The translations under genes were made by a program, and so were the position numbers. Below the pieces are notes generated by a model, which did no database searches, was not told the origin of the DNA, and was given only the letters and a program-made list of their open reading frames with translations. From Porphyromonas sp. oral taxon 275 (GTDB taxonomy: Bacteria > Bacteroidota > Bacteroidia > Bacteroidales > Porphyromonadaceae), in contig NZ_CP072333.1 of NCBI RefSeq assembly GCF_018127745.1, positions 2,108,001 through 2,172,000 on the forward strand: DNA of 64,000 nucleotides, read 5' to 3'. Shown in pieces: positions 1-64,000 of the stretch. Each line of letters starts with the position of its first letter. Position 1 is the first letter of the stretch.

Positions 1-136
1 TAAATACCTTCTCTCCCTTGATAAGTGGCACAGACGCGATGACCTCAATCCCTTGCTGCTTCGGGATGAGTCGCTGTGCCTTTACCGAGAAGAACCCACA
101 GACGGCACAAGTGAGGAGTAAACAAAACTTCTTCAT
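1..136 (-). CDS. Partial secreted protein, possibly conjugal transfer TraO-like
   Basis: Only the first 45 codons are inside the window; the gene runs off the left edge. The start ATG (134-136) lies 4 bases after the traA stop, so the two are probably co-transcribed. The product begins with a Lys-Lys pair, a hydrophobic stretch and a likely signal peptidase site before QRLIPKQQGIEV. That start resembles TraO proteins of Bacteroides conjugative transposons as I remember them, which begin with a signal peptide and then Q-R-x-L/I-P-x-x-x-G-I. In known elements traA is usually followed by traB, so a TraO-like gene here would mean a rearranged or different transfer operon. The identity is tentative because most of the gene is missing. 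Confidence 0.45.
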   Translation of the reverse strand, partial: MKKFCLLLTCAVCGFFSVKAQRLIPKQQGIEVIASVPLIKGEKVF

Positions 137-140
137 AGGG

Positions 141-880
141 CTACCACTTGAGTTTAAGGTTGTCAATCTTCCTAGTAAGTAGAAGATCTCCCTCATCGAG
201 GTAGAAGGCAAGCGTACGTCCGCCACCTCGTTCGTAAAGCCTTACCTCAAGCTGTTTGTCCTCCGAGAGGGTAAACTGCTCGAGCACGAAGATCGTGCGC
301 TCGCCCCCCTCAGCACGCACCCGACGATCCACCTTATTCCACAGAAGCCAGATGTCCTTGATCCGAGCCGTCTGCATCGAGATGCCCAAATCCTGGATGC
401 TCTTGGCATAGCTCAGGCAAGCAACCATCGACTGGATGTCAGGCTCCAAGGGCGAGAGGATATAATCCATCTCCAGCGAGAGCTCAAGAAGCTCCCTCGT
501 CCCCGCATGACCAGGGAAGTCAAAGACGACCAACTGGTAGCCTTCCTCGGGATACTGCATCGCAAGCGCTTCTGCACGAGCAACGGACTCTTCTGGCCGA
601 GCTTTGATGATGCGGTAGGAGCGACGCTGGAGCTGATGGAAGTAAGCCTGCATATAAGCCGTCAGAACTGGATCCTCTCCTATAGTCCCCTCTCTCGCTC
701 ACGGAGCTTGAAGAAGGAGTCCTGAGTCAGATCACAGTCCACGACAAAGAGCGAGATACCCTCCTCATAGTAGAGCATACTGCTGAGGATCTCGGCTAGG
801 GTACTCTTACCCACTCCGCCCTTCTGTGAGGAGAAACCGAGATATAAAGGTCGAGGTCGAGAGCTTTGCATAGCAAGCAA
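141..880 (-). pseudogene. traA: traA-like ParA/MinD-family ATPase, frameshifted
   Basis: The N-terminal part (680-880) has a deviant Walker A motif, SQKGGVGKST, and the VVDCD strand typical of ParA/Soj ATPases in Bacteroides conjugative transposons. The frame then closes at RERERGL. A second frame (141-653) continues without a gap through TIGEDPVLTAYMQAYF, the FDFPG Walker B-like region and the C-terminal half. The switch is a -1 shift around 696-705, where a run of four G on the coding strand could have lost one base. An assembly error or programmed frameshifting cannot be excluded. With the broken relaxase and integrase nearby, decay is the simplest reading. The start could also be the second methionine at 871. 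Confidence 0.75.
841..875. repeat. 35-bp direct repeat, copy 1 (inside traA 5' end)
   Basis: This 35-bp stretch from the traA start region recurs at 1941-1975 with one mismatch. Here it encodes the traA N-terminus on the minus strand. Confidence 0.85.
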
Positions 881-956
881 TTGAGAACTGAATTAATTAC
901 CATGATGAGCGAGACAATAAGCGGGAGATCACTTAAGCAATCGCAAGGACTGCATC

Positions 957-1020
957 TTGAGATGTCGAGATCTCGAGATCTCGAGGTCTCGAGAAATTAA
1001 CTAATCGACATCTCGAGCGC
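957..1020. promoter_or_regulatory. Palindrome cluster upstream of traA
   Basis: Overlapping palindromes built on CGAGATCTCGAG and CTCGAG fill this segment. An outer inverted pair, TGAGATGTCGA with TCGACATCTCGA, surrounds them. The cluster lies in the 465-base gap between divergent traA and mobA, so it may bind a regulator of transfer genes. No gene was seen in 881-1345 apart from this cluster and the oriT-like region. Confidence 0.5.
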
Positions 1021-1253
1021 TCTATCGCTCGCTCTGACTGCAAAGTAAGAGCTTAATTTCCCCCTTCTAGAAGCTGAGGAAGAGACGGGAAAGACAAGGA
1101 TAAAGTGGGCAGCATGCTTATAGCAAGCCACTTACAACGAGGAAGTAACTTTGCAGCAGAATAGAAACATCGTCTAACACGACCGAAGGAGGCAGCCCCC
1201 TAAAGGGCTGGATGCTTCATCGCAATCAACTCTTTCTACTGGCAAGGTGTGTC

Positions 1254-1304
1254 TTTGTACCACAAATTGCCATTTGTCCCACAAAGACCCTTGCCCCAAA
1301 GGGG
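1254..1304. other. Possible oriT region
   Basis: Three short inverted repeats lie just before mobA: TTTGT-ACC-ACAAA, ACAAAT-TGCC-ATTTGT and CCCC-AAA-GGGG. Origins of transfer in Bacteroides mobilisable elements usually sit directly upstream of mobA. The position and structure fit, but no nick site was identified. Confidence 0.4.
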
Positions 1305-1345
1305 TATCAATCACTCCGAAGTCGTGATTAAAGAACAGCGAAACG

Positions 1346-1759
1346 ATGAAAAGAAAGAATACAGACAAGCCAGACGGCAGATGTACCACCTGCCCCCGAT
1401 GGGACAGATGGCACATCAGAATACCCAACCCCGAAGATCAGAAGAAGCTCATCGAGCTATACCGAAAGTCAGGAGCGAAGACGAAATCAGACTTCCTCCG
1501 AGCTCGACTCCTAGACGAGAGCTTTAAGGTTATCGTCGAGGATGAATCTACAGAGGAGTACTATCGTAAACTCTCTAACATCACAGCACAGATTCAGAAG
1601 ATCGGCATCCTCTACAACCAAACAGTGAGGGCTATCAACAGCTACCACTCGGTCAAGGCAGCACAGGTAATGCTTCAACGGTTAGAACAGTTCTCACAGC
1701 AAATAATCACCCTTGAACAGCAAGCCATCAGCCTAACGCTAGACTACCGGGAGCGATGA
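1346..1759 (+). CDS. mobA: MobA-type mobilisation (relaxosome accessory) protein
   Basis: The 137-residue product follows the pattern of the small MobA/BmgA protein that precedes the relaxase in Bacteroides conjugative elements. It has a basic N-terminus, a ribbon-helix-helix-like segment around residues 28-55 (ELYRKSGAKTKSDFLRARLL), then EEYYRKLSNITAQIQKIGIL and YNQTVRAINSY, ending in a coiled helix. Such proteins bind oriT and help load the relaxase. The stop overlaps the next start by four bases (ATGA), as expected for a translationally coupled mobA-mobB pair. The reading frame looks intact although its partner is truncated. Confidence 0.75.
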   Translation: MKRKNTDKPDGRCTTCPRWDRWHIRIPNPEDQKKLIELYRKSGAKTKSDFLRARLLDESFKVIVEDESTEEYYRKLSNITAQIQKIGILYNQTVRAINSYHSVKAAQVMLQRLEQFSQQIITLEQQAISLTLDYRER

Positions 1760-1947
1760 TTGCTGAGATATCAAGCTCGGCAAATCTAGCTGGATTCCTT
1801 GGGTACAATTTCAAAAAGGTTGATGCTGGAGGAGCGAGCGTTCTCCTTGCCGAAGGCTTATATGAGAACCCTGGCGCTGCCTATACCCTGCTTGAAGTCT
1901 TATCTGATATGCAGGCGCTCATCCCCTCACAATATCGCACGATATAA
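1756..1947 (+). pseudogene. mobB: Relaxase (MobB-like), truncated after 63 codons
   Basis: The start MIAEISSSANLAGFLGYNFK resembles the N-terminus of MobP-type relaxases of Bacteroides elements (MIAKI...LAYNxxKV). The frame ends at 1947, inside the second copy of the 35-bp repeat taken from the traA start region. All catalytic motifs, including the metal-binding histidines, are missing. The break coincides with the repeat, which points to a rearrangement rather than a point mutation. Normal relaxases are several hundred residues long. Confidence 0.7.
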
Positions 1948-1975
1948 AGGTCAAGGTCGAGAGCTTTGCATAGCA
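1941..1975. repeat. 35-bp direct repeat, copy 2 (breakpoint in relaxase)
   Basis: It matches 841-875 with one mismatch and starts exactly 1100 bases after it. Read on the minus strand it encodes the first residues of TraA (MQSSRP) and then a stop, so it is a displaced remnant of the traA start. Confidence 0.85.
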
Positions 1976-2075
1976 GTGCTCACACCTGCTGCAATGATGA
2001 GGGATACTTACTCAAGCAAGGCATCCCACCTAATACTCGGACTTTGCCGAAGGATTCGGGAACCAAAATAACTAA

Positions 2076-2110
2076 CCCCCGATGCTATGCTGTGAGCATA
2101 GCATCGGGGG
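2076..2110 (-). terminator. Strong hairpin, probable terminator
   Basis: A perfect 16-bp stem with a 3-base loop (GTG). On the minus strand it is followed by TTAGTTATTTTGG, so it most likely ends minus-strand transcription from the unidentified frame upstream. Confidence 0.6.
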
Positions 2111-2126
2111 CTCTGTTGCTTAAGTC

Positions 2127-2300
2127 TCAACGAAGCTTATACTCCTCTATCTCCACCGCTATCAAGGCTGTCCAAGCGTCTCGGCCTTGGGCAAGCCTTC
2201 CTCCTGAAAGCCTCTCCGCATGAGAGGTAAAGCTACCAGCTCTAAGACGTATACGTTTTACTTGCAAGACGTATACCTTTCGATCGGCAAGACTATACGT
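2127..2300 (-). CDS. Unrecognised small open frame without clear start
   Basis: A 57-codon frame opens after a TAG at 2301-2303 and stops at 2127-2129. It includes KRIRLRAGSFTSHAERLSGG and ends in EIEEYKLR. No ATG or GTG lies at its head, so it may be a gene fragment. It overlaps the GACGTATAC repeats and precedes the hairpin at 2076-2110. I do not recognise a family. Non-coding origin is quite possible. Confidence 0.2.
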   Translation of the reverse strand, partial: TYSLADRKVYVLQVKRIRLRAGSFTSHAERLSGGRLAQGRDAWTALIAVEIEEYKLR

Positions 2301-2303
2301 CTA
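2244..2303. repeat. Three AAGACGTATAC-type repeats, 22-23 bp apart
   Basis: AAGACGTATAC at 2244 and 2266 and the variant AAGACTATACG at 2289 are spaced 22 and 23 bp apart, about two helical turns. This suggests sites for a DNA-binding protein in the gap between the mob genes and the ars operon. Confidence 0.5.
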
Positions 2304-2389
2304 GCGATTCCACCGTAGAAGTTACCCTTTCCCAACGAAAAATAGGCCTTCTTCCCAAGTAACTTTTGCCCCTTTCCTCCTTAGGAGAG

Positions 2390-2506
2390 CATTACGCAAG
2401 CCCACCTCTTTACAGCTTCGACCTTCCACCTTCAAACTTCTCAGCCTAAAGCCGCCATTTTTTAAGGAAGAAAGAGGGAGAAGTGAATAGGTGGGCTTGC
2501 GCAATG
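2390..2506. repeat. 24-bp imperfect inverted repeat bounding 117 bp
   Basis: The arms 2390-2413 and 2483-2506 both contain GCAAGCCCACCT (or its complement) and differ at about three of 24 positions. They may be the ends of a miniature element or a hairpin beyond the acr3 gene. No coding capacity was recognised between them. Confidence 0.5.
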
Positions 2507-2601
2507 ATATCAAAAGGCAGAATGCCGGAAACGTTAGGAACAAACATTTCCGGCACCAAGCCTTTTTACGATAAAACTAGATTAGGACTTTTGCCCTATT
2601 G

Positions 2602-3648
2602 CTATTTGGTAGCCGGAAACCATCTTCGTGTGTTATTGGCAATCCTTACTAACATCAACATCACCGGAACTTCGACCAGCACGCCCACCACTGTAGCCAG
2701 TGCTGCACCAGATTGCAACCCAAAAAGAGAAATAGCCACAGCAACTGACAATTCAAAGAAATTACTTGCCCCAATCATTCCGGCAGGTGCGGCAACATCA
2801 TGGGGTAATTTCCACCTTTTCGACCAACCGTAAGCAACGAAAAATATCAGAACAGTTTGCACCACAAGCGGAACAGCAATCAATAAGATATGCAGGGGAT
2901 TGTTCAGTATCGTTTCTCCTTGAAATGAAAACAAGATAATAAGCGTTAATAGCAACCCACCTACCATGTAATTATTAAATTTCTCAATAAATACATTGTT
3001 GAAATACTCCACACCTTTGCGGCGGATAACCATTACTCGGGTAATGACCCCAGCCGCAAGTGGTATCACAATAAAGAGCCCTACGGATAGCAACAGAGTG
3101 TCCCATGGGATAGATACGCCGCCAACTCCCAGCAAGAAAGCAACGATAGGGGCGAACGCTACCAATACGATTAAATCGTTCACAGCCACTTGTACCAGTG
3201 TATAAGCGGCATCCCCTTTAGTAAGGTAACTCCACACGAACACCATAGCTGTACAAGGTGCAGCCCCCAATAATACCGCCCCGGCTAGATATTCTTCGGC
3301 TAATCTGGCAGGTATAAAGGCTTTGAAAACCACATAGAAGAACAAATAAGCAATTCCAAACATGGTAAATGGCTTTATCAGCCAATTTGTAACACCAGTG
3401 ACTATTATTCCTTTCGGACGCTTGCCGACATTCTTAACACTTTGAAAATCTACTTTTAGCATCATCGGATAAATCATTAACCAAATCAGGATTGCCACGG
3501 GTATAGACACGTTGGCATATTCAAATTTGCTTAATGTTTGCGGAATTGCCGGGAGCCATTGTCCCACGGCAATTCCAATAATGATGCACAAGGCAACCCA
3601 GATAGTCAGGTATTTTTCAAAAAATCCAATTCTTTGTTTCTTTTCCAT
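2602..3648 (-). CDS. acr3: Arsenite efflux permease, ACR3 family
   Basis: The 348-residue protein has about ten hydrophobic segments and the ACR3 hallmarks: the LIWLMIYPMMLKVDF region (residues about 54-68), the AAPCTAMVFVWSYL segment carrying the conserved cysteine, and the GASNFFELSVAVAI segment. It exports As(OH)3 or antimonite through the inner membrane. The ArsA ATPase encoded upstream may energise export, although ACR3 can also work on its own. It is the last gene of the minus-strand operon, 11 bases after the CDF gene. The length is normal for the family and the frame is intact. Confidence 0.93.
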   Translation of the reverse strand: MEKKQRIGFFEKYLTIWVALCIIIGIAVGQWLPAIPQTLSKFEYANVSIPVAILIWLMIYPMMLKVDFQSVKNVGKRPKGIIVTGVTNWLIKPFTMFGIAYLFFYVVFKAFIPARLAEEYLAGAVLLGAAPCTAMVFVWSYLTKGDAAYTLVQVAVNDLIVLVAFAPIVAFLLGVGGVSIPWDTLLLSVGLFIVIPLAAGVITRVMVIRRKGVEYFNNVFIEKFNNYMVGGLLLTLIILFSFQGETILNNPLHILLIAVPLVVQTVLIFFVAYGWSKRWKLPHDVAAPAGMIGASNFFELSVAVAISLFGLQSGAALATVVGVLVEVPVMLMLVRIANNTRRWFPATK

Positions 3649-3659
3649 ATGTTATAGTT

Positions 3660-4460
3660 TTACTTTGAGAGTTTCAGTATGCGTATCGCGCCTCTAATGA
3701 CGATGAGAAAGACAATGATGCCTATGATCAAATCAGGGGCGTTGCTGTTCAATAGTCCAACCAACAGCCCTGCAACGATGACTCCTATATTGACAATGAC
3801 ATCGTTGGCTGAGAAAATAACACTGGCTTGTATGTGGGCCTCCTTGCTCTTTGTGCGCTGTAACAACCATAGAGAGGCTGTATTGGCGATTAGTGCAATG
3901 AACGAGATGACAATCATAACTAAAAAGTCTGGGGGCGTTTCGAGGCCCATAAAGCGTTTGATAACTTCGATGAGCCCCAATACAGCCAGTGAAATTTGAA
4001 GGTAGCCACTGAGTTTTGCTACTTTTTGCTGACGGGCTATAGTTGTTCCAACAGCCATCAGACTCATGCCGTAAACCAAAGCATCTGCCAACATATCCAA
4101 ACTGTCTGCGACCAAGCCCATCGACTGGGAGATGATGCCTGTTGTGGCTTCTATGATGAAACATAAAAAATTGATGACAAGCACCCAACACAACACCCGT
4201 CTCTGAACTTTGGAGGTGGTTTCAGACTTTGCTTCATCGCAGAGAGAAGATGCTGTTAGCTTGGCACCGAGGTTTAATGTTTCAAGCTGTTCCTGAATCG
4301 ACTTCACTTCCCCGTGATGGATGACAACTAAGGTTCTTTCCGCCAAGTCGAAATCGAGACGCTCCACTAAGGGGCTATTGCCTAATTTCAGACGGATTAA
4401 ATTTTCCTCGCATGGGCAATCCATCTTTGGAACATTGAACTTAGAGATATATTGGTGCAT
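3660..4460 (-). CDS. HMA-like domain fused to a cation diffusion facilitator transporter
   Basis: Residues 1-70 look like a heavy-metal-associated fold with a shifted cysteine pair, VPKMDCPCEENLIRLKL. Residues about 88-265 are CDF-like, with several membrane segments and the helix-2 acidic pattern GLVADSLDMLADALVYG. The helix-5 site reads FSANDVIVN, so the usual His of the HxxxD pair is replaced. Many CDF proteins move Zn, Co, Cd or Fe outward in exchange for protons. Inside an ars operon this one may handle another thiophilic metal or metalloid, which is inference. The start shares one base with the arsC stop (TAATG), implying coupled translation. Confidence 0.75.
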   Translation of the reverse strand: MHQYISKFNVPKMDCPCEENLIRLKLGNSPLVERLDFDLAERTLVVIHHGEVKSIQEQLETLNLGAKLTASSLCDEAKSETTSKVQRRVLCWVLVINFLCFIIEATTGIISQSMGLVADSLDMLADALVYGMSLMAVGTTIARQQKVAKLSGYLQISLAVLGLIEVIKRFMGLETPPDFLVMIVISFIALIANTASLWLLQRTKSKEAHIQASVIFSANDVIVNIGVIVAGLLVGLLNSNAPDLIIGIIVFLIVIRGAIRILKLSK

Positions 4461-4888
4461 TATTCTTGTTTTCCTTGGATATGGTCGATGTAGAACTGAT
4501 AGAAGCGTGCTTTTATTTCATCCCGTACCCGATGAAATTCACTGTTTATAAACTCCGGCGTTCCGGTTGCTTCTGATGGGTCGTCAAATCCTATATGCAG
4601 CCTGTTCCTTACTTCACCCGTAAACATTGGGCAGCTTTCGTTTGCCCCACCGCAGACCGTAATAACATAGTCCCATTCCTGTCCTATATATAGGTTTACA
4701 CTTTTAGGGGTATGGTGGGTTAAATCTATACCCATTTCATCCATAACCTTTACCGCCATCGGATTAACCTTTTCAGCAGGTTTTGTCCCTGCTGAAAAGA
4801 CATCCGGTTTATTGTCAAATGATTGCAAAAAGCCATGTGCCATTTGGCTGCGGCAGCTATTTCCTGTACAAAGAATTAAAATCTTCAT
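4460..4888 (-). CDS. arsC: Arsenate reductase, low-molecular-weight phosphatase type
   Basis: The 142-residue cytoplasmic protein begins MKILILCTGNSCRSQMAHGF, with the CxGNxCRS phosphate/arsenate loop (catalytic Cys at residue 7). The downstream cysteine in ITVCGGANESCP fits the thioredoxin-coupled ArsC class, which passes the disulfide through further cysteines. It reduces As(V) to As(III) for export by ACR3. The gene lies 4 bases after arsA and overlaps the CDF start by one base. The length is normal for the family. Confidence 0.92.
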   Translation of the reverse strand: MKILILCTGNSCRSQMAHGFLQSFDNKPDVFSAGTKPAEKVNPMAVKVMDEMGIDLTHHTPKSVNLYIGQEWDYVITVCGGANESCPMFTGEVRNRLHIGFDDPSEATGTPEFINSEFHRVRDEIKARFYQFYIDHIQGKQE

Positions 4889-4892
4889 GTTT

Positions 4893-6611
4893 TTAGTTGT
4901 TTTTCCAAGCTATCAGGGCAGCATTTCCCTTTGATAATTCTTCTACTTTCTTAATCCAAGCCAATTCATTTTGCGCCTTTGCCCGCAAGAAAGAATTTTC
5001 GGTACCTGTTAATGACAAGCAAGCATTCACGACCCACCATTTATTATTAATCCCGGCACGTTGTAAGTCCATTTGCAAACGTTCGGCTTCAAATACGGGT
5101 GTTGCTTCGGGCAGGGTCACAATAACAATTTCTGTTTCCTGTGGGTTTCTTAAACGTGGTAACAGCTTTCTTACGGAAGCGGGAGTGTCGCCTTGTGTAC
5201 GTTGTACTTCCTTATGGTAACTTTCCGTTGCATCCAGCAATAACAAAGTGTGTCCGGTAGGCGCGGTGTCAATGACTACGACTTCTTTTTCTGCTTTATC
5301 AACAATTTCAGCAAAAGCTCGGAATACTGCAATTTCCTGCGTACACGGTGAACGCAAATCTTCTTCAATATATCCCATATCTTCGGCTGTCATTGTTTCC
5401 GCAGCTTTACTGCGAACCTCGTTTTTATAGGCTTCCAACACTTCCGCTTCGTCAATCCGGCTTACCGTAATGCCAGCCTGAACAGCCAGGTTATAATTCA
5501 GATGGTTTGCCGGATCAGTCGTGGTAAGATTCACCTTTGCTCCCAGTTTTGTTAATTTCAAGGCGATTTCAGTGGCTAAAGTGGTTTTTCCCACGCCACC
5601 TTTTCCCATAGTAAAAACAACCCTTTTTCCTGATTGATAGAGGTCGTTTACCAGTTCATCCATCCCTTTGGCATCGTTAATCCGCTGATAGTTCGCATCA
5701 TTTGTTAGATTATCATTGTAAAGCATCCGGCGGATATTCGCAATATCAGATAGATTGTATGACCGCAAAGGAACATAATAAGACGGATATTCCAGCAGTT
5801 CCGCAGGGGTCTGTTTCAGGGCATTTTGCTGCCTGTCATATATCTGTTTTGATACATTATCGGCTTCATCTAATTGCAGCAAAAGCCCATTGATTACCAA
5901 TAGCTGGTTTTTAATTCCGAGTAATTGCAATTCATGTGAAGAACGTGCGGCTTCTTTCAATGGAGCGATTTCAGGACGGCTAACCAATATTAAGCGGGTT
6001 GCGTTTGCATCCGAAAGTGTTTCAACTGCTTGCTTATAGATACCTTTCCGTTCTTCCAAACCGGATAATTGACCTAAACAAGATGCACCGTGCGTACTCT
6101 CACTAATGAATGTACTCCACGCTGATGGTAGTTGTAACATTCGTAACGTGTGTCCCGTGGGAGCTGTATCAAAGATAATATGGTCGTACTCTTTTGCTTT
6201 ATCAGCATCCGTGATAAAATCGGAAAACTGGTTGAAAGCCGCAATTTCTACCGTACAAGAGCCTGAAAGTTGTTCTTCCATATTCTGAATTACACTTTCG
6301 GGCAGTTGTCCCCCGAAAGGAGCAATAACGCTTTCTCTGTATTCGGCTGCAGCCTCTTCCGGATCGAGATTAACGACCGTTAAGCTGGGTACTTCTTGAA
6401 TATCCGTGCCGTGTCCGTTCAGTGTTTGATTAAACACATCTTGCAGGTTTGAAGCCGGGTCTGTACTGATAAGAAGTATTTTCTTTCCATTATCTGCCAA
6501 GCCTACCGCAGTCGCACAAGCAATCGAAGTTTTTCCAACACCGCCCTTTCCGGTGAAGAAAAGGTATTTCGTCAAATCTATATCTGATAAGTTAAATGTC
6601 TTCATTTCCAT
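4893..6611 (-). CDS. arsA: Arsenite-stimulated ATPase ArsA (tandem duplicated)
   Basis: The 572-residue protein has two homologous nucleotide-binding halves. The first has FFTGKGGVGKTS near residue 20 and the second FTMGKGGVGKTT near residue 333. Each is followed by a DTAPTGHTLR/L signature (residues about 148 and 448), and each half carries a conserved Cys in the GSCTVEIAAF or SPCTQEIAVF context, matching metalloid-binding cysteines of ArsA. It acts at the inner membrane to power arsenite export and receives As(III) from ArsD. The length matches classical ArsA, about 580 residues. It sits 19 bases after arsD. Confidence 0.95.
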   Translation of the reverse strand: MEMKTFNLSDIDLTKYLFFTGKGGVGKTSIACATAVGLADNGKKILLISTDPASNLQDVFNQTLNGHGTDIQEVPSLTVVNLDPEEAAAEYRESVIAPFGGQLPESVIQNMEEQLSGSCTVEIAAFNQFSDFITDADKAKEYDHIIFDTAPTGHTLRMLQLPSAWSTFISESTHGASCLGQLSGLEERKGIYKQAVETLSDANATRLILVSRPEIAPLKEAARSSHELQLLGIKNQLLVINGLLLQLDEADNVSKQIYDRQQNALKQTPAELLEYPSYYVPLRSYNLSDIANIRRMLYNDNLTNDANYQRINDAKGMDELVNDLYQSGKRVVFTMGKGGVGKTTLATEIALKLTKLGAKVNLTTTDPANHLNYNLAVQAGITVSRIDEAEVLEAYKNEVRSKAAETMTAEDMGYIEEDLRSPCTQEIAVFRAFAEIVDKAEKEVVVIDTAPTGHTLLLLDATESYHKEVQRTQGDTPASVRKLLPRLRNPQETEIVIVTLPEATPVFEAERLQMDLQRAGINNKWWVVNACLSLTGTENSFLRAKAQNELAWIKKVEELSKGNAALIAWKNN

Positions 6612-6630
6612 ACAATTAGCTGATGAGTAC

Positions 6631-6957
6631 TCATTTTACTGGCATAAAATCCAAATTGATACCCGTCCATTCACTCATTTGTTTGGTGGTGGGATAGGTT
6701 TTTGAAACAGCGATTTCACCGTCCACTAAAGTAATCGGCAGTGCATCCGCTCCATGTTTTTGCAGATGCTCGTTTACCGTCTTATTACTTACGTATACTT
6801 GCGGTTCGTCACGTAAATTGTGACGGGTAACGATGATACCCTGTTTCTTCAACGTTTCAATAACAACCGCAATGCGCATTAATTCAGGACTAATATTTGC
6901 TCCACAAAGACCCGTAGGGCAACACATTGCGGGGTCGAAAATTTCTATCTTCTTCAT
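6631..6957 (-). CDS. arsD: ArsD arsenic metallochaperone
   Basis: The 108-residue protein starts MKKIEIFDPAMCCPTGLCG and keeps the Cys12-Cys13 and Cys18 trio that binds As(III) in characterised ArsD. The rest has the thioredoxin-like fold expected of the family (LRDEPQVYVSN, LPITLVDGEI). It hands arsenite to ArsA and may weakly repress the operon. It directly precedes arsA, the usual arrangement. The distal Cys pair found in some ArsD proteins is missing, as is common. Confidence 0.93.
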   Translation of the reverse strand: MKKIEIFDPAMCCPTGLCGANISPELMRIAVVIETLKKQGIIVTRHNLRDEPQVYVSNKTVNEHLQKHGADALPITLVDGEIAVSKTYPTTKQMSEWTGINLDFMPVK

Positions 6958-6987
6958 ACTGTTTTTATTTAAAATGATATTCTATGT

Positions 6988-7085
6988 TTATAGATGAAAG
7001 ACTACTGCATAATCTGCAATAGCTTGTTTGGTAGTTTCGTACAATGCTTTCTTGAACACCCAGTTCCTAATACTTTAATTTCCAT
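6988..7085 (-). pseudogene. Remnant of a thioredoxin-like redox-active disulfide protein
   Basis: Between arsR and arsD, an ATG at 7083-7085 opens MEIKVLGTGCS, the standard start of small thioredoxin-fold proteins found in ars operons. The frame then shifts. The other frame reads KKALYETTKQAIADYAVVFHL and stops at 6988-6990. The second active-site cysteine and the whole C-terminal half are missing compared with intact relatives of about 77 residues. The gene thus has a frameshift around 7053 and a 3' truncation. The neighbouring ars genes are intact, so loss of this one was tolerated. Confidence 0.7.
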
Positions 7086-7160
7086 TGTCATTCTGCTTTA
7101 AAGTTAAAATAACTGTTTGTAGTTCGCAGAACCACGAACATCTATTCAAAAAAGGTTCTG

Positions 7161-7487
7161 TTATTCACTGCACGATGTACCCTTGCACTTACAGTCCCCT
7201 AAAAAAGCCGCAAACAATTTTCGGGCAAGTTCCCAGTTCTCCCAGTTTATACAATACCGGACTTTGGGCGTTTCTATTTCCCCCTGAATTAAGCCAGCTT
7301 CTTTCAATTCTTTCAAATGCTGCGAAACGGTTGCTTTAGCAATAGGTAGTTCTTCGTGAATATCACCGAAGAAGCAACTATCTTGTTTTGCCAAGAAAGC
7401 AAGAATAGCCATCCGTGTCGGATGTCCCATTGCTTTGGCAAACCGAGCAATCTGTTCCTGATCTGTTGTGTACCGCTTCTCTTTCAT
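7161..7487 (-). CDS. arsR: ArsR/SmtB-family repressor
   Basis: The chosen start, [12 protein letters not shown], has GGGAG 7 bases upstream; the longer frame to 7580 has no comparable site. The 108-residue product has a winged helix-turn-helix: [16 protein letters not shown], then the recognition region [20 protein letters not shown]. The classical ELCVCDL metal site of ArsR is replaced by a cysteine in DSCFFGDI and a C-terminal CKCKGTSC cluster, a pattern known from other ArsR groups that sense As(III). It probably represses its own operon. A TTCG-N8-CGAA inverted pair just upstream (about 7513-7528) may be its operator. Confidence 0.88.
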
Positions 7488-7873
7488 TCCAATTCTCCCT
7501 TCTTCTTTGTTATTCGCGAAATTACGAACAATATTTTGAATAGCCAAATAATGCGATATGCTTTTTTCAGATAGGCGCAAGGTGTAGGAGTGGCAATGGG
7601 GGTAACAACGAAGCGTACGTGTATGATTGTTTTGTTGCCTTTGTACTCACAACGAGTACTGAAAATGTCTCGTACTCCAAAACTGTGATATAGGAAGCTG
7701 GTTTCTATCATAAGTATCGAAATAGTAATGGTTAACTTTTCAATGGCACTAAAGATAGAGCCAGCTTTTTCCCTGTTCCACAGTTAAGTCATCACACAAA
7801 ATCTCGGATGAACCAAATAAAACTTTAGAAGAATGAAAGGGCTAACGTCTGAAATTTTCTTTATTGGTTTCAT
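7488..7873. other. AT-rich spacer upstream of arsR
   Basis: No convincing gene was found. The part next to arsR should hold the ars promoter and operator, including the possible TTCG-N8-CGAA pair at about 7513-7528. A clear TAnnTTTG box was not located. Confidence 0.4.
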
Positions 7874-8125
7874 TTATCTAGTTGTTAGTACCGAAGTGTA
7901 CATAACAGATTTCGAGTCTTGAATCAATCCAGTAAGCTTCTCAAGAGCTTCATTTTCACTTATGATATTCTTCAATAAATCCCTATTCAGCCGTGGATTC
8001 GACCTAATAAATAACATGAGGTCTTCTGGCTCAAGAAGCTCTTTTGGAAGTCTGTTTATTATCTGCCTACGTACGAGCCATTGGCTCGCGAAGCGCCTAA
8101 AGACGGGGCTGCTTCGCTGCCAAAG
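7874..8125 (-). pseudogene. C-terminal fragment of an unknown protein
   Basis: A frame open from 8125 to the stop at 7874-7876 encodes about 83 residues, including SQWLVRRQIINRLPKELLEP and LFIRSNPRLNRDLLKNIISE. It has no start codon at its head (a TAA precedes it), and the only ATG, in EDLMLF, would leave a 40-residue tail. The composition looks like a real helical protein, so I read it as the 3' remnant of a gene cut during island rearrangement. The family was not recognised. Confidence 0.35.
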
Positions 8126-8261
8126 TTAGCCCTTTCAGCGGGGAGTACGGCGGGGGAGCAGAGGCGCCATCGAATATGGGCTTGCGGAGGGAGGGATGCA
8201 AACCACTACTCGTTCGGGGTGCAAACACCGAGACCTAAGCTTGGATGCAGTCTGATCCAGC

Positions 8262-9560
8262 TCATAATTGATTGAACTTACTCATGGCATTAGCCTTAAT
8301 GTCGTCCGCAATGTCGATGTAGGGCTTCATCGCCTTGTAGTCACTGTGCCCCGTCCATTTCATCACGACTTGAGGAGGGATACCCAAAGCAAGCGCATTA
8401 CAGATAAAGGTGCGTCGGCCAGTATGCGTACCAAGCAGAGCATATTTAGGAGTCACCTCATCGATGCGCTCGTTCCCTTTATAGTAGGTCTGGCGGATAG
8501 GTTCGTTGATACCAGCAAGTTCAGCAAGCTCCTTGAGGTACTCATTCATCTTCTGGTTAGTGATCACGGGCAGTGCCTTGTCGTGCTCAAATACCACATC
8601 CTGATACTTCTCCAGGATAGCCTTACTGTGCTTATTGAGCTCGATGACCAGACTGTCAGAAGTCTTGATCGTAGTGACTTCGATATGATCTTCCTTGATG
8701 TCGCTTCTTCTGAGATTGTAGACATCTGAGTATCGCAGTCCGGTAAAGCACTGGAAGAGGAAGACATCACGCACACGATCAAGCGACTGCTTCGCTGGAG
8801 GGATCTCGAACTCTCGAAGCTTAGTCAGCTCCTCCCAAGTCAAGAAGATGATCTTCTTCTGCGTATCCTTGAGCTTGGGCCTGAAGGTATCGTAAGCATT
8901 GTTCCTATGCATTCCCTAGCTGAAGCTCCAACGTAGAAACCACTTCAAGAAGCTGAGCTGCTTCCTGATCGTGCTATTGCGCATCTCGCGTACTTCTCGG
9001 AGGTAGCGCACATACTCCGTCAGACCAGCCTCGTTGAAGAAGGAGAAGCTAAGGTCTGCTAGGAAGGCTCTAAGGTGATTCTTCACCGCAACAAACTTCT
9101 CATAGGTGGCGTGCGTCCAGTCGTTCTGCCGACCACAGACACGTACGAACTCATCAAAGGCCTTGTAGAACTCTGCCGAAGCATCAAGCTTTTCGGAAGT
9201 CTGCTCCTCTTGTACATCGTCAGGGCGATGGCGGGCATTGAAGGCGCTCTTAACATCCACTGGGCTTGGCATGACCTCGGCCACTTCAAAGCGCTTGAAG
9301 ATCTCTTGTATCTCGGTGTAGTAACCCAAGAGAGCAGCGTTGATCTCTGAGGCTGATTGCTTAAGTTTGTTCGTGCATCCGTTCTTTACTCGTTGCTTGT
9401 CTGCATCCCATTTTGCCACATCGATACGATAGCCCGTAGTGAACTCTATCCGCTGGGAAGCAAAGTTCACTCGCATACGGATAGGGACGTTCTCAACGAT
9501 CAGGATACCGTCCTTCTTACGGCTCTCCAGAGCAAAGATGATATTGCGCTCGATATTCAT
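8262..9560 (-). pseudogene. int: Tyrosine recombinase (ICE integrase) with in-frame amber codon
   Basis: One continuous frame of 433 codons is interrupted only by a TAG at 8913-8915, between RWSFS and GMHRNNAYDTF. The N-terminal 214 residues hold an arm-binding region and the SAM-like core-binding domain. The part after the stop holds the catalytic domain with all expected residues: TGLRYSDV (Arg I), HTGRRTF (His-x-x-Arg), WTGHSD and the KPYIDI tyrosine. The Bacteroides integrase family matches in length. A single C-to-T change in CAG would explain the stop. Without suppression the recombinase is dead. It lies near the probable att site and reads into the element. Confidence 0.85.
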
Positions 9561-9565
9561 AATTC

Positions 9566-9587
9566 TCGGGTGTATAGTTTACACACC
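9566..9587. promoter_or_regulatory. Inverted repeat upstream of integrase
   Basis: GGGTGT and ACACCC arms lie directly before the integrase start. They could be an operator or a recombination-protein site. Confidence 0.3.
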
Positions 9588-9720
9588 CAAAGATGCACCC
9601 AAATAAGGATATCGCAAAGGAGATCCTTTGATACTCTACTTTAAGGCACCCACCCACATATACACTGATAAACAGCACTTTGACACCAAACAAGCATCTA
9701 TGATAGTTCAAGAGAAAGAG

Positions 9721-9734
9721 CCTCTCTCTCCGCA
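9721..9734 (+). other. Putative attachment site (tRNA-Ser 3'-end copy)
   Basis: CCTCTCTCTCCGCA matches 17312-17325 exactly and has the form of a bacterial tRNA-Ser acceptor 3' end. It lies 160 bases upstream of the integrase start, where an element end is expected. No tRNA body precedes it. Confidence 0.55.
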
Positions 9735-9764
9735 ATAAACCTTGATTTTCAAGGATTTACGATT

Positions 9765-9788
9765 TAAGTACACGAATAAGTACACGAA
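9765..9788. repeat. Tandem 12-bp repeat next to putative att site
   Basis: TAAGTACACGAA occurs twice head to tail. Short direct repeats beside an att core often bind the integrase arm domain. CCTTGA-TTT-TCAAGG lies just before it at 9740-9754. Confidence 0.45.
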
Positions 9789-9820
9789 AGCCCCAAAATT
9801 CATGCGATTTTGGGGCTTTT
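9787..9820. terminator. Intrinsic terminator, possibly bidirectional
   Basis: A 13-bp stem (AAAGCCCCAAAAT with its complement) and a 7-base loop end in a T run on the plus strand. The A run at its start gives a T run on the minus strand too. Confidence 0.7.
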
Positions 9821-9831
9821 CCGTTCACCTT

Positions 9832-10035
9832 CTACCATCCTCCCATCAACGCCTTTGTGAGACGCTTGATGTGGTCAGCCTGCCTGTTTATGATGTCATC
9901 CTTCTCCTCAACAAGCTCCTGCAACTGCTCTACCCTCCGCAATAGCTCTGCATGCTGGTCGCACTGATATGCCCCCCCAAATGTTGGTATAAGAACAGAC
10001 CAACCGTCGAATAGAGGACGATGATAATCGTTCCT
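9832..10035 (-). pseudogene. Fragment of a small coiled-coil protein
   Basis: The frame is open from 10035 and stops at 9832-9834. The tail reads QHAELLRRVEQLQELVEEKD and ends HIKRLTKALMGGW. The heptad pattern suggests a coiled coil, as in the C-termini of some small XRE regulators. No start codon is visible at its head. The family was not identified. Confidence 0.35.
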
Positions 10036-10065
10036 TTATGCGCCAGTTGGTCTGATATTTACTGC

Positions 10066-10395
10066 TTACTTACGATATTTACAGCATCCAGGGAGTTTGT
10101 CATAAGTGGCTTGTGAGGCTTTTATATTGCCGCTATCGTGGCCTGAAGCCGCTACCGCTTTTTGCACTTTCTTGGTATCTGTCTTGGTGTTGTCATACAC
10201 AAGGGTGAGCTTTTGCGCTTTAAGGTTCCAGGTAGCTGATAGAACTCCAGAAACAGATTTAGCCGCTTTTTCTATGCGTGGCTTACACATTTCACTACAG
10301 TTCCCGTTTACAGGGATTTCTGTTTTCACTGTTTTGGCCTGCATAGTTGTGCTCATGGCAACAACAGTAAGCATTGTTAAAATCACTTTCTTCAT
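10066..10395 (-). CDS. Periplasmic heavy-metal-associated (HMA) domain protein
   Basis: The 109-residue protein has a signal peptide (MKKVILTMLTVVAMSTTMQA) and one HMA-like domain. Its metal site reads NGNCSEMCKPRIEKAAKSV, a CxxxC variant of the usual CxxC. A second cysteine pair lies at the C-terminus (LPGCCKYRK). It resembles MerP-like periplasmic carriers and could deliver Cu(I) or Ag(I) to the efflux pump encoded just upstream. It is the last gene of the minus-strand operon, 17 bases after the adaptor gene. The metal assignment is inference from the context. Confidence 0.78.
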   Translation of the reverse strand: MKKVILTMLTVVAMSTTMQAKTVKTEIPVNGNCSEMCKPRIEKAAKSVSGVLSATWNLKAQKLTLVYDNTKTDTKKVQKAVAASGHDSGNIKASQATYDKLPGCCKYRK

Positions 10396-10412
10396 TTTCT
10401 TGTTATATTAAG

Positions 10413-11684
10413 TTATTGATCCATCATACTTTCTTTGCCAGCCAGCTGTGCACTGGCATCAACAGCGAAGGTTCCATTCGTCACAATCTCTTCGCCTTCA
10501 GCCAAACCATCCGTGATGACATAGCCATTGGATAGCGAAGGACCTAATGTTACACGTCGTAATCTGAAGGTAGCTTGCGTTTCTCCCGTGTCTTTTACAT
10601 AGACAATACTTCTTTTTCCTGTCCACATCACGGCACTCTTTGGCACGATAATCTCACCATGGTATTGCTTCATATTAGCCACAATGTTGCCAGTCAAGGT
10701 CATTTCGGGCTTAAACCATCCATTTGTATTATTCATTTCTACGCGCACACCAGCTGTCCTACTGGAAGAATCAATCATGGGATCTACGAAACTTACGCTA
10801 CCTGTGAACACTTCTCCAGGCATTGCTTCGGTAGTAAAGTGAATCTTTTCGCCAACATGAATAAATGGTAAGTCGCTTTCATATGCTTGGAACATGGCCC
10901 AAACCTTACCGAGATTTGCAATCTTCATCAACACTTGTCCTTGTTTGACATAGTCACCTTGATTGATATTCTTTTGAATCACAGTGCCCGAAGTATTTGC
11001 CTTCAGCGTGGTGTAGGGAGAGGCTTTGCGTGTATGCATCAGTTGATTAATCTGTTCTTCCGTAATATTCAGCAGTCTAAGCTTCTCAATAGCTGCGTCA
11101 ATCAGCGGTTTCTTTTGGGGCGATTCAGGGAAGTTCAGTGCTGCAATCAGTTCTTGTTCAATGGCGTATAGCGTCGGAGAATAGATTACAGCCAATGCTT
11201 GTCCACGACTAACACGGTCGCCCGACGCATTGATCAATAGTTTCTCGATGCGTCCTTCCACGTAAGATGACTGCGTTTGTTCTAAGCGCTGGTCGGGCAA
11301 TATCTTCCCGAATAGGCGCACTTCTTTGTTTGTTGCTCCGCTGCCAACAACCTCTGTCTCGATATTTGCCAATGCCACGGCCTCATCACTCATCACAATA
11401 GCATTGGAGTCGGTTGTTGTTGCGCTTTGCTTTTCATCGTTGACAGGGATAAGATCCATCCCACAGATGGGGCATTTCCCGGGGTGATCCTGTCTCACTT
11501 GTGGGTGCATGGAGCAGGTATACATCGTTTTTCCTCCCGAATGTTGGTGTGTATCTGTTGCGTGAGTGGTGCGGAAGAGGAGCCACCCTAATAGGAGTCC
11601 TATCGTCAGCGCAGCGGCAAACGATAGCAGGATATGTTTTCTTATAAAATCTTTCATCATCTTTTGCTTCTTTTGGCTATACAT
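10413..11684 (-). CDS. cusB: CusB-like RND efflux periplasmic adaptor with metal-binding N-domain
   Basis: A membrane anchor near the N-terminus is followed by a heavy-metal-binding segment with YTCSMHP and CPICGMDLIPV (residues about 54-80). Next comes the adaptor core: barrel-sandwich hybrid, helical hairpin, and a beta-barrel ending near KESMMDQ. The protein links the inner-membrane pump to the outer-membrane channel, and the extra domain fits Cu/Ag-type systems. Translation may begin at ATGATG (11660/11657, MMKDFIRKH) instead of 11684. The start is 4 bases after the TolC-like gene. Confidence 0.9.
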   Translation of the reverse strand: MYSQKKQKMMKDFIRKHILLSFAAALTIGLLLGWLLFRTTHATDTHQHSGGKTMYTCSMHPQVRQDHPGKCPICGMDLIPVNDEKQSATTTDSNAIVMSDEAVALANIETEVVGSGATNKEVRLFGKILPDQRLEQTQSSYVEGRIEKLLINASGDRVSRGQALAVIYSPTLYAIEQELIAALNFPESPQKKPLIDAAIEKLRLLNITEEQINQLMHTRKASPYTTLKANTSGTVIQKNINQGDYVKQGQVLMKIANLGKVWAMFQAYESDLPFIHVGEKIHFTTEAMPGEVFTGSVSFVDPMIDSSSRTAGVRVEMNNTNGWFKPEMTLTGNIVANMKQYHGEIIVPKSAVMWTGKRSIVYVKDTGETQATFRLRRVTLGPSLSNGYVITDGLAEGEEIVTNGTFAVDASAQLAGKESMMDQ

Positions 11685-11688
11685 TCTT

Positions 11689-12936
11689 TTACTTCACATC
11701 GCGTGCAAGGAGCTGGATAGCCTCTGCTGTGATGGTGTTATATTGCGCATTGGCTTCGGCTTTTAAGAGGTCGTAGTCGATGCTTTCGCGTGTCGTTTGA
11801 AGAATATCTGTGAGCGATGCCGCCCCCGTAGCATATTCTTTTTGCATCAGTTCGAGCGTTCTGTTGAGCAAACTCACCTCACTCTCATAAAGCTTCAATT
11901 TGCGTTTTATATCGTCAGCACGCTGTTCAATGCTGAGATATGTGCTTTGAAGTGCATCCAACTGACTTTGATAATTGTAGGCTGCGCTACGTTCCATGAG
12001 TTGTGCACTACGGATAGCCGACGTAATCTTTTTGCGATAAACGGGGATTGTGACGCTCAGCATGGCCATCACCATATCTTTTCCGTTCATGTTGGGCTCC
12101 ATTGGCATGTCAACTTTCCCATTGAGCATATATTGAAGTCCCACACCTATCATGGGCATACCTTTTGCTCTGGCCTGCTCTTCTTGTGATTTAAACGCCT
12201 TTTGGATAGCCGAATACTGTGCGAGTTTGGGATTGTTTCGTTCAATCTCTGTCCAATTAAAGGTGGGCATCTGCCGTAATGGGATGGAATCGGGTAGGGA
12301 CAAAGCTACATCTGGCTGCCGATGCAGCGTGATATTAAACTGCTGCTTTTGTAAAGTCAGTTGGGTTTCAAGACTTTCCGTTTGTTCTTTCAATCGCTCC
12401 TCTTCTGCATCAAGGCGTAATTGGTCACTCATTTTCGTGTTACGCCCTGAAGTATAGTTCTTATAAAGATAGATAGCCACCTTTTTAATATCGTTTAAAA
12501 GCGCGCGTTTCTGTTTTACAGCTTTCACCTTTTCTTGCGTTGCGAGTATGGAATACCATTGTTTCTCAACGTCGAAAGCTAACGATAAGCTTTTTTCGCG
12601 AAACTTCTGGTAGGACTCTTGCGCTTTATATTCCATTTGTTCGCGACCTGCTTTCAGTGTGCCAAACCATGGAAACATCTGCATAATGGTTATAGTTGTA
12701 CGCTGTTTTCCAAGGCCGACACTTAGCTGTGGATCGCTCAAGACACCCGCACCTTGCGCATTGGCCATTTGCGCCTGATAGGCCTGATATTCACTCTTCA
12801 GACCGGGATTGTTGCGTATTGCTTCGGCAATATACACGGCCAAACTATCTTCTTTATTGTCTATTCCTGTCGCATGAGCACTGCCATAGCAGGCGAATAG
12901 TCCTATGCATAGGAAATATAAAATCTTATTCTTCAT
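11689..12936 (-). CDS. cusC: CusC-like TolC-family outer membrane efflux protein
   Basis: I chose the start MKNKILYFLCIGLFACYGSA, which gives a normal signal peptide; an upstream ATG at 12954 would add six residues. The mature protein of about 395 residues has the outer-membrane efflux repeats: EAIRNNPGLKSEYQAY near the N-terminus and a second half from about residue 200, with long coiled helices. It forms the outer-membrane channel of the tripartite pump. Its start overlaps the cusA stop by 11 bases, suggesting coupled translation. Confidence 0.88.
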   Translation of the reverse strand: MKNKILYFLCIGLFACYGSAHATGIDNKEDSLAVYIAEAIRNNPGLKSEYQAYQAQMANAQGAGVLSDPQLSVGLGKQRTTITIMQMFPWFGTLKAGREQMEYKAQESYQKFREKSLSLAFDVEKQWYSILATQEKVKAVKQKRALLNDIKKVAIYLYKNYTSGRNTKMSDQLRLDAEEERLKEQTESLETQLTLQKQQFNITLHRQPDVALSLPDSIPLRQMPTFNWTEIERNNPKLAQYSAIQKAFKSQEEQARAKGMPMIGVGLQYMLNGKVDMPMEPNMNGKDMVMAMLSVTIPVYRKKITSAIRSAQLMERSAAYNYQSQLDALQSTYLSIEQRADDIKRKLKLYESEVSLLNRTLELMQKEYATGAASLTDILQTTRESIDYDLLKAEANAQYNTITAEAIQLLARDVK

Positions 12937-15900
12937 GCTCATTTTTGTTTGCAATCATACTTTTCTTTTGTTCACGTTTCAAGGCCGATTCACGCCACCA
13001 GCATTGGAAAACTGGCACAACAAACATTGTCATGGTCTGTATTAACATGCCGCCAAAGGTAGGAATGCTCATCGGAACCATAATATCTGAGCCCTTTCCT
13101 GTGGATGAAAGCACGGGCAATAGCGCAATAAGTGTTGTCGCAGTGGTCATTGCTGCTGGGCGAACACGCTTCATTCCGGCTTCAACAACAGCCTCGCGAA
13201 TCTCTAAAGGACTATGGGGTTGTCGTTTTAAGAACACCTGATGGATGTAGGTTCCCATCAAAACACCATCGTCTGTAGCGATGCCAAAGAGTGCGATAAA
13301 GCCTACCCAAACGGCAACACTGAGGTTGATTTGTCCCATACCAAAGAGGGTTCGCATATTCACTCCCGCGATATTGAAGTTAAAAAACCAGTCTTGTCCG
13401 TAGAGCCAAATCAGGATAAAGCCGCCCGCAAAGGCTACAAAAACACCCGAGAAGTGTATCATTGAGGCCATGACGCTTTTAAATTGGAAGAAAAGGATCA
13501 AGAAAATGAGAATCAACGTAATAGGAATGACTACCTGAAGGCGTTCTGCAGCATGAATCTGTTGTTCGTAAGTGCCCGTAAATTTATACGTGACACCCTT
13601 AGAAAGTTTAATCTTTCCATGAGCTACAAGCTCGTCAATGTGTTTTTGAGCTGCATGAACAACATCCACTTCTGCCTTGTTTCCCACCTTATCAAACGTG
13701 ACATAACCCATTAAAAACGTGTTTTCACTCTGAATCATCGTCGCGCCTTTGACGAAATCAAAGGTTGCCAGTTCACCCAAAGGAATTTGTGTTCCTTCGG
13801 CTGTTGGGACAAGTATTCCGTTTAACACATCGGGGTCGTCTCGCAATTCACGTGCATAACGCACACGAATAGGGAATCGTTCGCGCCCCTCAACGGTGCT
13901 TCCTTCAGGCATTCCACCGATAGCTGTCTCGATAACACTTTGCACAGTCCCCACTTGAATGCCATAACGTCCGAGTTTTTCTCTGTCGAGATGAATCTCT
14001 ATATAAGGTGCTCCTTCTGCACGATCATAATACACAGAGGATGAGTTGATGTCGGGTATCGCTTTCAAAGCCTTCTCCATTTGCAAGCCTGCCTGCTCAA
14101 TCGAAGCCAAATCAGGACCATATATCTTTAATCCCATAGGGGCTTTCATCCCCGTTGACAGCATCACTTGCCGAGTTGCAATGGGTTGTAGTTTCGGACT
14201 TCCTGTCAATCCCGGGAGATTAGCGGCCTTAACAATCTCTTCCCAAATGTCATCTTCGTTTTTAATCTCGTCTCTCCACAGACGTATATAGTCGCCATTC
14301 TTGTCGCGAATGCGTTTACCATCATCGTCCAATTGGTATTCGGGTTTGTAGTTGATGGTTATCTCATACATTTGAATGGGTGCCGGGTCGAGAGCACTTT
14401 CCACACGTCCCCATTTACCAACAACCGATTCTACTTCGGGAATGGCTTTTATGCGCTGGCCCAAAATCTTGCAATTCTGTATATTTTCCTCAACACCACT
14501 GTGGGGCATACTTGTGGGCATGAGCATGAAAGTGCCTTCATCTAAGGTGGGCATGAACTCACTTCCCGTCTTTGTCCAAATCATTCCGCCGGCAATCAGG
14601 GTTAATATGGGGATAGACATAAACTTCCATCGGTGGTTTAAACACCAACGAAGGATTTGCTCATACTTGAGCACTAGAAGCCAAAGGATAGATAGGATGG
14701 CCCCCACAGTAACGATAACGAACAGTAAATTGAGTAACATTCCATTCTGTGGCCCTAAAGGAAGCCACACACTTGAAAGCTCATAGGTAGCTAAAAGCAC
14801 CACAATGGCAATAATCAGCATGTTGGTGCTGACTGTCCAATGCATGATTTTGAAGGTGCGCGGCACTCGTTTTTTTAAAATTTTCAATGCCCATCGTTTT
14901 GGAATCCTTAGTGAGAAAATCCAGTAAGCTAACGTCGGGAGGATTAAAATGCCTAAAAGCAGGGCCAATAATAGGGCAAAAGTCTTTGTGAAAGCCAATG
15001 GATGAAACATCTTTCCCTCTTGTGCCTGCATGGCAAATACGGGTAGAAAGCTGATAACCGTAGTGCCCATGCCCGTCATAACTGCCCCCGAAACCTCATG
15101 AACAGCATTCAAAATCAATGCTTCTAATTGCTTACCGCGGGCATTGGGAGCAGTGCTCAGATGACGAACCACATTTTCCATGAACACAACTCCTACGTCA
15201 ACCATCACACCAATGGCTATAGCGATACCACTGAGTGCCACGATATTGGCTTCAATCCCGAAGAGTTTCATGATGATAAACGTGGTTAATACAGCCAAAG
15301 GCAGCATGGTTGCAATCACGAAAGAAGCGCGTAGGTTGAGCACCAGGATAAGAACAACAATGATACAGATGAGAATTTCGTGCATCAGTGAGCTCTCAAG
15401 TGTGCCAATCGTCTCTTTAATCAATCTGGTACGGTCGTAAAAAGGTACGACGGTGACGCGTGATTTAGAGCCATCTTTTAACGTTTTCTCAGGCAGCCCC
15501 CCTTGCATTTCGGCAATCTTTGCTTTCACATTGTTGATGACGTCCATGGGATTACTGCCGTTACGTGCCACGACAACGCCGCCCACAGCCTCTTGCCCTT
15601 CCTTGTCAAGTCCGCCACGTCTGTCGCCGGGTCCAAACGAAACCTTAGCCACATCCTTAACTCTTACGGCCACACCATGGCGATCTGTGATGGCAGCCTC
15701 TTCCAAATCTTTCAGCTTTTTGACGTAACCGAGGCCGCGAATCAAATATTCTGCGCGGTTCACTTCCATTGTTCCCGCGCCTACATCGATATTCGAATTC
15801 TTCACAGCCAACATGACTTGTACGAGATTCAGGCCGTAAGCGCGCATGGCTTCGGGATTGAGATCGACCTGATATTCTTTTACATAACCACCTACTGAAG

Positions 15901-16486
15901 CCACTTCACTGACCCCTTCGGCCGAACTTAATTGGTATCTTACATAGTAATCTTGAATGGTTCTCAATTCCTGGGGATCCCAACCACCGGCAGGTTTCCC
16001 CGTTTTGGGGTTTCGTCCTTCGAGCGTATACCAATAAATTTGGCCTAATGCCGTGGCATCTGGCCCGAGTGTTGGTTTCACTCCTTCGGGCAATAAACCG
16101 GCAGAAAGCGAGTTAAGTTTTTCCAAAATGCGTGACCGGCTCCAATAAAAGTCGACACCATCATTAAAAATAATATAGATAAATGACATGCCGAACATCG
16201 ACGTTGACCGAATGGTCTTGACACCGGGAATTCCTAATAATGCCGTTGTTAGGGGGTATGTGACTTGCTCTTGAATATCTTTTGGCGAGCGCCCCATCCA
16301 ATCTGTTGCGATGATTTGTTGGTTATCACCAATGTCGGGGATAGCATCTACAGCCACAGGATTGCGTGGTATGAAACCGCTATGCCAGTTAAAGGGGACG
16401 GTAGACAGCCCACCTATTATAATCAATATCAACACAAGTGCCGTGATTAAACGGTTGTGAAGAAAGTATCCAATAATTTTGTGCAT
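12926..16486 (-). CDS. cusA: CusA/CzcA-type heavy-metal RND efflux pump
   Basis: The 1186-residue protein has the HME-RND layout: first membrane helix at residues 10-28, porter loop, helices 2-7 from about 365 to 520, second loop, and helices 8-12 near the C-terminus. The proton-relay helix reads GIAIAIGVMVDVGVVFMENV. The ALGQIYWYTLEG and PTLDEGTFMLMPTSMP segments are typical of CusA. It exports metal ions, probably Cu(I)/Ag(I), by proton antiport. It is the first gene of the operon cusA-cusC-cusB-HMA protein. It is somewhat longer than E. coli CusA (1047) because of insertions around helix 7-8. Confidence 0.93.
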   Translation of the reverse strand: MHKIIGYFLHNRLITALVLILIIIGGLSTVPFNWHSGFIPRNPVAVDAIPDIGDNQQIIATDWMGRSPKDIQEQVTYPLTTALLGIPGVKTIRSTSMFGMSFIYIIFNDGVDFYWSRSRILEKLNSLSAGLLPEGVKPTLGPDATALGQIYWYTLEGRNPKTGKPAGGWDPQELRTIQDYYVRYQLSSAEGVSEVASVGGYVKEYQVDLNPEAMRAYGLNLVQVMLAVKNSNIDVGAGTMEVNRAEYLIRGLGYVKKLKDLEEAAITDRHGVAVRVKDVAKVSFGPGDRRGGLDKEGQEAVGGVVVARNGSNPMDVINNVKAKIAEMQGGLPEKTLKDGSKSRVTVVPFYDRTRLIKETIGTLESSLMHEILICIIVVLILVLNLRASFVIATMLPLAVLTTFIIMKLFGIEANIVALSGIAIAIGVMVDVGVVFMENVVRHLSTAPNARGKQLEALILNAVHEVSGAVMTGMGTTVISFLPVFAMQAQEGKMFHPLAFTKTFALLLALLLGILILPTLAYWIFSLRIPKRWALKILKKRVPRTFKIMHWTVSTNMLIIAIVVLLATYELSSVWLPLGPQNGMLLNLLFVIVTVGAILSILWLLVLKYEQILRWCLNHRWKFMSIPILTLIAGGMIWTKTGSEFMPTLDEGTFMLMPTSMPHSGVEENIQNCKILGQRIKAIPEVESVVGKWGRVESALDPAPIQMYEITINYKPEYQLDDDGKRIRDKNGDYIRLWRDEIKNEDDIWEEIVKAANLPGLTGSPKLQPIATRQVMLSTGMKAPMGLKIYGPDLASIEQAGLQMEKALKAIPDINSSSVYYDRAEGAPYIEIHLDREKLGRYGIQVGTVQSVIETAIGGMPEGSTVEGRERFPIRVRYARELRDDPDVLNGILVPTAEGTQIPLGELATFDFVKGATMIQSENTFLMGYVTFDKVGNKAEVDVVHAAQKHIDELVAHGKIKLSKGVTYKFTGTYEQQIHAAERLQVVIPITLILIFLILFFQFKSVMASMIHFSGVFVAFAGGFILIWLYGQDWFFNFNIAGVNMRTLFGMGQINLSVAVWVGFIALFGIATDDGVLMGTYIHQVFLKRQPHSPLEIREAVVEAGMKRVRPAAMTTATTLIALLPVLSSTGKGSDIMVPMSIPTFGGMLIQTMTMFVVPVFQCWWRESALKREQKKSMIANKNEHEE

Positions 16487-16601
16487 TGAATGTACTTGTG
16501 TACTTGTTATTTAACGACCTGATTTACCTCCTTATTTGCGAAGAGAGAGGGACTATACCGACGAAGCGTACAGCCCCATTATCACTTTTTAGGCAGTTTT
16601 A

Positions 16602-16609
16602 CAAATTTA
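16602..16609 (-). promoter_or_regulatory. Possible -7 box of the cus operon
   Basis: TAAATTTG on the minus strand fits the Bacteroidota -7 consensus TAnnTTTG, about 115 bases before the cusA start. The long leader makes this uncertain. Confidence 0.4.
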
Positions 16610-16638
16610 CAAGTGCTAAGATAATACGTATGCTTGAA

Positions 16639-16840
16639 TTATCCAAGCATTTCTCCGATATTTTTTATCCCAGTTGCCTTTACAATCGTTTTCTGGACCT
16701 CTTGAAACGCATTATACTTATCAAATAGACTCCCAGCGAGAGATTGCACTTGAGGAAACACCGAGTTTTCCAGCAAGATACTCTTGAGAGATGCCTTTTT
16801 CCAGGCGATTTTCCCTCAAAATCTGGAGTAACTCTTTCAT
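16639..16840 (-). pseudogene. XRE-family HTH regulator, frameshifted
   Basis: From an ATG at 16838-16840 the frame gives MKELLQILRENRLEKGISQE and then YLAGKLGVSSSAISRWESI, a clear XRE helix-turn-helix, then a stop. The +1 frame continues DKYNAFQEVQKTIVKATGIK and stops at 16639-16641. Upstream, HKLARNGLVELGCVYNFDY stays in frame with the ATG but follows a TAG, so the original protein was probably longer at the N-terminus. The gene is broken at two points. It may once have regulated the neighbouring efflux operon or the island. Confidence 0.7.
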
Positions 16841-17033
16841 ATAGTCAAAGTTATAAACGCATCCTAGCTCAACCAATCCGTTTCGTGCAAGTTTGTGCGC
16901 CTAATGCAAGAGGTCTTGCATCAGATGCAACATGATGCTATGTCGGGCTGCAATGGGACCAACATAAGATAGGGACTGAGCAGATCTTTTCATCATAAGT
17001 GCACGTGAATTTTCCCTAGCTACCCAGGAGACA
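16841..17033. other. Spacer with small palindromes
   Basis: Apart from the N-terminal remnant of the XRE gene, no gene is seen. ATGCAAGA-GG-TCTTGCAT (16904-16921) is a perfect 8-bp inverted pair. Confidence 0.4.
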
Positions 17034-17083
17034 CTGGTGCACGGTGCAAGCCCCCTATATATAGGGCTTGCACCGTGCACCAG
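17034..17083. repeat. Perfect 20-bp inverted repeat around a TA-rich centre
   Basis: Arms 17034-17053 and 17064-17083 are exact complements around CCTATATATA. No T run follows on the plus strand. It may be a recombination or regulatory structure of the island end rather than a simple terminator. Confidence 0.7.
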
Positions 17084-17149
17084 ACTGTGTAGCAGGGGCC
17101 TGAGTAAATGCTTATTATAGAGGAGCTTTGCTTATCGTTCGTTTTTCTA

Positions 17150-17157
17150 TACCTTTG
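17150..17157 (+). promoter_or_regulatory. -7 box TACCTTTG near island end
   Basis: It fits TAnnTTTG and points toward the right att site. No gene lies directly downstream. Confidence 0.3.
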
Positions 17158-17311
17158 TAACTAGGAAAAGAGAGCTGTTGCGCTTTCAATAGTCCGTCAG
17201 AATGGTAGTCAAGAGTCGGTCAAAAAACTGCTACATTTTTGCTACACTACCGATTGACTGGATTAGATAGACATCTGTGATACAACGAGATAAAGGGGAA
17301 TGGTACATTTC

Positions 17312-17325
17312 CCTCTCTCTCCGCA
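17312..17325 (+). other. Putative right attachment site (tRNA-Ser 3'-end copy)
   Basis: It matches 9721-9734 over 14 bases. A terminator hairpin starts 5 bases later, as expected behind a tRNA gene, yet no tRNA body precedes it. GC-rich chromosomal sequence begins just beyond. Confidence 0.6.
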
Positions 17326-17329
17326 GCAA

Positions 17330-17366
17330 GGGTGTAAACCGACGGCAACGTGGTTTACACCCTTTT
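17330..17366 (+). terminator. Intrinsic terminator behind the tRNA-end copy
   Basis: An 11-bp stem GGGTGTAAACC with its complement, an 11-base loop and TTTT. It was probably the original terminator of the target tRNA gene. Confidence 0.75.
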
Positions 17367-17703
17367 CCTATATCTTGAGACTGATATCCCTCGCGGAGCC
17401 TCTCCCTATACCTCTGCCGTGCCGCAGCCTATCCCTAGGCGCGGGCGCAGCTGTCGCGCGGGCGACGAGCGAGGGTATAGGGGCTTCCTTTTGGCGAATG
17501 ATTCCTTACCTTTGCTCCTAGTCCTGAGAGCCGGTTCCGCAGCTTTTGCTCGCAGTGCGTTATGGGGAGGGAACTAGCTCTAGCTGGGGCTGGGGTAGCG
17601 CTGCTGCCCGAGCTTGGGCTCGGGCGGCTCCGACCTTGAGCCTGCCACTTCTGCGGGCTGAGCAAGGCTAGCCCTAGCGGGGGACGCATACGAAGGAAGC
17701 ACT
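17367..17703. other. Intergenic stretch with single repeat unit and promoter
   Basis: It holds one CTGATATCCCTCGCGG unit (17381-17396) of the 22-bp repeat family and a TACCTTTG box at 17507-17514 that could drive the next gene. No gene was recognised. Confidence 0.5.
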
Positions 17704-18282
17704 ATGATACGATTAGCTACTGCAGCCATCTACAGACGTATAGGCCGACGGATACCCTATGCCAAGCATACGGAGGCCTTGATGCTCCTCTGCAAGGAGG
17801 AGCAGGGGCCTGACTATGATGTGGACGGAGGCATCGCTCCAGATGCCGAGTGCCAGATAGCAGAGCTTGTATTGGGCGAGGGGTGGCAGTGCTTTGATCC
17901 CTCCTCGCAGGAGTTCTATCCCCACGTCATTACGACCCCTGGTATCTGCGGCGAGCGCTCATTGATGGAGGATCTGAAGGACGAACTCCTAGCGTACCGC
18001 ATGCTAGAGCGCAAGCAAGCCCTTTTGCAAAAGCACGGGAAGGAGCTGAAGGCGCCCCTCCCCGCCGCCCCCATCCTGCTCCACGCCTACCTCGAGAAGA
18101 GCTACACCCAGGAGCTGATCACTGCCCTATGTAGCCGCGGAGGGAGGTTCTTCTTGACGGGCATTGAGTATCCGCAGCCTGTGGGCTTCCTCCTCTTTCC
18201 CTCAGAGGACGAGGCCCACTGGATTGAGAGGCTCTCCCCCATGATAGACGAGTTGCGCCTCAAGGACGTTTACTCATTATAG
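17704..18282 (+). CDS. Hypothetical protein, 192 residues
   Basis: I do not recognise a family. The product is soluble, without a signal peptide or membrane segment. It starts MIRLATAAIYRRIGRRIPYA and has an acidic middle (CKEEQGPDYDVDGG), a helical charged segment around residues 85-115 and a C-terminal alpha/beta-looking part (RGGRFFLTGIEYPQPVGFLL). Codon use matches the GC-rich chromosome, so it belongs to the core side of the island boundary. It stands alone between the att site and exbB, with a possible promoter at 17507-17514. Confidence 0.6.
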   Translation: MIRLATAAIYRRIGRRIPYAKHTEALMLLCKEEQGPDYDVDGGIAPDAECQIAELVLGEGWQCFDPSSQEFYPHVITTPGICGERSLMEDLKDELLAYRMLERKQALLQKHGKELKAPLPAAPILLHAYLEKSYTQELITALCSRGGRFFLTGIEYPQPVGFLLFPSEDEAHWIERLSPMIDELRLKDVYSL

Positions 18283-18366
18283 GGCTACCAGCTCGGGCTT
18301 ATCCCTTAGCTGAGAAGCCCCCTAGGGGCTATCGCCTTGCCCCTGAGGCATTCGCCGAATTCTCAG

Positions 18367-18374
18367 TATCTTTG
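18367..18374 (+). promoter_or_regulatory. -7 box TATCTTTG for the exbB operon
   Basis: It matches TAnnTTTG and lies 34 bases before the exbB start. Confidence 0.6.
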
Positions 18375-18408
18375 CTTGATACTAAAACTATAAATAAGAA
18401 ACTATCAC

Positions 18409-19089
18409 GTGGATACCACAGCAACAGCCGCACTGGCACAGACGCTGAGCGAGACCGCATCGACTCAGTCGCTCTCCATCCTTGACCTCGCTACCAAGGG
18501 CGGGTGGATCATGATCGTACTGCTCGTCCTCAGCCTCCTAGCGGTATACATCTTCGTCAGCAAGTTCATCCAGCTGCGCAAGGCCGGCGAGGAGGATAAG
18601 TACTTCGTCCAGCGCATCAAGGACTACGTCGTCGAGGGCAAGACGAGCTCCGCCATCAAGCTCTGTGAGGACACCGACACGCCCTATGCCCGCATGATCC
18701 ACAAGGGGCTGCTGCGCATCGGCCGCCCTATGTCGGACATCCTGGTGATCGTGGAGAACGTCGGCAACGTTGAGGTCGGCCGCCTAGAGAAGGGTCTCCC
18801 CATCCTGGCTACCGTAGCCGCAGGGGCGCCGATGATCGGCTTCCTCGGGACGGTGACGGGGATGGTACGTGCCTTCTTCGATATGGCTAATGCAGGCTCG
18901 GGCGGCGTGGACGTCGCGCTGCTCTCGGGCGGGATCTATGAGGCCCTGGTGACGACCGTCGGGGGGCTCGTCGTAGGGATCATCGCCCTCTTTGCCTACA
19001 ACTACCTCGTGGCCGAGCTCGACAAGGTCGTGGGTAAGATGGAGGCGAAGACCGTCGAATTCATGGACCTGCTGAATGAGGTTCACTAA
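18409..19089 (+). CDS. exbB: ExbB/MotA/TolQ-family proton channel protein
   Basis: The 226-residue protein begins at a GTG codon (no in-frame ATG is nearby) shortly after a good promoter box. It has three membrane helices: about 34-54 (WIMIVLLVLSLLAVYIFVSK), 128-150 with the family motif PILATVAAGAPMIGFLGTVT, and 170-195. With ExbD it uses the proton gradient to energise TonB-dependent outer membrane transport, which would serve the SusC-type transporters in this window. exbD follows 11 bases later and tonB after that. Confidence 0.92.
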   Translation: MDTTATAALAQTLSETASTQSLSILDLATKGGWIMIVLLVLSLLAVYIFVSKFIQLRKAGEEDKYFVQRIKDYVVEGKTSSAIKLCEDTDTPYARMIHKGLLRIGRPMSDILVIVENVGNVEVGRLEKGLPILATVAAGAPMIGFLGTVTGMVRAFFDMANAGSGGVDVALLSGGIYEALVTTVGGLVVGIIALFAYNYLVAELDKVVGKMEAKTVEFMDLLNEVH

Positions 19090-19100
19090 GGCTGGGTACG

Positions 19101-19532
19101 ATGGGACTCAAGCGTAAGACCAAGGTCTCCGAGACCTACAGCATGGCTTCGATGACGGACGTCATCTTCCTGCTGCTCATCTTCTTCCTCGTCACCAGTA
19201 CGATCATCGTACCCAATACGATCAAGGTGACGCTGCCTACCTCGGCACCCCAGTCGAGCCCTGAGCAGCCCGCGGCACGCATCACCGTGACGCCCGACCT
19301 GCACTACTACCTCGGTATCGACCGTGAGGCCCCCGTCGAGCTGAGCCGCGAGGCCCTCGGCGAGCAGCTGGCGATCTTCGCAGCCGAGCATCCCGAGGCC
19401 TACGTCTCCATCCAGGCCGATGAGAGCGTCCCCTACCGCGAGGTCGTAGGCGTCATCAATGCTGCGGCGACCTCCTCGCTGCGTGTGGTGCTTGCTACGC
19501 GCGCCGAGACCCCCAGCACCCCTACACGCTAG
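19101..19532 (+). CDS. exbD: ExbD/TolR-family biopolymer transport protein
   Basis: The 143-residue protein has a basic N-terminus, one membrane helix (about 20-37) with the essential aspartate in SMTDVIFLLLIFFLV, and a periplasmic ExbD domain. That domain ends in the VSIQADESVPYREVVGVIN motif. It completes the proton channel with ExbB. It lies between exbB and tonB in a tight operon. Only one ExbD-like gene is present; many Bacteroidota carry two in tandem. Confidence 0.92.
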   Translation: MGLKRKTKVSETYSMASMTDVIFLLLIFFLVTSTIIVPNTIKVTLPTSAPQSSPEQPAARITVTPDLHYYLGIDREAPVELSREALGEQLAIFAAEHPEAYVSIQADESVPYREVVGVINAAATSSLRVVLATRAETPSTPTR

Positions 19533-19539
19533 CCTCCCT

Positions 19540-20382
19540 ATGGATCCTCAGGATAGATCTAGGATACAGCGCCGCGCCCTAGGCCTGGTCATCACCCTCG
19601 CGCTACACGGACTGCTCCTGGGGCTGCTGGCCTTCATGATGCTCCGTGTGGAGCGTCCGCAGCCCAAGCCTGTGGAGCTCCTCGTAGCGGTCAACGTGGG
19701 TAATGTCCCCCAGGCCTCTGGTGCCGAGGAGCCTGGCGGAGTGCAGACGCCCGAGCCGCAGCGGCAGGAGGTCTCTGCGCCTCCCGTCGTCGAGCCGCGT
19801 CCCCAGCCCGTCCAGCCCAAGGTGCGCCCCAAGACGCCTCCCGCCGAGCCCATCAAGACGCAGCAGCACGAGCCCAGCCTCCACGCCGCTGAGGTCGAGG
19901 CTCGCAAGGAGGCCGAGCGTCGCGCACGCGCTGAGGCGGAGGCCGCACGCCGTGCTGCAGCCGAGGCTGCCGCTCGTGAGGCCGCCCGCCAGCAGGTGGG
20001 GCGCTCCGTGGCAGGTGCCTTCGGCGCCCAGTCAGGCAAGGCTGGCTCACAGGGTACGGCTAGCTCGGGCTCGGGCAACCAAGGGAACCCCAACGGCAGT
20101 GCCGGCAGCTACGCGCTAGCAGGCCGCAGCGTGGTCAGCAACGGCGGTGTGCTGGCACGCCCCGCCACGAGCCGAGCTGTCGATGGCGTGGTCCGTGTAC
20201 GTATCGTCGTCGATGGTGCGGGGCACGTGATGCGTGCTACCGTAGCTCAGGGGACGAACATCGCCGACACGAGCATCCGCAACGCAGCGCTCGCCGCAGC
20301 GCGAGCTACGCGCTTCAACGCTGTCGCTGGAGCCGAGGAGCAGGAGGGGATCATCACCTACCGCTTCAAGATCCAGGACTAG
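19540..20382 (+). CDS. tonB: TonB energy-transducing protein
   Basis: I chose the ATG at 19540 (MDPQDRSRIQRRALGLVITL) because it places one membrane helix near the N-terminus and follows the exbD stop by 7 bases. After the helix come a proline-rich spacer (residues about 60-105), an Ala/Glu/Arg helix (about 118-150), a Gly/Ser-rich linker and a C-terminal TonB domain (about 205-280). The last includes VVRVRIVVDGAGHVMRATV and ends YRFKIQD. The spacer spans the periplasm so that the end domain can grip outer-membrane receptors. The total of 280 residues is normal. Confidence 0.9.
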   Translation: MDPQDRSRIQRRALGLVITLALHGLLLGLLAFMMLRVERPQPKPVELLVAVNVGNVPQASGAEEPGGVQTPEPQRQEVSAPPVVEPRPQPVQPKVRPKTPPAEPIKTQQHEPSLHAAEVEARKEAERRARAEAEAARRAAAEAAAREAARQQVGRSVAGAFGAQSGKAGSQGTASSGSGNQGNPNGSAGSYALAGRSVVSNGGVLARPATSRAVDGVVRVRIVVDGAGHVMRATVAQGTNIADTSIRNAALAAARATRFNAVAGAEEQEGIITYRFKIQD

Positions 20383-20420
20383 CCCTCTTCTCTCTTACTA
20401 CTTATAGACCCGTATCAACT

Positions 20421-20975
20421 ATGGCTAAGAACATCTATGTCTTCCTGGCCGAGGGCTTCGAGGAGATCGAGGCCGTGACGACCATCGACCTCCTGCGCCG
20501 CGCAGGACTCCCCACCCATATCGTCGCCGTCGGGGATAGCCCCCGTGTGACGGGCGCCCATGGCATCGTCGTTCAGGGCGACGTGCTCGTCGACGAGGTC
20601 TACAGTGCCGACGTCCAGGCCCTGGTCCTCCCGGGAGGACTGCCTGGGGTGACGAACCTCAAGGCTTCGGCCAAGCTCCAGACGCTGCTCCAGGATGCTG
20701 CCCAGGCGGGCAAGTGGCTGGCCGCCATCTGCGCCGCGCCCTCCATCCTTGGCGAGCGGGGCTATCTCGAGGGACGCGAGGCTACGGCTTACCCAGGCTT
20801 CGAGCAGTACCTCACGGGCGCTGCAGCACAGCCGCTGGGGGTCGTTCGCTCAGGCAACATCATCACGGGGCGCAGCGCAGGCTCGACCGTTGACTTTGCC
20901 CTTGAGCTCATCAAGGCCATCGAGGGAGAGGACAAGGCAGCCGAAGTCGCTCGCGCTATCGTCTACCAGCGATGA
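20421..20975 (+). CDS. DJ-1/PfpI-family protein (YajL-like)
   Basis: The 184-residue protein starts KNIYVFLAEGFEEIEAVTTI, typical of DJ-1/YajL/ThiJ proteins with the conserved Glu near residue 16. The reactive cysteine lies in LAAICAAPSILGE (about residue 105). The family includes deglycases, chaperones and oxidative-stress sensors; the exact activity cannot be read here. It follows tonB by 38 bases and overlaps the next start by four bases (ATGA), so it is probably part of the same transcript. Confidence 0.88.
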   Translation: MAKNIYVFLAEGFEEIEAVTTIDLLRRAGLPTHIVAVGDSPRVTGAHGIVVQGDVLVDEVYSADVQALVLPGGLPGVTNLKASAKLQTLLQDAAQAGKWLAAICAAPSILGERGYLEGREATAYPGFEQYLTGAAAQPLGVVRSGNIITGRSAGSTVDFALELIKAIEGEDKAAEVARAIVYQR

Positions 20976-21313
20976 GCCTCGAGGAAGCGCAGCGCGCCGT
21001 AGATACCTGGATCCAGGAGTACGGCGTCCGCTACTTCTCCCCGCTGACCAATATGGCCATCCTCACCGAGGAGGTCGGGGAGGTCGCTCGCCTCATGGCG
21101 CGCCAGTACGGCGACCAGAGCTCCAAGCCCAGCGACGAGGGACGCCAGCTCGGCGATGAGCTAGCCGACGTCCTCTGGGTCGTGCTGTGCCTGGCGAACC
21201 AGACGGGGGTGAACCTCACCGAGGCCTTCGCCCGCAATCTGGAGAAGAAGACGCAGCGCGACGCCACACGCCACCACGACAATCCTAAGCTACGCCCCCA
21301 GGAGGGCGAATAA
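20972..21313 (+). CDS. MazG-like nucleotide pyrophosphohydrolase
   Basis: The 113-residue protein has the all-alpha MazG/RS21-C6 pattern. EEVGEVARLMAR supplies the ExxE acidic pair, and a second acidic pair lies in GDELADVLWVVLCLAN. These residues coordinate Mg for hydrolysis of (d)NTPs to (d)NMPs plus pyrophosphate, usually as house-cleaning of damaged nucleotides. The single domain and length fit the short dCTPase-like group rather than full MazG. The start overlaps the DJ-1 gene stop (ATGA). The TWIQEYGVRYFSPLTNMAIL start is common in Bacteroidota members. Confidence 0.88.
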   Translation: MSLEEAQRAVDTWIQEYGVRYFSPLTNMAILTEEVGEVARLMARQYGDQSSKPSDEGRQLGDELADVLWVVLCLANQTGVNLTEAFARNLEKKTQRDATRHHDNPKLRPQEGE

Positions 21314-21373
21314 GACAAGGGCAGCCCTCCGCACACATGGCGGTGGCTGCCCTACATTCATTAAACTATTACT

Positions 21374-22249
21374 ATGGTAGAGACCAATCACAGCAAGTAT
21401 CAGGAGGCCTTCGACGCCTTCGCCCCCGCGCTTACGCTCGCCGAGATCGAGCAGCGTGTGGCCAAGATCCTCAGCGAGCGCTACGAGGCCAACAACTGCG
21501 CCGAGGTCAAGAAGTTCCTCCACTCCACGATCGACCTGACGACGCTCACGGCACGCGATACCGAGGCCAGCGTCGCCGAGCTGGTAAGCCGTGTCAATGA
21601 CTTCGAGGGCACGGAGGATATCCCCAGCGTCGCCGCCATCTGCGTCTACCCCAACTTCGTCAAGACCGTGCGTGAGCTGCTGACCGACGAGTCCGTGCAG
21701 GTGGCCTGCGTCAGCGGCTGCTTCCCCGCCAGCCAGAGCTTTATCGAGGTCAAGATCGCGGAGACCGCCCTGGCTATCGCAGCGGGCGCAGACGAGATCG
21801 ACATCGTGCTCAACCTCGGGGCCTTCCTCGCAGGTGACTACAGCGAGGCCGCTACCGAGATCGAGGAGCAGAAGGCGACGGCACGCGATGCGCGCCTCAA
21901 GGTCATCCTCGAGACGGGCGCCCTGCGTGAGCCCGAGGCCATCCGTCGTGCTGCTATCCTAGCGCTCTTCGCCGAGGCGGACTTCCTCAAGACCTCGACG
22001 GGCAAGGAATATCCTGGGGCTGACCTCGTAGCCGCCTACATCCTCTGCTCGGTGCTGCGCGAGTACCACGAGAAGTATGGCCAGCTGCGTGGGGTGAAGT
22101 TCAGCGGCGGCATCCGTACGCCCGAGGATGCGGTGAAGTACTACTGCATCGTCGAGGCCGTGCTGGGCAAGGAGTGGCTGACCAACGAGCTCTTCCGTAT
22201 CGGCGCCTCCAGCCTCGTCGAGAGCCTCGAGCGCGAGCTCGTCGGCTAG
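21374..22249 (+). CDS. deoC: Deoxyribose-phosphate aldolase
   Basis: The 291-residue cytosolic enzyme splits 2-deoxyribose-5-phosphate into glyceraldehyde-3-phosphate and acetaldehyde in deoxynucleoside salvage. The Schiff-base lysine lies in ADFLKTSTGKE (about residue 208). Other TIM-barrel features include IDLTTLTARDTEASV at the first strand, EIDIVLNLGAFLAGD and VKFSGGIRTPEDA. The N-terminal extension of about 50 residues is usual in Bacteroidota DeoC. A small hairpin between the pyrophosphohydrolase and this gene (21318-21353) suggests a separate transcript. Confidence 0.93.
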   Translation: MVETNHSKYQEAFDAFAPALTLAEIEQRVAKILSERYEANNCAEVKKFLHSTIDLTTLTARDTEASVAELVSRVNDFEGTEDIPSVAAICVYPNFVKTVRELLTDESVQVACVSGCFPASQSFIEVKIAETALAIAAGADEIDIVLNLGAFLAGDYSEAATEIEEQKATARDARLKVILETGALREPEAIRRAAILALFAEADFLKTSTGKEYPGADLVAAYILCSVLREYHEKYGQLRGVKFSGGIRTPEDAVKYYCIVEAVLGKEWLTNELFRIGASSLVESLERELVG

Positions 22250-22431
22250 CCTCACCGCCGGCCGCGATCCCTAAGGGCTGCTTCTCCGCCTCCATCCGCA
22301 GCATGTAGCCAGCCAAGCACTGCAGCGCGCAGCGTATAAGGCCCGCACCGCCGCGCCCACGTGTAGCATATAGCTAGCCTAGCACCACGACGTGCCACCG
22401 TCCGACCGCGGCCTGCCTCGCAGCCCAATAG

Positions 22432-22480
22432 AAACGACAAGGACCTCTAGGAGCATCGCTCCTAGAGGTCCTTGTCGTTT
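22432..22480. terminator. Terminator shared by tRNA-Lys and deoC
   Basis: A perfect 23-bp stem with a 3-base loop (ATC), AAA on one side and TTT on the other, so it works in both directions. It lies 2 bases beyond the tRNA 3' end. Confidence 0.85.
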
Positions 22481-22481
22481 G

Positions 22482-22554
22482 TGAACCAGCTGGGGTTCGA
22501 ACCCAGGACCCCATCCTTAAAAGGGATGTGCTCTACCGACTGAGCTACTAGTTC
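22482..22554 (-). tRNA. tRNA-Lys (anticodon TTT)
   Basis: Read on the minus strand the sequence folds into a full cloverleaf. The acceptor GAACTAG pairs with CTGGTTC, the D arm has AGCTCAGTCGGTAGAGC, and the anticodon stem CATCC/GGATG holds the loop CTTTTAA. The T arm is CTGGGTTCGAACCCCAG. The CCA end is not encoded. Confidence 0.95.
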
Positions 22555-22803
22555 TACCTTAATTCAAGCCACGTGCTCCCCTTGCGGCGTAGGCGTAACT
22601 TGCGAGGGCAAAGATACGTAAAGATTGCCAAAAGCGCAAGCTAGCCCGCCACGAGAGCATGGACTGGGGAAGGCTAGCAGATGACTGATTGCGCTGGGAG
22701 GGGCAAGGGTTTAGTCCTTTGTCTATTCGCTTGCTCCGCCCTTGCACCTCCAGCCCTCCAGCTTTAGCTCGCTTCGCAGCCTAACCCCGCGGCTTCGTCC
22801 CCC

Positions 22804-22880
22804 TTATCCCTCAGCCCCGCGGCTGATATCCCTCACGGCTCTGACGGACGTCCCTCACGGGGCTGAGGGATATCGGTCAG
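22804..22880. repeat. 22-bp-period tandem repeat, locus 1
   Basis: Three full units (22804, 22826, 22848) and one partial unit. The units run from TTATCCCTCA/ATATCCCTCA to a CTGACGG- or CTGAGGG-type end. The rest of 22555-23002 shows no gene. Confidence 0.8.
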
Positions 22881-23002
22881 GAAGCAGAGGGGTATGCATC
22901 AACACTGTGCTCTTTTGGGGTCGTGGCGAAGCAAGTTGTAAGGGAGGGGATGCGTCAGGCCTGCCGTAGCAGGGCTAGGACGCGCTTCGTAGTTATAAAG
23001 TG

Positions 23003-23039
23003 CAAGGCCCCGCAGCTCGTGTCGAGCTACGGGGCCTTG
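23003..23039 (-). terminator. rpoD terminator
   Basis: A 17-bp stem with one mismatch and a TGT loop lies 59 bases beyond the rpoD stop. On the minus strand CACTTTATAAC follows. Confidence 0.7.
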
Positions 23040-23097
23040 GCCTTAGGGGGGGAGGCGAGCGTCCTTCGGATGGGACGGGCGCCTCGCGGGGATGGGG

Positions 23098-23955
23098 CTA
23101 GAGGTACTGCTTGAGCGCCTCGCAGTTGGTGCCGTGGCGGAGGCTGCGGACACCCTTCTCCTTGATCTGACGGACGCGCTCGCGGGTCAGACCGAACTTC
23201 AGGCCGATCTCCTCCAGCGTCATCTCGCCGCCGCCGTGCAGGCCGAAGGCCAGCTTGATGATCTCGGCGTCGCGCTGGGGCAGGCTCGAGAGGACGTGGT
23301 CGATCTCGCGGGAGAGGGACTCGCGCATCAGCGCCTGATCGGTCTTGGGCATGTCGTCGCTGCTCATCGTGTCCAGCAGCGTATTGTCCTCGCCCTCGGC
23401 CAACGGTGCGTCCACCGAGATGGAGCGGCCAGAGATCTTCAGTACCTCCGAGATCTTCTCCTCGGGGATGTCCAGCTCGACGGAGAGCTCCTCGGGGCTA
23501 GGCTTGCGCTGGTGCTCCTGCTCGAAGCGGGCGATGGCCTTGGTGATCTTATTGAGCGTCCCCACCTGGTTGAGCGGGAGACGGACGATACGGGCGTTCT
23601 CGGCGATGGCCTGGAGGATAGACTGACGGATCCACCACACAGCGTAGGAGATGAACTTGAAGCCTCGCGTCTCGTCGAACTTCTCCGCCGCCTTGATCAG
23701 CCCCAGGTTGCCCTCCTCGATGAGGTCGACGAGCTCAAGGCCTTGGTTCTGGTACTGCTTGGCGACAGAGACGACGAAGCGGAGGTTGGCACGCACCATA
23801 CGGTCCAGAGCACGGCGGTTCCCCTGCTTGATCTTCTGGGCGAGCTCTACCTCCTGGTCTATGGTCAGTAGTTCCTCACGCCCTATCTCCAGCAGGTAGC
23901 GGTCTAGGTCCTCAGTACGGCGGGTGATGGTCGCTGCGATCTTGATCTGTCTCAT
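23098..23955 (-). CDS. rpoD: RNA polymerase primary sigma factor RpoD/SigA
   Basis: The 285-residue protein is the short primary sigma of Bacteroidota, without region 1.1. Region 1.2 opens with [16 protein letters not shown]. Region 2 carries the core-binding and -10 recognition motifs [20 protein letters not shown] and [20 protein letters not shown]. Region 3 starts at [14 protein letters not shown], and region 4 has the helix-turn-helix [20 protein letters not shown]. It recognises TAnnTTTG-type promoters, many of which are visible in this window. It is transcribed alone, with its own promoter and terminator. Confidence 0.96.
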
Positions 23956-24059
23956 CGTGTATCTCTATGTCTTATATGTCTTCGTCTAAAGTGGTGGAGG
24001 CCCCAGCGCGGGGATAGGTCAGGCTAGCGCCTACCGATTCGCTGGGCTCGAAATAGGCG

Positions 24060-24076
24060 CAAAGATAACAAATATA
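24060..24076 (-). promoter_or_regulatory. Two overlapping -7 boxes for rpoD
   Basis: TATATTTG (24076-24069) and TATCTTTG (24067-24060) on the minus strand both fit TAnnTTTG, about 105-120 bases before the start. Confidence 0.6.
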
Positions 24077-24172
24077 TGCTACACTGAGATGCTAGCGCTG
24101 GGCTTCCTCCGTAGTAGAGACAGCTCGCGCGCGGAGAATGTTCACCGAGCTAAGGCGCTGGTGGAGCCTCGG

Positions 24173-24877
24173 CTAGAAGAGCGTATAGCCGAGGCTCAGC
24201 CACGAGGTCGTGGTGCGCAGGCTCGACCTGCGAGGAGCGTCCTGCCAGATGTTGGTGAGGCCCTGCTCGATGCCGAGGCGTAGGAAGAAGCTCCCCAGCT
24301 CGAGCTTCGCCGCTAGGTGTAGGGCGAGGTCTCGCTCCTTGAGGCTGAGGCTCGGGCGCTGCTCCTCGGGGAGCCGGTAGGGATCATAGTCTGCCGTGGC
24401 ACTCCGCTCGCTGTGGGAGGCGGCGCGGTAGCTGTAGCTGCCGCCGAGGGCGCTATTGTAGGACAGGCCGAGCTCACCGCTCACGCCCGCCCCGACGAAG
24501 GGCACTGCTAGGCGCATCCCCACCGCGACGGGGATGCTGAGGTACTGCAGGCGGAGCTGCTCCGTACCCGTGAGCCCCTGCGCCCCGAGCTCCAGCGGAC
24601 GGCTGCCCCTACGGCTAAGCTCGTTATTAGCTCCGAGCTGCTGATAGTAGAGCCCCGCGGAGATGTAGGTCAAGGGCCCCAGTGAGAGCTCAAGGCCTGC
24701 ACCCGCCCTTAGCCCTTGGATGCCGCCGAGCGGGCCCGAGCTTCCAGACTGCGTCATACGGAGGTTCGCCGAGCTCATCCCGAGCTCGAGGCTAGGCCGC
24801 AGGAAGGGGTTCTGCGCCCCCAGCGGGAGGCTGAGGAGGAGCGCCCCAAGGGCCAGGAGCGTACGTAGGCTGATCAT
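24173..24877 (-). CDS. Outer membrane beta-barrel protein
   Basis: The 234-residue protein has a signal peptide (MISLRTLLALGALLLSLPLG, then AQ). Alternating hydrophobic strands such as LTYISAGLYYQQLG and LHLAAKLELGSFFLRLGIEQ follow. It ends in phenylalanine (LSLGYTLF), the outer-membrane assembly signal. It looks like a PorT/OmpW-type eight- to ten-strand barrel with unknown cargo. It follows corA by 49 bases on the same strand, so the two could be co-transcribed. Confidence 0.75.
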   Translation of the reverse strand: MISLRTLLALGALLLSLPLGAQNPFLRPSLELGMSSANLRMTQSGSSGPLGGIQGLRAGAGLELSLGPLTYISAGLYYQQLGANNELSRRGSRPLELGAQGLTGTEQLRLQYLSIPVAVGMRLAVPFVGAGVSGELGLSYNSALGGSYSYRAASHSERSATADYDPYRLPEEQRPSLSLKERDLALHLAAKLELGSFFLRLGIEQGLTNIWQDAPRRSSLRTTTSWLSLGYTLF

Positions 24878-24926
24878 GAGAGGGGGCTCTGAGGCTAAGG
24901 GCTACCGTCGGGCCACGAGGCCGCGA

Positions 24927-25850
24927 CTAGAACCACTTGATCTTGCGGAAGAGGAAGAAGGCGATCCCCGAGATCATGACCGAGACGCAGAAAATGAAGA
25001 GGAAGGCCCAGTGCCAGTCCCCCAGGTAGACATCAACGTTCATCCCGAAGAAGCTGGAGATCATCGTCGGTATGGTCAGCACGATGGAGATGCTGGTCAT
25101 ACGCTTCATGATGGTATTGACATTGTTGGAGATGATGTTGGCCGAGGCGTCCATCATGCTGGTCACGATGTCGGTGTAGATATTGATGGTGTTGTAGGCC
25201 TGCCTTAGCTCGATACTCACGTCCTCGAAGAGGTCGGGGTCGACCTGGCTACTGCGCGAGGTCGTGCGCAGACGCCCCAGCATGGCTTCATTCCCACGGA
25301 TCGAGGTGCTGAAGTAGACGAGCGATCGTTGCAGGCGCATGATGCGCAGCAGGTCCTCATTACGGATGCTCTGCTCTAGCTCCTTCTCCGCGCGGTTGAT
25401 CTCGAGGTACATCAGCTTCAGGTACTTCAGGAACCAAACGGCCGAGGAGTAGATCATGCGCGTGATGAACTCCGTGGGGTTGGTGATGGCGATCCCCTTG
25501 CGGCGGATGTGATTGACGAAGTCGGGGAGCATCTGCGTGCGGCGGTAGCAGACCGAGACGATGGCCTTGGGGCCCGAGATGATCCCTATAGGCACCGTCT
25601 GGTAGGGCATGCCCTGCCCGCCGCCGTCCATGGGGATGCGGAGGATGGTCAGCAGCCAGTCGTCCTCGCGCTCCGCTCGGGGGCGCTCGTCGATATCGGC
25701 GATGTCGGAGAGGAATTCGCGGGGGATGCCTAGCTCCTTAGTGAGGAAGAGGAAGTCCTCCTCGTCGGGGCACTCTACATTGACCCAGCACTGGGGCTGG
25801 TACTGGCTGATCTCGGGGAGACCGTCCGCTAGGCTCAGGAAGCTCTTCAT
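24927..25850 (-). CDS. corA: CorA-family divalent cation (Mg2+) channel
   Basis: I chose the ATG at 25850 (MKSFLSLADGLPEI) because relatives start close to this point; a GTG at 25871 would add seven residues. The large cytosolic domain (residues 1-240) includes DIADIDERPRAE. Two C-terminal helices follow, the first ending in the selectivity motif FFGMNVDV. The last residues, RKIKWF, form the basic tail. The protein forms a pentameric channel for Mg2+ or Co2+ in the inner membrane. The GMN motif is intact. Confidence 0.93.
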   Translation of the reverse strand: MKSFLSLADGLPEISQYQPQCWVNVECPDEEDFLFLTKELGIPREFLSDIADIDERPRAEREDDWLLTILRIPMDGGGQGMPYQTVPIGIISGPKAIVSVCYRRTQMLPDFVNHIRRKGIAITNPTEFITRMIYSSAVWFLKYLKLMYLEINRAEKELEQSIRNEDLLRIMRLQRSLVYFSTSIRGNEAMLGRLRTTSRSSQVDPDLFEDVSIELRQAYNTINIYTDIVTSMMDASANIISNNVNTIMKRMTSISIVLTIPTMISSFFGMNVDVYLGDWHWAFLFIFCVSVMISGIAFFLFRKIKWF

Positions 25851-26673
25851 ATACTCGGGGCGAGCCAGCACCTCGTGGCGAAGCGCTGCGCTACTATATA
25901 TATGTCGTTGGGTGGGGATATAGGGTACAGGGGGATCGTCCGTGGGACGGAGCCCCAGACGGGCTGGGGCGGTGGTCTCTCTGGGCGGGCTGTCCCTACT
26001 GGAGCTCGAGCGTGTCGGGGGTCTCTATAGGGTGCAGACGACCAGGAGCAGGCGCATCGTCATGCGCTCATCCGGAGGGAGGGAGTCGTCCATACGCTAG
26101 TCTATAGAGTGATACTTGTTCCTTGCGGTCAAGGCGAGCTACCCAGCTCAGAGCCTTGCCTGTTGCGAGGCAAAGGTACGAAAAAGCCCCCAGCCGCCAG
26201 CCATCGCCCCCACATGCCGCCGCACCCAGCATACCACTCTAGAGCTGGGCGCGAATTCCTAAGCCCGCGCGTTTCGCCTAAGGCTCCCGCCGAGGTGGGC
26301 AAGTAGCTGCCTCCACCCAGCCTCCTAAGGGCGCCTGCGCCAGCTCCTGGTATCCCTCCCTAAGGCCACTCAAGACTGTCTGAGCTGAGCCTCAGCGCGC
26401 TGACCGATATCACTCAGCCGTCTGACTGACGAGCCTCATGGTGCTGACTGATGGCACTCGCGGGGCTGAGGGATATCGGTCAGGGAGGCGGCCTCTTGCC
26501 TCGGGGGGGCGGAGTGCTTGCGGTAGGCCTTCACACTGGGCTTGGAGGGGCGCTTCGCTGGGGTATAGACGTCCGTTTGGACCGAGCTCCTAGCGCATTG
26601 TGGGGTGCGGGGCTATTTAGCTTAGCCTTATGCTTGGGGAGAGGCGGAGGATGGAGGAGTGCGCGCATTGTCT
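25851..26673. other. 855-base gap between corA and the U32 gene
   Basis: No gene was supported. It holds a minus-strand -7 box TACCTTTG (26178-26171) that may serve corA with a long leader, and the 22-bp repeats at 26407-26485. A 22-codon ORF starting MDDSLPPDERMTM on the minus strand is probably chance. Confidence 0.5.
26407..26485. repeat. 22-bp-period tandem repeat, locus 2
   Basis: Units start at 26407, 26429 and 26451, with a partial unit at 26473 that reads ATATCGGTCAGGG. Confidence 0.75.
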
Positions 26674-26681
26674 TATCTTTG
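26674..26681 (+). promoter_or_regulatory. -7 box TATCTTTG of the U32 peptidase gene
   Basis: It lies 25 bases before the chosen ATG at 26706. This is one reason to reject the longer frame starting at 26451. Confidence 0.65.
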
Positions 26682-26705
26682 CAGCTCGACTTTCCCACAG
26701 ACAGA

Positions 26706-27956
26706 ATGAACAGAAACGAATATGAAATCATGGCGCCTGTCGGCAGCTATGAGTCGCTCATGGCGGCCATAGGTGCGGGCGCTGACTCGGTATACTTCGG
26801 CATCGAAGGGCTCAATATGCGCTCCAAGAGCGCCAATAACTTCACCACCGAAGACCTCCACAAGATCGCAGCCATCTGCCGTGAACACGGTGTCAAGAGC
26901 TATCTGACGGTCAATACCATTATATATGACGAGGACCTGGAGCTCATGCGTCAGATCATCGACGCAGCCAAGGCGGCTCAGGTCTCCAGCATCATCGCCG
27001 CCGACGTGGCCCCGATGCTCTACGCGCGTAGTATAGGTGTGGAGGTGCATCTCTCCACGCAGCTTAATATCACCAACGTCGAGGCGCTGCGCTTCTACGC
27101 ACAGTTCGCCGACGTCGTCGTCCTGGCGCGCGAGCTCAACATGGATCAGGTGGCTGCCATTCACCGTGCCATCATCGAAGAGCCTATCCTAGGGCCTGGG
27201 GGCGCACCGATTCGTATCGAGATGTTCGCCCACGGCGCGCTCTGCATGGCGGTCTCGGGTAAGTGTTACCTAAGCCTCCACGAGCAGGGCAAGAGCGCCA
27301 ACCGCGGGAGCTGCTCGCAGATCTGCCGGCGCTCCTATGAGGTCAAGGATAAGGAGACGGGCATCGAGCTGGAGGTGGACAACCAGTATATCATGTCCCC
27401 CAAGGACCTCAAGACGATCCACTTCCTCAACAAGATGCTGGACTCGGGCGTGCGCGTCCTCAAGATCGAGGGACGTGCGCGTGGGCCCGAGTACGTCGAC
27501 GCCGTGGTGCGCTCCTATCGAGAGGCGGTGGATGCCTACTGCGCGGGTACCTTCAGCGAGGAGCGCGTAGCCAAGTGGGATGAGCACCTGGGGCAGGTCT
27601 TCAACCGCGGCTTCTGGGACGGCTACTACCTGGGGCAGCGCCTCGGGGAATGGACTTCGTCCTATGGCTCGTCGGCGACGAAGCAGAAGGTCTACGTGGC
27701 GAAGACCAATAAGTACTTCTCCAAGATCGGCGTCGGAGAGTTCGCCGTGGAGAGTGGTGCGATCCAGGTCGGCGATGAGCTGCTGATCACAGGGCCTACG
27801 ACGGGCCTCGTTCGCTTCACCGTCGAGGAGCTGCGCGTGGATATGGAGCCCGTCGAGCGTGCCGAGAAAGGGCAGGTCTGCTCCATCGCTGTGCCCGACA
27901 AGGTACGCCCTGGGGACCGTGTCTATATCTTCAGTGACAGGACGGTCAAGCAGTAG
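26706..27956 (+). CDS. U32-family peptidase / prephenate-decarboxylase-like protein
   Basis: I start the gene at MNRNEYEIMAPVGSYESLMA because a promoter box lies just upstream and relatives begin with this segment; the 85 codons before it run through the 22-bp repeats. The 416-residue protein carries the U32 signature EMFAHGALCMAVSGKCYLS, followed by cysteines in RGSCSQICRR that fit the Fe-S or metal-binding pattern of this family. Members act in collagen breakdown or, as in RlhA/TrhP/UbiUV, in oxygen-independent RNA or quinone hydroxylation. The full C-terminal beta-barrel extension is present. The exact substrate is unknown. Confidence 0.85.
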   Translation: MNRNEYEIMAPVGSYESLMAAIGAGADSVYFGIEGLNMRSKSANNFTTEDLHKIAAICREHGVKSYLTVNTIIYDEDLELMRQIIDAAKAAQVSSIIAADVAPMLYARSIGVEVHLSTQLNITNVEALRFYAQFADVVVLARELNMDQVAAIHRAIIEEPILGPGGAPIRIEMFAHGALCMAVSGKCYLSLHEQGKSANRGSCSQICRRSYEVKDKETGIELEVDNQYIMSPKDLKTIHFLNKMLDSGVRVLKIEGRARGPEYVDAVVRSYREAVDAYCAGTFSEERVAKWDEHLGQVFNRGFWDGYYLGQRLGEWTSSYGSSATKQKVYVAKTNKYFSKIGVGEFAVESGAIQVGDELLITGPTTGLVRFTVEELRVDMEPVERAEKGQVCSIAVPDKVRPGDRVYIFSDRTVKQ

Positions 27957-27995
27957 CAGAGTGAGGGTGAGGGACTCATTTTCCTCAATTTTGTG

Positions 27996-28003
27996 TACTT
28001 TTG
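27996..28003 (+). promoter_or_regulatory. -7 box TACTTTTG of the spt gene
   Basis: It fits TAnnTTTG, with a leader of about 165 bases before the spt start. Confidence 0.55.
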
Positions 28004-28013
28004 TCCGTATTTT

Positions 28014-28118
28014 ATGAAGTGGCTCCAGCGGGTACGTCCGCTGGCTGCCACACCAAAAGTGATTAACAAAGCACGCGCTGTGCAGCCACCTATGTGTATA
28101 CGGCTGCCCCGCTGCTAG
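28014..28118 (+). CDS. Possible 34-codon leader ORF upstream of spt
   Basis: ATG at 28014 follows the promoter box by 11 bases and opens MKWLQRVRPLAATPKVINKA, ending at TAG 28116-28118. It is basic and has no recognised family. A leader this close to the transcription start would lack space for a ribosome site, so it may be chance. Confidence 0.2.
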   Translation: MKWLQRVRPLAATPKVINKARAVQPPMCIRLPRC

Positions 28119-28173
28119 TCCGCTGTGCTGCTGGCCCGAGGGCCGTGGCAGCCGGGCTATCCGGATCTATAGA

Positions 28174-29373
28174 ATGAATCTACTAGAGCAGAAACTATCC
28201 AGCTATACGGAGCCACAGAAGGCTCAGGCTGCAGGGATATACCCCTACTTTCGCAAGATAGAGAGCGAGCAGGATACCGAGGTCATCATTGACGGCAAGA
28301 AGGTACTTATGTTCGGATCCAACTCCTACCTAGGGCTGACGAACCATCCCGAGGTGAAGGCCGCAGCCCGCGAGGCTGTGGAGAAGTACGGGACAGGCTG
28401 TGCAGGCAGCCGCTTCCTCAATGGGACGCTGGACAGCCATATCGCCCTGGAGAAGCGTCTGGCAGAGTTCGCCGGTAAGGAAGATGCCATCATCTTCTCG
28501 ACGGGCTTCCAGGTGAACCTCGGGGTCATCTCCTGTCTCCTCGGTCGTGAGGACTACATCATCTGGGACTCACTGAACCATGCCTCCATCATCGAGGGTA
28601 TCCGTCTGTCGCCCGCCAAGAGCCTTCGCTTCAAGCACAACGATATGGCCGCCCTGGAGCGCCGCCTGCAGCAGTGCGACCCCGAGCGTATCAAGCTCAT
28701 CGTCGTCGACGGTGTCTTCTCTATGGAGGGTGACCTGTGCAACCTGCCCGAGATCTGCCGCCTGGCGGAGCAGTACAAGGCCTCGGTCATGGTCGATGAA
28801 GCCCACGGCTTCGGCGTCATGGGTGACCACGGTCGTGGCGTATGTAATTACTTCGGCCTGACGGACAAGGTGGACCTCATCATGGGTACCTTCAGTAAGA
28901 GCTTCGCTGCTATCGGTGGCTTCATCGCCGGTAGCAAGACGACGATCAACTACATCCGCCACCACGCCCGCTCCTATATCTTCAGCGCAAGCTGCACGCC
29001 TGCTGCGACGGCAGCCGTAGGCAAGAGCCTGGAGATCATGCTGCGTGAGCCAGAGCGAGTCGAGGCGCTGCAGGAGAAGACGCGCTACTGCCTGGAGAAG
29101 TTCCGCAAGCTGGGCTTCGAGATCGGGCACACGTCCACACCGATCATCCCCCTCTTCGTGCGCGACAATGAGAAGACCTTCCGCGTGACGGCAGAGCTCT
29201 TCCACGAGGGCGTCTTCGTCAATCCCGTAGTGGCGCCCGCCGTCGCTCCCGAGGATACGCTGATCCGCTTCTCGCTGATGGCCACGCACACCTACGAGCA
29301 GCTCGACACCGCGATCGAGAAGATCACGGCCGTCTTCCGCCGCCTCGATATCCCCCTTCACCCACAGGCCTAG
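28174..29373 (+). CDS. spt: Serine palmitoyltransferase
   Basis: The 399-residue PLP enzyme belongs to the alpha-oxoamine synthases. It is close to Porphyromonas/Bacteroides Spt as I recall them: GIYPYFRKIES at the start, MFGSNSYLGLTNHPEV, GTGCAGSRFLNGTLD, HNDMAALERRL and VDEAHGFGVMGDHGRG. The PLP lysine is K242 in GTFSKSFAAIGGFI. It condenses serine with palmitoyl-CoA (or an acyl thioester), the first step of the sphingolipids that are unusual to this phylum. Related Kbl or BioF enzymes are less likely because of the Bacteroidota Spt-type N-terminus. Confidence 0.88.
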   Translation: MNLLEQKLSSYTEPQKAQAAGIYPYFRKIESEQDTEVIIDGKKVLMFGSNSYLGLTNHPEVKAAAREAVEKYGTGCAGSRFLNGTLDSHIALEKRLAEFAGKEDAIIFSTGFQVNLGVISCLLGREDYIIWDSLNHASIIEGIRLSPAKSLRFKHNDMAALERRLQQCDPERIKLIVVDGVFSMEGDLCNLPEICRLAEQYKASVMVDEAHGFGVMGDHGRGVCNYFGLTDKVDLIMGTFSKSFAAIGGFIAGSKTTINYIRHHARSYIFSASCTPAATAAVGKSLEIMLREPERVEALQEKTRYCLEKFRKLGFEIGHTSTPIIPLFVRDNEKTFRVTAELFHEGVFVNPVVAPAVAPEDTLIRFSLMATHTYEQLDTAIEKITAVFRRLDIPLHPQA

Positions 29374-29416
29374 AGGCAAGGCTCGCCCGAGCTTAGCCAA
29401 GGCCTAGAGGCTCCTT

Positions 29417-29463
29417 AGCCCGAGTACTCCCCACTGTCACAGGAGGGAGTACTCGGGCTTTTA
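29417..29463 (+). terminator. Intrinsic terminator after spt
   Basis: A perfect 15-bp stem (AGCCCGAGTACTCCC and complement), a 13-base loop and TTTAT. Confidence 0.85.
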
Positions 29464-29465
29464 TC

Positions 29466-29473
29466 TATCTTTG
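29466..29473 (+). promoter_or_regulatory. -7 box TATCTTTG of the ecotin-like gene
   Basis: It lies 31 bases before the start at 29505, directly after the spt terminator. Confidence 0.65.
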
Positions 29474-29504
29474 CCCTACCCAATCGATTGATCACCGCTA
29501 GACT

Positions 29505-30449
29505 ATGGACTATAGATCACAGCCGTTCGTGCTGACGCTGATGGTGCTCCTACTCGTCGTGGCGGGCAGCTGCCGCACGACTCGCGAGGGGCAGGAGGAT
29601 AAGCTCGACTCCATCCCCGAGCAGGAGCTTCGCTATGACGAGCCTAAGGCCACGCTGCCCGAAGGTATGCACCTGGTGCGCCTGCGTGAGCTCTCGCCCA
29701 AGGACGACTACCGCCTCGAGCTCATCCCACTGGTGCGCAACGAGCATCCCGAAGGCCTCTACCGCCTCGAGGGGCGCCTCGTCTCTAGCGACCCCTGGCA
29801 GGGGATCAATCACTACAGCTACGAGGGTGCCAGCCAGCCGACCTCGTGCGCGCTGCGCCCCAATGCCCCCGAGACCTTCCGCCGCTATGCCCTGGGCGAA
29901 CCGCTTCTGCTGCCCCTCTTGGGCAACCAGCAGCTCGTCCTCCAGCCCCGTGATTCCGTCGCCATAGGCCTCCGATACTGGAAGGCCGTCGGTGCCGTCA
30001 CGGATCTGAAGCCCTCGACCGAACTCGAGCGCCGCGCCCCTAAGGAGGGCTACCGCGCCTATGAGTTCACCGCCCCGCGGCCCCGCCATGAGGACGACCC
30101 CGAGGAGTACTATATCGAGCTCATCCCGAGCAAGCGTATGAAGGTGGACTGCAACATCCATCTGCTGCGCGGACGCTTCGAGCTGGAGCGCGACGGCACG
30201 CCCGATCACCTCAGCTATACCTTCCTCTCCGATGGGTCGACGATGTCCACGCGCATGGGCTGCCCCGACGGCTCGCTCACCGAGAAGCTCATCCGGCATA
30301 CGGGCCTCATCGTACTGCGCTGGGCGGGCAGTGGCTTGCAGATCTACGTGCCCGAGGGCTTCGTCATGCGCTACCGCCTCTACCGACCCGATGGGCAGCT
30401 GAGCCCCGTCACGCCGCTGCCTAAGTCGAAGCCGCAGCCCAAGCACTAG
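29505..30449 (+). CDS. Lipoprotein with two ecotin-like protease-inhibitor domains
   Basis: A lipoprotein signal ends at Cys23 (VVAGSC). Residues about 175-305 match ecotin well: YIELIPSKRMKVDCNIHLLR (E. coli VELLIGQTLEVDCNLHRL), STRMGCPDG (E. coli STMMACPDG) and LQIYVPEGFVMRYRLYRPDG (E. coli IVVYTPDNVDVKYRVWKAE). C216 and C253 match the ecotin disulfide, and R250 falls at the P1 site, predicting inhibition of Arg-cleaving serine proteases. Residues about 54-158 look like a second, degenerate copy (YRLELIP, YRLEGRL, CALRPNA, IGLRYWKAVG) that lacks the disulfide partner. The alignment is from memory. The sulfatase gene follows 51 bases later. Confidence 0.72.
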   Translation: MDYRSQPFVLTLMVLLLVVAGSCRTTREGQEDKLDSIPEQELRYDEPKATLPEGMHLVRLRELSPKDDYRLELIPLVRNEHPEGLYRLEGRLVSSDPWQGINHYSYEGASQPTSCALRPNAPETFRRYALGEPLLLPLLGNQQLVLQPRDSVAIGLRYWKAVGAVTDLKPSTELERRAPKEGYRAYEFTAPRPRHEDDPEEYYIELIPSKRMKVDCNIHLLRGRFELERDGTPDHLSYTFLSDGSTMSTRMGCPDGSLTEKLIRHTGLIVLRWAGSGLQIYVPEGFVMRYRLYRPDGQLSPVTPLPKSKPQPKH

Positions 30450-30500
30450 CCCCAGTCCCTCGCGCGCCGCCGAGGCGCCCGCTTCCCTATCCCCGCTGCC

Positions 30501-32351
30501 ATGCCTCATCGCCTGCTGTACCGCATCCCCCCACGCCTTCGCTATCTCCTCTGCCTCAGTAGTGTGCTGCTCGGGCTCTTCGCGCTGGCGAAGCTCGCCT
30601 TCCTCCTCTACACCCGTCCCCCCGCTTCCTCCCTATCGCTCGCCGCGGTGGGACAAGTGCTCGTGCACGGCTTCAGCCTCGATCTGGCGGTGCTGGGCTA
30701 CCTGCTGGTGCTCCCGCTGCTGCTGGTGGCGGGCTCGCTGCTGAGGCCTGAGGTGGCGGCTAGGCGCCTGCTGCGTCCCTATCACCTCTTCCTGGCGCTT
30801 CTCCTCCCACTGATCCTCCTCGTCGACGCGGGGCTCTACCCCTACTGGGGCTTCAAGCTCGACGCGACGATCTTCCAGTACCTCGATCACCCTGCTGCTG
30901 CCGCGGCGAGCGTCTCGCTGGGCTTCATCCTCGCGGCGCTGCTCCTGTACCTCGCCCTAGCGCTGGGGCTGTACTGGATGCTCCAGCGCTGCAGTGCGGA
31001 GCGCTGGCTGCGGGGGCGGCGCCCAGTGCTTGCAGCCCTCGGCTACCTACTGCTCCTCGCTCCCTCCTTCGTAGCGATACGCGGGGGGCTGGGCAAGTCT
31101 ACGAGCAATGTAGGCCAAGTCTACTTCAGCCAAGATCCGTGGCTCAACCACGCCGCCGTCAATCCCGTCTTTAGCTTCGTCTCCTCGCTGGCGCATGTCG
31201 AGGATCTCGATGCCGAGTACAATGCCTTCGGCGAAGAGGAGCGCGCACGGCTCGTGGCGGGGCTCTATCCTGCGGCGGATGACCCGCTCACCGATACGCT
31301 CCTGCGCGTGCAGCGCCCCAATGTGCTGCTGATTATTATGGAGAGCTTCGGTGCGCGCTTCGTCGGGAGCTTCGGGGGGGACGCCGCCGTCTCGCCGCAG
31401 CTCGACCGTCTGGCGCGTGAGGGCGTACGCTTCGAGCGCTGCTATGCCAATAGCTACCGCACCGACCGCGGTACGGTCTGCCTGCTCAGTGGCTACCCGA
31501 GCTTCCCCCGCCACTCGGTGATGAAGATGCCCGCCCAGCTGCGTAGCCTCTCGGGGATCGCGGCGGAGCTGCAGCGCGTCGGCTATACGACGGACTTCGT
31601 CTACGGCGGGGATGCCAACTTCACCAATACCAAGGGCTACCTCCTCGGATCGGGCTACCAGCGTGTGACGGACGTCACGGGGCTCTCCAGCTCGCTCCCG
31701 CGCAATAGCTGGGGCGTACATGACGAGGCGACCCTCGACTATGTCTACCAGCAGATCATCTCCCGCCCGAAGGGCAAGCCCTGGCATATCGGCCTGCTGA
31801 CCCTAAGCAGCCATGAGCCCTGGGACGTGCCCTATCAGCGCCTCGAGGGCAAGGAGCGCAATGCCTTCGCCTACCTGGATGCCCAGCTGGGGCGCTTCGT
31901 TGACCGCCTCAGGCAGCGCCCCGAGTGGCAAGACCTGCTCATCATCTGCGTCGCCGACCACGGCTACCACCGAGCCGAGGATGCGGGTTCGCGCCACGGC
32001 CTCGCCACCCACCACATCCCCATGCTCTGGCTGGGCGGAGCGCTACGCGGCCCTCGGAGTTTCGACCAACTGATGACGCAGACCGATCTGGCGGCCACGC
32101 TGCTGGCGCAGCTGGGCCTCAGCGCCGAGCGCTTTGCCTTCAGCCGCAATGTGCTGGGGACAAGCTATCGCTATCCCTTCGCCTACTATACCTTCAATGA
32201 CGGCTTCGCCTATATCGACAGTACGGGCTACTCGGTGGTGGACAACGCCACTGGGCAGTGCATCGAGGAGGCGGGCGCGGGAGCCGAACTGCGGCGTGCC
32301 CGCGGCCGTGCTTTGCTCCAGACGAGTTATGACGATCTAGCCCGCCGCTAA
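30501..32351 (+). CDS. LTA-synthase-like membrane sulfatase/phosphotransferase
   Basis: The 616-residue protein has five N-terminal membrane helices (residues about 15-195) and a C-terminal alkaline-phosphatase-fold domain. NVLLIIMESFGARFVG holds the first metal ligand, YRTDRGTVCLLSGYPS the catalytic threonine, and VADHGYHRAED the Asp-His pair. Such proteins move phosphoglycerol or phosphoethanolamine onto glycans, lipids or lipid A. The substrate cannot be read here. It probably shares a transcript with the ecotin-like gene and ends at the terminator at 32416-32452. Confidence 0.85.
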   Translation: MPHRLLYRIPPRLRYLLCLSSVLLGLFALAKLAFLLYTRPPASSLSLAAVGQVLVHGFSLDLAVLGYLLVLPLLLVAGSLLRPEVAARRLLRPYHLFLALLLPLILLVDAGLYPYWGFKLDATIFQYLDHPAAAAASVSLGFILAALLLYLALALGLYWMLQRCSAERWLRGRRPVLAALGYLLLLAPSFVAIRGGLGKSTSNVGQVYFSQDPWLNHAAVNPVFSFVSSLAHVEDLDAEYNAFGEEERARLVAGLYPAADDPLTDTLLRVQRPNVLLIIMESFGARFVGSFGGDAAVSPQLDRLAREGVRFERCYANSYRTDRGTVCLLSGYPSFPRHSVMKMPAQLRSLSGIAAELQRVGYTTDFVYGGDANFTNTKGYLLGSGYQRVTDVTGLSSSLPRNSWGVHDEATLDYVYQQIISRPKGKPWHIGLLTLSSHEPWDVPYQRLEGKERNAFAYLDAQLGRFVDRLRQRPEWQDLLIICVADHGYHRAEDAGSRHGLATHHIPMLWLGGALRGPRSFDQLMTQTDLAATLLAQLGLSAERFAFSRNVLGTSYRYPFAYYTFNDGFAYIDSTGYSVVDNATGQCIEEAGAGAELRRARGRALLQTSYDDLARR

Positions 32352-32415
32352 GGCCGCCCCTTTTCCCCTCCTCATCGTTTAGCGTCCTACAAGGGCGGAT
32401 ACCTCCAGTACAAGC

Positions 32416-32452
32416 AAGGGGGCGTCGCAGCACTAGGCTACGACGCTCCCTT
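32416..32452 (+). terminator. Terminator after the sulfatase gene
   Basis: A 12-bp stem (AAGGGGGCGTCG with CGACGCTCCCTT, one G-U) followed by TTCGTTT. Confidence 0.7.
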
Positions 32453-32460
32453 TCGTTTGG

Positions 32461-33221
32461 AGGGTCGCCCCTGTAGGGCTCTTGGTTCTTATTCGCTCTG
32501 CTCCCCAGGGTTTGGTCGCCCTTGCAGGGCTCTTTGTTTTTTTATTCTCTCCGCTACCCAGGGTTTGGTCGCCCTTGCAGGGCTACGCACCCTGGGCTTT
32601 GGAGGGATCGCCCCTATAGGGGCTTTGCTCCCTTGTCTACAGGCTGGAAGGAAGCAAGGCGGGAGTACATCCCCAGCCGCGCTTGGGAGAAAGGTTTAAC
32701 GGCTGTGCCAGTTGGGGTGCGAGGCAGCTCGTACGCTCCCCGAATATGCTTTATCGTGCTACAGCTCGCCGCTCCGCTAGGAGGGTCGCCCTTGTAGGGC
32801 TCTTTGTTTTTTTATTCCCTCCGCTACCCAGGGTTTGGTCGCCCTTGCAGGGCTACGCACCCTGGGCTTTGGAGGGATCGCCCCTATAGGGGCTTTGCTC
32901 CCTTGTCTACAAGCTGGGTAGAAGCACGGTAGGAGTACATCCCCAACCGCTCTTGGAAGAAAGGCTTAACGGCTGCCAGTTGGAAGGAAGCAAGGCGGGA
33001 GTACCTCCCCAACCGCGCTTGGAAGAAAGGCTTAACGGCTGCCAGCTGGAAGGAAGCAAGGCGGGAGTACCTCCCCAACCGCGCTTGGAAGAAAGGTTTA
33101 ACGGCTGTGCCAGCCCCAGCGGGGCGACCCAGTCAAAGCCCAGGGTGCGTAGCCCTGCAAGGGCGACCAAACCCTGGGTAGCAGAGCGAATAAGAACCAA
33201 GAGCCCTACAGGGGCGACCCT
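32461..33221. repeat. 761-bp non-coding composite element with 71-bp terminal inverted repeats
   Basis: The ends 32461-32531 and 33151-33221 are inverted copies that differ at about one base. Inside are further copies of the same building blocks: CCCAGGGTTTGGTCGCCC, GCAGGGCTACGCACCCTGGG and TCGCCCCTATAGGGGCT, plus a 66-bp tandem repeat. Each block contains a small GCCC...GGGC palindrome. Open frames here are short and change with the repeats, so I treat it as non-coding. No transposase is inside. Confidence 0.8.
32911..33109. repeat. 66-bp tandem repeat inside the composite element
   Basis: Two close copies start at 32977 and 33043 (the second with a slightly changed end), with a more diverged copy before them and another related copy at about 32641. 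Each runs from TGGAAGGAAGCAAGGCGGGA to AAGGCTTAACGGCTGCC. As 66 is a multiple of three, false protein repeats appear in several frames. Confidence 0.8.
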
Positions 33222-33268
33222 TATCATAGATGGGGCTAAGGCTGCTACGTAGGGGAGGGGGCGTGAGG

Positions 33269-33374
33269 AATATCGGTGGCTGAGCCTGAGAGATATCAGT
33301 CAGCGCGCTGAGGGACGACCATGGCGGACGTGAGGGATATCGGTGACGGTGGCTGAGGGATATCCCTCAGCGGG
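33269..33374. repeat. 22-bp-period tandem repeat, locus 3
   Basis: About five units, some 23 bp, with GATATC cores. Here several units run in the TGAGGGATATC orientation. Confidence 0.7.
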
Positions 33375-33433
33375 GCGGGGTAAGACGGTCGCGCTTCGTG
33401 CGCCTTACCCTTCGGCTCGCTCCGTCTCGCTTC

Positions 33434-33485
33434 AAGCAAGACGCGCGCCCGCAGACCTCCGTGGTCTACGGGCGCGCGTCGCTTG
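33434..33485 (-). terminator. Long hairpin downstream of the first susD gene
   Basis: Arms of about 23 bp with two imperfections around the loop TCCGT lie 63 bases beyond the susD stop. No T run is present, so it may act with another factor. Confidence 0.55.
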
Positions 33486-33547
33486 GTCGGGGGCTGTCTC
33501 TGACGTCTCGCCTCAGCGTGGAGGCAGGCGGAGGAAGCCGCTAGGGC

Positions 33548-35056
33548 CTACTGGCGGGCCTTGGTGTTATTGGAGAGCTCGGACTGGGGAATAGACAGCG
33601 TCAGGCGAGGATCCGTATAGGGGATGGTCTGGTTGGTGAGCTGTGCCGAGCGCGTCGTACGGATCTGATTCTTCTGGAAGCGCTTGAGTACCTGCAGTGC
33701 GAAGCCCTCACCCCAGAGCTCGATACGCCACTGGTAGTAGATCTCGTCGAGGAGCTGCGCATCCGTCAGCTGGTCGATATGATCCTCTGCGGCGGCCAGC
33801 TTCGCGGGCTCGGTGCGCTCCTTGAGCAGCGCCTTGAGGACGGTCTTCGCAGCGCTCGCATCGCCCTTGCGCGCAGCGGCCTCGCTGGCGATGAGGTAGA
33901 GCTCGGCCGTGCGCATGAAGATGATGTCATTGAGCCACTGACGGTCTGCACCGAGCTTGGGCTTGGTCGTGGAGTAGAACTTACCCGTAGGGTAGCCGCG
34001 ATTGTCGAACCACTTGGCACGTACGTCGTAGCTGGGGATCTGCTCCTGCAGCAGCTGGTTGATCACCTTGGCATCCCCTGCCCAGGCGTAGCTGTAGGTG
34101 TAGATGTCCATGTGCCCCCAGAAGCTCTGTAGGCCGCCCGTCGTCTCCTTGGTGATGTCCACGCCCCAGATGAACTCTGAGGTATTGACGTCGCGGAAGC
34201 CCGTAGCATCGATCTCGGAGGCGGGGATCAAGGGGTACTGACCCGCGTCGATGACCTTCTTGGCCTCGTCGTAGGCCTCCTGGTAGCGCCCTAGGTCGAG
34301 GTAGGCGCGGGCGAGGAAGCCCGTGGCGACCGTGCCGTCGACCTTGGACTTATTGCTACGCGCGGGGTCGCCCGCCTCCTGGAGGGCCTTGCGACCAGCC
34401 ACGAGATCCTCGAGGATGAGGGTGTAGACCTCCTCGAGCGTCGCCAGGCCACTGGCGGCATCGAGGCTGCGCTCGAGGGTGTAGAGCGGCAGCACGCGCT
34501 GGCTCTTGGTCGTGGCGCTGTAGGGCTGGGCGTAGACGTGGGCGAGGTTGAGCAGCGCTGCGGCACGGAGTACCTTAGCCTGCCCCCAGGCCGCCTTGTT
34601 GGCCTTGCTGATGGTGCTGGAGAGCTCCTTGTCCGAGCCGAGGCCCTGGAAGAAGCTGTTGGCCGCGCGTACGGTACGGTAGCTGAAGTTCCAGATCTGG
34701 GAGTTGGTGTTGCTGTTGGTCGTATTGATCTGCAGCGAGGCCGCGTCCTTGAACCACCCACGGCTCGTGGTCGGCATCTCCATATCCCCCGAGAGGAGGT
34801 CTGTGTTGATGTCGAGAGCCTTCTGGGCGAAGTCGTTGTGGTCTCCGTCCTGCGACTGGTTGGGCTCGTAGAAGGTAGCGATGACGGCATTGAGGTAGCC
34901 GACACCCACCTGGTCATTCCACTCCGCAGCCTTCTGGATCTGCCCAGGGGAGAAGATCTGCGAGGGCTCCTTCTCGAGGAAACCCTTGCCGCAGGAGCTC
35001 AGGAGGCTAGCGCCGAGGGCTAGCAGTACGAGGCTATTCTTAGTCTTCTTGGTCAT
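33548..35056 (-). CDS. SusD/RagB-family outer membrane lipoprotein
   Basis: The 502-residue protein has a lipoprotein signal with a lipobox at LLSSC (Cys22), followed by GKGFLEKEPSQIFSP, a typical SusD start. TPR-like helices follow, including VLRAAALLNLAHVYAQPYS and the C-terminal RTAELYLIASEAAARKGDAS. SusD proteins sit on the cell surface as lids over SusC barrels and help bind glycans or peptides. The partner susC gene lies 41 bases upstream. No degradative enzyme accompanies the pair, so the ligand is unknown; a RagAB-like peptide importer is possible. Confidence 0.92.
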   Translation of the reverse strand: MTKKTKNSLVLLALGASLLSSCGKGFLEKEPSQIFSPGQIQKAAEWNDQVGVGYLNAVIATFYEPNQSQDGDHNDFAQKALDINTDLLSGDMEMPTTSRGWFKDAASLQINTTNSNTNSQIWNFSYRTVRAANSFFQGLGSDKELSSTISKANKAAWGQAKVLRAAALLNLAHVYAQPYSATTKSQRVLPLYTLERSLDAASGLATLEEVYTLILEDLVAGRKALQEAGDPARSNKSKVDGTVATGFLARAYLDLGRYQEAYDEAKKVIDAGQYPLIPASEIDATGFRDVNTSEFIWGVDITKETTGGLQSFWGHMDIYTYSYAWAGDAKVINQLLQEQIPSYDVRAKWFDNRGYPTGKFYSTTKPKLGADRQWLNDIIFMRTAELYLIASEAAARKGDASAAKTVLKALLKERTEPAKLAAAEDHIDQLTDAQLLDEIYYQWRIELWGEGFALQVLKRFQKNQIRTTRSAQLTNQTIPYTDPRLTLSIPQSELSNNTKARQ

Positions 35057-35097
35057 AGTCTGTTGTCTTCATTAGTCGGTGAGACCTAGTGTCGAGC

Positions 35098-38000
35098 CTA
35101 GAAGTGCAGCTGCACCCCTGCGACAATGCTGGATACGGGGAGGTAGCGCTGAGCGCTGGAGGAGCCTGTGGTGCTGCTCATAGAGGCATAGCCTCGGCGA
35201 GCGGTCAGCAGGAAGAGGTTGTCCCCGCTGAGGTAGACGGTAGCACTGCCGATACCAGCACGCTCCAGCAGTGCCTTGGGCACGTCGTAGCTGATGCGGG
35301 CATTGGTGAGGTTGAGGAAGCTGCGGCTGGTCAGGAAGCGCGTGGAGGCGTTGCTGACGTAGCGAAGCTCCGTCTGGTCGCTAGCCAGGATGGGCAGGTC
35401 GCTGCCCTTGTTCTCAGGCGTCCAGGAGTTCAGGATATCCTTGTGGTAGTTGGTCTCCCCGATGCGTGCCCCCGACTTCATCAGCCCAGCGTACGCCAGG
35501 TCGAGGCCGTATCCGCCGAGGCCGTAGGTGAAGCTTGTGCTCAGGCGGAAGCGCTGGACGCGCAGGTCGAAGCCGAAGCCCCCGACGAAGTTGGGGATGG
35601 CAGACTTGCCGACGAACTCACGTACGGCCGAGCTGTAGTCGGTCGTCACGCCCTCGGTCAGCTTCGAGACATCCCCGCCGTCCTGCAGGTACTTCTCTAG
35701 GTCGGTGACGTAGACGTCCTTGCCGTCGACCTGCTGCGTATAGCTCTTCCACTGGGGGAGGCCCTTGTCGTTGACACCTCTCCAGGAGCGGAGGTAGAAG
35801 TCACGCAGCGAGTGGCCCTGCTTGTAGGCATAGGAGCCCTGGATCTCGTAGTGCTTAGGAGCGTCGGTAGCGGGGTCCTTGGACATGAGGTCGATCCTAT
35901 TGGCATAGTAGCCGCCGTTGGCATTGATCGTCAGCTCGACGTTCTTGGTCTTGATTGCCTCGTAGCGCAGCTCGAGCTCAAGGCCTCTATTGCTCAGCTC
36001 GCCATCATTGACGGGGAGCTTGCTGTAGCCGAGGGAGGGAGGCGTCTGGGCGTTGAAGAGCATGTTGCTGGTCTTCTTGATGAAGAAGTCCAGGTTGAAC
36101 TCTAATCGATCCAGCAGGCGTGACTCGAGCCCGATATTGAAGGTGTGGGAGAGCTCCCAGCTGAGGTTTGGGTTCCCCTTAGAGTAGAAGGAGAAGGAGG
36201 GCTCGCCTTGCGCATCCGTCAGGTCGTAGAGGTCCGTGTAGAGGTAATAGTCGGGCGTGTATGAGCTGTAGCCAAGGGATAGATCTTGGTTCCCTAGTAC
36301 GCCATAGCTGGCCTTGAACTTCAGGTTGTTGATCCAGCTAGCGGAGGAGAGGAAGGACTCACGGCTGGCGATCCAGGCAGCCCCTACCGAGCCGAAGGTG
36401 CCCCAGCGGTGGCCGTCGGCGAAGCGCGAGGAGCCGTCGCGGCGCAGCGAGGCACTCAGGTAGTAGCGATTATCGTAGTCGTAGCGCAGCTGACCGAAGT
36501 AGCTCTCGATGGCATTGGTCAGTCGGTAGGAGGCCGAGCTCTCGTTGATGAGCCCGTCGTTGAGGTCGAGGACGTTGCCCTTGACGACCTTCTTGCGCTG
36601 GGCACTCATCAGGTCGTTCTCCTGCTCGCTGCTCTCGTGGGCGATGAAGGCGTCGAGGTGGTGGTCCCCGAAGGCACGGCCCCAGGAGAGGATCTGGTTG
36701 AGCGTATGCGTGTGCAGGATGTTACGGTTCTGCGTGATGCTCCCTACGTTCTTGCTATCGCCGTAGAGGGGGTTCGCTAGACGTCCCTGACGGTAGGCCT
36801 GGAACTGTAGGCCGTAGTTGATGGCGAGCTTGAAGTCCTGGAGGAAGCGGTACTCGAGGCTGATGTTGGAGGTGAGGAAGTCACGCGAGGCCTGCTGCTT
36901 GTCCAGACGCGTCGAGCCTGCGGGGTTGATCCCCCCACGGAAGGGACGCGATACGCCATCGTACTCCCCGAAGTCGTAGGCATCGGCGCCACCGAGCTTG
37001 GGGTCGGGGACACGCTTGCCCGTGACGGGGTCGTGCTGGAAGACGGGGAAGATGCTGGGCGTGCCGTAGACCCACTGGAAGCCGTTGGAGTCCGTCGTGC
37101 CCTGCCCGGGGTCATTGGTCGTAGTGCTGGCATAGGATAGGCCGATGGTGGCCTTGAGGTCCTTGCTGAGGTTCGCCGTCAGGTTGTTGCGCAGGCTGAG
37201 ACGCTTGAAGTCCGAGCCTACGTAGTAGCCCACGTTCTTCTGGAAGCCGAGGGCGGAGGCGAAGCGGACCTTGTCATTACCCCCAGAGATGCGGAGGTTG
37301 GCCTCGTTGAACTGCCCCGTGCGGAAGAGCTCGTCCTCCCAGCGCTCAGGCGTGTAGAGGCGCTTGGCGGCGGGGTTGAAGCGCCCCGTCTGGGCGTCGA
37401 TCAGCTGGCCCGAAGGCAGGTCCCAGAGCTTGTAGCGGCTGGGGATGGAGGCGGCAGCGTCGGCGCCGCTGGCGAGGATCCCATCGAAGAAGAGTAGGTC
37501 AGCAGCGCTCTGTGGGGCGTCGGCAGCGCTCTTGCCATCGGCGAAGCGTGTGCGGGGCGAGCTGTAGGCCGAGGCCAGCGAGTTCTTGAGACCGAAGTAC
37601 TCATACTTGTTCTTGACGCTCTGATAAGCCACCTCGAGGAAGTCCTCGGGGCTGTTGATGACGTCATAGAGGGGGATGAGGCGCTTGTTGACCCCTGCCT
37701 TGAGCTCGGCGTCGAAGGTGATCTTGCCTGCCTGTCCCTGGCGCGTGGTGATTAGGACGACGCCGTTGGCCGCGCGTGCCCCATAGAGAGCGGTGGCGGA
37801 GGCGTCCTTGAGCACGGTCATCGACTCGACATCCGCGAGGTTGAGCCCACCGAGGTTGAGCTCGTAGGGGACGCCGTCGACGACGTAGAGCGGAGCGGTA
37901 TTGGAGTTCACCGAACCGATACCGCGGATCTGTACCGTGGCGTTGGCGCCAGGCTGCCCCGTGGTGGTGAAGACCTGCACGCCAGGCGAGGCGCCCTGCA

Positions 38001-38430
38001 GGGCGGTGGTGAGGTTGGAGGTGCTCTTACGGTTCAGCTCCTCAACCGAGACGCGGGCGGCGGAGCCCGTGAAGGAGTTCTTGGACTGGCGTCCATAGGC
38101 CACGACCACGACATTATCTACCACGCGCTCCTCGGCACGTAGGGTGACGCGCAGGGGCTGCCCCGTGAGGTTGACGCGCTGCGAGATATAGCCGATGCTG
38201 GAGACGGTGAGGCTCTTGGTGCCTGCGGGTACCTTGAAGGAGAACTTCCCCTCCGTGTCCGTAAGGACGCCGACCTTGGGGTGCTCCGTGGCGACTACGC
38301 TGGCCGCGATCACGGGTTCACGATCATTGCTCGCGATCACCACCCCAGAGACGGTGATCTGCTTTTGCTGAGCTAGTGCTCCTGCGGCGCTTGAGGCCAG
38401 GAGTAAGAGATAGAGTAGGCTTTTTCTCAT
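35098..38430 (-). CDS. SusC/RagA-family TonB-dependent transporter
   Basis: The 1110-residue protein starts with a signal peptide (MRKSLLYLLLLASSAAGALA, then QQ). A carboxypeptidase-D-like domain follows (VSGVVIASNDREPVIAASVV, residues about 24-100). The plug domain has VVVVAYGRQSKNSFTGS and the ALYGARAANGVVLITTRQG signature (about 215-235), then the 22-strand barrel. It imports an oligosaccharide or peptide using TonB. It heads a two-gene operon with susD and has a long leader with a terminator-like hairpin. Confidence 0.94.
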   Translation of the reverse strand: MRKSLLYLLLLASSAAGALAQQKQITVSGVVIASNDREPVIAASVVATEHPKVGVLTDTEGKFSFKVPAGTKSLTVSSIGYISQRVNLTGQPLRVTLRAEERVVDNVVVVAYGRQSKNSFTGSAARVSVEELNRKSTSNLTTALQGASPGVQVFTTTGQPGANATVQIRGIGSVNSNTAPLYVVDGVPYELNLGGLNLADVESMTVLKDASATALYGARAANGVVLITTRQGQAGKITFDAELKAGVNKRLIPLYDVINSPEDFLEVAYQSVKNKYEYFGLKNSLASAYSSPRTRFADGKSAADAPQSAADLLFFDGILASGADAAASIPSRYKLWDLPSGQLIDAQTGRFNPAAKRLYTPERWEDELFRTGQFNEANLRISGGNDKVRFASALGFQKNVGYYVGSDFKRLSLRNNLTANLSKDLKATIGLSYASTTTNDPGQGTTDSNGFQWVYGTPSIFPVFQHDPVTGKRVPDPKLGGADAYDFGEYDGVSRPFRGGINPAGSTRLDKQQASRDFLTSNISLEYRFLQDFKLAINYGLQFQAYRQGRLANPLYGDSKNVGSITQNRNILHTHTLNQILSWGRAFGDHHLDAFIAHESSEQENDLMSAQRKKVVKGNVLDLNDGLINESSASYRLTNAIESYFGQLRYDYDNRYYLSASLRRDGSSRFADGHRWGTFGSVGAAWIASRESFLSSASWINNLKFKASYGVLGNQDLSLGYSSYTPDYYLYTDLYDLTDAQGEPSFSFYSKGNPNLSWELSHTFNIGLESRLLDRLEFNLDFFIKKTSNMLFNAQTPPSLGYSKLPVNDGELSNRGLELELRYEAIKTKNVELTINANGGYYANRIDLMSKDPATDAPKHYEIQGSYAYKQGHSLRDFYLRSWRGVNDKGLPQWKSYTQQVDGKDVYVTDLEKYLQDGGDVSKLTEGVTTDYSSAVREFVGKSAIPNFVGGFGFDLRVQRFRLSTSFTYGLGGYGLDLAYAGLMKSGARIGETNYHKDILNSWTPENKGSDLPILASDQTELRYVSNASTRFLTSRSFLNLTNARISYDVPKALLERAGIGSATVYLSGDNLFLLTARRGYASMSSTTGSSSAQRYLPVSSIVAGVQLHF

Positions 38431-38483
38431 TGCTTAGCTGGGTATTAAGTGAATGTTGCTTGCGGATGGGTGAGGGATAAAAG

Positions 38484-38522
38484 AGAAGCTCCTCTGTGGT
38501 TGGTCACCACAAAGGAGCTTCT
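38484..38522 (-). promoter_or_regulatory. Terminator-like hairpin in the susC leader (possible attenuator)
   Basis: On the minus strand, AGAAGCTCCT pairs with AGGAGCTTCT, extended by a further 6 bp after one mismatch, with a 5-base loop. It is followed by CTTTTAT. It lies 53 bases before the susC ATG and about 180 bases inside the transcript expected from the box at 38703-38710. Confidence 0.6.
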
Positions 38523-38702
38523 GTATGTATCGGTTGACTACACCCTAGGGGGGCATATCGATCAGCTCACATGAGGCAACGCGGAGGCACTATGCGTATG
38601 ATACATACACATAGACATTCGGCGCCAAATGTTAATGAGCTGAGTCGTGATCATTCTTGTCTGTCTGCTTTTTGATAGCCCCTCGGGGAGGGTGCTTGAG
38701 CG

Positions 38703-38710
38703 CAAAGTTA
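38703..38710 (-). promoter_or_regulatory. -7 box TAACTTTG of the first susCD operon
   Basis: It fits TAnnTTTG on the minus strand, about 270 bases before the start. The leader includes a possible 18-codon ORF opening MSMCMYHTHSAS near 38620. Confidence 0.55.
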
Positions 38711-38857
38711 GTAATTCTTTACAATAATCCAAATCCCCGCCTCGATCCACTCCGCGCCGTCCCCTTCTTTCTCTCTGCGCTGTCCCCACTCTTCACCTCC
38801 CTCCCGCTCTGCCCAAGCCCTCGCCGTACGCCGCCCAAACTAAGCCCCTCGTTCCCC

Positions 38858-38937
38858 TTATCCCTCAGCGACTTGACTGATACCTCTCAGCCGTCTGACT
38901 GACGGCACTCACGGCGCTGAGGGATATCGGTCAGCGA
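38858..38937. repeat. 22-bp-period tandem repeat, locus 4
   Basis: Units start at 38858, 38880 and 38902, with a partial unit at 38924. The remaining gap up to 39065 shows no gene. Confidence 0.75.
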
Positions 38938-39065
38938 GGGTGCCCCTTAGGGGTAAAGGCGGAGAAACTTAGAGGGAAGGGGCACAAAAAGCCGTAGCCG
39001 TGGCTCCATGAGAGGGTCATGGGGCTGCGCCTACCTTACTCTAAGGTGAGGGAAGGCCTGGGCGG

Positions 39066-40670
39066 CTAGAGGCGGGCACGCTGCTCCCGCAGGAGGGCAA
39101 GACTCAGGAGGCCGAGGGCGAGGAGGGCGTAGTAGAGGAGCAGCGCCCAGAGGGGGAGGTGATAGCGGAGCTGTAGGGCCTCGAGGCTAAGGCCTTCGGT
39201 GAGCTGACGAACGGATGTGCCTAGGTATTCTACGAAGGCGCTGAGCCACGCCGTCGGCAGCCCCAGCAGCTGCAACAGGAGGCATCCTAGGAAGCTCGGG
39301 ATCAAGAGGCAGGCCGCAGCCGTCAGCGGGAGGGCGCTCAGCAGGAAGCCCAGCGAGCTGCGGCCGAAGAGCTGCAGCGAGAGCGGGAAGAGTAGCAGCT
39401 GCACCGCCAGACTCATCGCCAGCACGCCCCACATCCAGGCCAGCGGCCGCAGCTGCAGCCGTCCCACGCTGCGGTAGATCGGGCCGTAGAAGAGGTAGAT
39501 GGCCAGCATCGCCACATAGCTCAGCACGAGGCTTGCGCTGTGGAGGCTCTCGGGAAGGCACAGGAGCTGCAGGATGAGCGGCCAGGCGAAGATCTCGGGC
39601 AGCGAAGGCGGCCGCCCGAGGAACTTCGCCCCGAGGTAGAGGCTCAGCATCAAGGCGGCACGTATCGTGGGGATGCTTGCCCCCGTGAGGAGGCTGAAGC
39701 TCCAGGCACCCACCAGGAGCAGTCCCCAGCGAAGCCGTGGGCGCGCACTGAGCCCCGATACATAGCCCAGCAGTAGGGAGAGTAGCCCGACGACGAGCGC
39801 CAGATGGAAGCCGCTCACCGCCAGCAGTTGGGCTGCCCCCACGGCGACAAAGTCCTCCCGCAGCTGCCGCCCCTCGGCGTCGTGGCGGAGCGCCCCGAGG
39901 CTCATCCCCAGGGCTAGCTGCCGTGTGTAGGGACTTAGGGGAAGCTCGGAGGCTCTTAGGTAGATGGTCTCTCTGAGCCGCTCGAGGGCGAGCCGCGGCT
40001 GTGTGGTGAGGAGCCGCGCACTGCTGCAGCGACTGAGCGCCAGCACTTCGCCGTGCCCCCGTCCCGAGAGGCCTTGGCTGAGGAGGTAGCGGGCATAGCC
40101 TTCGCCCACCGTACCCCTATAGTCCCCGAGCCCGCGCATCCGTCCTAGACGCAGCAGGAGCGTATCCCCGACGCGAGGCGCTTCGTCCCCGAGATCGAGC
40201 TCCAGCAGCCAGTGACCACTCGGGCTTGGCACCGCCGTCGCTTGGGGCTCCTTCGCTCCCGAGACGGGCTCGGGGAGCAGTGCGAGCCTAAGAAGGGCAC
40301 GGCCAGAGTGGGCTTGGTCGCTAGGGGCAAGGAGCTGGGCGCGGACGTAGCTGCCCCGTAGAGGAGTGGGCTGCTGGAGCTCGGTGAGGCGCGCGCCGTA
40401 GTGCAGCCGCGCCAGTAGCAGGCAGAGCAGCAGTAGCAGCCCTCTCAGTAGGCCGCCCCAGCGCCAAGCCCCGAGGTGCCGCCCGAGGACTAAAAGCAAA
40501 AGCCCACCCCCAGCGAGCCCGAGGGCCAGCTGAGGGTGGGGATAAGCGTAATAGGAGAGGTAGCCGAGGAGGAGGCACGCGAGGAGCTGCACCGCGGGGC
40601 TGCGCCCCCAGCGGTCCCACAGCTGCCCGAGGAGGCCACGCTCTAGGCTGCGCCTGAGGAGGCTAGGCAC
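39066..40670 (-). CDS. comEC: ComEC/Rec2-family DNA uptake channel protein
   Basis: I propose the GTG at 40670 as start, which avoids a 58-base overlap with rpe; the open frame extends to 40754. The product of about 534 residues has several N-terminal helices, an OB-like region, and the competence domain with GMSLGALRHDAEGRQLREDF and VGAAQLLAVSGFHLALVVGL. A string of membrane helices reaches the C-terminus. In transformable bacteria ComEC carries single-stranded DNA across the inner membrane. The C-terminal metallo-beta-lactamase domain of Bacillus ComEC is absent, as is common in this phylum. Confidence 0.88.
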   Translation of the reverse strand: MPSLLRRSLERGLLGQLWDRWGRSPAVQLLACLLLGYLSYYAYPHPQLALGLAGGGLLLLVLGRHLGAWRWGGLLRGLLLLLCLLLARLHYGARLTELQQPTPLRGSYVRAQLLAPSDQAHSGRALLRLALLPEPVSGAKEPQATAVPSPSGHWLLELDLGDEAPRVGDTLLLRLGRMRGLGDYRGTVGEGYARYLLSQGLSGRGHGEVLALSRCSSARLLTTQPRLALERLRETIYLRASELPLSPYTRQLALGMSLGALRHDAEGRQLREDFVAVGAAQLLAVSGFHLALVVGLLSLLLGYVSGLSARPRLRWGLLLVGAWSFSLLTGASIPTIRAALMLSLYLGAKFLGRPPSLPEIFAWPLILQLLCLPESLHSASLVLSYVAMLAIYLFYGPIYRSVGRLQLRPLAWMWGVLAMSLAVQLLLFPLSLQLFGRSSLGFLLSALPLTAAACLLIPSFLGCLLLQLLGLPTAWLSAFVEYLGTSVRQLTEGLSLEALQLRYHLPLWALLLYYALLALGLLSLALLREQRARL

Positions 40671-40695
40671 GGCGCCGAGCCCCTGAGGGACGCTG

Positions 40696-41373
40696 CTACT
40701 TCGTCTGAGGCGCCAGTACCTTGAGGCTGTGGATGGCTGCGCGTGGATCCTCATGGGCGAAGACGTAGCTGCCAGCTACGAGGGCGTCGGCTCCAGCGGC
40801 GACGAGCTCGGCGCCCGTCTTGGCATTGACCCCGCCGTCGACCTCGATGAGGGTGCTTAGCCCGCGCTCGTCGATCATGCGACGGAGGCGGCGCACCTTG
40901 TCCACCGTCTGCGGGATGAAGCGCTGACCGCCAAAGCCGGGGTTGACGCTCATCAGCAGTACCATGTCCAGCTCACCCAGCACGTCGCCGAGTAGCTCTA
41001 CGGGGGTATGCGGGTTGAGCGTCACGGCGGCCTTCATCCCCGCGTCGCGGATGGCGCCGAGGGAGCGGTGCAGATGGGGGCTGACCTCGTAGTGGACGTT
41101 CATCGTGTCCACGCCGAGGGCGGCGAGCTCACGGACGAACTTCATCGGCTCGACGATCATCAGGTGCACGTCCAGCGGCTTGCGGATGTGCGGACGGATC
41201 GCCTCGAGGATGGGGAAGCCAAAGGAGATGTTGGGGACGAAGACGCCATCCATCACGTCGATGTGTAGCCAGTCGGCCTCGCTATCGTTGATGAGCTCGA
41301 CGGCCTTGTCCAGGTGGAGGAAGTCCGCCGCCAGGAGCGAGGGGGCTATGATGGGGGTGTGAAGCTGGCTCAT
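40696..41373 (-). CDS. rpe: Ribulose-phosphate 3-epimerase
   Basis: The 225-residue TIM-barrel enzyme interconverts ribulose-5-phosphate and xylulose-5-phosphate in the pentose phosphate pathway. Motifs present are ADFLHLDKAVELIN, HIDVMDGVFVPNISFG (metal His and Asp), HLMIVEPM, VLLMSVNPGFGGQRFIP and the VDGGVNAKTG phosphate site. The start codon overlaps the stop of a 47-codon ORF (ATGA), so translation may be coupled. comEC follows downstream. Confidence 0.95.
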   Translation of the reverse strand: MSQLHTPIIAPSLLAADFLHLDKAVELINDSEADWLHIDVMDGVFVPNISFGFPILEAIRPHIRKPLDVHLMIVEPMKFVRELAALGVDTMNVHYEVSPHLHRSLGAIRDAGMKAAVTLNPHTPVELLGDVLGELDMVLLMSVNPGFGGQRFIPQTVDKVRRLRRMIDERGLSTLIEVDGGVNAKTGAELVAAGADALVAGSYVFAHEDPRAAIHSLKVLAPQTK

Positions 41374-41513
41374 GCGCTAATGGGGATTAAGGTGGAGGCC
41401 AAGAGGCGCAGGTGGCGTAGGCCCTCCTGATGACGGGGCTGGCTGCGCTCGAAGGCGGTACGGGCGATGAGTTCTAGCTTGTCTTGGTCGTTGAGGATGT
41501 AGCTTTGTTCCAT
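41370..41513 (-). CDS. Small ORF (47 residues) overlapping the rpe start
   Basis: ATG at 41511-41513 opens MEQSYILNDQDKLELIARTA and the frame ends in PISA with the TGA inside the rpe ATGA. The composition (charged helix with ARTAFERSQPRHQEG) resembles coding sequence, and the tight overlap suggests a real co-translated gene. I do not recognise a family. Confidence 0.45.
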   Translation of the reverse strand: MEQSYILNDQDKLELIARTAFERSQPRHQEGLRHLRLLASTLIPISA

Positions 41514-41546
41514 AAGCAGGGACGCGGTAGGTGGTTAATAAAAGGA

Positions 41547-41586
41547 AGGGATGGAGCAGCTAGCACGAGGCTGCGGCTCCATCCCT
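41547..41586 (-). terminator. Terminator after the SPFH gene
   Basis: An 11-bp stem AGGGATGGAGC with its complement; on the minus strand TCCTTTTATTAA follows. Confidence 0.75.
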
Positions 41587-41639
41587 ATAACGGCTCATAG
41601 CGGCGCTCTAGTGTGAGACGATCAAGGCCGCGGGCGGGT

Positions 41640-42617
41640 CTACTTCAGGAGGTCCTTGATCCCTCCGAGGGAGGAGAGGATGCCGGAGGCCTCGTAGGGG
41701 AGGTAGACGGTCTTGTTGTTCTGACCCGAAGTCATTTCCTTGAGCGTCTCCAGATAGCGCACGGCGATGAGGTATTGCGAGGGGTTGGCCCCTGAGCCCT
41801 CTACGGCGGCAGCGATCTTGCGGATGGCTTCGGCCTCAGCCTGAGCCGTCAGCAGCTTCGCCTCGGCCTCGGCCTTGGCGTGCAGCACCTGGGCCTGGCG
41901 CTCCCCTTCGGCGTGGTTGATAGCCTGCTGCATACGTCCCTCGGACTCGCGAATAGTGGCCTCCTTCTGCCCCTCGGCATTGAGGATCTGGGCGCGCTTG
42001 TCACGCTCGGCACGCATCTGCTTCTCCATGGCATCACGGATCTCGCGGGGCGGGTCGATGTCCTGGAGCTCTACGCGGTTGACCTTGACCCCCCACTTGT
42101 TCGTGGCCTCGTCGAGGATGGCGCGGAGCTTGTTGTTGATGGTGTCACGGCTGGTGAGGGTCTCGTCGAGGTCCATCTCCCCGATGATGTTACGCAGACT
42201 CGTCTGGGTCAGCTTCTCGATCGCGTCAGGGAGGTTCTGGATCTCATACATGGCGCGCATGGGGTCGACGATCTGGAAGTAGAGGATCGCGTTGATCTCG
42301 GTGACGACGTTGTCCTTGGTGATGACGCTCTGGCGGGGGAAGTCGTAGACGGTCTCACGCAGGTCGATGTTGGTGATCTCGGTGAAGCGTACCAGCGTCT
42401 GCCCATTGCCTGCGGGGATGGTGTAGCGCCAGCGCATGGGGCGGGGACGGTCGATGAAGGGGATGATGATGTTGACCCCTGAGCTGAGGGTACGGTAGTA
42501 TTTCCCAAGGCGCTCGATGATGACGGTCTGCGACTGCTGCACGATGCAGAGCCCCTTGAAGATGGTGTAGATGACCAGCAGCGCTAGGGCGATGGGAATG
42601 ATCAGTTCGATAGGCAT
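41640..42617 (-). CDS. SPFH/band 7 membrane protein (stomatin/QmcA-like)
   Basis: The 325-residue protein has one N-terminal membrane helix (residues 5-22) and a band-7 domain (IVQQSQTVIIERLGKYYRTL, about 28-200). A long coiled helix rich in Ala, Glu and Gln (about 200-280) includes EGQKEATIRESEGRMQQAIN. These proteins assemble into large rings that organise membrane microdomains and often protect or control membrane proteases. The NfeD gene upstream on the same strand is the usual partner. Confidence 0.9.
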   Translation of the reverse strand: MPIELIIPIALALLVIYTIFKGLCIVQQSQTVIIERLGKYYRTLSSGVNIIIPFIDRPRPMRWRYTIPAGNGQTLVRFTEITNIDLRETVYDFPRQSVITKDNVVTEINAILYFQIVDPMRAMYEIQNLPDAIEKLTQTSLRNIIGEMDLDETLTSRDTINNKLRAILDEATNKWGVKVNRVELQDIDPPREIRDAMEKQMRAERDKRAQILNAEGQKEATIRESEGRMQQAINHAEGERQAQVLHAKAEAEAKLLTAQAEAEAIRKIAAAVEGSGANPSQYLIAVRYLETLKEMTSGQNNKTVYLPYEASGILSSLGGIKDLLK

Positions 42618-42740
42618 AGGCGTGTATAGGGTTTAAGAATGTAGGGACAAGGGTACGTGCGCGTGGGGAGGGCTAGGCGAAGACCTCGGCCGCTCCTTGG
42701 TTCAAGGCGCGGCCAGGCTGCTTAGCCCGCTTCGAGAGGG

Positions 42741-43196
42741 TTACTTGGAGAGGGGCTCGACGATGAGGACGACGCTCTGATAGCCCGTGATGCGCACCTC
42801 GCGGCCAGCCTCTAGTGCTTCGCTGCCCTCGGAGACAGCGCGCCACACGTCACCATCGACAGCGACGCGACCACCTTGATCGCCCGGCTCGATACGCTCG
42901 CGGACGAAGACGCGACGCCCAATGAGGGCATCCATTCCCGTCTTGGCGTCGTGTGCGCGGAACCAGCGGCACATCAGCGGCTGCAGCAGCCACAGCGCCA
43001 CGAGACTCCCAGCGCAGAAGCAGATGACCTGTACCAGCCAGCTCCAGCCGAAGAGTGCTGCGGGGATAGCCAGCAGGGCTCCCATTCCGAAGCAAGCCAG
43101 CACGAAGCCCGGCGTCACGATCTCAAGGGCGAAGAGGAAGAAGGCTGCGATCAGCCACAGCTGCCACACGGGGAGCTGAGCAAGGGTATCCATCAT
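42741..43196 (-). CDS. NfeD-family membrane protein
   Basis: The 151-residue protein has about three membrane helices (LPVWQLWLIAAFFLFALEIV, then two between residues 33 and 75) and a C-terminal OB-fold. The OB-fold contains GMDALIGRRVFVRERI and GDVWRAVSEG. This is the short NfeD type without a protease domain. NfeD proteins pair with SPFH proteins, whose gene follows 123 bases downstream. Confidence 0.88.
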   Translation of the reverse strand: MMDTLAQLPVWQLWLIAAFFLFALEIVTPGFVLACFGMGALLAIPAALFGWSWLVQVICFCAGSLVALWLLQPLMCRWFRAHDAKTGMDALIGRRVFVRERIEPGDQGGRVAVDGDVWRAVSEGSEALEAGREVRITGYQSVVLIVEPLSK

Positions 43197-43227
43197 AGTC
43201 GTATCTAGGCATAGGGTAATACTAAGG

Positions 43228-43235
43228 CAAAGCTA
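43228..43235 (-). promoter_or_regulatory. -7 box TAGCTTTG of the nfeD-SPFH operon
   Basis: It fits TAnnTTTG on the minus strand, 32 bases before the nfeD start. Confidence 0.6.
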
Positions 43236-43294
43236 AGCATTCAGCCGCAATAAAGCAAGAGCCGAGCGGGAGCCTTGCCCCAGCGCGCTTACCC

Positions 43295-43373
43295 ATATCA
43301 CTCAGCTCGCTCACTGGTATCCCTCACGGCGCTGACTGCCGTCCCTCAGCTCGCTGACTGATATCCCTCACGG
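43295..43373. repeat. 22-bp-period tandem repeat, locus 5
   Basis: The cleanest array: units at 43295, 43317 and 43339 are exactly 22 bp, with a partial one at 43361. Each ends in CACTG or GACTG. No gene is seen elsewhere in 43236-43570. Confidence 0.85.
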
Positions 43374-43570
43374 AGCCTCCCCCTACAGCCGCGCCGCTCT
43401 GGGGCTTATCCTCCCGCTCCCTCCCACTTGTGAGGGCAGGGCGGTAAGCGCATCGCTATCCTTAGCCTTGCCCTTGGTGGTGACGAACTTGACGTCCGCC
43501 TAGGGGTGCGGCGAGGGGCGAGACGGAGGCAGGGCACAGGCGCCCTTTAGGTAGGGTCGTGATAAATCTT

Positions 43571-43578
43571 TACCTTTG
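43571..43578 (+). promoter_or_regulatory. -7 box TACCTTTG of the sensor kinase gene
   Basis: It lies 62 bases before the start at 43640. Confidence 0.6.
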
Positions 43579-43639
43579 CCAACGATAATTCGCCGAACGA
43601 CATAGCAACTGCGGCAGCATACCGTCCCCCCGCCTCCCG

Positions 43640-45187
43640 ATGAAGAAGAAGGTTATCTGGGTCATTGTCCTAGCCTTGATCTCCGCCTATAGTCTCCTTA
43701 CCTGGGTGCAGTATCAGTACTACGACAGAGTCCTGGGGCTGCGGCAGGAGGGTATGCGTCGGCAGATGAAGGAGGCGCTGGCCGAGGTGGCCGACGAGCT
43801 CCAGGTGCGCGAGCTGGTACGCTACCTCAATAAGGGAGTGGGCGAGGAGAACGGCTACTTCACCGACGTGGAGTTCCACAAGAGCAAGGTCGCCCGCCTA
43901 GACATCTGGCGGCGCAGCAAGCAGGACACGCTGGCTGTGCAGCGTGTCCTAGACTCGGATCAGGTGCTCCTGCAGATGAAGAATAAGGATAGGCAGGGCG
44001 GGCGCAATACCCGTGTGGACTTCCGGCCCTCCGACAAGCTGCTCTACGCCTACTTCGCTCGGCTGCACTCCCTCGACCGCTATATCCTCAAGTACATCTA
44101 CGACGTCAACACCGTCGACAGCATCCCGCAGCTGGTCAATATCCGTCTACTGAAGAGCTTGATCCGAGAGCGCTTCGATGATAAGGACCTAGAGGGACCC
44201 TTCATCCTCTCGCTCTATGACGGCCGTGGGCAGCTGATCTACGAGTATCACCCTGAGGAGATGCGCAGGGGCCACTGGAAGGAGGTGACGACCGTCAAGC
44301 AGCACCTCTTCGTCCCAGCCGACGGCACCGAGTCGGGGCGTCCCTATATGGCGGTGTCGCTCGACCTAGCGCCGACGCGGGCCGAGGTCCTGAGTCTGGC
44401 GCTGCCGGGGCTGGTCTCGACGATCCTCGTCCTGGTCTTGGGCTTCTCCGCGCTGGCCTTCCTGCTCCGTGATATCAACTTCTCGGAGCAGCGCACCAGC
44501 TTTATCAACAACATGACCCACGAGCTGAAGACCCCCATCAGCTCGATCATCCTGGCCAATAAGCTCCTCGGCGAGCAGGCTTCCCCAGCCGTCACGACGC
44601 CCAAGCAGCGGCAGCTGCTGGGGATCATCTCGACCGAGGCGCAGCGCCTCAAGTTCCTCATCGACCGTGTGCTGCAGTTCTCCCTCCTGGAGGGGCGGGC
44701 GGGCAGCTTCACCCTCGAGCCGCTGGACGTCAACGAGCTGCTGCTACCCGTGGCGGAGATCTATACCTTCCACGCGCAGCAGAAGGGAGGCGACCTCTCC
44801 CTCGACCTAGAGGCCAGCGAGACCTGGGTACGCGCTAGCCAGGTACACCTGCAGAATGTCTTCTTCAACCTCCTAGACAATGCCGTCAAGTACAGCCGCC
44901 CCGACGTGGCGCTGCAGCTGACCATACGCACGGCCGACGAGGGCGACCATATCCGCATCACCATTGAGGATAATGGGCTGGGGATAGAGCGCAAGTACCT
45001 GAGGAAGATCTTCGAGCGCTTCTACCGCATCACCTCGGGCAATCAGCACGACGTGCGCGGCTTCGGCCTAGGGCTGGCCTACGTCAGCTCGGTCATCCGT
45101 CAGTGCGGTGGGCGCATCCAGCCCGAGAGCGTCGTGGGCGTGGGGACGAAGATGGTCATCCTACTGCCTACGGTCAAGGAGGGCTAA
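43640..45187 (+). CDS. Sensor histidine kinase (RprX-like)
   Basis: The 515-residue membrane kinase has a first helix at residues 5-22, a periplasmic region of about 215 residues and a second helix around 250-275. The HisKA domain has FINNMTHELKTPISSI (His in the H-box), and the ATPase domain has HLQNVFFNLLDNAVKYS (N box), ITIEDNGLGI (G1) and RGFGLGLAYV (G2). It phosphorylates the regulator encoded 109 bases downstream. The pair resembles RprX/RprY of Bacteroides and P. gingivalis in layout, but the signal is unknown. Confidence 0.92.
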   Translation: MKKKVIWVIVLALISAYSLLTWVQYQYYDRVLGLRQEGMRRQMKEALAEVADELQVRELVRYLNKGVGEENGYFTDVEFHKSKVARLDIWRRSKQDTLAVQRVLDSDQVLLQMKNKDRQGGRNTRVDFRPSDKLLYAYFARLHSLDRYILKYIYDVNTVDSIPQLVNIRLLKSLIRERFDDKDLEGPFILSLYDGRGQLIYEYHPEEMRRGHWKEVTTVKQHLFVPADGTESGRPYMAVSLDLAPTRAEVLSLALPGLVSTILVLVLGFSALAFLLRDINFSEQRTSFINNMTHELKTPISSIILANKLLGEQASPAVTTPKQRQLLGIISTEAQRLKFLIDRVLQFSLLEGRAGSFTLEPLDVNELLLPVAEIYTFHAQQKGGDLSLDLEASETWVRASQVHLQNVFFNLLDNAVKYSRPDVALQLTIRTADEGDHIRITIEDNGLGIERKYLRKIFERFYRITSGNQHDVRGFGLGLAYVSSVIRQCGGRIQPESVVGVGTKMVILLPTVKEG

Positions 45188-45296
45188 GCCCCCAGCGTCG
45201 CTAGCCTCATGCAAAGCTAGGGCTAAGGCGCGGCGCAGTCACCATTGATAATTATCTAAGTACACCAAGCTACTGTATCTCTAACTGTATCTCTAT

Positions 45297-46019
45297 ATGA
45301 ACGAGTCTATCCGGATACTGCTCTGCGAGGATGAGGAGAACCTAGGTCTGATCCTCGAGGAGCTGCTGACGAGCAAGAAGTTTGTCGTCGATCGTTGCAC
45401 GGACGGCGTCGCGGGCTGGGAGGCCTTCAAGAGCCGTCGCTACGACCTCTGCCTGCTGGATATCATGATGCCCAAGCGTGACGGCCTCACGCTGGCCAAG
45501 GACATCCGCAGCGTATCGCAGGATGTCCCCATCATCTTCCTGACCGCTCTAGGGATGCGGGAGAATGTCCTCGAGGGCTTCCGCTCGGGGGCGGATGACT
45601 ATATCGCCAAGCCCTTCAGCATGGAGGAGCTGCTGCTGCGCGTCGAGGCTGTCCTACGCCGCAGCCGTAGCGAGAGCACGCGTGCCATGCAGCACGAGTA
45701 CCATCTAGGGCGCTACACCTTCAATGTCACGAGCCAGACGCTAGAGATCGGGGAGACCAAGCGTAAGCTCACGACCAAGGAGTGCGAGCTGCTGACGCTG
45801 CTCTGTCAGTTCGCCAATCAGACGCTGGAGCGTAGCCACGCCCTCAGCGTCATCTGGGGCGTGTCTGACCCCGGGGCTGGGGACTTCACCCAGCGCAGCA
45901 TGGACGTCTACGTCACCAAGCTCCGCCGCATGCTCGAGGAGGATGAGCGCGTGGAGATCAAGAACGTCCACGGCAAGGGCTACAAGCTGGTCCTGCCCCC
46001 CGAGGAGAGCGTCCTCTAG
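45297..46019 (+). CDS. OmpR-family response regulator (RprY-like)
   Basis: The 240-residue protein has a receiver domain with the acidic pair in LLCEDEENLG, the phospho-Asp in DLCLLDIMMPKRDG (about residue 56), Thr in IIFLTALG and Lys in YIAKPFSMEE. A winged-helix DNA-binding domain follows from about residue 140 (KLTTKECELLTLLCQFANQT, then RSMDVYVTKLRRML). The match to RprY (CEDEENLG start, GADDYI-KPFSMEEL) is good by eye. It is encoded with its kinase. Confidence 0.93.
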   Translation: MNESIRILLCEDEENLGLILEELLTSKKFVVDRCTDGVAGWEAFKSRRYDLCLLDIMMPKRDGLTLAKDIRSVSQDVPIIFLTALGMRENVLEGFRSGADDYIAKPFSMEELLLRVEAVLRRSRSESTRAMQHEYHLGRYTFNVTSQTLEIGETKRKLTTKECELLTLLCQFANQTLERSHALSVIWGVSDPGAGDFTQRSMDVYVTKLRRMLEEDERVEIKNVHGKGYKLVLPPEESVL

Positions 46020-46070
46020 CGGCTGCCCTCCGCATCCCTCTAGGCTAGCCCTCGTGGGCTACGAGTCCCG

Positions 46071-46103
46071 CGAGGCCGCAGCTAGCCCCTAGCTGCGGCC
46101 TCG
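46071..46103 (+). terminator. Hairpin after the response regulator gene
   Basis: A perfect 15-bp stem with a CCC loop. No T run is present. Confidence 0.55.
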
Positions 46104-46162
46104 CCGCTACTCATCAGACAGATACACCTCACCCCCTCCCCACCCTTCACTACATATATATA

Positions 46163-48508
46163 ATGATGAGTAAGAATAAGAAGATCGCCAGGCCGAAGCA
46201 TGCCAAGCAGAGCAGCGGCCACGCACACCATATCACCAAGAAGGAAGTACAGCGCATCACCCGCCTCCTCCTAGAGGAGCAGGAGGACCAAGTACTCTCC
46301 TACAAGCAGGTATGCTATGCCTTTGGTAAGACCACCATGGCGCAGAAGCGTACCATCTACCATGCCCTGCAGGAGCTCTCGGAGGCGGGCGAGCTGCAGG
46401 AGCTCGAGCCCGGGCGCTTCGTCCGTGCGGGGCAGCAGACGGGGCTACGCCTGGAGGGGCGCTTCGACAACCGTGCGGGGCGTCCGAGCTTCGTCCCCGA
46501 TGACCCCGAGCTGGAGCCTATAGCCCTTGACGAGCGGGGGCTCTCGACGGCACTGCATGGCGACCGCGTCGTCCTCAGCTGCCACCGCACCCGCCGCGGG
46601 CAGCTCAAGGGGGCCCGCATCTCCGAGATCCTCGAGCGGGCGCAGGCGACCTATGTAGGTACGCTGCAGCAGTCCCGAGGCTTCACCTTCTTCGTCACGC
46701 CCAGTCGCGAGCTGCGTCAGGACGTCTTCATCCCCGAGGCTAAGCTCAAGGGCGCTACCGCCCGCGACAAGGTGCTGGTGCAGGTTACGGACTGGGAGCC
46801 CCGAGCCAAGAACCCCAAGGGCATTGTCCTCGACGTCCTCGGGGAGGCGGGGGCCAACGATACCGAGATGCACGCCATCTTGGCCGAGTTCGGCCTGCCC
46901 TACCGCTACCCCGAGGAGGTAGAGCGTGCTGCCGAGGAGCTGACCGATGAGATCAGCGCCGAGGAGCTGAAGCACCGCGAGGACTTCCGCGGGGTGCTGA
47001 CCTGCACCATTGACCCGCGCGATGCCAAGGACTTCGACGACGCCCTTTCCTTCCGCCGCCTACCTAATGGGCGCTACGAGGTGGGCGTGCATATCGCCGA
47101 TGTCAGCCACTACGTCCCCGAGGGCAGCCTCATCGACGAGGAGGCCTACCGCCGCGCCACGAGCATCTACCTCGTGGACCGCACCATCCCCATGCTCCCC
47201 GAGCGCCTGAGCAACTACCTCTGCTCGCTGCGCCCCGACGAGGACAAGTACGCCTATAGCTGCGTCTTCGAGCTGGACGCTGAGGCGCGCCTCCACGGCG
47301 CGCGCATCACGCGCAGCGTCATCCGCAGCCAGCGCCGCTTCACCTACGAGGAGGCGCAGGAGATTATCGAGAGCGGGCAGGGCGACCATGCCGAGGCCGT
47401 GCTCACGCTGCACCGCCTGGCGCAGCAGCTGCGTGCTCGGCGCTTCGAGCGCGGTAGTATCGCCTTTGACCGCCCTGAGGTACGCTTCGAGCTCGACGCC
47501 GAGGGGCGTCCGCTGGAGGTGATCATCAAGGAGAGCAAGCCCGCCCACCAGCTCATCGAGGAGTTCATGCTGCTGGCCAATCGCACCGTCGCCGAGCGCA
47601 TCGCCGATGCTACGCGCCGCGACATTCAGCCGCCGCTGCGCCACGAGGGCAAGGCGCCGACCTTCGTCTACCGTGTCCACGAGGCGCCCGACGAGGAGAA
47701 GCTGCATAGTCTGGCCGACTTCGTCCGTCCCTTCGGCTACCAGCTGCGCTGGCAGGGTGGGGGTGAGGCTGTGGCTCGGAGCCTCAACGAGCTGCTCGCC
47801 GCCATCAAGGGGCGCCCCGAGGAGGCGATGATCTCCATGCTCGCCATCCGCTCTATGGCCAAGGCGCGCTATACGACGACCCACATCGGGCACTACGGCC
47901 TTGGCTTCGAGAGCTACACGCACTTCACCTCGCCCATACGCCGCTACCCTGACCTCATGGTGCACCGTCTCCTGACGCGCTACCTCATCGAGGGCAAGCG
48001 CAGTGCTGACCTCGGCCGTGCCGAGGAGCGTTGCGACCACTCCTCTGAGATGGAGTCGCTGGCGGCTAATGCCGAGCGCGCCTCGATCAAGTACAAGCAG
48101 GTCGAGTACATGATCCCCCGCCTCGGGCAGCAGTTCTGGGGCATCGTCACGGGGCTGGCCGACTGGGGCATCTATGTCGAGCTGGAGGAGAACAAGTGCG
48201 AGGGGCTCATCCCCGCACGTGAGCTGACGGATGACTACTACGAGTACGACGAGGCTAACTATTGCCTCGTGGGGCGCCATACGGGGCGCCGCTACCGCCT
48301 CGGCGATCGCCTCGAGGTGACCGTAGCGCAGGCCAACCTCGAACGCAAGCAGCTGGACTTCGTCCTCGCAGGAGCGGAGGACGAGGCGCCGCGCCGCGGG
48401 ATGTATGCCCGTGGTAAGGGCGGCAGCCGCTCGGGTGGCAAGGGTAAGGATAAGGGCGCGCGCAGCCACAAGGCCCCCAGCAAGGGGCGTGGCCGCCGCC
48501 AGCGCTAG
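46163..48508 (+). CDS. rnr: Ribonuclease R
   Basis: The 781-residue 3'-to-5' exoribonuclease has an N-terminal helix-turn-helix and cold-shock domains (to about residue 260). The RNB catalytic domain has CTIDPRDAKDFDDALSF, whose aspartates bind Mg. An S1 domain follows (QFWGIVTGLADWGIYVELEE, about 655-735) with a basic Gly/Lys/Arg tail (GGKGKDKGARSHK). It degrades structured RNA and acts with tmRNA in quality control. ATG codons at 46163 and 46166 are both possible starts. Confidence 0.95.
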   Translation: MMSKNKKIARPKHAKQSSGHAHHITKKEVQRITRLLLEEQEDQVLSYKQVCYAFGKTTMAQKRTIYHALQELSEAGELQELEPGRFVRAGQQTGLRLEGRFDNRAGRPSFVPDDPELEPIALDERGLSTALHGDRVVLSCHRTRRGQLKGARISEILERAQATYVGTLQQSRGFTFFVTPSRELRQDVFIPEAKLKGATARDKVLVQVTDWEPRAKNPKGIVLDVLGEAGANDTEMHAILAEFGLPYRYPEEVERAAEELTDEISAEELKHREDFRGVLTCTIDPRDAKDFDDALSFRRLPNGRYEVGVHIADVSHYVPEGSLIDEEAYRRATSIYLVDRTIPMLPERLSNYLCSLRPDEDKYAYSCVFELDAEARLHGARITRSVIRSQRRFTYEEAQEIIESGQGDHAEAVLTLHRLAQQLRARRFERGSIAFDRPEVRFELDAEGRPLEVIIKESKPAHQLIEEFMLLANRTVAERIADATRRDIQPPLRHEGKAPTFVYRVHEAPDEEKLHSLADFVRPFGYQLRWQGGGEAVARSLNELLAAIKGRPEEAMISMLAIRSMAKARYTTTHIGHYGLGFESYTHFTSPIRRYPDLMVHRLLTRYLIEGKRSADLGRAEERCDHSSEMESLAANAERASIKYKQVEYMIPRLGQQFWGIVTGLADWGIYVELEENKCEGLIPARELTDDYYEYDEANYCLVGRHTGRRYRLGDRLEVTVAQANLERKQLDFVLAGAEDEAPRRGMYARGKGGSRSGGKGKDKGARSHKAPSKGRGRRQR

Positions 48509-48551
48509 CCTCACAGCAGTGCGGCCTAGACCGCACAGATACCTCTTAGAT

Positions 48552-48592
48552 CCACAGGGGGAAGGGCTCGAGCCCTTCCCCCTGTGGCTTTT
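48552..48592 (+). terminator. rnr terminator
   Basis: A perfect 18-bp palindromic stem (CCACAGGGGGAAGGGCTC and its complement) followed by CTTTTAT. Confidence 0.85.
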
Positions 48593-48668
48593 ATGAAGCC
48601 TAGGCCTTAGTAGGGCGAGCCTTCTCGCAAGCCAGAGAGGCGAAGGAGGCGGCATAGGATATATCGAG

Positions 48669-49858
48669 GGGTCGCCCCAGCAGGGCTCTGTATTATTTGC
48701 TGTGGCTTACCCAGGGTTTGGTCGCCCTTTCAGGGCTACGCACCCTGGGCTTTGTAGGGGTCGCCCCTATAGGGGCTTATCCTTCCCGCTGGAGTAAGCT
48801 AGTAGCGCGCTCAGCGAGTGCGTCTATCCGCCTGGCGCAAGGCCGCAGCGTGCTCGGCCAGTGCGTCTGTCCTTTTGGGAAAACCTATGCCTTACAGCAT
48901 CTGATGCCCAGCTCGATGGCATCTCGTACTGAGCCCAAGCCCCCTGCAGGGCTCTGTATTATTTGCTGTGGCTAACCCAGGGTTTGGTCGCCCTTGCAGG
49001 GCTACGCACCCTGGGCTTTGTAGGGGTCGCCCCTATAGGGGCTTATCCTTCCCGCTGGAGTAAGCTAGCAGTGCGCTCAGCGAGTGCGTCTATCCGCTGG
49101 AGCAAGGTCGCAGCGCACTCGGCCAGTGCGTCTGTCCTTTTGGTGAAGCCCATGCCTTACAGCATCTGATGCCCAGCTCGATGGCATCTCGTCCTGAGCC
49201 CAAGCCCCCTGCGGGGCTCTGTATTATTTGCTGTGGCTTACCTAGGGTTTGGTCGCCCTTGCAGGGCTACGCACCCTGGGCTTTGTAGGGGTCGCCCCTA
49301 TAGGGGCTTATCCTTCCTGCTGGAGTAAGGCGGCAGCGCGCTCAGCGAGTGCGTCTATCCGCCTGGCGCGAGGCTGCGGCGTGCTCAGCCAGTGCGTCTG
49401 TCCTTTTGGGGAAACCTATGCCTTACAGCATCCTGATGCCTAGCTCGATGGCATCTCGTCCTGAGCCCAAGCCCCCTGTAGGGCTCTGTATTATTTGCGA
49501 TGGTTTACCCAGGGTTTGGTCGCCCTTGCAGGGCTACGCACCCTGGGCTTTGGGGAGGGATCGCCCCTATAGGGGCTTGCACGGCCGTTGGGGTAAGTCC
49601 GGGGCTGCAATCCCGAAGCCCTGCGGGGGGGGAGACCCACAGCACGGCCCTTTTCCACAGCGCGGCCCTTTTATCCCATGTAGTGCGGGGTGAGGTATTA
49701 TGCCCCGATAGTCGAGCCCCTTGGCTAGTTGCCTGGCGGCGAGGTAAGCCCCAGCGGGGCGACCCTTTTCAAAGCCCAGGGTGCGTAGCCCTGCAAGGGC
49801 GACCAAACCCTGGGTAGGAGATTGCACCCGACGACAGAGCCCTACAGGGGCGACCCTC
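48669..49858. repeat. 1.2-kb non-coding field: 266-bp tandem repeats with inverted ends
   Basis: Units start with GGGCTCTGTATTATTTG at 48683, 48949, 49214 and 49481, giving periods of 266, 265 and 267; the fourth is partial. Each contains the blocks CCCAGGGTTTGGTCGCCC, GCAGGGCTACGCACCCTGGG and TCGCCCCTATAGGGGCT also found at 32461-33221. The right end (49750-49858) is an inverted copy of the left end. Between the blocks each unit carries a GC-rich segment with AGTGCGTCT twice. Short ORFs here look like repeat artefacts. Confidence 0.85.
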
Positions 49859-49880
49859 CAAACGTTAGCTGCGCTGAGGA

Positions 49881-49960
49881 ATATCCCTTAGCGTAGCTCA
49901 CTGATATCCCTGACGGGCGTGAGGGCCGTCCCTCGGCGCGCTGATGGATATCCCTCAGCC
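49881..49960. repeat. 22-bp-period tandem repeat, locus 6
   Basis: Units at 49881 (23 bp), 49904 and 49926, with a partial one at 49948. From 49961 to about 50465 no gene was supported. Confidence 0.75.
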
Positions 49961-50465
49961 TCGGGGGGACTTATCCCTCGGGATGCTGGCGGGTGCGGAG
50001 CTGCTGCGTCGGCCCTCGGGGAGGGAGGCTGCTCCGCTGCCTGCCTCGGCCTTCGCCCTTGACCTTCGGCGAGTGGCTGGCAGGGAGGCTTGAGGAGGGC
50101 AAAAAGTAGGGAAAAGCGAGCCCAAAAGCATTTCGGCGGAGGCTGCGAGTTCGCTCGGGGCGCCTTTGAGGCGGCTCGGGAGGGTCGTTTTCATAAAATG
50201 AAGAGAAAATTCAGAGCCTGGGGAGACTTTCGTTTTTTCAAAGAATTTAACTTTCGCCCTCGTGGGGGCTGGCGCGCCCGCATTAGTCTTTTTCGATGCC
50301 TTGATCTAGTGCCTAGCCCCGGTACAAGGGTCTCTCAAGTGCGCCCTCATCGGCTGGCTGCACCCCGAGATCTTAGGGGGCCTAGCCCGCCGCACGAGGG
50401 GCAGCGCGCTGAGATCCCAGTGGAGGCAAAGTGGTTAATAAGTGTAAAGGTATTTAATAACAAAT

Positions 50466-50485
50466 TTAGGAAAGAAATTTCCTAA
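50466..50485. promoter_or_regulatory. Palindrome upstream of the second susC gene, possible operator
   Basis: TTAGGAAA-GAAA-TTTCCTAA is a perfect 8-bp inverted pair in a locally AT-rich stretch, 44 bases before the -7 box. Confidence 0.5.
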
Positions 50486-50529
50486 TTTTCAGCGCTTTAT
50501 CATCCCTAGGTTTCGCTAAAAAAATTACC

Positions 50530-50537
50530 TATATTTG
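50530..50537 (+). promoter_or_regulatory. -7 box TATATTTG of the M60 locus
   Basis: It fits TAnnTTTG, about 118 bases before the susC start at 50655. Confidence 0.6.
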
Positions 50538-50654
50538 CCCCGTGGATGAGCTCCCTCCCCAGGCGCTGCCCTCGGGCTCGGGCTCGTCTCCCAAATAAGG
50601 ACAATAAACGCAACGTGTATAAGAAGCACTAACTACCACTTAACAAGAACACCT

Positions 50655-53600
50655 ATGGGAAGCAACTACGCCCACAAGGAAACGAGCAGACGCGGCATCA
50701 GCCGTGTGCTCTGTCTCATGGTAGGACTCTCGCTGCCGATGCTCATCGGCGCTGGCGTCACACCGCTCCAGGCTGCAGAGACTAATACCACAGCCCAGGC
50801 ACCAGGCCCTAAACAGACCAAGAAGATCGTCGGTGTCGTCTCGGACTCCAAGACGGGCGAGCCCATCATCGGGGCTGCCGTACGCCTCAAGGGGTCGAGC
50901 CAAGGGGTAATCACCGACATCGAAGGGCACTTTGAGATCCAGGCCGCACCTGGCGATCAGCTCTTCGTCTCCTCGGTGGGCTATACCTCCAAGACCATCC
51001 GTGTCGAGAAGACGACCATCCTCTCCATCACCCTCTCCGAGGACGCTAAGACGCTGCAGAACGTCGTCGTCACCGCCTTCGGTACGGGGCAGAAGAAGGA
51101 GTCCGTCACGGGGTCGATCCAGACGGTACGTCCTATGGAGCTCAAGATCCCCTCGGCTAACCTCTCCAACGCCTTCGCCGGACGTCTGGCGGGGGTCATC
51201 GCCTACCAGCGTAGTGGGGAGCCTGGGTCCAACGGCTCAGACTTCTTCATCCGTGGGGTCGCCTCTATGAACTCGCAGGCTCCGCTCATCGTCCTCGACG
51301 GGGTAGAGATCAGCCGCGCTGACCTCAACGCCCTCGACCCCGAGGTCATCGAGAGCTTCTCCGTCCTGAAGGATGCTACCGCCTCTGCCATGTACGGTAC
51401 GCGTGGGGCTAACGGGGTGCTCATCATCAAGACCAAGAGTGGTGCCGACCTCGACCGCCCCGTCATCGGTGTGCGTATCGAGAACTACATCAACATGCCT
51501 GTCCAGCTGCCCAAGCTCGCCAACGCCGAGACCTACATGCGTCTCTACAACGAGGCTGTGACGAACCAGGGCTCGGGCTCGCTGCTCTACAGCGAAGACC
51601 GCATCCGCAAGACCCTCTCTGGGGAGGACCGCTACCTCTATCCTAATGTAGACTGGTACAAGGAGCTCTTCAACGACGTCACCTACAACCAGCGTGCGAA
51701 CTTCAACGTACGTGGGGGGACGAGCAAGATCACCTACTTCCTCAACGCCAACGTCAACCATGAGACGGGGATGCTGAAGGGTCGAAGCAAAGACTTCTTC
51801 TCCTACGACAACAACATTAACCTGATGAAGTACGCCTTCCAGAATAATGTTGACTTCCACCTCTCGCCCTCGGCGACCATCGCCATGCAGCTCAATGCGC
51901 AGCTCTCCAACTTCCACGGGCCCGTCACCGCGAGCAACGGGAATGGTAGTGCTAGCGACATCTACAAGGGGATCATGGACATCAACCCCGTGGACTTCCC
52001 CGTCATGTGGCCGCAGAACGACAGTCAGTGGGTACGCTGGGGGGGCTATCGTCTGGGCTCGAACAATGCCTGGAACCCCGTAGCTGATGCTTCGAGCGGG
52101 TACAAGGATACCTTCGAGAGCACCGTCATCGCCAACCTGAACTACACGCAGAAGCTGGACTTCATCACCAAGGGCCTCAGCTTTAAGGGGCTTGCCTCCT
52201 TCAAGAACTGGAGCACCTCGACCACCTTCCGCCACCAGGGCTACAATATCTATCAGAACAAGAGCGATAATAAGCTCCCCGATGGAGACTACGACCTCAA
52301 GATGGCTAACGGTGGGGACCCCTCGCGTCCTGTCCTCGGTACGGGTGGGAACTCGGCTGGGGACCGTCGCTTCTACCTCCAGGCCTTCCTGAACTACGAC
52401 CGCACCTTCGGCAAGCACAATGTCGCTGGGATGCTGCTCTACAATCAGGATGAGCACGTGGTGAACAACCCCAACAACGACCTCATCCGCTCGCTCCCGC
52501 ACCGCCGTCAGGGCTACGCTGCTCGTGTCAACTACGAGTACGATGGCCGCTACATGGTAGAGGTCAACGCCGGGATCTCGGGCTCGGAGAACTTCGCCAA
52601 GGGACACCGCTATGGTTTCTTCCCCTCCTTCTCGGCTGGGTGGAACATCAGCAACGAAGCCTTCTGGCAGCCCCTCAAGAAGGCCGTCAACAACCTCAAG
52701 CTCCGTGCCTCCTACGGTCTTGCGGGTAATGACCAGGCTGGGGAGCGCTTCGTCTACCTCGATGTCGTAGACAATAGCTCCAACGATCGCCCCTACTTCC
52801 AGACTGGCTTCGATGGCCAGACCGAAGGGCGCCGCGGGCCGCTCTTCAAGCGCTTCCTCAACGAGGATATCACCTGGGAAATCGCGCGCAAGCTCAATGT
52901 CGGCTTCGACATCTCGGTGCTGCGTATGCTCAACCTCACGGTGGACTTCTTCCAGGAGCATCGTACCAACGTCTTCCAGGAGAAGCAGTCCATCCCCAAC
53001 TACTTCGGTACGGCTGCCTCTAAGATCTATGGGAACTTCGCCGAGGTCAAGAACTGGGGGGTCGATATGTCTGCCGAGCTGAACAAGCAGCTCTCCAAGG
53101 ACCTGACGATGCAGCTGCGTGGTACCTTCACCTTCGCACGTAACCGTGTCGTGAAGTACGACGAGGCGCCTAACCTCCGTCCTACGCGTCGCCAGGTAGG
53201 CCGTAGCCTCTTCACCTACACGGGCTACGTCGCCGATGGCTACTACATCGACCAGGCCGACATCGCCCACAGCCCTAAGAGCACGCTCAATAACATCGCT
53301 GTCGCCCCCGGGGATATCAAGTACCTCGACCAGCCCGACGAGCATGGCAAGTACGATGGGATCATCGACGAGAACGACCAGGTACCCCTCGGCTACTCCA
53401 CGGTGCCTGAGATCAACTACGGTCTCGGGGGTACCTTCACCTACAAGCAGTGGGACTTCGGCTTCCACCTCCAGGGTCAGGCGCACACCTCGCTCATGAT
53501 GTCGGGCTTCAGCCCCTTCGGTACGAACACTCGCCGCAACGTCCTGCAGTGGATCGCCGACAACCACTGGAGCAAGGACAATCAGAATCCTCACGCACTC

Positions 53601-53858
53601 TATCCTCGCCTGACGGAGTACGACAACAACCAGAATACGAAGAACTCGACGCACTGGCTGCGTGACGCCTCCTTCCTTAAGCTCCGTAGCCTCGAGATCG
53701 GCTACCGCTTCAAGATGGCACGTGTCTACGTCAACGCCAACAACCTGCTGACGCTCTCCTCCTTCAAGCTCTGGGATCCTGAAATGGGTGGCGGTAAGGG
53801 CATGTCCTACCCACTGCAGCGCACCTTCAACCTCGGGGTGAACTTCACCTTCAAGTAG
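50655..53858 (+). CDS. SusC/RagA-family TonB-dependent transporter (M60 locus)
   Basis: The 1067-residue protein has a signal region with its hydrophobic core at residues 17-38 (VLCLMVGLSLPMLIGAGVTP). A carboxypeptidase-D-like domain follows (KIVGVVSDSKTGEPIIGAAV, about 58-130), then the plug with VVVTAFGTGQKKESVTGSI and SAMYGTRGANGVLIIKTKSG, and a barrel ending in NLGVNFTFK. It is the import channel of the downstream SusD/lipoprotein/M60 genes. All four genes run on the plus strand with gaps of 32, 25 and 212 bases. Confidence 0.94.
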   Translation: MGSNYAHKETSRRGISRVLCLMVGLSLPMLIGAGVTPLQAAETNTTAQAPGPKQTKKIVGVVSDSKTGEPIIGAAVRLKGSSQGVITDIEGHFEIQAAPGDQLFVSSVGYTSKTIRVEKTTILSITLSEDAKTLQNVVVTAFGTGQKKESVTGSIQTVRPMELKIPSANLSNAFAGRLAGVIAYQRSGEPGSNGSDFFIRGVASMNSQAPLIVLDGVEISRADLNALDPEVIESFSVLKDATASAMYGTRGANGVLIIKTKSGADLDRPVIGVRIENYINMPVQLPKLANAETYMRLYNEAVTNQGSGSLLYSEDRIRKTLSGEDRYLYPNVDWYKELFNDVTYNQRANFNVRGGTSKITYFLNANVNHETGMLKGRSKDFFSYDNNINLMKYAFQNNVDFHLSPSATIAMQLNAQLSNFHGPVTASNGNGSASDIYKGIMDINPVDFPVMWPQNDSQWVRWGGYRLGSNNAWNPVADASSGYKDTFESTVIANLNYTQKLDFITKGLSFKGLASFKNWSTSTTFRHQGYNIYQNKSDNKLPDGDYDLKMANGGDPSRPVLGTGGNSAGDRRFYLQAFLNYDRTFGKHNVAGMLLYNQDEHVVNNPNNDLIRSLPHRRQGYAARVNYEYDGRYMVEVNAGISGSENFAKGHRYGFFPSFSAGWNISNEAFWQPLKKAVNNLKLRASYGLAGNDQAGERFVYLDVVDNSSNDRPYFQTGFDGQTEGRRGPLFKRFLNEDITWEIARKLNVGFDISVLRMLNLTVDFFQEHRTNVFQEKQSIPNYFGTAASKIYGNFAEVKNWGVDMSAELNKQLSKDLTMQLRGTFTFARNRVVKYDEAPNLRPTRRQVGRSLFTYTGYVADGYYIDQADIAHSPKSTLNNIAVAPGDIKYLDQPDEHGKYDGIIDENDQVPLGYSTVPEINYGLGGTFTYKQWDFGFHLQGQAHTSLMMSGFSPFGTNTRRNVLQWIADNHWSKDNQNPHALYPRLTEYDNNQNTKNSTHWLRDASFLKLRSLEIGYRFKMARVYVNANNLLTLSSFKLWDPEMGGGKGMSYPLQRTFNLGVNFTFK

Positions 53859-53890
53859 CCTGATTACGCACCTACTTACTGAATCAAGCA

Positions 53891-55789
53891 ATGAAAAGAC
53901 TATATAAGATGGTTCTGCTGGCCAGTGCCAGCGTCCTGCTCACCAGCTCCTGCTCGAGCTACCTGGATATCGTCCCCGACGAGCGCGCTCAGGAGGATGA
54001 TGTCGTCAAGGACAAGAATAAGAACTGGGACTACATGTATTCCTGCTACGCGTACCTGCCGAACCCAGCGAATACACAGAGCCTGGACCTCCTGACGGGG
54101 GACGAGGTGATCACCGCCTTCGAGCACGAGCGCTGGGCAGCCTTCCCTAAGGGTACCTACAACTCGACCGACCCCGTGATCTCCTACTGGAATACCTTCT
54201 TCCAGGGCATCCGTCAGTGCTACATGATGCAGCGCAAGATCAACGAGATGCAGGTCGATGAGGACACCAAGAAGGACTACCGCGGTCAGATCGACTTCCT
54301 CCTGGCCTACTACCACTACCTGCTGGTACGCTGCTACGGCCCCGTCATCCTGGTCAAGAGCCTCCCCGATGTCAATACTAAGGTAGAGGACTACGCCTCC
54401 CGTACGCCCCTCGACGAGTGCGTGCAGTGGATCGCCGACAAGTTCGACGAGGCGGCCAAGAACCTCCCCGCCACGCGTGAGCAGCGCCGTGTAGGGCTCG
54501 CTACGAGCACGGCGGCTAAGGGCCTCAAGGCTCAGCTCCTCCTGCTGGCTGCTTCGCCCCTCTTCAATGGGGAGGCAGAGTTCCTCAAGGATCTGAAGAA
54601 CCCCGACGGCAAGCTGCTGATGCCCCAGGCCAAGGACCCACAGAAGTGGATCAAGGCCAAGGACGCCCTCAAGGAAGCTATCTCCGCAGCTGAGGCCGCT
54701 GGACACAGCCTCTACACCAAGACGGGGCAGTTCGTCTCGCTCAACAAGTTCCCCAAGAATGCCCAGCAGCGCACCCTGCGCTACAACATCCTTGACTGGA
54801 CGGGTGAGGCCAATCCCGAGGTGATCTTCGCTGATACGCGTGGCGAAGGCTGGTACGATCTGGCAGGTAAGTCCTCGCCTAAGGGCGAAGGCGGCTCGGG
54901 CTGGAACGGCGTGGCTCCTACGTGGAACATGCTGAACCGCTTCTACACCAAGAACGGTCTGCCCTGGGACGAAGACCCTGAGTTCAAGGATCAGTCCAAG
55001 CTCGAGCTCGTCACCGTAGACGCCACTCAGAGCGAGGAGGCTATGCCCGGCAAGCAGACAATCAAGTTCAACCTCGGCCGTGAGCCCCGTTTTTATGCGT
55101 GGATCGGCTTCCAGGGTGGCTACTACGAGATCCTCAATAAGGATAAGAGTAACCCCGCCTTCCCCAAGACCTACCTCGCTAACGGCGAGGAAGGCAACGT
55201 GCTCCTTGACTTCATGAAGAACGGTAATCAGGGTCGCGGCAACCGCAACAATAACTACTCTCCCACGGGCTACCTCAATAAGAAGGGTGTCTACCCAGAG
55301 GAAGGCGTAGGTAAGGGCGGCGTAGACTTCACGCTGAAGCATCACCCATGGCCCGTCCTTCGCCTCGCGGACCTCTACCTCGCCTATGCTGAGGCCTGCG
55401 TAGAGGCTGGGGATAACGCTACGGCACTGACCTACCTTAATAAGGTACGTGTCCGTGCAGGTATCCCTACGGCTGAGGAGTCCTGGAAGCTGGCTGGCGT
55501 GACGAGCTTCTCCCAGGCCAAGCTCCGCCAGATCGTACGCCAGGAGCGTCAGGTAGAGTTCTACCTCGAGAACCAGAACTTCTGGGATATGCGCCGCTGG
55601 CTCGAGGCTGAGAAGTACTTCAGCGTCAAGGCTCAGGGGATGAACATCCAGGCAACGACGATCGCAGACTTCGCTCACCTGACGGAGGTGCCCTTCGAGC
55701 GCGCCTTCGGTAAGCACAACTACCTCCTGCCTATCCCCGTGGCTGACGTGAACCGCAACGGCAACCTCGTCAACAACCCCGGTTACTAA
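53891..55789 (+). CDS. SusD/RagB-family lipoprotein (M60 locus)
   Basis: The 632-residue protein has a lipoprotein signal (MKRLYKMVLLASASVLLTSS, Cys21) followed by SSYLDIVPDE. The N-terminal helices include DFLLAYYHYLLVRCYGPVIL. The C-terminal TPR-like part has VLRLADLYLAYAEACVEAGD and RQERQVEFYLENQNFWDMRR, standard SusD signatures. It should bind the ligand at the cell surface and close the SusC channel. At 632 residues it is on the long side for the family, as seen for SusD proteins of host-glycan loci. Confidence 0.93.
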   Translation: MKRLYKMVLLASASVLLTSSCSSYLDIVPDERAQEDDVVKDKNKNWDYMYSCYAYLPNPANTQSLDLLTGDEVITAFEHERWAAFPKGTYNSTDPVISYWNTFFQGIRQCYMMQRKINEMQVDEDTKKDYRGQIDFLLAYYHYLLVRCYGPVILVKSLPDVNTKVEDYASRTPLDECVQWIADKFDEAAKNLPATREQRRVGLATSTAAKGLKAQLLLLAASPLFNGEAEFLKDLKNPDGKLLMPQAKDPQKWIKAKDALKEAISAAEAAGHSLYTKTGQFVSLNKFPKNAQQRTLRYNILDWTGEANPEVIFADTRGEGWYDLAGKSSPKGEGGSGWNGVAPTWNMLNRFYTKNGLPWDEDPEFKDQSKLELVTVDATQSEEAMPGKQTIKFNLGREPRFYAWIGFQGGYYEILNKDKSNPAFPKTYLANGEEGNVLLDFMKNGNQGRGNRNNNYSPTGYLNKKGVYPEEGVGKGGVDFTLKHHPWPVLRLADLYLAYAEACVEAGDNATALTYLNKVRVRAGIPTAEESWKLAGVTSFSQAKLRQIVRQERQVEFYLENQNFWDMRRWLEAEKYFSVKAQGMNIQATTIADFAHLTEVPFERAFGKHNYLLPIPVADVNRNGNLVNNPGY

Positions 55790-55814
55790 GCTCTCAACAC
55801 AACGACACCAAGCA

Positions 55815-56708
55815 ATGAAACAGATAGCATTCGCACTCCTAGCAGGGACGCTGGCACTAGCCAGCTCCTGCAAGAAGGAGGACCTCGGACCTCGCCCCAC
55901 GGATCTCGATCGCTCCACGGTGACGGCTACGCCTGCTGAGGGCTCCATCCTCCTGAACTGGCGCATCCCCGAGAACGTCAGCTACCAGTACGTCCGCGTG
56001 ACCTACACCCACCCCGAGACCAAGCAGCTGGTGACCAAGCTCGCCAGCAGCTACTCCGACTCGCTACGTGTAGACAACCTGCTGGCGCGCTACGGTGAGA
56101 TCCAGTTCACCCTGCAGCCCTTCACCAAGCAGGGCGCTGAGGGCACGGCCATCCAGATCGCCGCTACCGCTAAGGCTAAGCCCCGCGTAGAGCAGATCAC
56201 GCCCACCAAGCTCAGCATCACCGACGCCAACGTCTTCGTCAGTCACCCCGAGGCTACCGAAGGACCCAAGGCTGGCCTTGTGGATGAGGACGACAACTCC
56301 TTCTACCACGAGAACTGGCACGCACCGCTGGCGCCCATGCCCCACTACATCGTCTACAAGCTGCCCAAGGCGGTCAAGAACTTCAGCTTCTACATGAAGG
56401 GACGTAACAATGCCGGTCGCCTCAACCCCGAAGAAATGGACATCTACGTCAGCGACAGCTTCGACGGCACCTTCGATCCCGAGGCTAATAAGGCGGTGCT
56501 CGCCAAGGAGCTCACTGGGCTCCCCACGGGTCAGGCTGCGGCCTACACCTCGCCGAATATCCGCATGGACAAGGCCTACAACTACGTTTGGTTCAAGATC
56601 AAGAAGGTCTACAACGACCGTCTCTTCGCGGCGATCGCTGCGCTCCACGTCTCCGAGCTCTCCATCAGCATCTACGATCCTGAGACGGGCAAGACGACCA
56701 ACGAATAA
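55815..56708 (+). CDS. Surface lipoprotein with Fn3-like and discoidin-like parts (DUF4959/DUF5000 type)
   Basis: The 297-residue protein has a lipoprotein signal (LALASSC, Cys19). An N-terminal beta domain (residues about 35-115) contains VTATPAEGSILLNWRIPENV, like Bacteroides DUF4959. A C-terminal domain (about 150-285) contains YIVYKLPKAVKNFSFYMKGR and YVSDSFDGTFDPEAN, which looks like a galactose-binding/F5-8C fold. Such lipoproteins commonly follow susCD genes and add surface glycan binding. The family assignment is by eye. Confidence 0.7.
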   Translation: MKQIAFALLAGTLALASSCKKEDLGPRPTDLDRSTVTATPAEGSILLNWRIPENVSYQYVRVTYTHPETKQLVTKLASSYSDSLRVDNLLARYGEIQFTLQPFTKQGAEGTAIQIAATAKAKPRVEQITPTKLSITDANVFVSHPEATEGPKAGLVDEDDNSFYHENWHAPLAPMPHYIVYKLPKAVKNFSFYMKGRNNAGRLNPEEMDIYVSDSFDGTFDPEANKAVLAKELTGLPTGQAAAYTSPNIRMDKAYNYVWFKIKKVYNDRLFAAIAALHVSELSISIYDPETGKTTNE

Positions 56709-56920
56709 TCATCCGCTTCGTCCCCTCTAGGGGGCATCCTCACCCTTATGCACGAGCCCAAGTCGCGCTGTCAGGCTCTCCCGACAGCTCTGCTTGGGCT
56801 CTGCTGCTCGGGGCGGCCGCGTCCAGCTGGCACCGCTCCAAGCTCCCGAGCCTCTAGAGGACGACAGCTAAGCCGCGGGCAGCTCATCTGCCCCAGATCC
56901 CACTAGCAATACAGACACGT

Positions 56921-59770
56921 ATGAGACTAAGACAACTAAGCACGCTGCTGCTGGCTGCCTCGCTGCTGAGCCTAGCCCCCAGCTGCAAGACAGCCGACGG
57001 CCCCGGCAACAAGCCCAACGGCGGTCAGGTGACCCCAGGCCAAGGGGACACGCCTCAGGAGGTAGACTTCCAGGCGGCCGCCATGACTAAGCAGATCAGC
57101 CTAGGCGGAGCCTCCGCTACCTGGCAGGTCACCAGCACGAAGACCTGGGTCAAGGCTAGCCAGATCGGCCAGACCCTCAAGATCGACGTAGAGGCCAACG
57201 ATGACGCCGAGGTGCGTGAGGCCGAGCTGCGCCTCACCAGCTCCGCAGGCAAGCGCACGATCAAGATCCGCCAGCTCGGGCAGGCCCCTGCGATCCTGGT
57301 CGACAAGTCGGTCATCAATCAGGTGCCCGCTGCGGGCGGTGGCATCACCTTCGAGATCACGACCAACGTCAAGGTCGAGGTCAAGCTCCCCGACTGGATC
57401 AAGAGCCCAGCCCGTGCTATGCGCCGCGAGACGCATAACTACGTAGTGCAGCCCAACACCACGGGCAAGGAGCGCATGGCCAATATCGAGATCATCCAGA
57501 CGGGCGTAGCCAAAGACCCCGTCAAGCTCCTCGTCGCTGTCCAGCAGCTCGGCACGAACAACTACATCCCTGGCAGCACGGACCAGCTGCCCGAGGATGA
57601 GCAGATCAAGGTCGTCAGCGGTACAGCCAGCTCCGTCCAGCCTGGCTCGGGCATCGAGCTCAGCTTCGACGGCGACCTCTCGACGATCTATCACTCCTCC
57701 TGGGCCAACGGTGGGCCGAACTACTTCCCCATCACGCTGACCTACAACTTCGCCGAGGCCACCGAGGTCGACTACCTCGTCTACTACCCCCGCCAGCAGG
57801 GCTACAATGGCTACTTCTCGGAGGGCGAGATCCAGAGCTCGGAGGATGGGACGACCTTCACCAAGCTGATGGACTTCGACTTCCGCGCCAGCAGCACCGC
57901 CACGCGTGTCGTTCTGCCCAAGCGCACCAAGGCTAAGAGCTTCCGCTTCATCGTCCGCAAGGGCCACGGGGACGGGCAGGGCTTCGCCAGCTGCGCCGAG
58001 ATGCAGTTCTTCCGCCGCTCCACTAAGGCCTTCGACTACACGGCCATCTTCGCCGACGAGGTCTGCAGCGAGCTCAAGCCCTCGGTGACGGAGGCTCAGA
58101 TCGCTCAGATCAGTGACCCCTTCTTCCGCAACCTAGCCTTCTACCTCAAGCAGGGTAAGTATAATAAGGAGTTCCGCGTGGCGGACTTCAAGCCCTGGCT
58201 GCTCCCCACGGTCGTCTCGGGCCCCAACAAGACCAACCCCTATTCGCTGCTCGACAACCCCACGGGGATCGCCGTAGAGAAGGGGCAGGACCTCATCGTC
58301 TTCGTCGGGGATCTCCATCAGATGGATGCCCGCCTGAGCCTCCGAGTGCAGAACCTCGACAAGCCCGGCGGTGATGGCTTCAACGACCCTGTGGTCTATC
58401 CCCTCTCGCGCGGGATGAACCGCATCAAGATGCAGAAGTCAGGCCTTGCCTACGTCCTCTACCACGCCAGCGATGCTGCTACGCTCAAGCGCTTCAAGCC
58501 CGTGCGTATCCACTTCGCCACGGGTACGGTCAATGGCTACTACGACTCTCAGGATCCCAAGCTCAAGGATCGCTGGCACGAGCTCATCAACAAGGCGCCC
58601 AATAAGCACTTCGACGTCCTCGGCAAGTACTGCCACCTCACCTTCGAGACGCAGGCCTTCCGCCAGTACACCCCTCAGGGCCGTGACATCGCCAATACCT
58701 ACGATAGCATCGTCTACAACGAGTGGGTACTGCATGGTCTGGTGAAGTACAAGCGTGAGCCGCAGAACCGTATGTACCTGCACGTCATGTACCATGCCTT
58801 CATGTACGCGACCTGGTACCACACGGCCTACGTCAACAGCACGCAGCAGGATATCCTCAACCCCGACAAGATGCGCAACCCCGCTTCGCAGGGTGCTGCC
58901 TGGGGGCCCTCCCACGAGATCGGGCACATGAACCAGACGCGCCCTGGCCTCCTCTGGGCAGGGATGACGGAGGTCACGGTCAATATCCCCTCCGAGTACA
59001 TCACGACCTACGTCTTCGGCCAGCCCTCGCGTCTGCAGGTCGAGAAGCTCGAGCTGGGCAACAACCGCTATACGAAGGGCTTCAATAATATCTTCGTCGG
59101 CAATGTGCCCTTCTACCGCGCAGGGGACGTCTTCGTCAACCTCATCCCCTTCTGGCAGCTGGAGCTCTACTTCGGTAAGGCGCTCGGGCGCACGCCGCGC
59201 AAGCAGGCTGATGGCGTCTCGGGCTTCTACCCTGACCTCTACCAGTACTTCCGTGAGCATGATTCGCCCAATACAGTAGGCGAGCAGCAGACGGAGTTTG
59301 CCTTCGCTGCCTCCAAGGTCGGGGGCGTAGACCTCACCCGCTTCTTCGAGCGCTGGGGCTTCTTCCACACCGTGGACAATGGCGAGATCGACGACTACGG
59401 TAAGTCGAAGATCAACATCACGGCAGCCCGCGTGGCGAGCGTCAAGAGCCGCATCAAGGCCCTAGGCCTCAAGCCGCTGGATGTTGCCCTCGAGTACATC
59501 ACCGACCACAACGCCTACCTCTACGCGCAGAAGCCCGCTATCGTCGCAGGTGCTGCGGCCAAGGTCTCTGGGCGCACAGTGACCATCACGGGCTGGAAGC
59601 ATGTCGTGGCCTTCGAGGTCTACGACGGTACCAAGCTCGTCTACGCAGCTGATGCGACCCATCCTGCCGAGGGTGGCGCGGTCTTCACGATGGATGCGGA
59701 CTGGAAGTCCAGCTACAGCATCAAGGCGGTCTCCGCGGGTAACGACCGTGTAGACGTACCCCGTCAGTAA
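56921..59770 (+). CDS. M60-family (enhancin-like) surface metallopeptidase
   Basis: The 949-residue lipoprotein (Cys22 in SLAPSC) has two BACON-like domains (residues about 48-215), an F5/8C-like domain (about 228-365; HSSWANGGPNYFPITLTYNF) and a catalytic M60 domain. The zinc site is H665-E666-I-G-H669 with E684 in WAGMTEVTVN, fitting the gluzincin pattern HExxHx(8,28)E. M60 proteins of gut Bacteroides such as BT4244 cut O-glycosylated mucin-type proteins. A C-terminal beta domain (about 855-945) follows. The enzyme probably trims host glycoproteins for import by the upstream SusCD pair. Confidence 0.9.
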   Translation: MRLRQLSTLLLAASLLSLAPSCKTADGPGNKPNGGQVTPGQGDTPQEVDFQAAAMTKQISLGGASATWQVTSTKTWVKASQIGQTLKIDVEANDDAEVREAELRLTSSAGKRTIKIRQLGQAPAILVDKSVINQVPAAGGGITFEITTNVKVEVKLPDWIKSPARAMRRETHNYVVQPNTTGKERMANIEIIQTGVAKDPVKLLVAVQQLGTNNYIPGSTDQLPEDEQIKVVSGTASSVQPGSGIELSFDGDLSTIYHSSWANGGPNYFPITLTYNFAEATEVDYLVYYPRQQGYNGYFSEGEIQSSEDGTTFTKLMDFDFRASSTATRVVLPKRTKAKSFRFIVRKGHGDGQGFASCAEMQFFRRSTKAFDYTAIFADEVCSELKPSVTEAQIAQISDPFFRNLAFYLKQGKYNKEFRVADFKPWLLPTVVSGPNKTNPYSLLDNPTGIAVEKGQDLIVFVGDLHQMDARLSLRVQNLDKPGGDGFNDPVVYPLSRGMNRIKMQKSGLAYVLYHASDAATLKRFKPVRIHFATGTVNGYYDSQDPKLKDRWHELINKAPNKHFDVLGKYCHLTFETQAFRQYTPQGRDIANTYDSIVYNEWVLHGLVKYKREPQNRMYLHVMYHAFMYATWYHTAYVNSTQQDILNPDKMRNPASQGAAWGPSHEIGHMNQTRPGLLWAGMTEVTVNIPSEYITTYVFGQPSRLQVEKLELGNNRYTKGFNNIFVGNVPFYRAGDVFVNLIPFWQLELYFGKALGRTPRKQADGVSGFYPDLYQYFREHDSPNTVGEQQTEFAFAASKVGGVDLTRFFERWGFFHTVDNGEIDDYGKSKINITAARVASVKSRIKALGLKPLDVALEYITDHNAYLYAQKPAIVAGAAAKVSGRTVTITGWKHVVAFEVYDGTKLVYAADATHPAEGGAVFTMDADWKSSYSIKAVSAGNDRVDVPRQ

Positions 59771-59781
59771 GCACTCTTTAC

Positions 59782-59811
59782 CCTAGGCGAAGGCGGAGGC
59801 CTTTGCCTAGG
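59782..59811 (+). terminator. Hairpin after the M60 gene
   Basis: A 12-bp stem (CCTAGGCGAAGG with CCTTTGCCTAGG, one G-U) lies 12 bases after the stop. No T run directly follows. Confidence 0.55.
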
Positions 59812-59821
59812 CGCTTAATCA

Positions 59822-59879
59822 GCGGCGCCCAGCCCTACCGATCCCGAGCGGACGGTGGGGCTGGGCGCCGCGCTTGTTT
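59822..59879 (+). terminator. Second terminator after the M60 gene
   Basis: A 14-bp stem GCGGCGCCCAGCCC with its complement, followed by GCTTGTTTA. Confidence 0.65.
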
Positions 59880-60027
59880 ATAGCCTGGTCTTGACGGGCT
59901 GCGTCCCGCGCTGGGGCTAGGCTGAGGCCGATCGACTAGGCCGCTTGCAGTGACTCGCCCAAGTCGCACGAGGACGCGCCCGAGGCCTGCGCCGCGAGGC
60001 GATAGGCTGTCGACAGCTCTTCGAGGG

Positions 60028-60107
60028 CTATCCCTCAAGGGGCTGACTGCTATCCCTGAGCTCAGTGAGGGACGTCCCTCAGCTCTCTGACTGATATCCC
60101 TCAGGAG
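60028..60107. repeat. 22-bp-period tandem repeat, locus 7
   Basis: Units start at 60028, 60050 and 60072, with a partial one at 60094. No gene is seen in 59880-60286. Confidence 0.8.
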
Positions 60108-60286
60108 CCCTCCCTCGAGCCCCGCGGAGTACGGACGTCCTTGCCCGAGCGAAGGTGTGGTGTGAGGTGGAGGGTTCGCCTTAGCCTTACACTTGAGGTG
60201 GCGGGCTGGGGGCAAGCTGCGGAGCTCCTTAGCTCTCCGTGCTCCTGCCGCGCGCCTCGCAGTGCCGCGATGTCCTTAATTTGTCC

Positions 60287-60294
60287 TACCTTTG
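60287..60294 (+). promoter_or_regulatory. -7 box TACCTTTG of tmRNA
   Basis: It fits TAnnTTTG and ends 15 bases before the mature tmRNA 5' end. Confidence 0.65.
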
Positions 60295-60308
60295 CAGTAG
60301 CTAATCAC

Positions 60309-60714
60309 GGGGATGTCTTGGCTTTGACAGCATGACGAAGTGATGTGTAAGCATGTAGTGCGCTCTCCTGTCAGCACTATAATCTCGATGAGAGAACCTT
60401 TTTAACTGGCGAAAATAACTACGCTCTCGCTGCGTAACCGAAGAACAGTAGGTTAACTGCTTAATCACGACTAAGATTGTCGTGACGAGACATCACCCAG
60501 GTAGCCCTTTGCCCCGAGGCGACTTGATACGGTGGTGCCGGAAAATCGGAGCTCGCTCTGCGAAGGCCCTTGGCGCAGAGTCAGATTTAGAGGGCTAAGG
60601 TGCAGCTTTGGTGGCCTCTGCCGCTTGCTGTGCCCGACAATTGATCAGAGGCTAAACATGTAGAAAGCAGATTAGTTCCATGTTTGGACCGGGGTTCGAC
60701 TCCCCGCATCTCCA
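60309..60714 (+). ncRNA. ssrA: tmRNA (10Sa RNA)
   Basis: The ends form a tRNA-like acceptor (GGGGATG with CATCTCC, one G-U) next to a T arm ACCGGGGTTCGACTCCCCG. Inside, at 60408-60437, a short tag frame reads GENNYALAA then TAA. That is the P. gingivalis tag as I recall it; Bacteroides have GETNYALAA. The molecule rescues stalled ribosomes and marks the unfinished protein for proteolysis. RNase R, which helps degrade the faulty mRNA, is encoded in this window. The CCA end is not encoded. Confidence 0.95.
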
Positions 60715-60724
60715 CAGGCTAAAC

Positions 60725-60765
60725 GAAGCGGAGGCGAGCTAGATCATCTAGCTCGCCTCCGCTTC
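60725..60765. terminator. Terminator between ssrA and purN
   Basis: A perfect 20-bp stem (GAAGCGGAGGCGAGCTAGAT with its complement) around a single unpaired base, between convergent genes. It probably serves both. Confidence 0.75.
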
Positions 60766-60788
60766 CTTCGTATAATGCCGCCTCGGGA

Positions 60789-61367
60789 CTATCGCTCGTC
60801 CAGAAGGCGTAGGTATTGGGCTACAGCTGCAGGGTAGTAGCGGTGCTCCAGCTGGTGGATGCGTGCCGCCAGCGTCTCGGGGCTGTCGCCCGCCAGCACA
60901 GGGCACTGAGCCTGTAGGAGCGTCTGTCCGTGGTCGTAGTGCTCGTCCACGAGGTGGATGGTGATCCCGCTGTAGGTGCGTCCCGCAGCCAGCACGGCCT
61001 CGTGGACATGGTGCCCGTACATCCCCTTGCCGCCGAACTCAGGCAGCAGCGCAGGGTGGATGTTGAGGATGCGCTGTGGGTAGGCCTGCAGCCAGGGCTC
61101 GGTGATGAGGACGAGGTAGCCCGCCAGGACGACCAGCTCGACGCCTAGCTCCGCCAGCAGCGCCAGGGGCTTGGAGCCCTCGCGCAGCTCTGCCGTAGGG
61201 AGGTAGTCGCAGCGCACACCGAGGCGCCGAGCGCGCTCGCGGACGCCTGCGTCGGGGCGATTGGTGAGCAGAAGCACGACCTCTGCCTCCCTGCTCTGGC
61301 GCAGGTAATGGATGATGGCCTCCGCGTTGGAGCCACTCCCTGAGGCGAGTATTGCTATTCGTTTCAT
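60789..61367 (-). CDS. purN: Phosphoribosylglycinamide formyltransferase
   Basis: The start MKRIAILASGSGSNAEAII (ATG 61365-61367) matches the family; the frame continues upstream to 61676, but that part runs through the divergent acpP promoter. The 192-residue enzyme transfers a formyl group from 10-formyl-THF to GAR in purine synthesis. The catalytic residues lie in NIHPALLPEF (Asn and His) and HLVDEHYDHG (Asp). The formyl-THF loop is GYLVLI. It is divergent from acpP. Confidence 0.94.
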   Translation of the reverse strand: MKRIAILASGSGSNAEAIIHYLRQSREAEVVLLLTNRPDAGVRERARRLGVRCDYLPTAELREGSKPLALLAELGVELVVLAGYLVLITEPWLQAYPQRILNIHPALLPEFGGKGMYGHHVHEAVLAAGRTYSGITIHLVDEHYDHGQTLLQAQCPVLAGDSPETLAARIHQLEHRYYPAAVAQYLRLLDER

Positions 61368-61377
61368 ATAAATTGCG

Positions 61378-61385
61378 TATCTTTG
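61378..61385 (+). promoter_or_regulatory. -7 box TATCTTTG of the acpP-fabF-rnc operon
   Basis: It fits TAnnTTTG, with a leader of about 150 bases before acpP. Confidence 0.6.
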
Positions 61386-61539
61386 TGCACAAATGCGATG
61401 GATGTGTGCATGGGCTACAGTCAGCGAGCTGACACCAGCGCCAGCACTCCAGCCCCCATCCCGAGGCACCATCCTTTGGTGGCAAAGGTACGGGAATGCA
61501 CAGAAAGAAACTAACTCAATATTAAACAAGAACAGAATT

Positions 61540-61779
61540 ATGTCACAGGAAATCCAGGACAAGGTAGTAGAAATCATCGTCGACAAGCTCAACTGCGAAG
61601 CTAGCGAAGTAACGCCCGAGGCAAACTTCTCCAGCGACCTCGGTGCAGACTCGCTCGACACCGTAGAGCTCATCATGGAGTTCGAGAAGGCCTTCGATAT
61701 CCAGATCCCCGACCAGGACGCTCAGGGTATCAAGACCGTCGGTGACGCTGTCCAGTACATCGTCGCTAAGAAGGGCTAG
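61540..61779 (+). CDS. acpP: Acyl carrier protein
   Basis: The 79-residue acidic protein carries the phosphopantetheine site [11 protein letters not shown], with Ser38 as attachment residue. I chose the ATG at 61540 ([17 protein letters not shown]) because it gives the normal length; the longer frame to 61393 covers the promoter region. It carries the growing acyl chains of type II fatty acid synthesis. fabF follows 27 bases later. Confidence 0.96.
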
Positions 61780-61806
61780 AGCTACCTTAGCTAAGGAATT
61801 CGACTG

Positions 61807-63063
61807 ATGGAACTCAAGAGAGTCGTCATCACGGGAATAGGCGCTATCTCACCCCTGGGCAATACCGCCCAGGAGACGTGGGAGGCCGTCGTAGCTGGCA
61901 AGAGCGGGGCTGCGCCCATCACGCTCTTCGATGCCTCTAAGTTCAAGACTACCTTCGCCTGCGAAGTCAAGGACTTCGACGTGGCCAAGTACATTGATCG
62001 CAAGGAGGCGCGCCGCTTAGACCGCTATGCTCAGTTTGCCATGGTGGCAGCCGAAGAGAGTATCGCCGATTCCAAGCTGGATATAGATAAGGTAAACAAG
62101 GATCGTGTAGGTGTAGTCATCGCCTCTGGTATCGGGGGGCTAGGTACCTTCGAGGAGGAGGTGCGTGGCTATGATGCTGAGGCTGGCCCTCGCTTCAATC
62201 CCTTCTTCATCCCCAAGATGATCTCGGATATCTCCGCCGGTCACGTGTCGATGAAGTACGGCTTCCACGGTCCCAACTACTCGACGGCCTCGGCCTGCGC
62301 TTCGTCTACCAACGCGCTGATCGACGCCTGCTACCTCATCCGCCTCGGGAAGGCTGATGTCATCATCGCGGGCGGTGCCGAGGCATCGATCTGTGCTGCT
62401 GGTGTCGGTGGCTTCAATGCCATGAACGCCCTCTCGACGCGCAATGACGATCCCCAGGGCGCCTCGCGTCCCTTCAGCGCTTCGCGCGATGGCTTCGTCA
62501 TGGGCGAAGGGGCAGCCTGCCTCATCGTCGAGGAGCTGGAGCACGCCCTGGCTCGTGGCGCGCACATCTATGCCGAGCTCGTCGGTACGGGCCTCTCGGC
62601 TGATGCCTACCACCTGACGGCGACGCACCCCGATGGCCTTGGCGCCAAGCTGGTGATGCGCAACGCCCTCGAGGATGCTGGTCTCAGCCCCGAGGACATC
62701 GACTACATCAACGTCCACGGCACCTCGACGCCTGTCGGTGATATCTCCGAGAGCAAGGCGATCAAGGAGGTCTTCGGTGACGCTGCCTATAAGCTCAACA
62801 TCAGCTCGACCAAGTCTATGACGGGTCACCTGCTGGGTGCAGCTGGCGCCATCGAGGCGGTCTTCGCCCTCAAGGCGGTAGAGGAGGACATCGTGCCTCC
62901 TACGATCAACCACGCGGACGATGACCTCGACCCCGAGATTGACTACAAGCTGAACTTCACCTTCGGTCAGGCACAGCGTCGCCCCGTGCGTGCTGCCCTA
63001 TCGAATACCTTCGGCTTCGGCGGACACAACGCGAGCGTCATCTTTAAGAAGTACGTCAAGTAG
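61807..63063 (+). CDS. fabF: 3-oxoacyl-[ACP] synthase II
   Basis: The 418-residue condensing enzyme has the catalytic Cys164 in STASACASSTNAL and the two histidines in NVHGTSTPVGD and STKSMTGHLLGAAGA. It elongates acyl-ACP with malonyl-ACP. The length and motifs are standard, and it sits between acpP and rnc as in other Bacteroidota. Confidence 0.96.
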   Translation: MELKRVVITGIGAISPLGNTAQETWEAVVAGKSGAAPITLFDASKFKTTFACEVKDFDVAKYIDRKEARRLDRYAQFAMVAAEESIADSKLDIDKVNKDRVGVVIASGIGGLGTFEEEVRGYDAEAGPRFNPFFIPKMISDISAGHVSMKYGFHGPNYSTASACASSTNALIDACYLIRLGKADVIIAGGAEASICAAGVGGFNAMNALSTRNDDPQGASRPFSASRDGFVMGEGAACLIVEELEHALARGAHIYAELVGTGLSADAYHLTATHPDGLGAKLVMRNALEDAGLSPEDIDYINVHGTSTPVGDISESKAIKEVFGDAAYKLNISSTKSMTGHLLGAAGAIEAVFALKAVEEDIVPPTINHADDDLDPEIDYKLNFTFGQAQRRPVRAALSNTFGFGGHNASVIFKKYVK

Positions 63064-63096
63064 TCCATACCCTAGCATTCCCTACGGATAGGAAGT

Positions 63097-63891
63097 ATGA
63101 TCCTAAGATTCCTCCGGGACAACCTCAAGAGGCTCCTTGGGCGCAGGCCCAAAGAGCCTCTTTCGCTACTCGTCGAGCTCCTCGGCTTCGAGCCGCAGGA
63201 TAGGGCGCTCTATGACCTAGCCTTCCGCCACAGCTCCATGAGCCGTACGGATGAGACGGGCTTCAAGCTCAACAACGAGCGCCTGGAGTTCCTCGGCGAC
63301 TCCGTCCTCGCCACCGCGATGAGCCACTACCTCTACCTCGAGCATCCCCACTGGGACGAGGGGGAGCTGAGTAAGCACCGCGGAGCGATGGTCAAGCGTG
63401 CCGTCAACAACGCCGTGGCCCTACGTATGGGCCTTGATCGCTTCCTGCAGATACGGCGCGACGTGCGTCAGGGCAGTAGTGACATCTATGGCAACACGCT
63501 GGAGGCGCTCATCGGGGCGATCTTCCTCGATAGGGGCTACCTGCGTGCCGAGGCCTTCGTACTGGAGCGCGTACTGCCCCTCTTCCTCGAGCTGGAGCGT
63601 AGCCTCATGGACCAGACGATGAACTATAAGTCCCTCCTGCTGGAGTGGACGCAGAAGCATCGGCTGAGCCTCGACTTCCGCATGCTGCAGGAGCCGAAGC
63701 GCAGCGGCGTGCCCTTCGTCTGTGGGGTCTTCGTCGATGATAAGCGTATCGGCCTCGGGCGGGGTCTCAACAAGAAGGAGGCCCATCAGGACGCCGCGCA
63801 CAAGGCGCTGCTGGCGCTCTGCCGTGCCGACGAAGCCGTCGCCCGCGAGCTCGGCATCAATCCCGCCCTCCTCGAGAGCTCCGAGGCCTAG
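63097..63891 (+). CDS. rnc: Ribonuclease III
   Basis: The 264-residue protein has an endonuclease domain with the signature NNERLEFLGDSVLATAMSHY (residues about 60-80), a second acidic site in GNTLEALIGAIFLDRG, and a C-terminal double-stranded-RNA-binding domain (about 175-245; GLGRGLNKKEAHQDAAHKAL). It processes rRNA precursors and structured RNA. It lies 33 bases after fabF. Confidence 0.95.
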   Translation: MILRFLRDNLKRLLGRRPKEPLSLLVELLGFEPQDRALYDLAFRHSSMSRTDETGFKLNNERLEFLGDSVLATAMSHYLYLEHPHWDEGELSKHRGAMVKRAVNNAVALRMGLDRFLQIRRDVRQGSSDIYGNTLEALIGAIFLDRGYLRAEAFVLERVLPLFLELERSLMDQTMNYKSLLLEWTQKHRLSLDFRMLQEPKRSGVPFVCGVFVDDKRIGLGRGLNKKEAHQDAAHKALLALCRADEAVARELGINPALLESSEA

Positions 63892-63984
63892 GCGCCTCGC
63901 ACGCCTAGGACCCTAGGAGCATGTGCTCGTTCCAGGTAAGCCCCTTCCCTAGATCTCAGTTCTCTCCCCTAAACTGTACACAAT

Positions 63985-64000
63985 ATGGATAGCGCCAAGC
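63985..64000 (+). CDS. Start of the next gene (cut by window edge)
   Basis: ATG at 63985-63987 opens MDSAK before the edge, 93 bases after rnc. In Bacteroides the gene after rnc is often pfkA, but five codons cannot show this. Confidence 0.3.

Follow-up and report, generated by a model that had tools for sequence, protein, structure and literature searches.

The gene at 29505..30449 on the + strand of the window (the whole 64-kb stretch of DNA that was analysed) encodes a tandem ecotin, with two ecotin-fold domains in one chain and an arginine at P1 of the second. Ecotin itself is a soluble homodimer with a general-purpose methionine at P1. The tandem protein is predicted from its sequence to function as a protease inhibitor, and we put at about 60% the probability that it is a lipid-anchored, single-chain ecotin pseudo-dimer inhibiting trypsin-like (Arg/Lys-specific) S1 serine proteases. 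The gene and the parts of its product are laid out as follows.

29505..30449, + strand: gene for the tandem ecotin, a probable lipoprotein of 314 residues (open reading frame; 58 bits against Pfam Ecotin; full-length relative P0001, 95% identical)
29505..29570, + strand: predicted signal peptide, residues 1-22, with the lipobox VAGS-C at its end (hydrophobic stretch, lipobox-like Cys)
29571..29573, + strand: C23, predicted lipid-modified cysteine
29574..29636, + strand: probable flexible tether, residues 24-44 (pLDDT below 50 over residues 15-44)
29637..30017, + strand: N-terminal ecotin domain (domain 1), residues ~45-171, without the disulfide and without the STxM loop
29895..29933, + strand: residues 131-143, GEPLLLPLLGNQQ, including the loop of domain 1 that corresponds to the 100s (secondary-site) loop of ecotin
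30036..30422, + strand: C-terminal ecotin domain (domain 2), residues ~178-306
30150..30152, + strand: C216, counterpart of ecotin Cys50 (alignment; Cys in 14 of 14 rows)
30246..30263, + strand: inhibitory (80s) loop S248-T249-R250-M251-G252-C253, with C253 the counterpart of Cys87
30252..30254, + strand: R250, predicted P1, corresponding to ecotin Met84 (pairs with residue 84 of the M84R mutant 1ezs in the alignment)

The whole protein scored 58 bits against Pfam Ecotin (PF03974; cut-off 22.2), mainly through domain 2, and showed the ecotin fold that this family describes. The initial annotation had expected an ecotin profile match; this was obtained for the C-terminal half alone (49.9 bits) but not for the N-terminal half, which stayed below the cut-off (11.9 bits, E 0.23). 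With a home-made ecotin profile the N-terminal halves of the relatives P0004 and P0007 gave 17.3 and 18.7 bits. Domain 1 is strongly diverged in sequence, and its ecotin fold was predicted confidently; structure models gave this fold for both halves. Thus the tandem of two ecotin domains proposed in the initial annotation is borne out by profile, alignment and structure models together. Against the NCBIfam equivalog model for the serine protease inhibitor ecotin, NF002987, the score was 47.2 bits, under the cut-off of 162, so the protein is not an equivalog of classical ecotin.

Domain 2 is the intact half. It has a complete substrate-like 80s loop with arginine at P1, a 50s loop and both disulfide cysteines, and the cysteines and STxM loop that had been noticed in this half were found there as C216, C253 and STRM. 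Conservation was followed in a group of 14 rows assembled by similarity (the window protein, P0001 and P0003-P0014) and referred to here as the Porphyromonas group, Porphyromonas names being carried by P0001 and P0009. The features just named for domain 2 are shared by every row of the group. P1 of domain 2 is arginine in 13 of these rows and lysine in one, in agreement with the earlier assignment of R250. According to PDB entry titles, structures exist of engineered M84R ecotin bound to factors XIa and Xa. Domain 2 can be aligned to ecotin chains as far as residue 142, and so the dimer arm may be present.

Domain 1 had been described as a degenerate copy without the disulfide, and this description holds throughout the group: the P1 loop is absent in all 14 rows and the cysteine pair is missing. 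The packing of the two domains was judged from pTM and secondary structure only, not from coordinates or PAE. In the model of the full protein the arm of domain 1 forms short strands or bridges (166-167 and 170) that are absent from the model of domain 1 alone. These strands and the overall pTM are compatible with arm-to-arm pairing like that of the ecotin dimer, and on these models it is plausible that the two domains form the dimer inside a single chain.

In ecotin numbering the primary site comprises residues 51-54 and 84, and the secondary site residues 67-70 and 108-113 (PMC7773321, accessible part). Mean entropies of these loops were calculated from 10 thinned rows of the Porphyromonas group, in an alignment that omits insertions; the 10-14 rows share ancestry, and the values are to be read with that in mind. 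In domain 2 they were 0.34 (50s), 0.30 (80s), 1.52 (60s) and 0.95 (100s) against 0.83 overall, and the fractions of equal-length windows of the alignment at or below these values were 0.18, 0.12, 0.88 and 0.66, respectively. The corresponding entropies in domain 1 were 1.69, 2.04, 1.37 and 0.50 against 1.27 overall (fractions 0.74, 0.95, 0.53 and 0.09). This indicates that the primary loops are guarded by domain 2 and the 100s loop by domain 1.

The consensus of the domain-1 100s loop is PFRGNK. Its arginine is kept in 12 of the 14 rows; the window protein, with PLLGNQ, and P0001 have leucine instead. The domain-1 60s loop showed no conservation (percentile 0.53). The E. coli secondary-site motifs, W67-G-Y-D70 and R108-Y-N-S-K112, which are typical of the family although Pfam does not demand them, were intact in none of the 14 rows in either domain; what is left are single residues, for example G68 in four domain-1 rows and Asn110 in four and Arg108 in one of the domain-2 rows. 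The loop pattern matches an arrangement in which a single protease would be held through the primary site of domain 2 together with the domain-1 secondary site. We infer such a shared grip and go no further, because the 60s loop of domain 1 is at odds with it, the residues are not those of E. coli ecotin and the loop of the window protein lacks the arginine.

A lipid anchor had also been proposed, and the lipobox VAGSC is indeed found at residues 19-23. By a simple in-house rule, used in place of a dedicated predictor, a lipobox-like cysteine occurs in 56 of 59 tandem proteins as against 2 of 77 single ecotins. The 59 tandems were the 14 proteins of the Porphyromonas group, P0017, P0018 and 43 others among the database matches listed. 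Of the three without a lipobox, P0053 and P0060 are chains that start late and P0017 simply has none. Every group relative of at least 290 residues (P0001 and P0003-P0014, 13 in all) has the cysteine; P0002, P0015 and P0016, which are shorter and possibly cut or internally deleted, were left out of the scoring. The window protein is, therefore, probably a lipoprotein.

In Capnocytophaga and Bacteroides an acidic run sends lipoproteins to the cell surface, while the signal in Porphyromonas is not defined in the accessible part of the same source (PMC5080379). The sequence after C23 (RTTREGQED) contains neither K-(D/E)2 nor an S-acidic run. Of the 11 SusD proteins of the same genome, 10 have a lipobox by the in-house rule, and these likewise lack K-(D/E)2, so nothing firm about the side of the membrane follows.

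In the mechanism that we favour, the protein would be tethered to the outer membrane and R250 of domain 2 would fill the S1 pocket of an approaching protease as a substrate does, tightly and reversibly. The role of the second ecotin monomer would fall to domain 1, which would pack by way of the C-terminal arms and contact the protease through its 100s loop. Each chain would then be monovalent and grip a single protease, whereas an ecotin homodimer binds two. The targets would most likely be foreign, from the host or the surrounding community, and of the trypsin, plasmin, kallikrein, clotting or complement type.

Domain 2 might instead be the sole inhibitor, pairing with domain 2 of a second chain, with domain 1 serving as no more than a spacer or relic by which it is raised above the membrane. 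The missing P1 loop and cysteine pair of domain 1 in all 14 rows would suit this arrangement, as would the possible dimer arm of domain 2. Against it stand the confidently predicted fold of domain 1, the good conservation of its 100s loop and the presence of the tandem layout in all 13 relatives of at least 290 residues (P0002, P0015 and P0016 being shorter). We regard this alternative as unlikely, though deserving serious consideration. Far less probable is that the gene is decaying, the function of domain 1 having been lost and the protein being on its way out. The strong divergence of domain 1 and the 32 of 38 family genomes without an ecotin match, some of them incomplete, could be read in that way; the frame is nevertheless open, and the primary loops are near-invariant in four species at ~40-46% protein identity.

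It is also conceivable, though improbable, that the protein faces the periplasm and controls a protease of its own cell, such as the genome's one trypsin-family protein, presumably HtrA-like, rather than foreign ones. That protein was the one match in the genome to PF00089, the sole S1 family searched. The stretch beginning at C23 (CRTTREGQED) has no export signal of the Capnocytophaga/Bacteroides type (PMC5080379, accessible part), which would agree with a periplasmic position, but the SusD lipoproteins of the genome lack K-(D/E)2 as well and the part of that source available leaves the Porphyromonas signal undefined. Moreover, endogenous proteases are not targets of E. coli ecotin, as far as the accessible text of PMC9904509 goes, and the retained P1 arginine loop suits trypsin-like enzymes.

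Among 38 genomes of the same family, six have an ecotin match: five are tandem (the window's own genome, G002, G011, G013 and G012) and one is single (G029). The other 32, some of which are incomplete, gave no ecotin match. In the tandems of G011 and G013 the threshold was reached by domain 2 only. A search for further tandem ecotin lipoproteins in Porphyromonas had been recommended, and tandem ecotins are present in four species: that of the window, P. catoniae ATCC 51270 (G002), P. sp. oral taxon 278 (G013) and P. pasteri (G011). In the wider samples, own genome included, ecotin matches were found in 6 genomes out of 393 from the order and in 5 out of 395 from the phylum, those outside Porphyromonas being single-domain frames. 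The single protein of G029 (L002, 1384-2430, + strand) consists of one ecotin domain with methionine at P1 followed by a C-terminal extension of ~185 residues.

A search of the protein database with a profile made from five single Bacteroidota ecotins returned 3064 proteins, of which 120 were listed. Of those listed, 77 are shorter than 200 residues and 43 are at least 290 residues long, and all 43 long ones have two ecotin domains; the matches listed favour tandems, since the scores of two domains add up. The layout had been called unusual, which is true in comparison with E. coli ecotin, but with 43 of the 120 listed matches being tandem it is no one-off. The few tandems among the matches listed that carry names come from Dysgonamonadaceae and Bacteroidales. 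Bridging tandems, in which both domains are intact, are the protein of G012 (92.5 and 71.6 bits), its near-identical twin P0017, and P0018 (130.8 and 146.0 bits).

The P1 residue in the 77 single ecotins among the matches listed is Met in 62, Leu in 11 and Arg in one, and could not be read in three. In the 43 listed tandems, domain 1 has Met in 35, Gln in four and Arg, Leu, Asn and Lys in one each, and domain 2 has Arg in 40 and Met, Glu and Lys in one each. P0017 has Leu and Arg in domains 1 and 2, and P0018 has Arg in both. Thinning to below 60% identity left 12 of 45 tandems (the 43 listed, P0017 and P0018), of which nine have Arg in domain 2; domain 1 has Met in three, Gln in three, Leu in two, Arg in two, Asn in one and Lys in one. 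At 60% the 77 listed single ecotins form five clusters (Met in three, Arg in one, Leu in one), so that the contrast in P1 between singles and tandems rests on few lineages. The methionine of ecotin has been termed 'one-size-fits-all' (PMC6944378, accessible part). One single-domain ecotin with a natural P1 arginine (STRMAC) was seen in an uncultured Apibacter (L016, 7803-8312, + strand). Another single ecotin, L080 of G427, has glutamine (STQMAC), and methionine is therefore not universal among the single ecotins of Bacteroidota. P0019, a tandem of 305 residues, reverses the usual order, its domain 1 having the P1 arginine and its domain 2 a methionine; its place in the tree suggests a separate duplication.

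E. coli ecotin (PF03974, MEROPS I11) shares with the window protein the fold of both domains and, in domain 2, the 80s loop, the 50s loop and the equivalents of Cys50 and Cys87. It differs in that here two domains lie in one chain with a lipobox, the natural P1 is Arg and not Met, domain 1 has no inhibitory loop and the secondary-site motifs are replaced in both domains. Engineered ecotin M84R (1ezs, 1xx9, 1p0s) has the P1 arginine in the same loop, but it is a laboratory product based on the soluble E. coli protein, whereas here the residue is natural and kept in the family. Leishmania ISP3 also has an ecotin-like domain within a protein of more than twice the size, its second half being a domain of unknown function and not ecotin (PMC9904509, accessible part). 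Tandems of Bacteroidales and Dysgonamonadaceae, such as P0022 ('ecotin family protein'), P0040 ('hypothetical protein') and P0048 ('ecotin'), share with it a lipobox-like cysteine, two ecotin domains and mostly arginine in domain 2; unlike the window protein they have an intact domain 1, with Met in 35 of the 43 listed.

The literature search, whose reach excluded most subscription papers, turned up neither a title nor an abstract dealing with tandem or lipid-anchored ecotins, and the window protein is one member of a broad tandem class for which that search found no description. It is possible, and we propose it tentatively, that lipid-anchored single-chain pseudo-dimers form a widespread undescribed class in Bacteroidota, with heads that often differ in P1 (Met/Gln and Arg), and that oral Porphyromonas have split the labour, each domain contributing a single site (the primary in domain 2, the secondary in domain 1), to give a monovalent, Arg-specific inhibitor. 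Where the P1 residues differ between the two heads, each head of a molecule could bind a different protease at the cell surface. A natural class of this kind, with fused heads, a membrane anchor and a preferred arginine, would allow the primary- and secondary-site roles of ecotin to be separated within one chain, and would suggest that trypsin-like proteases threaten these bacteria specifically. It also illustrates cleanly how, after an inhibitor has been duplicated, the reactive loop of one copy can be lost while the fold stays.

The gene upstream encodes a PLP-dependent enzyme (Pfam Aminotran_1_2), which we take to resemble serine palmitoyltransferase. In the four Porphyromonas species the ecotin gene directly follows this same aminotransferase-fold gene. 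No ecotin was found in the stretches around the ortholog of the upstream gene in 14 other family genomes, and the tandem of G012 lies away from that ortholog. Two features were noted in the gap that separates the ecotin gene from its upstream neighbour.

29418..29458, + strand: 14-bp inverted repeat with a 13-base loop and a short T-run, probable terminator (by eye)
29466..29473, + strand: TATCTTTG, weak candidate promoter, matching TAnnTTTG

A terminator scan gave no sites, the scanner's loop limit being 8 bases as against the 13-base loop here. By eye, all four species have an inverted repeat in this gap, but a clear T-run was seen only in the window. From these repeats, a separate transcript for the ecotin gene is likely. 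TAnnTTTG is, we assume, the Bacteroidota -7 box consensus; its match may be due to chance, as there are 17 on the + strand of the window, and none was seen in the equivalent gaps of the other three species.

Downstream lies a gene for a sulfatase-fold membrane protein (30501-32351, + strand). At the ecotin loci of the other three species tblastn gave no match to this protein at 1e-5, so the surroundings on the downstream side are not the same in all species. Beyond the sulfatase-fold gene, tandem DNA repeats with units of 53 and 66 bp occupy 32463-33107 of the window, and the small open reading frames in this region look like artefacts of the repeats.
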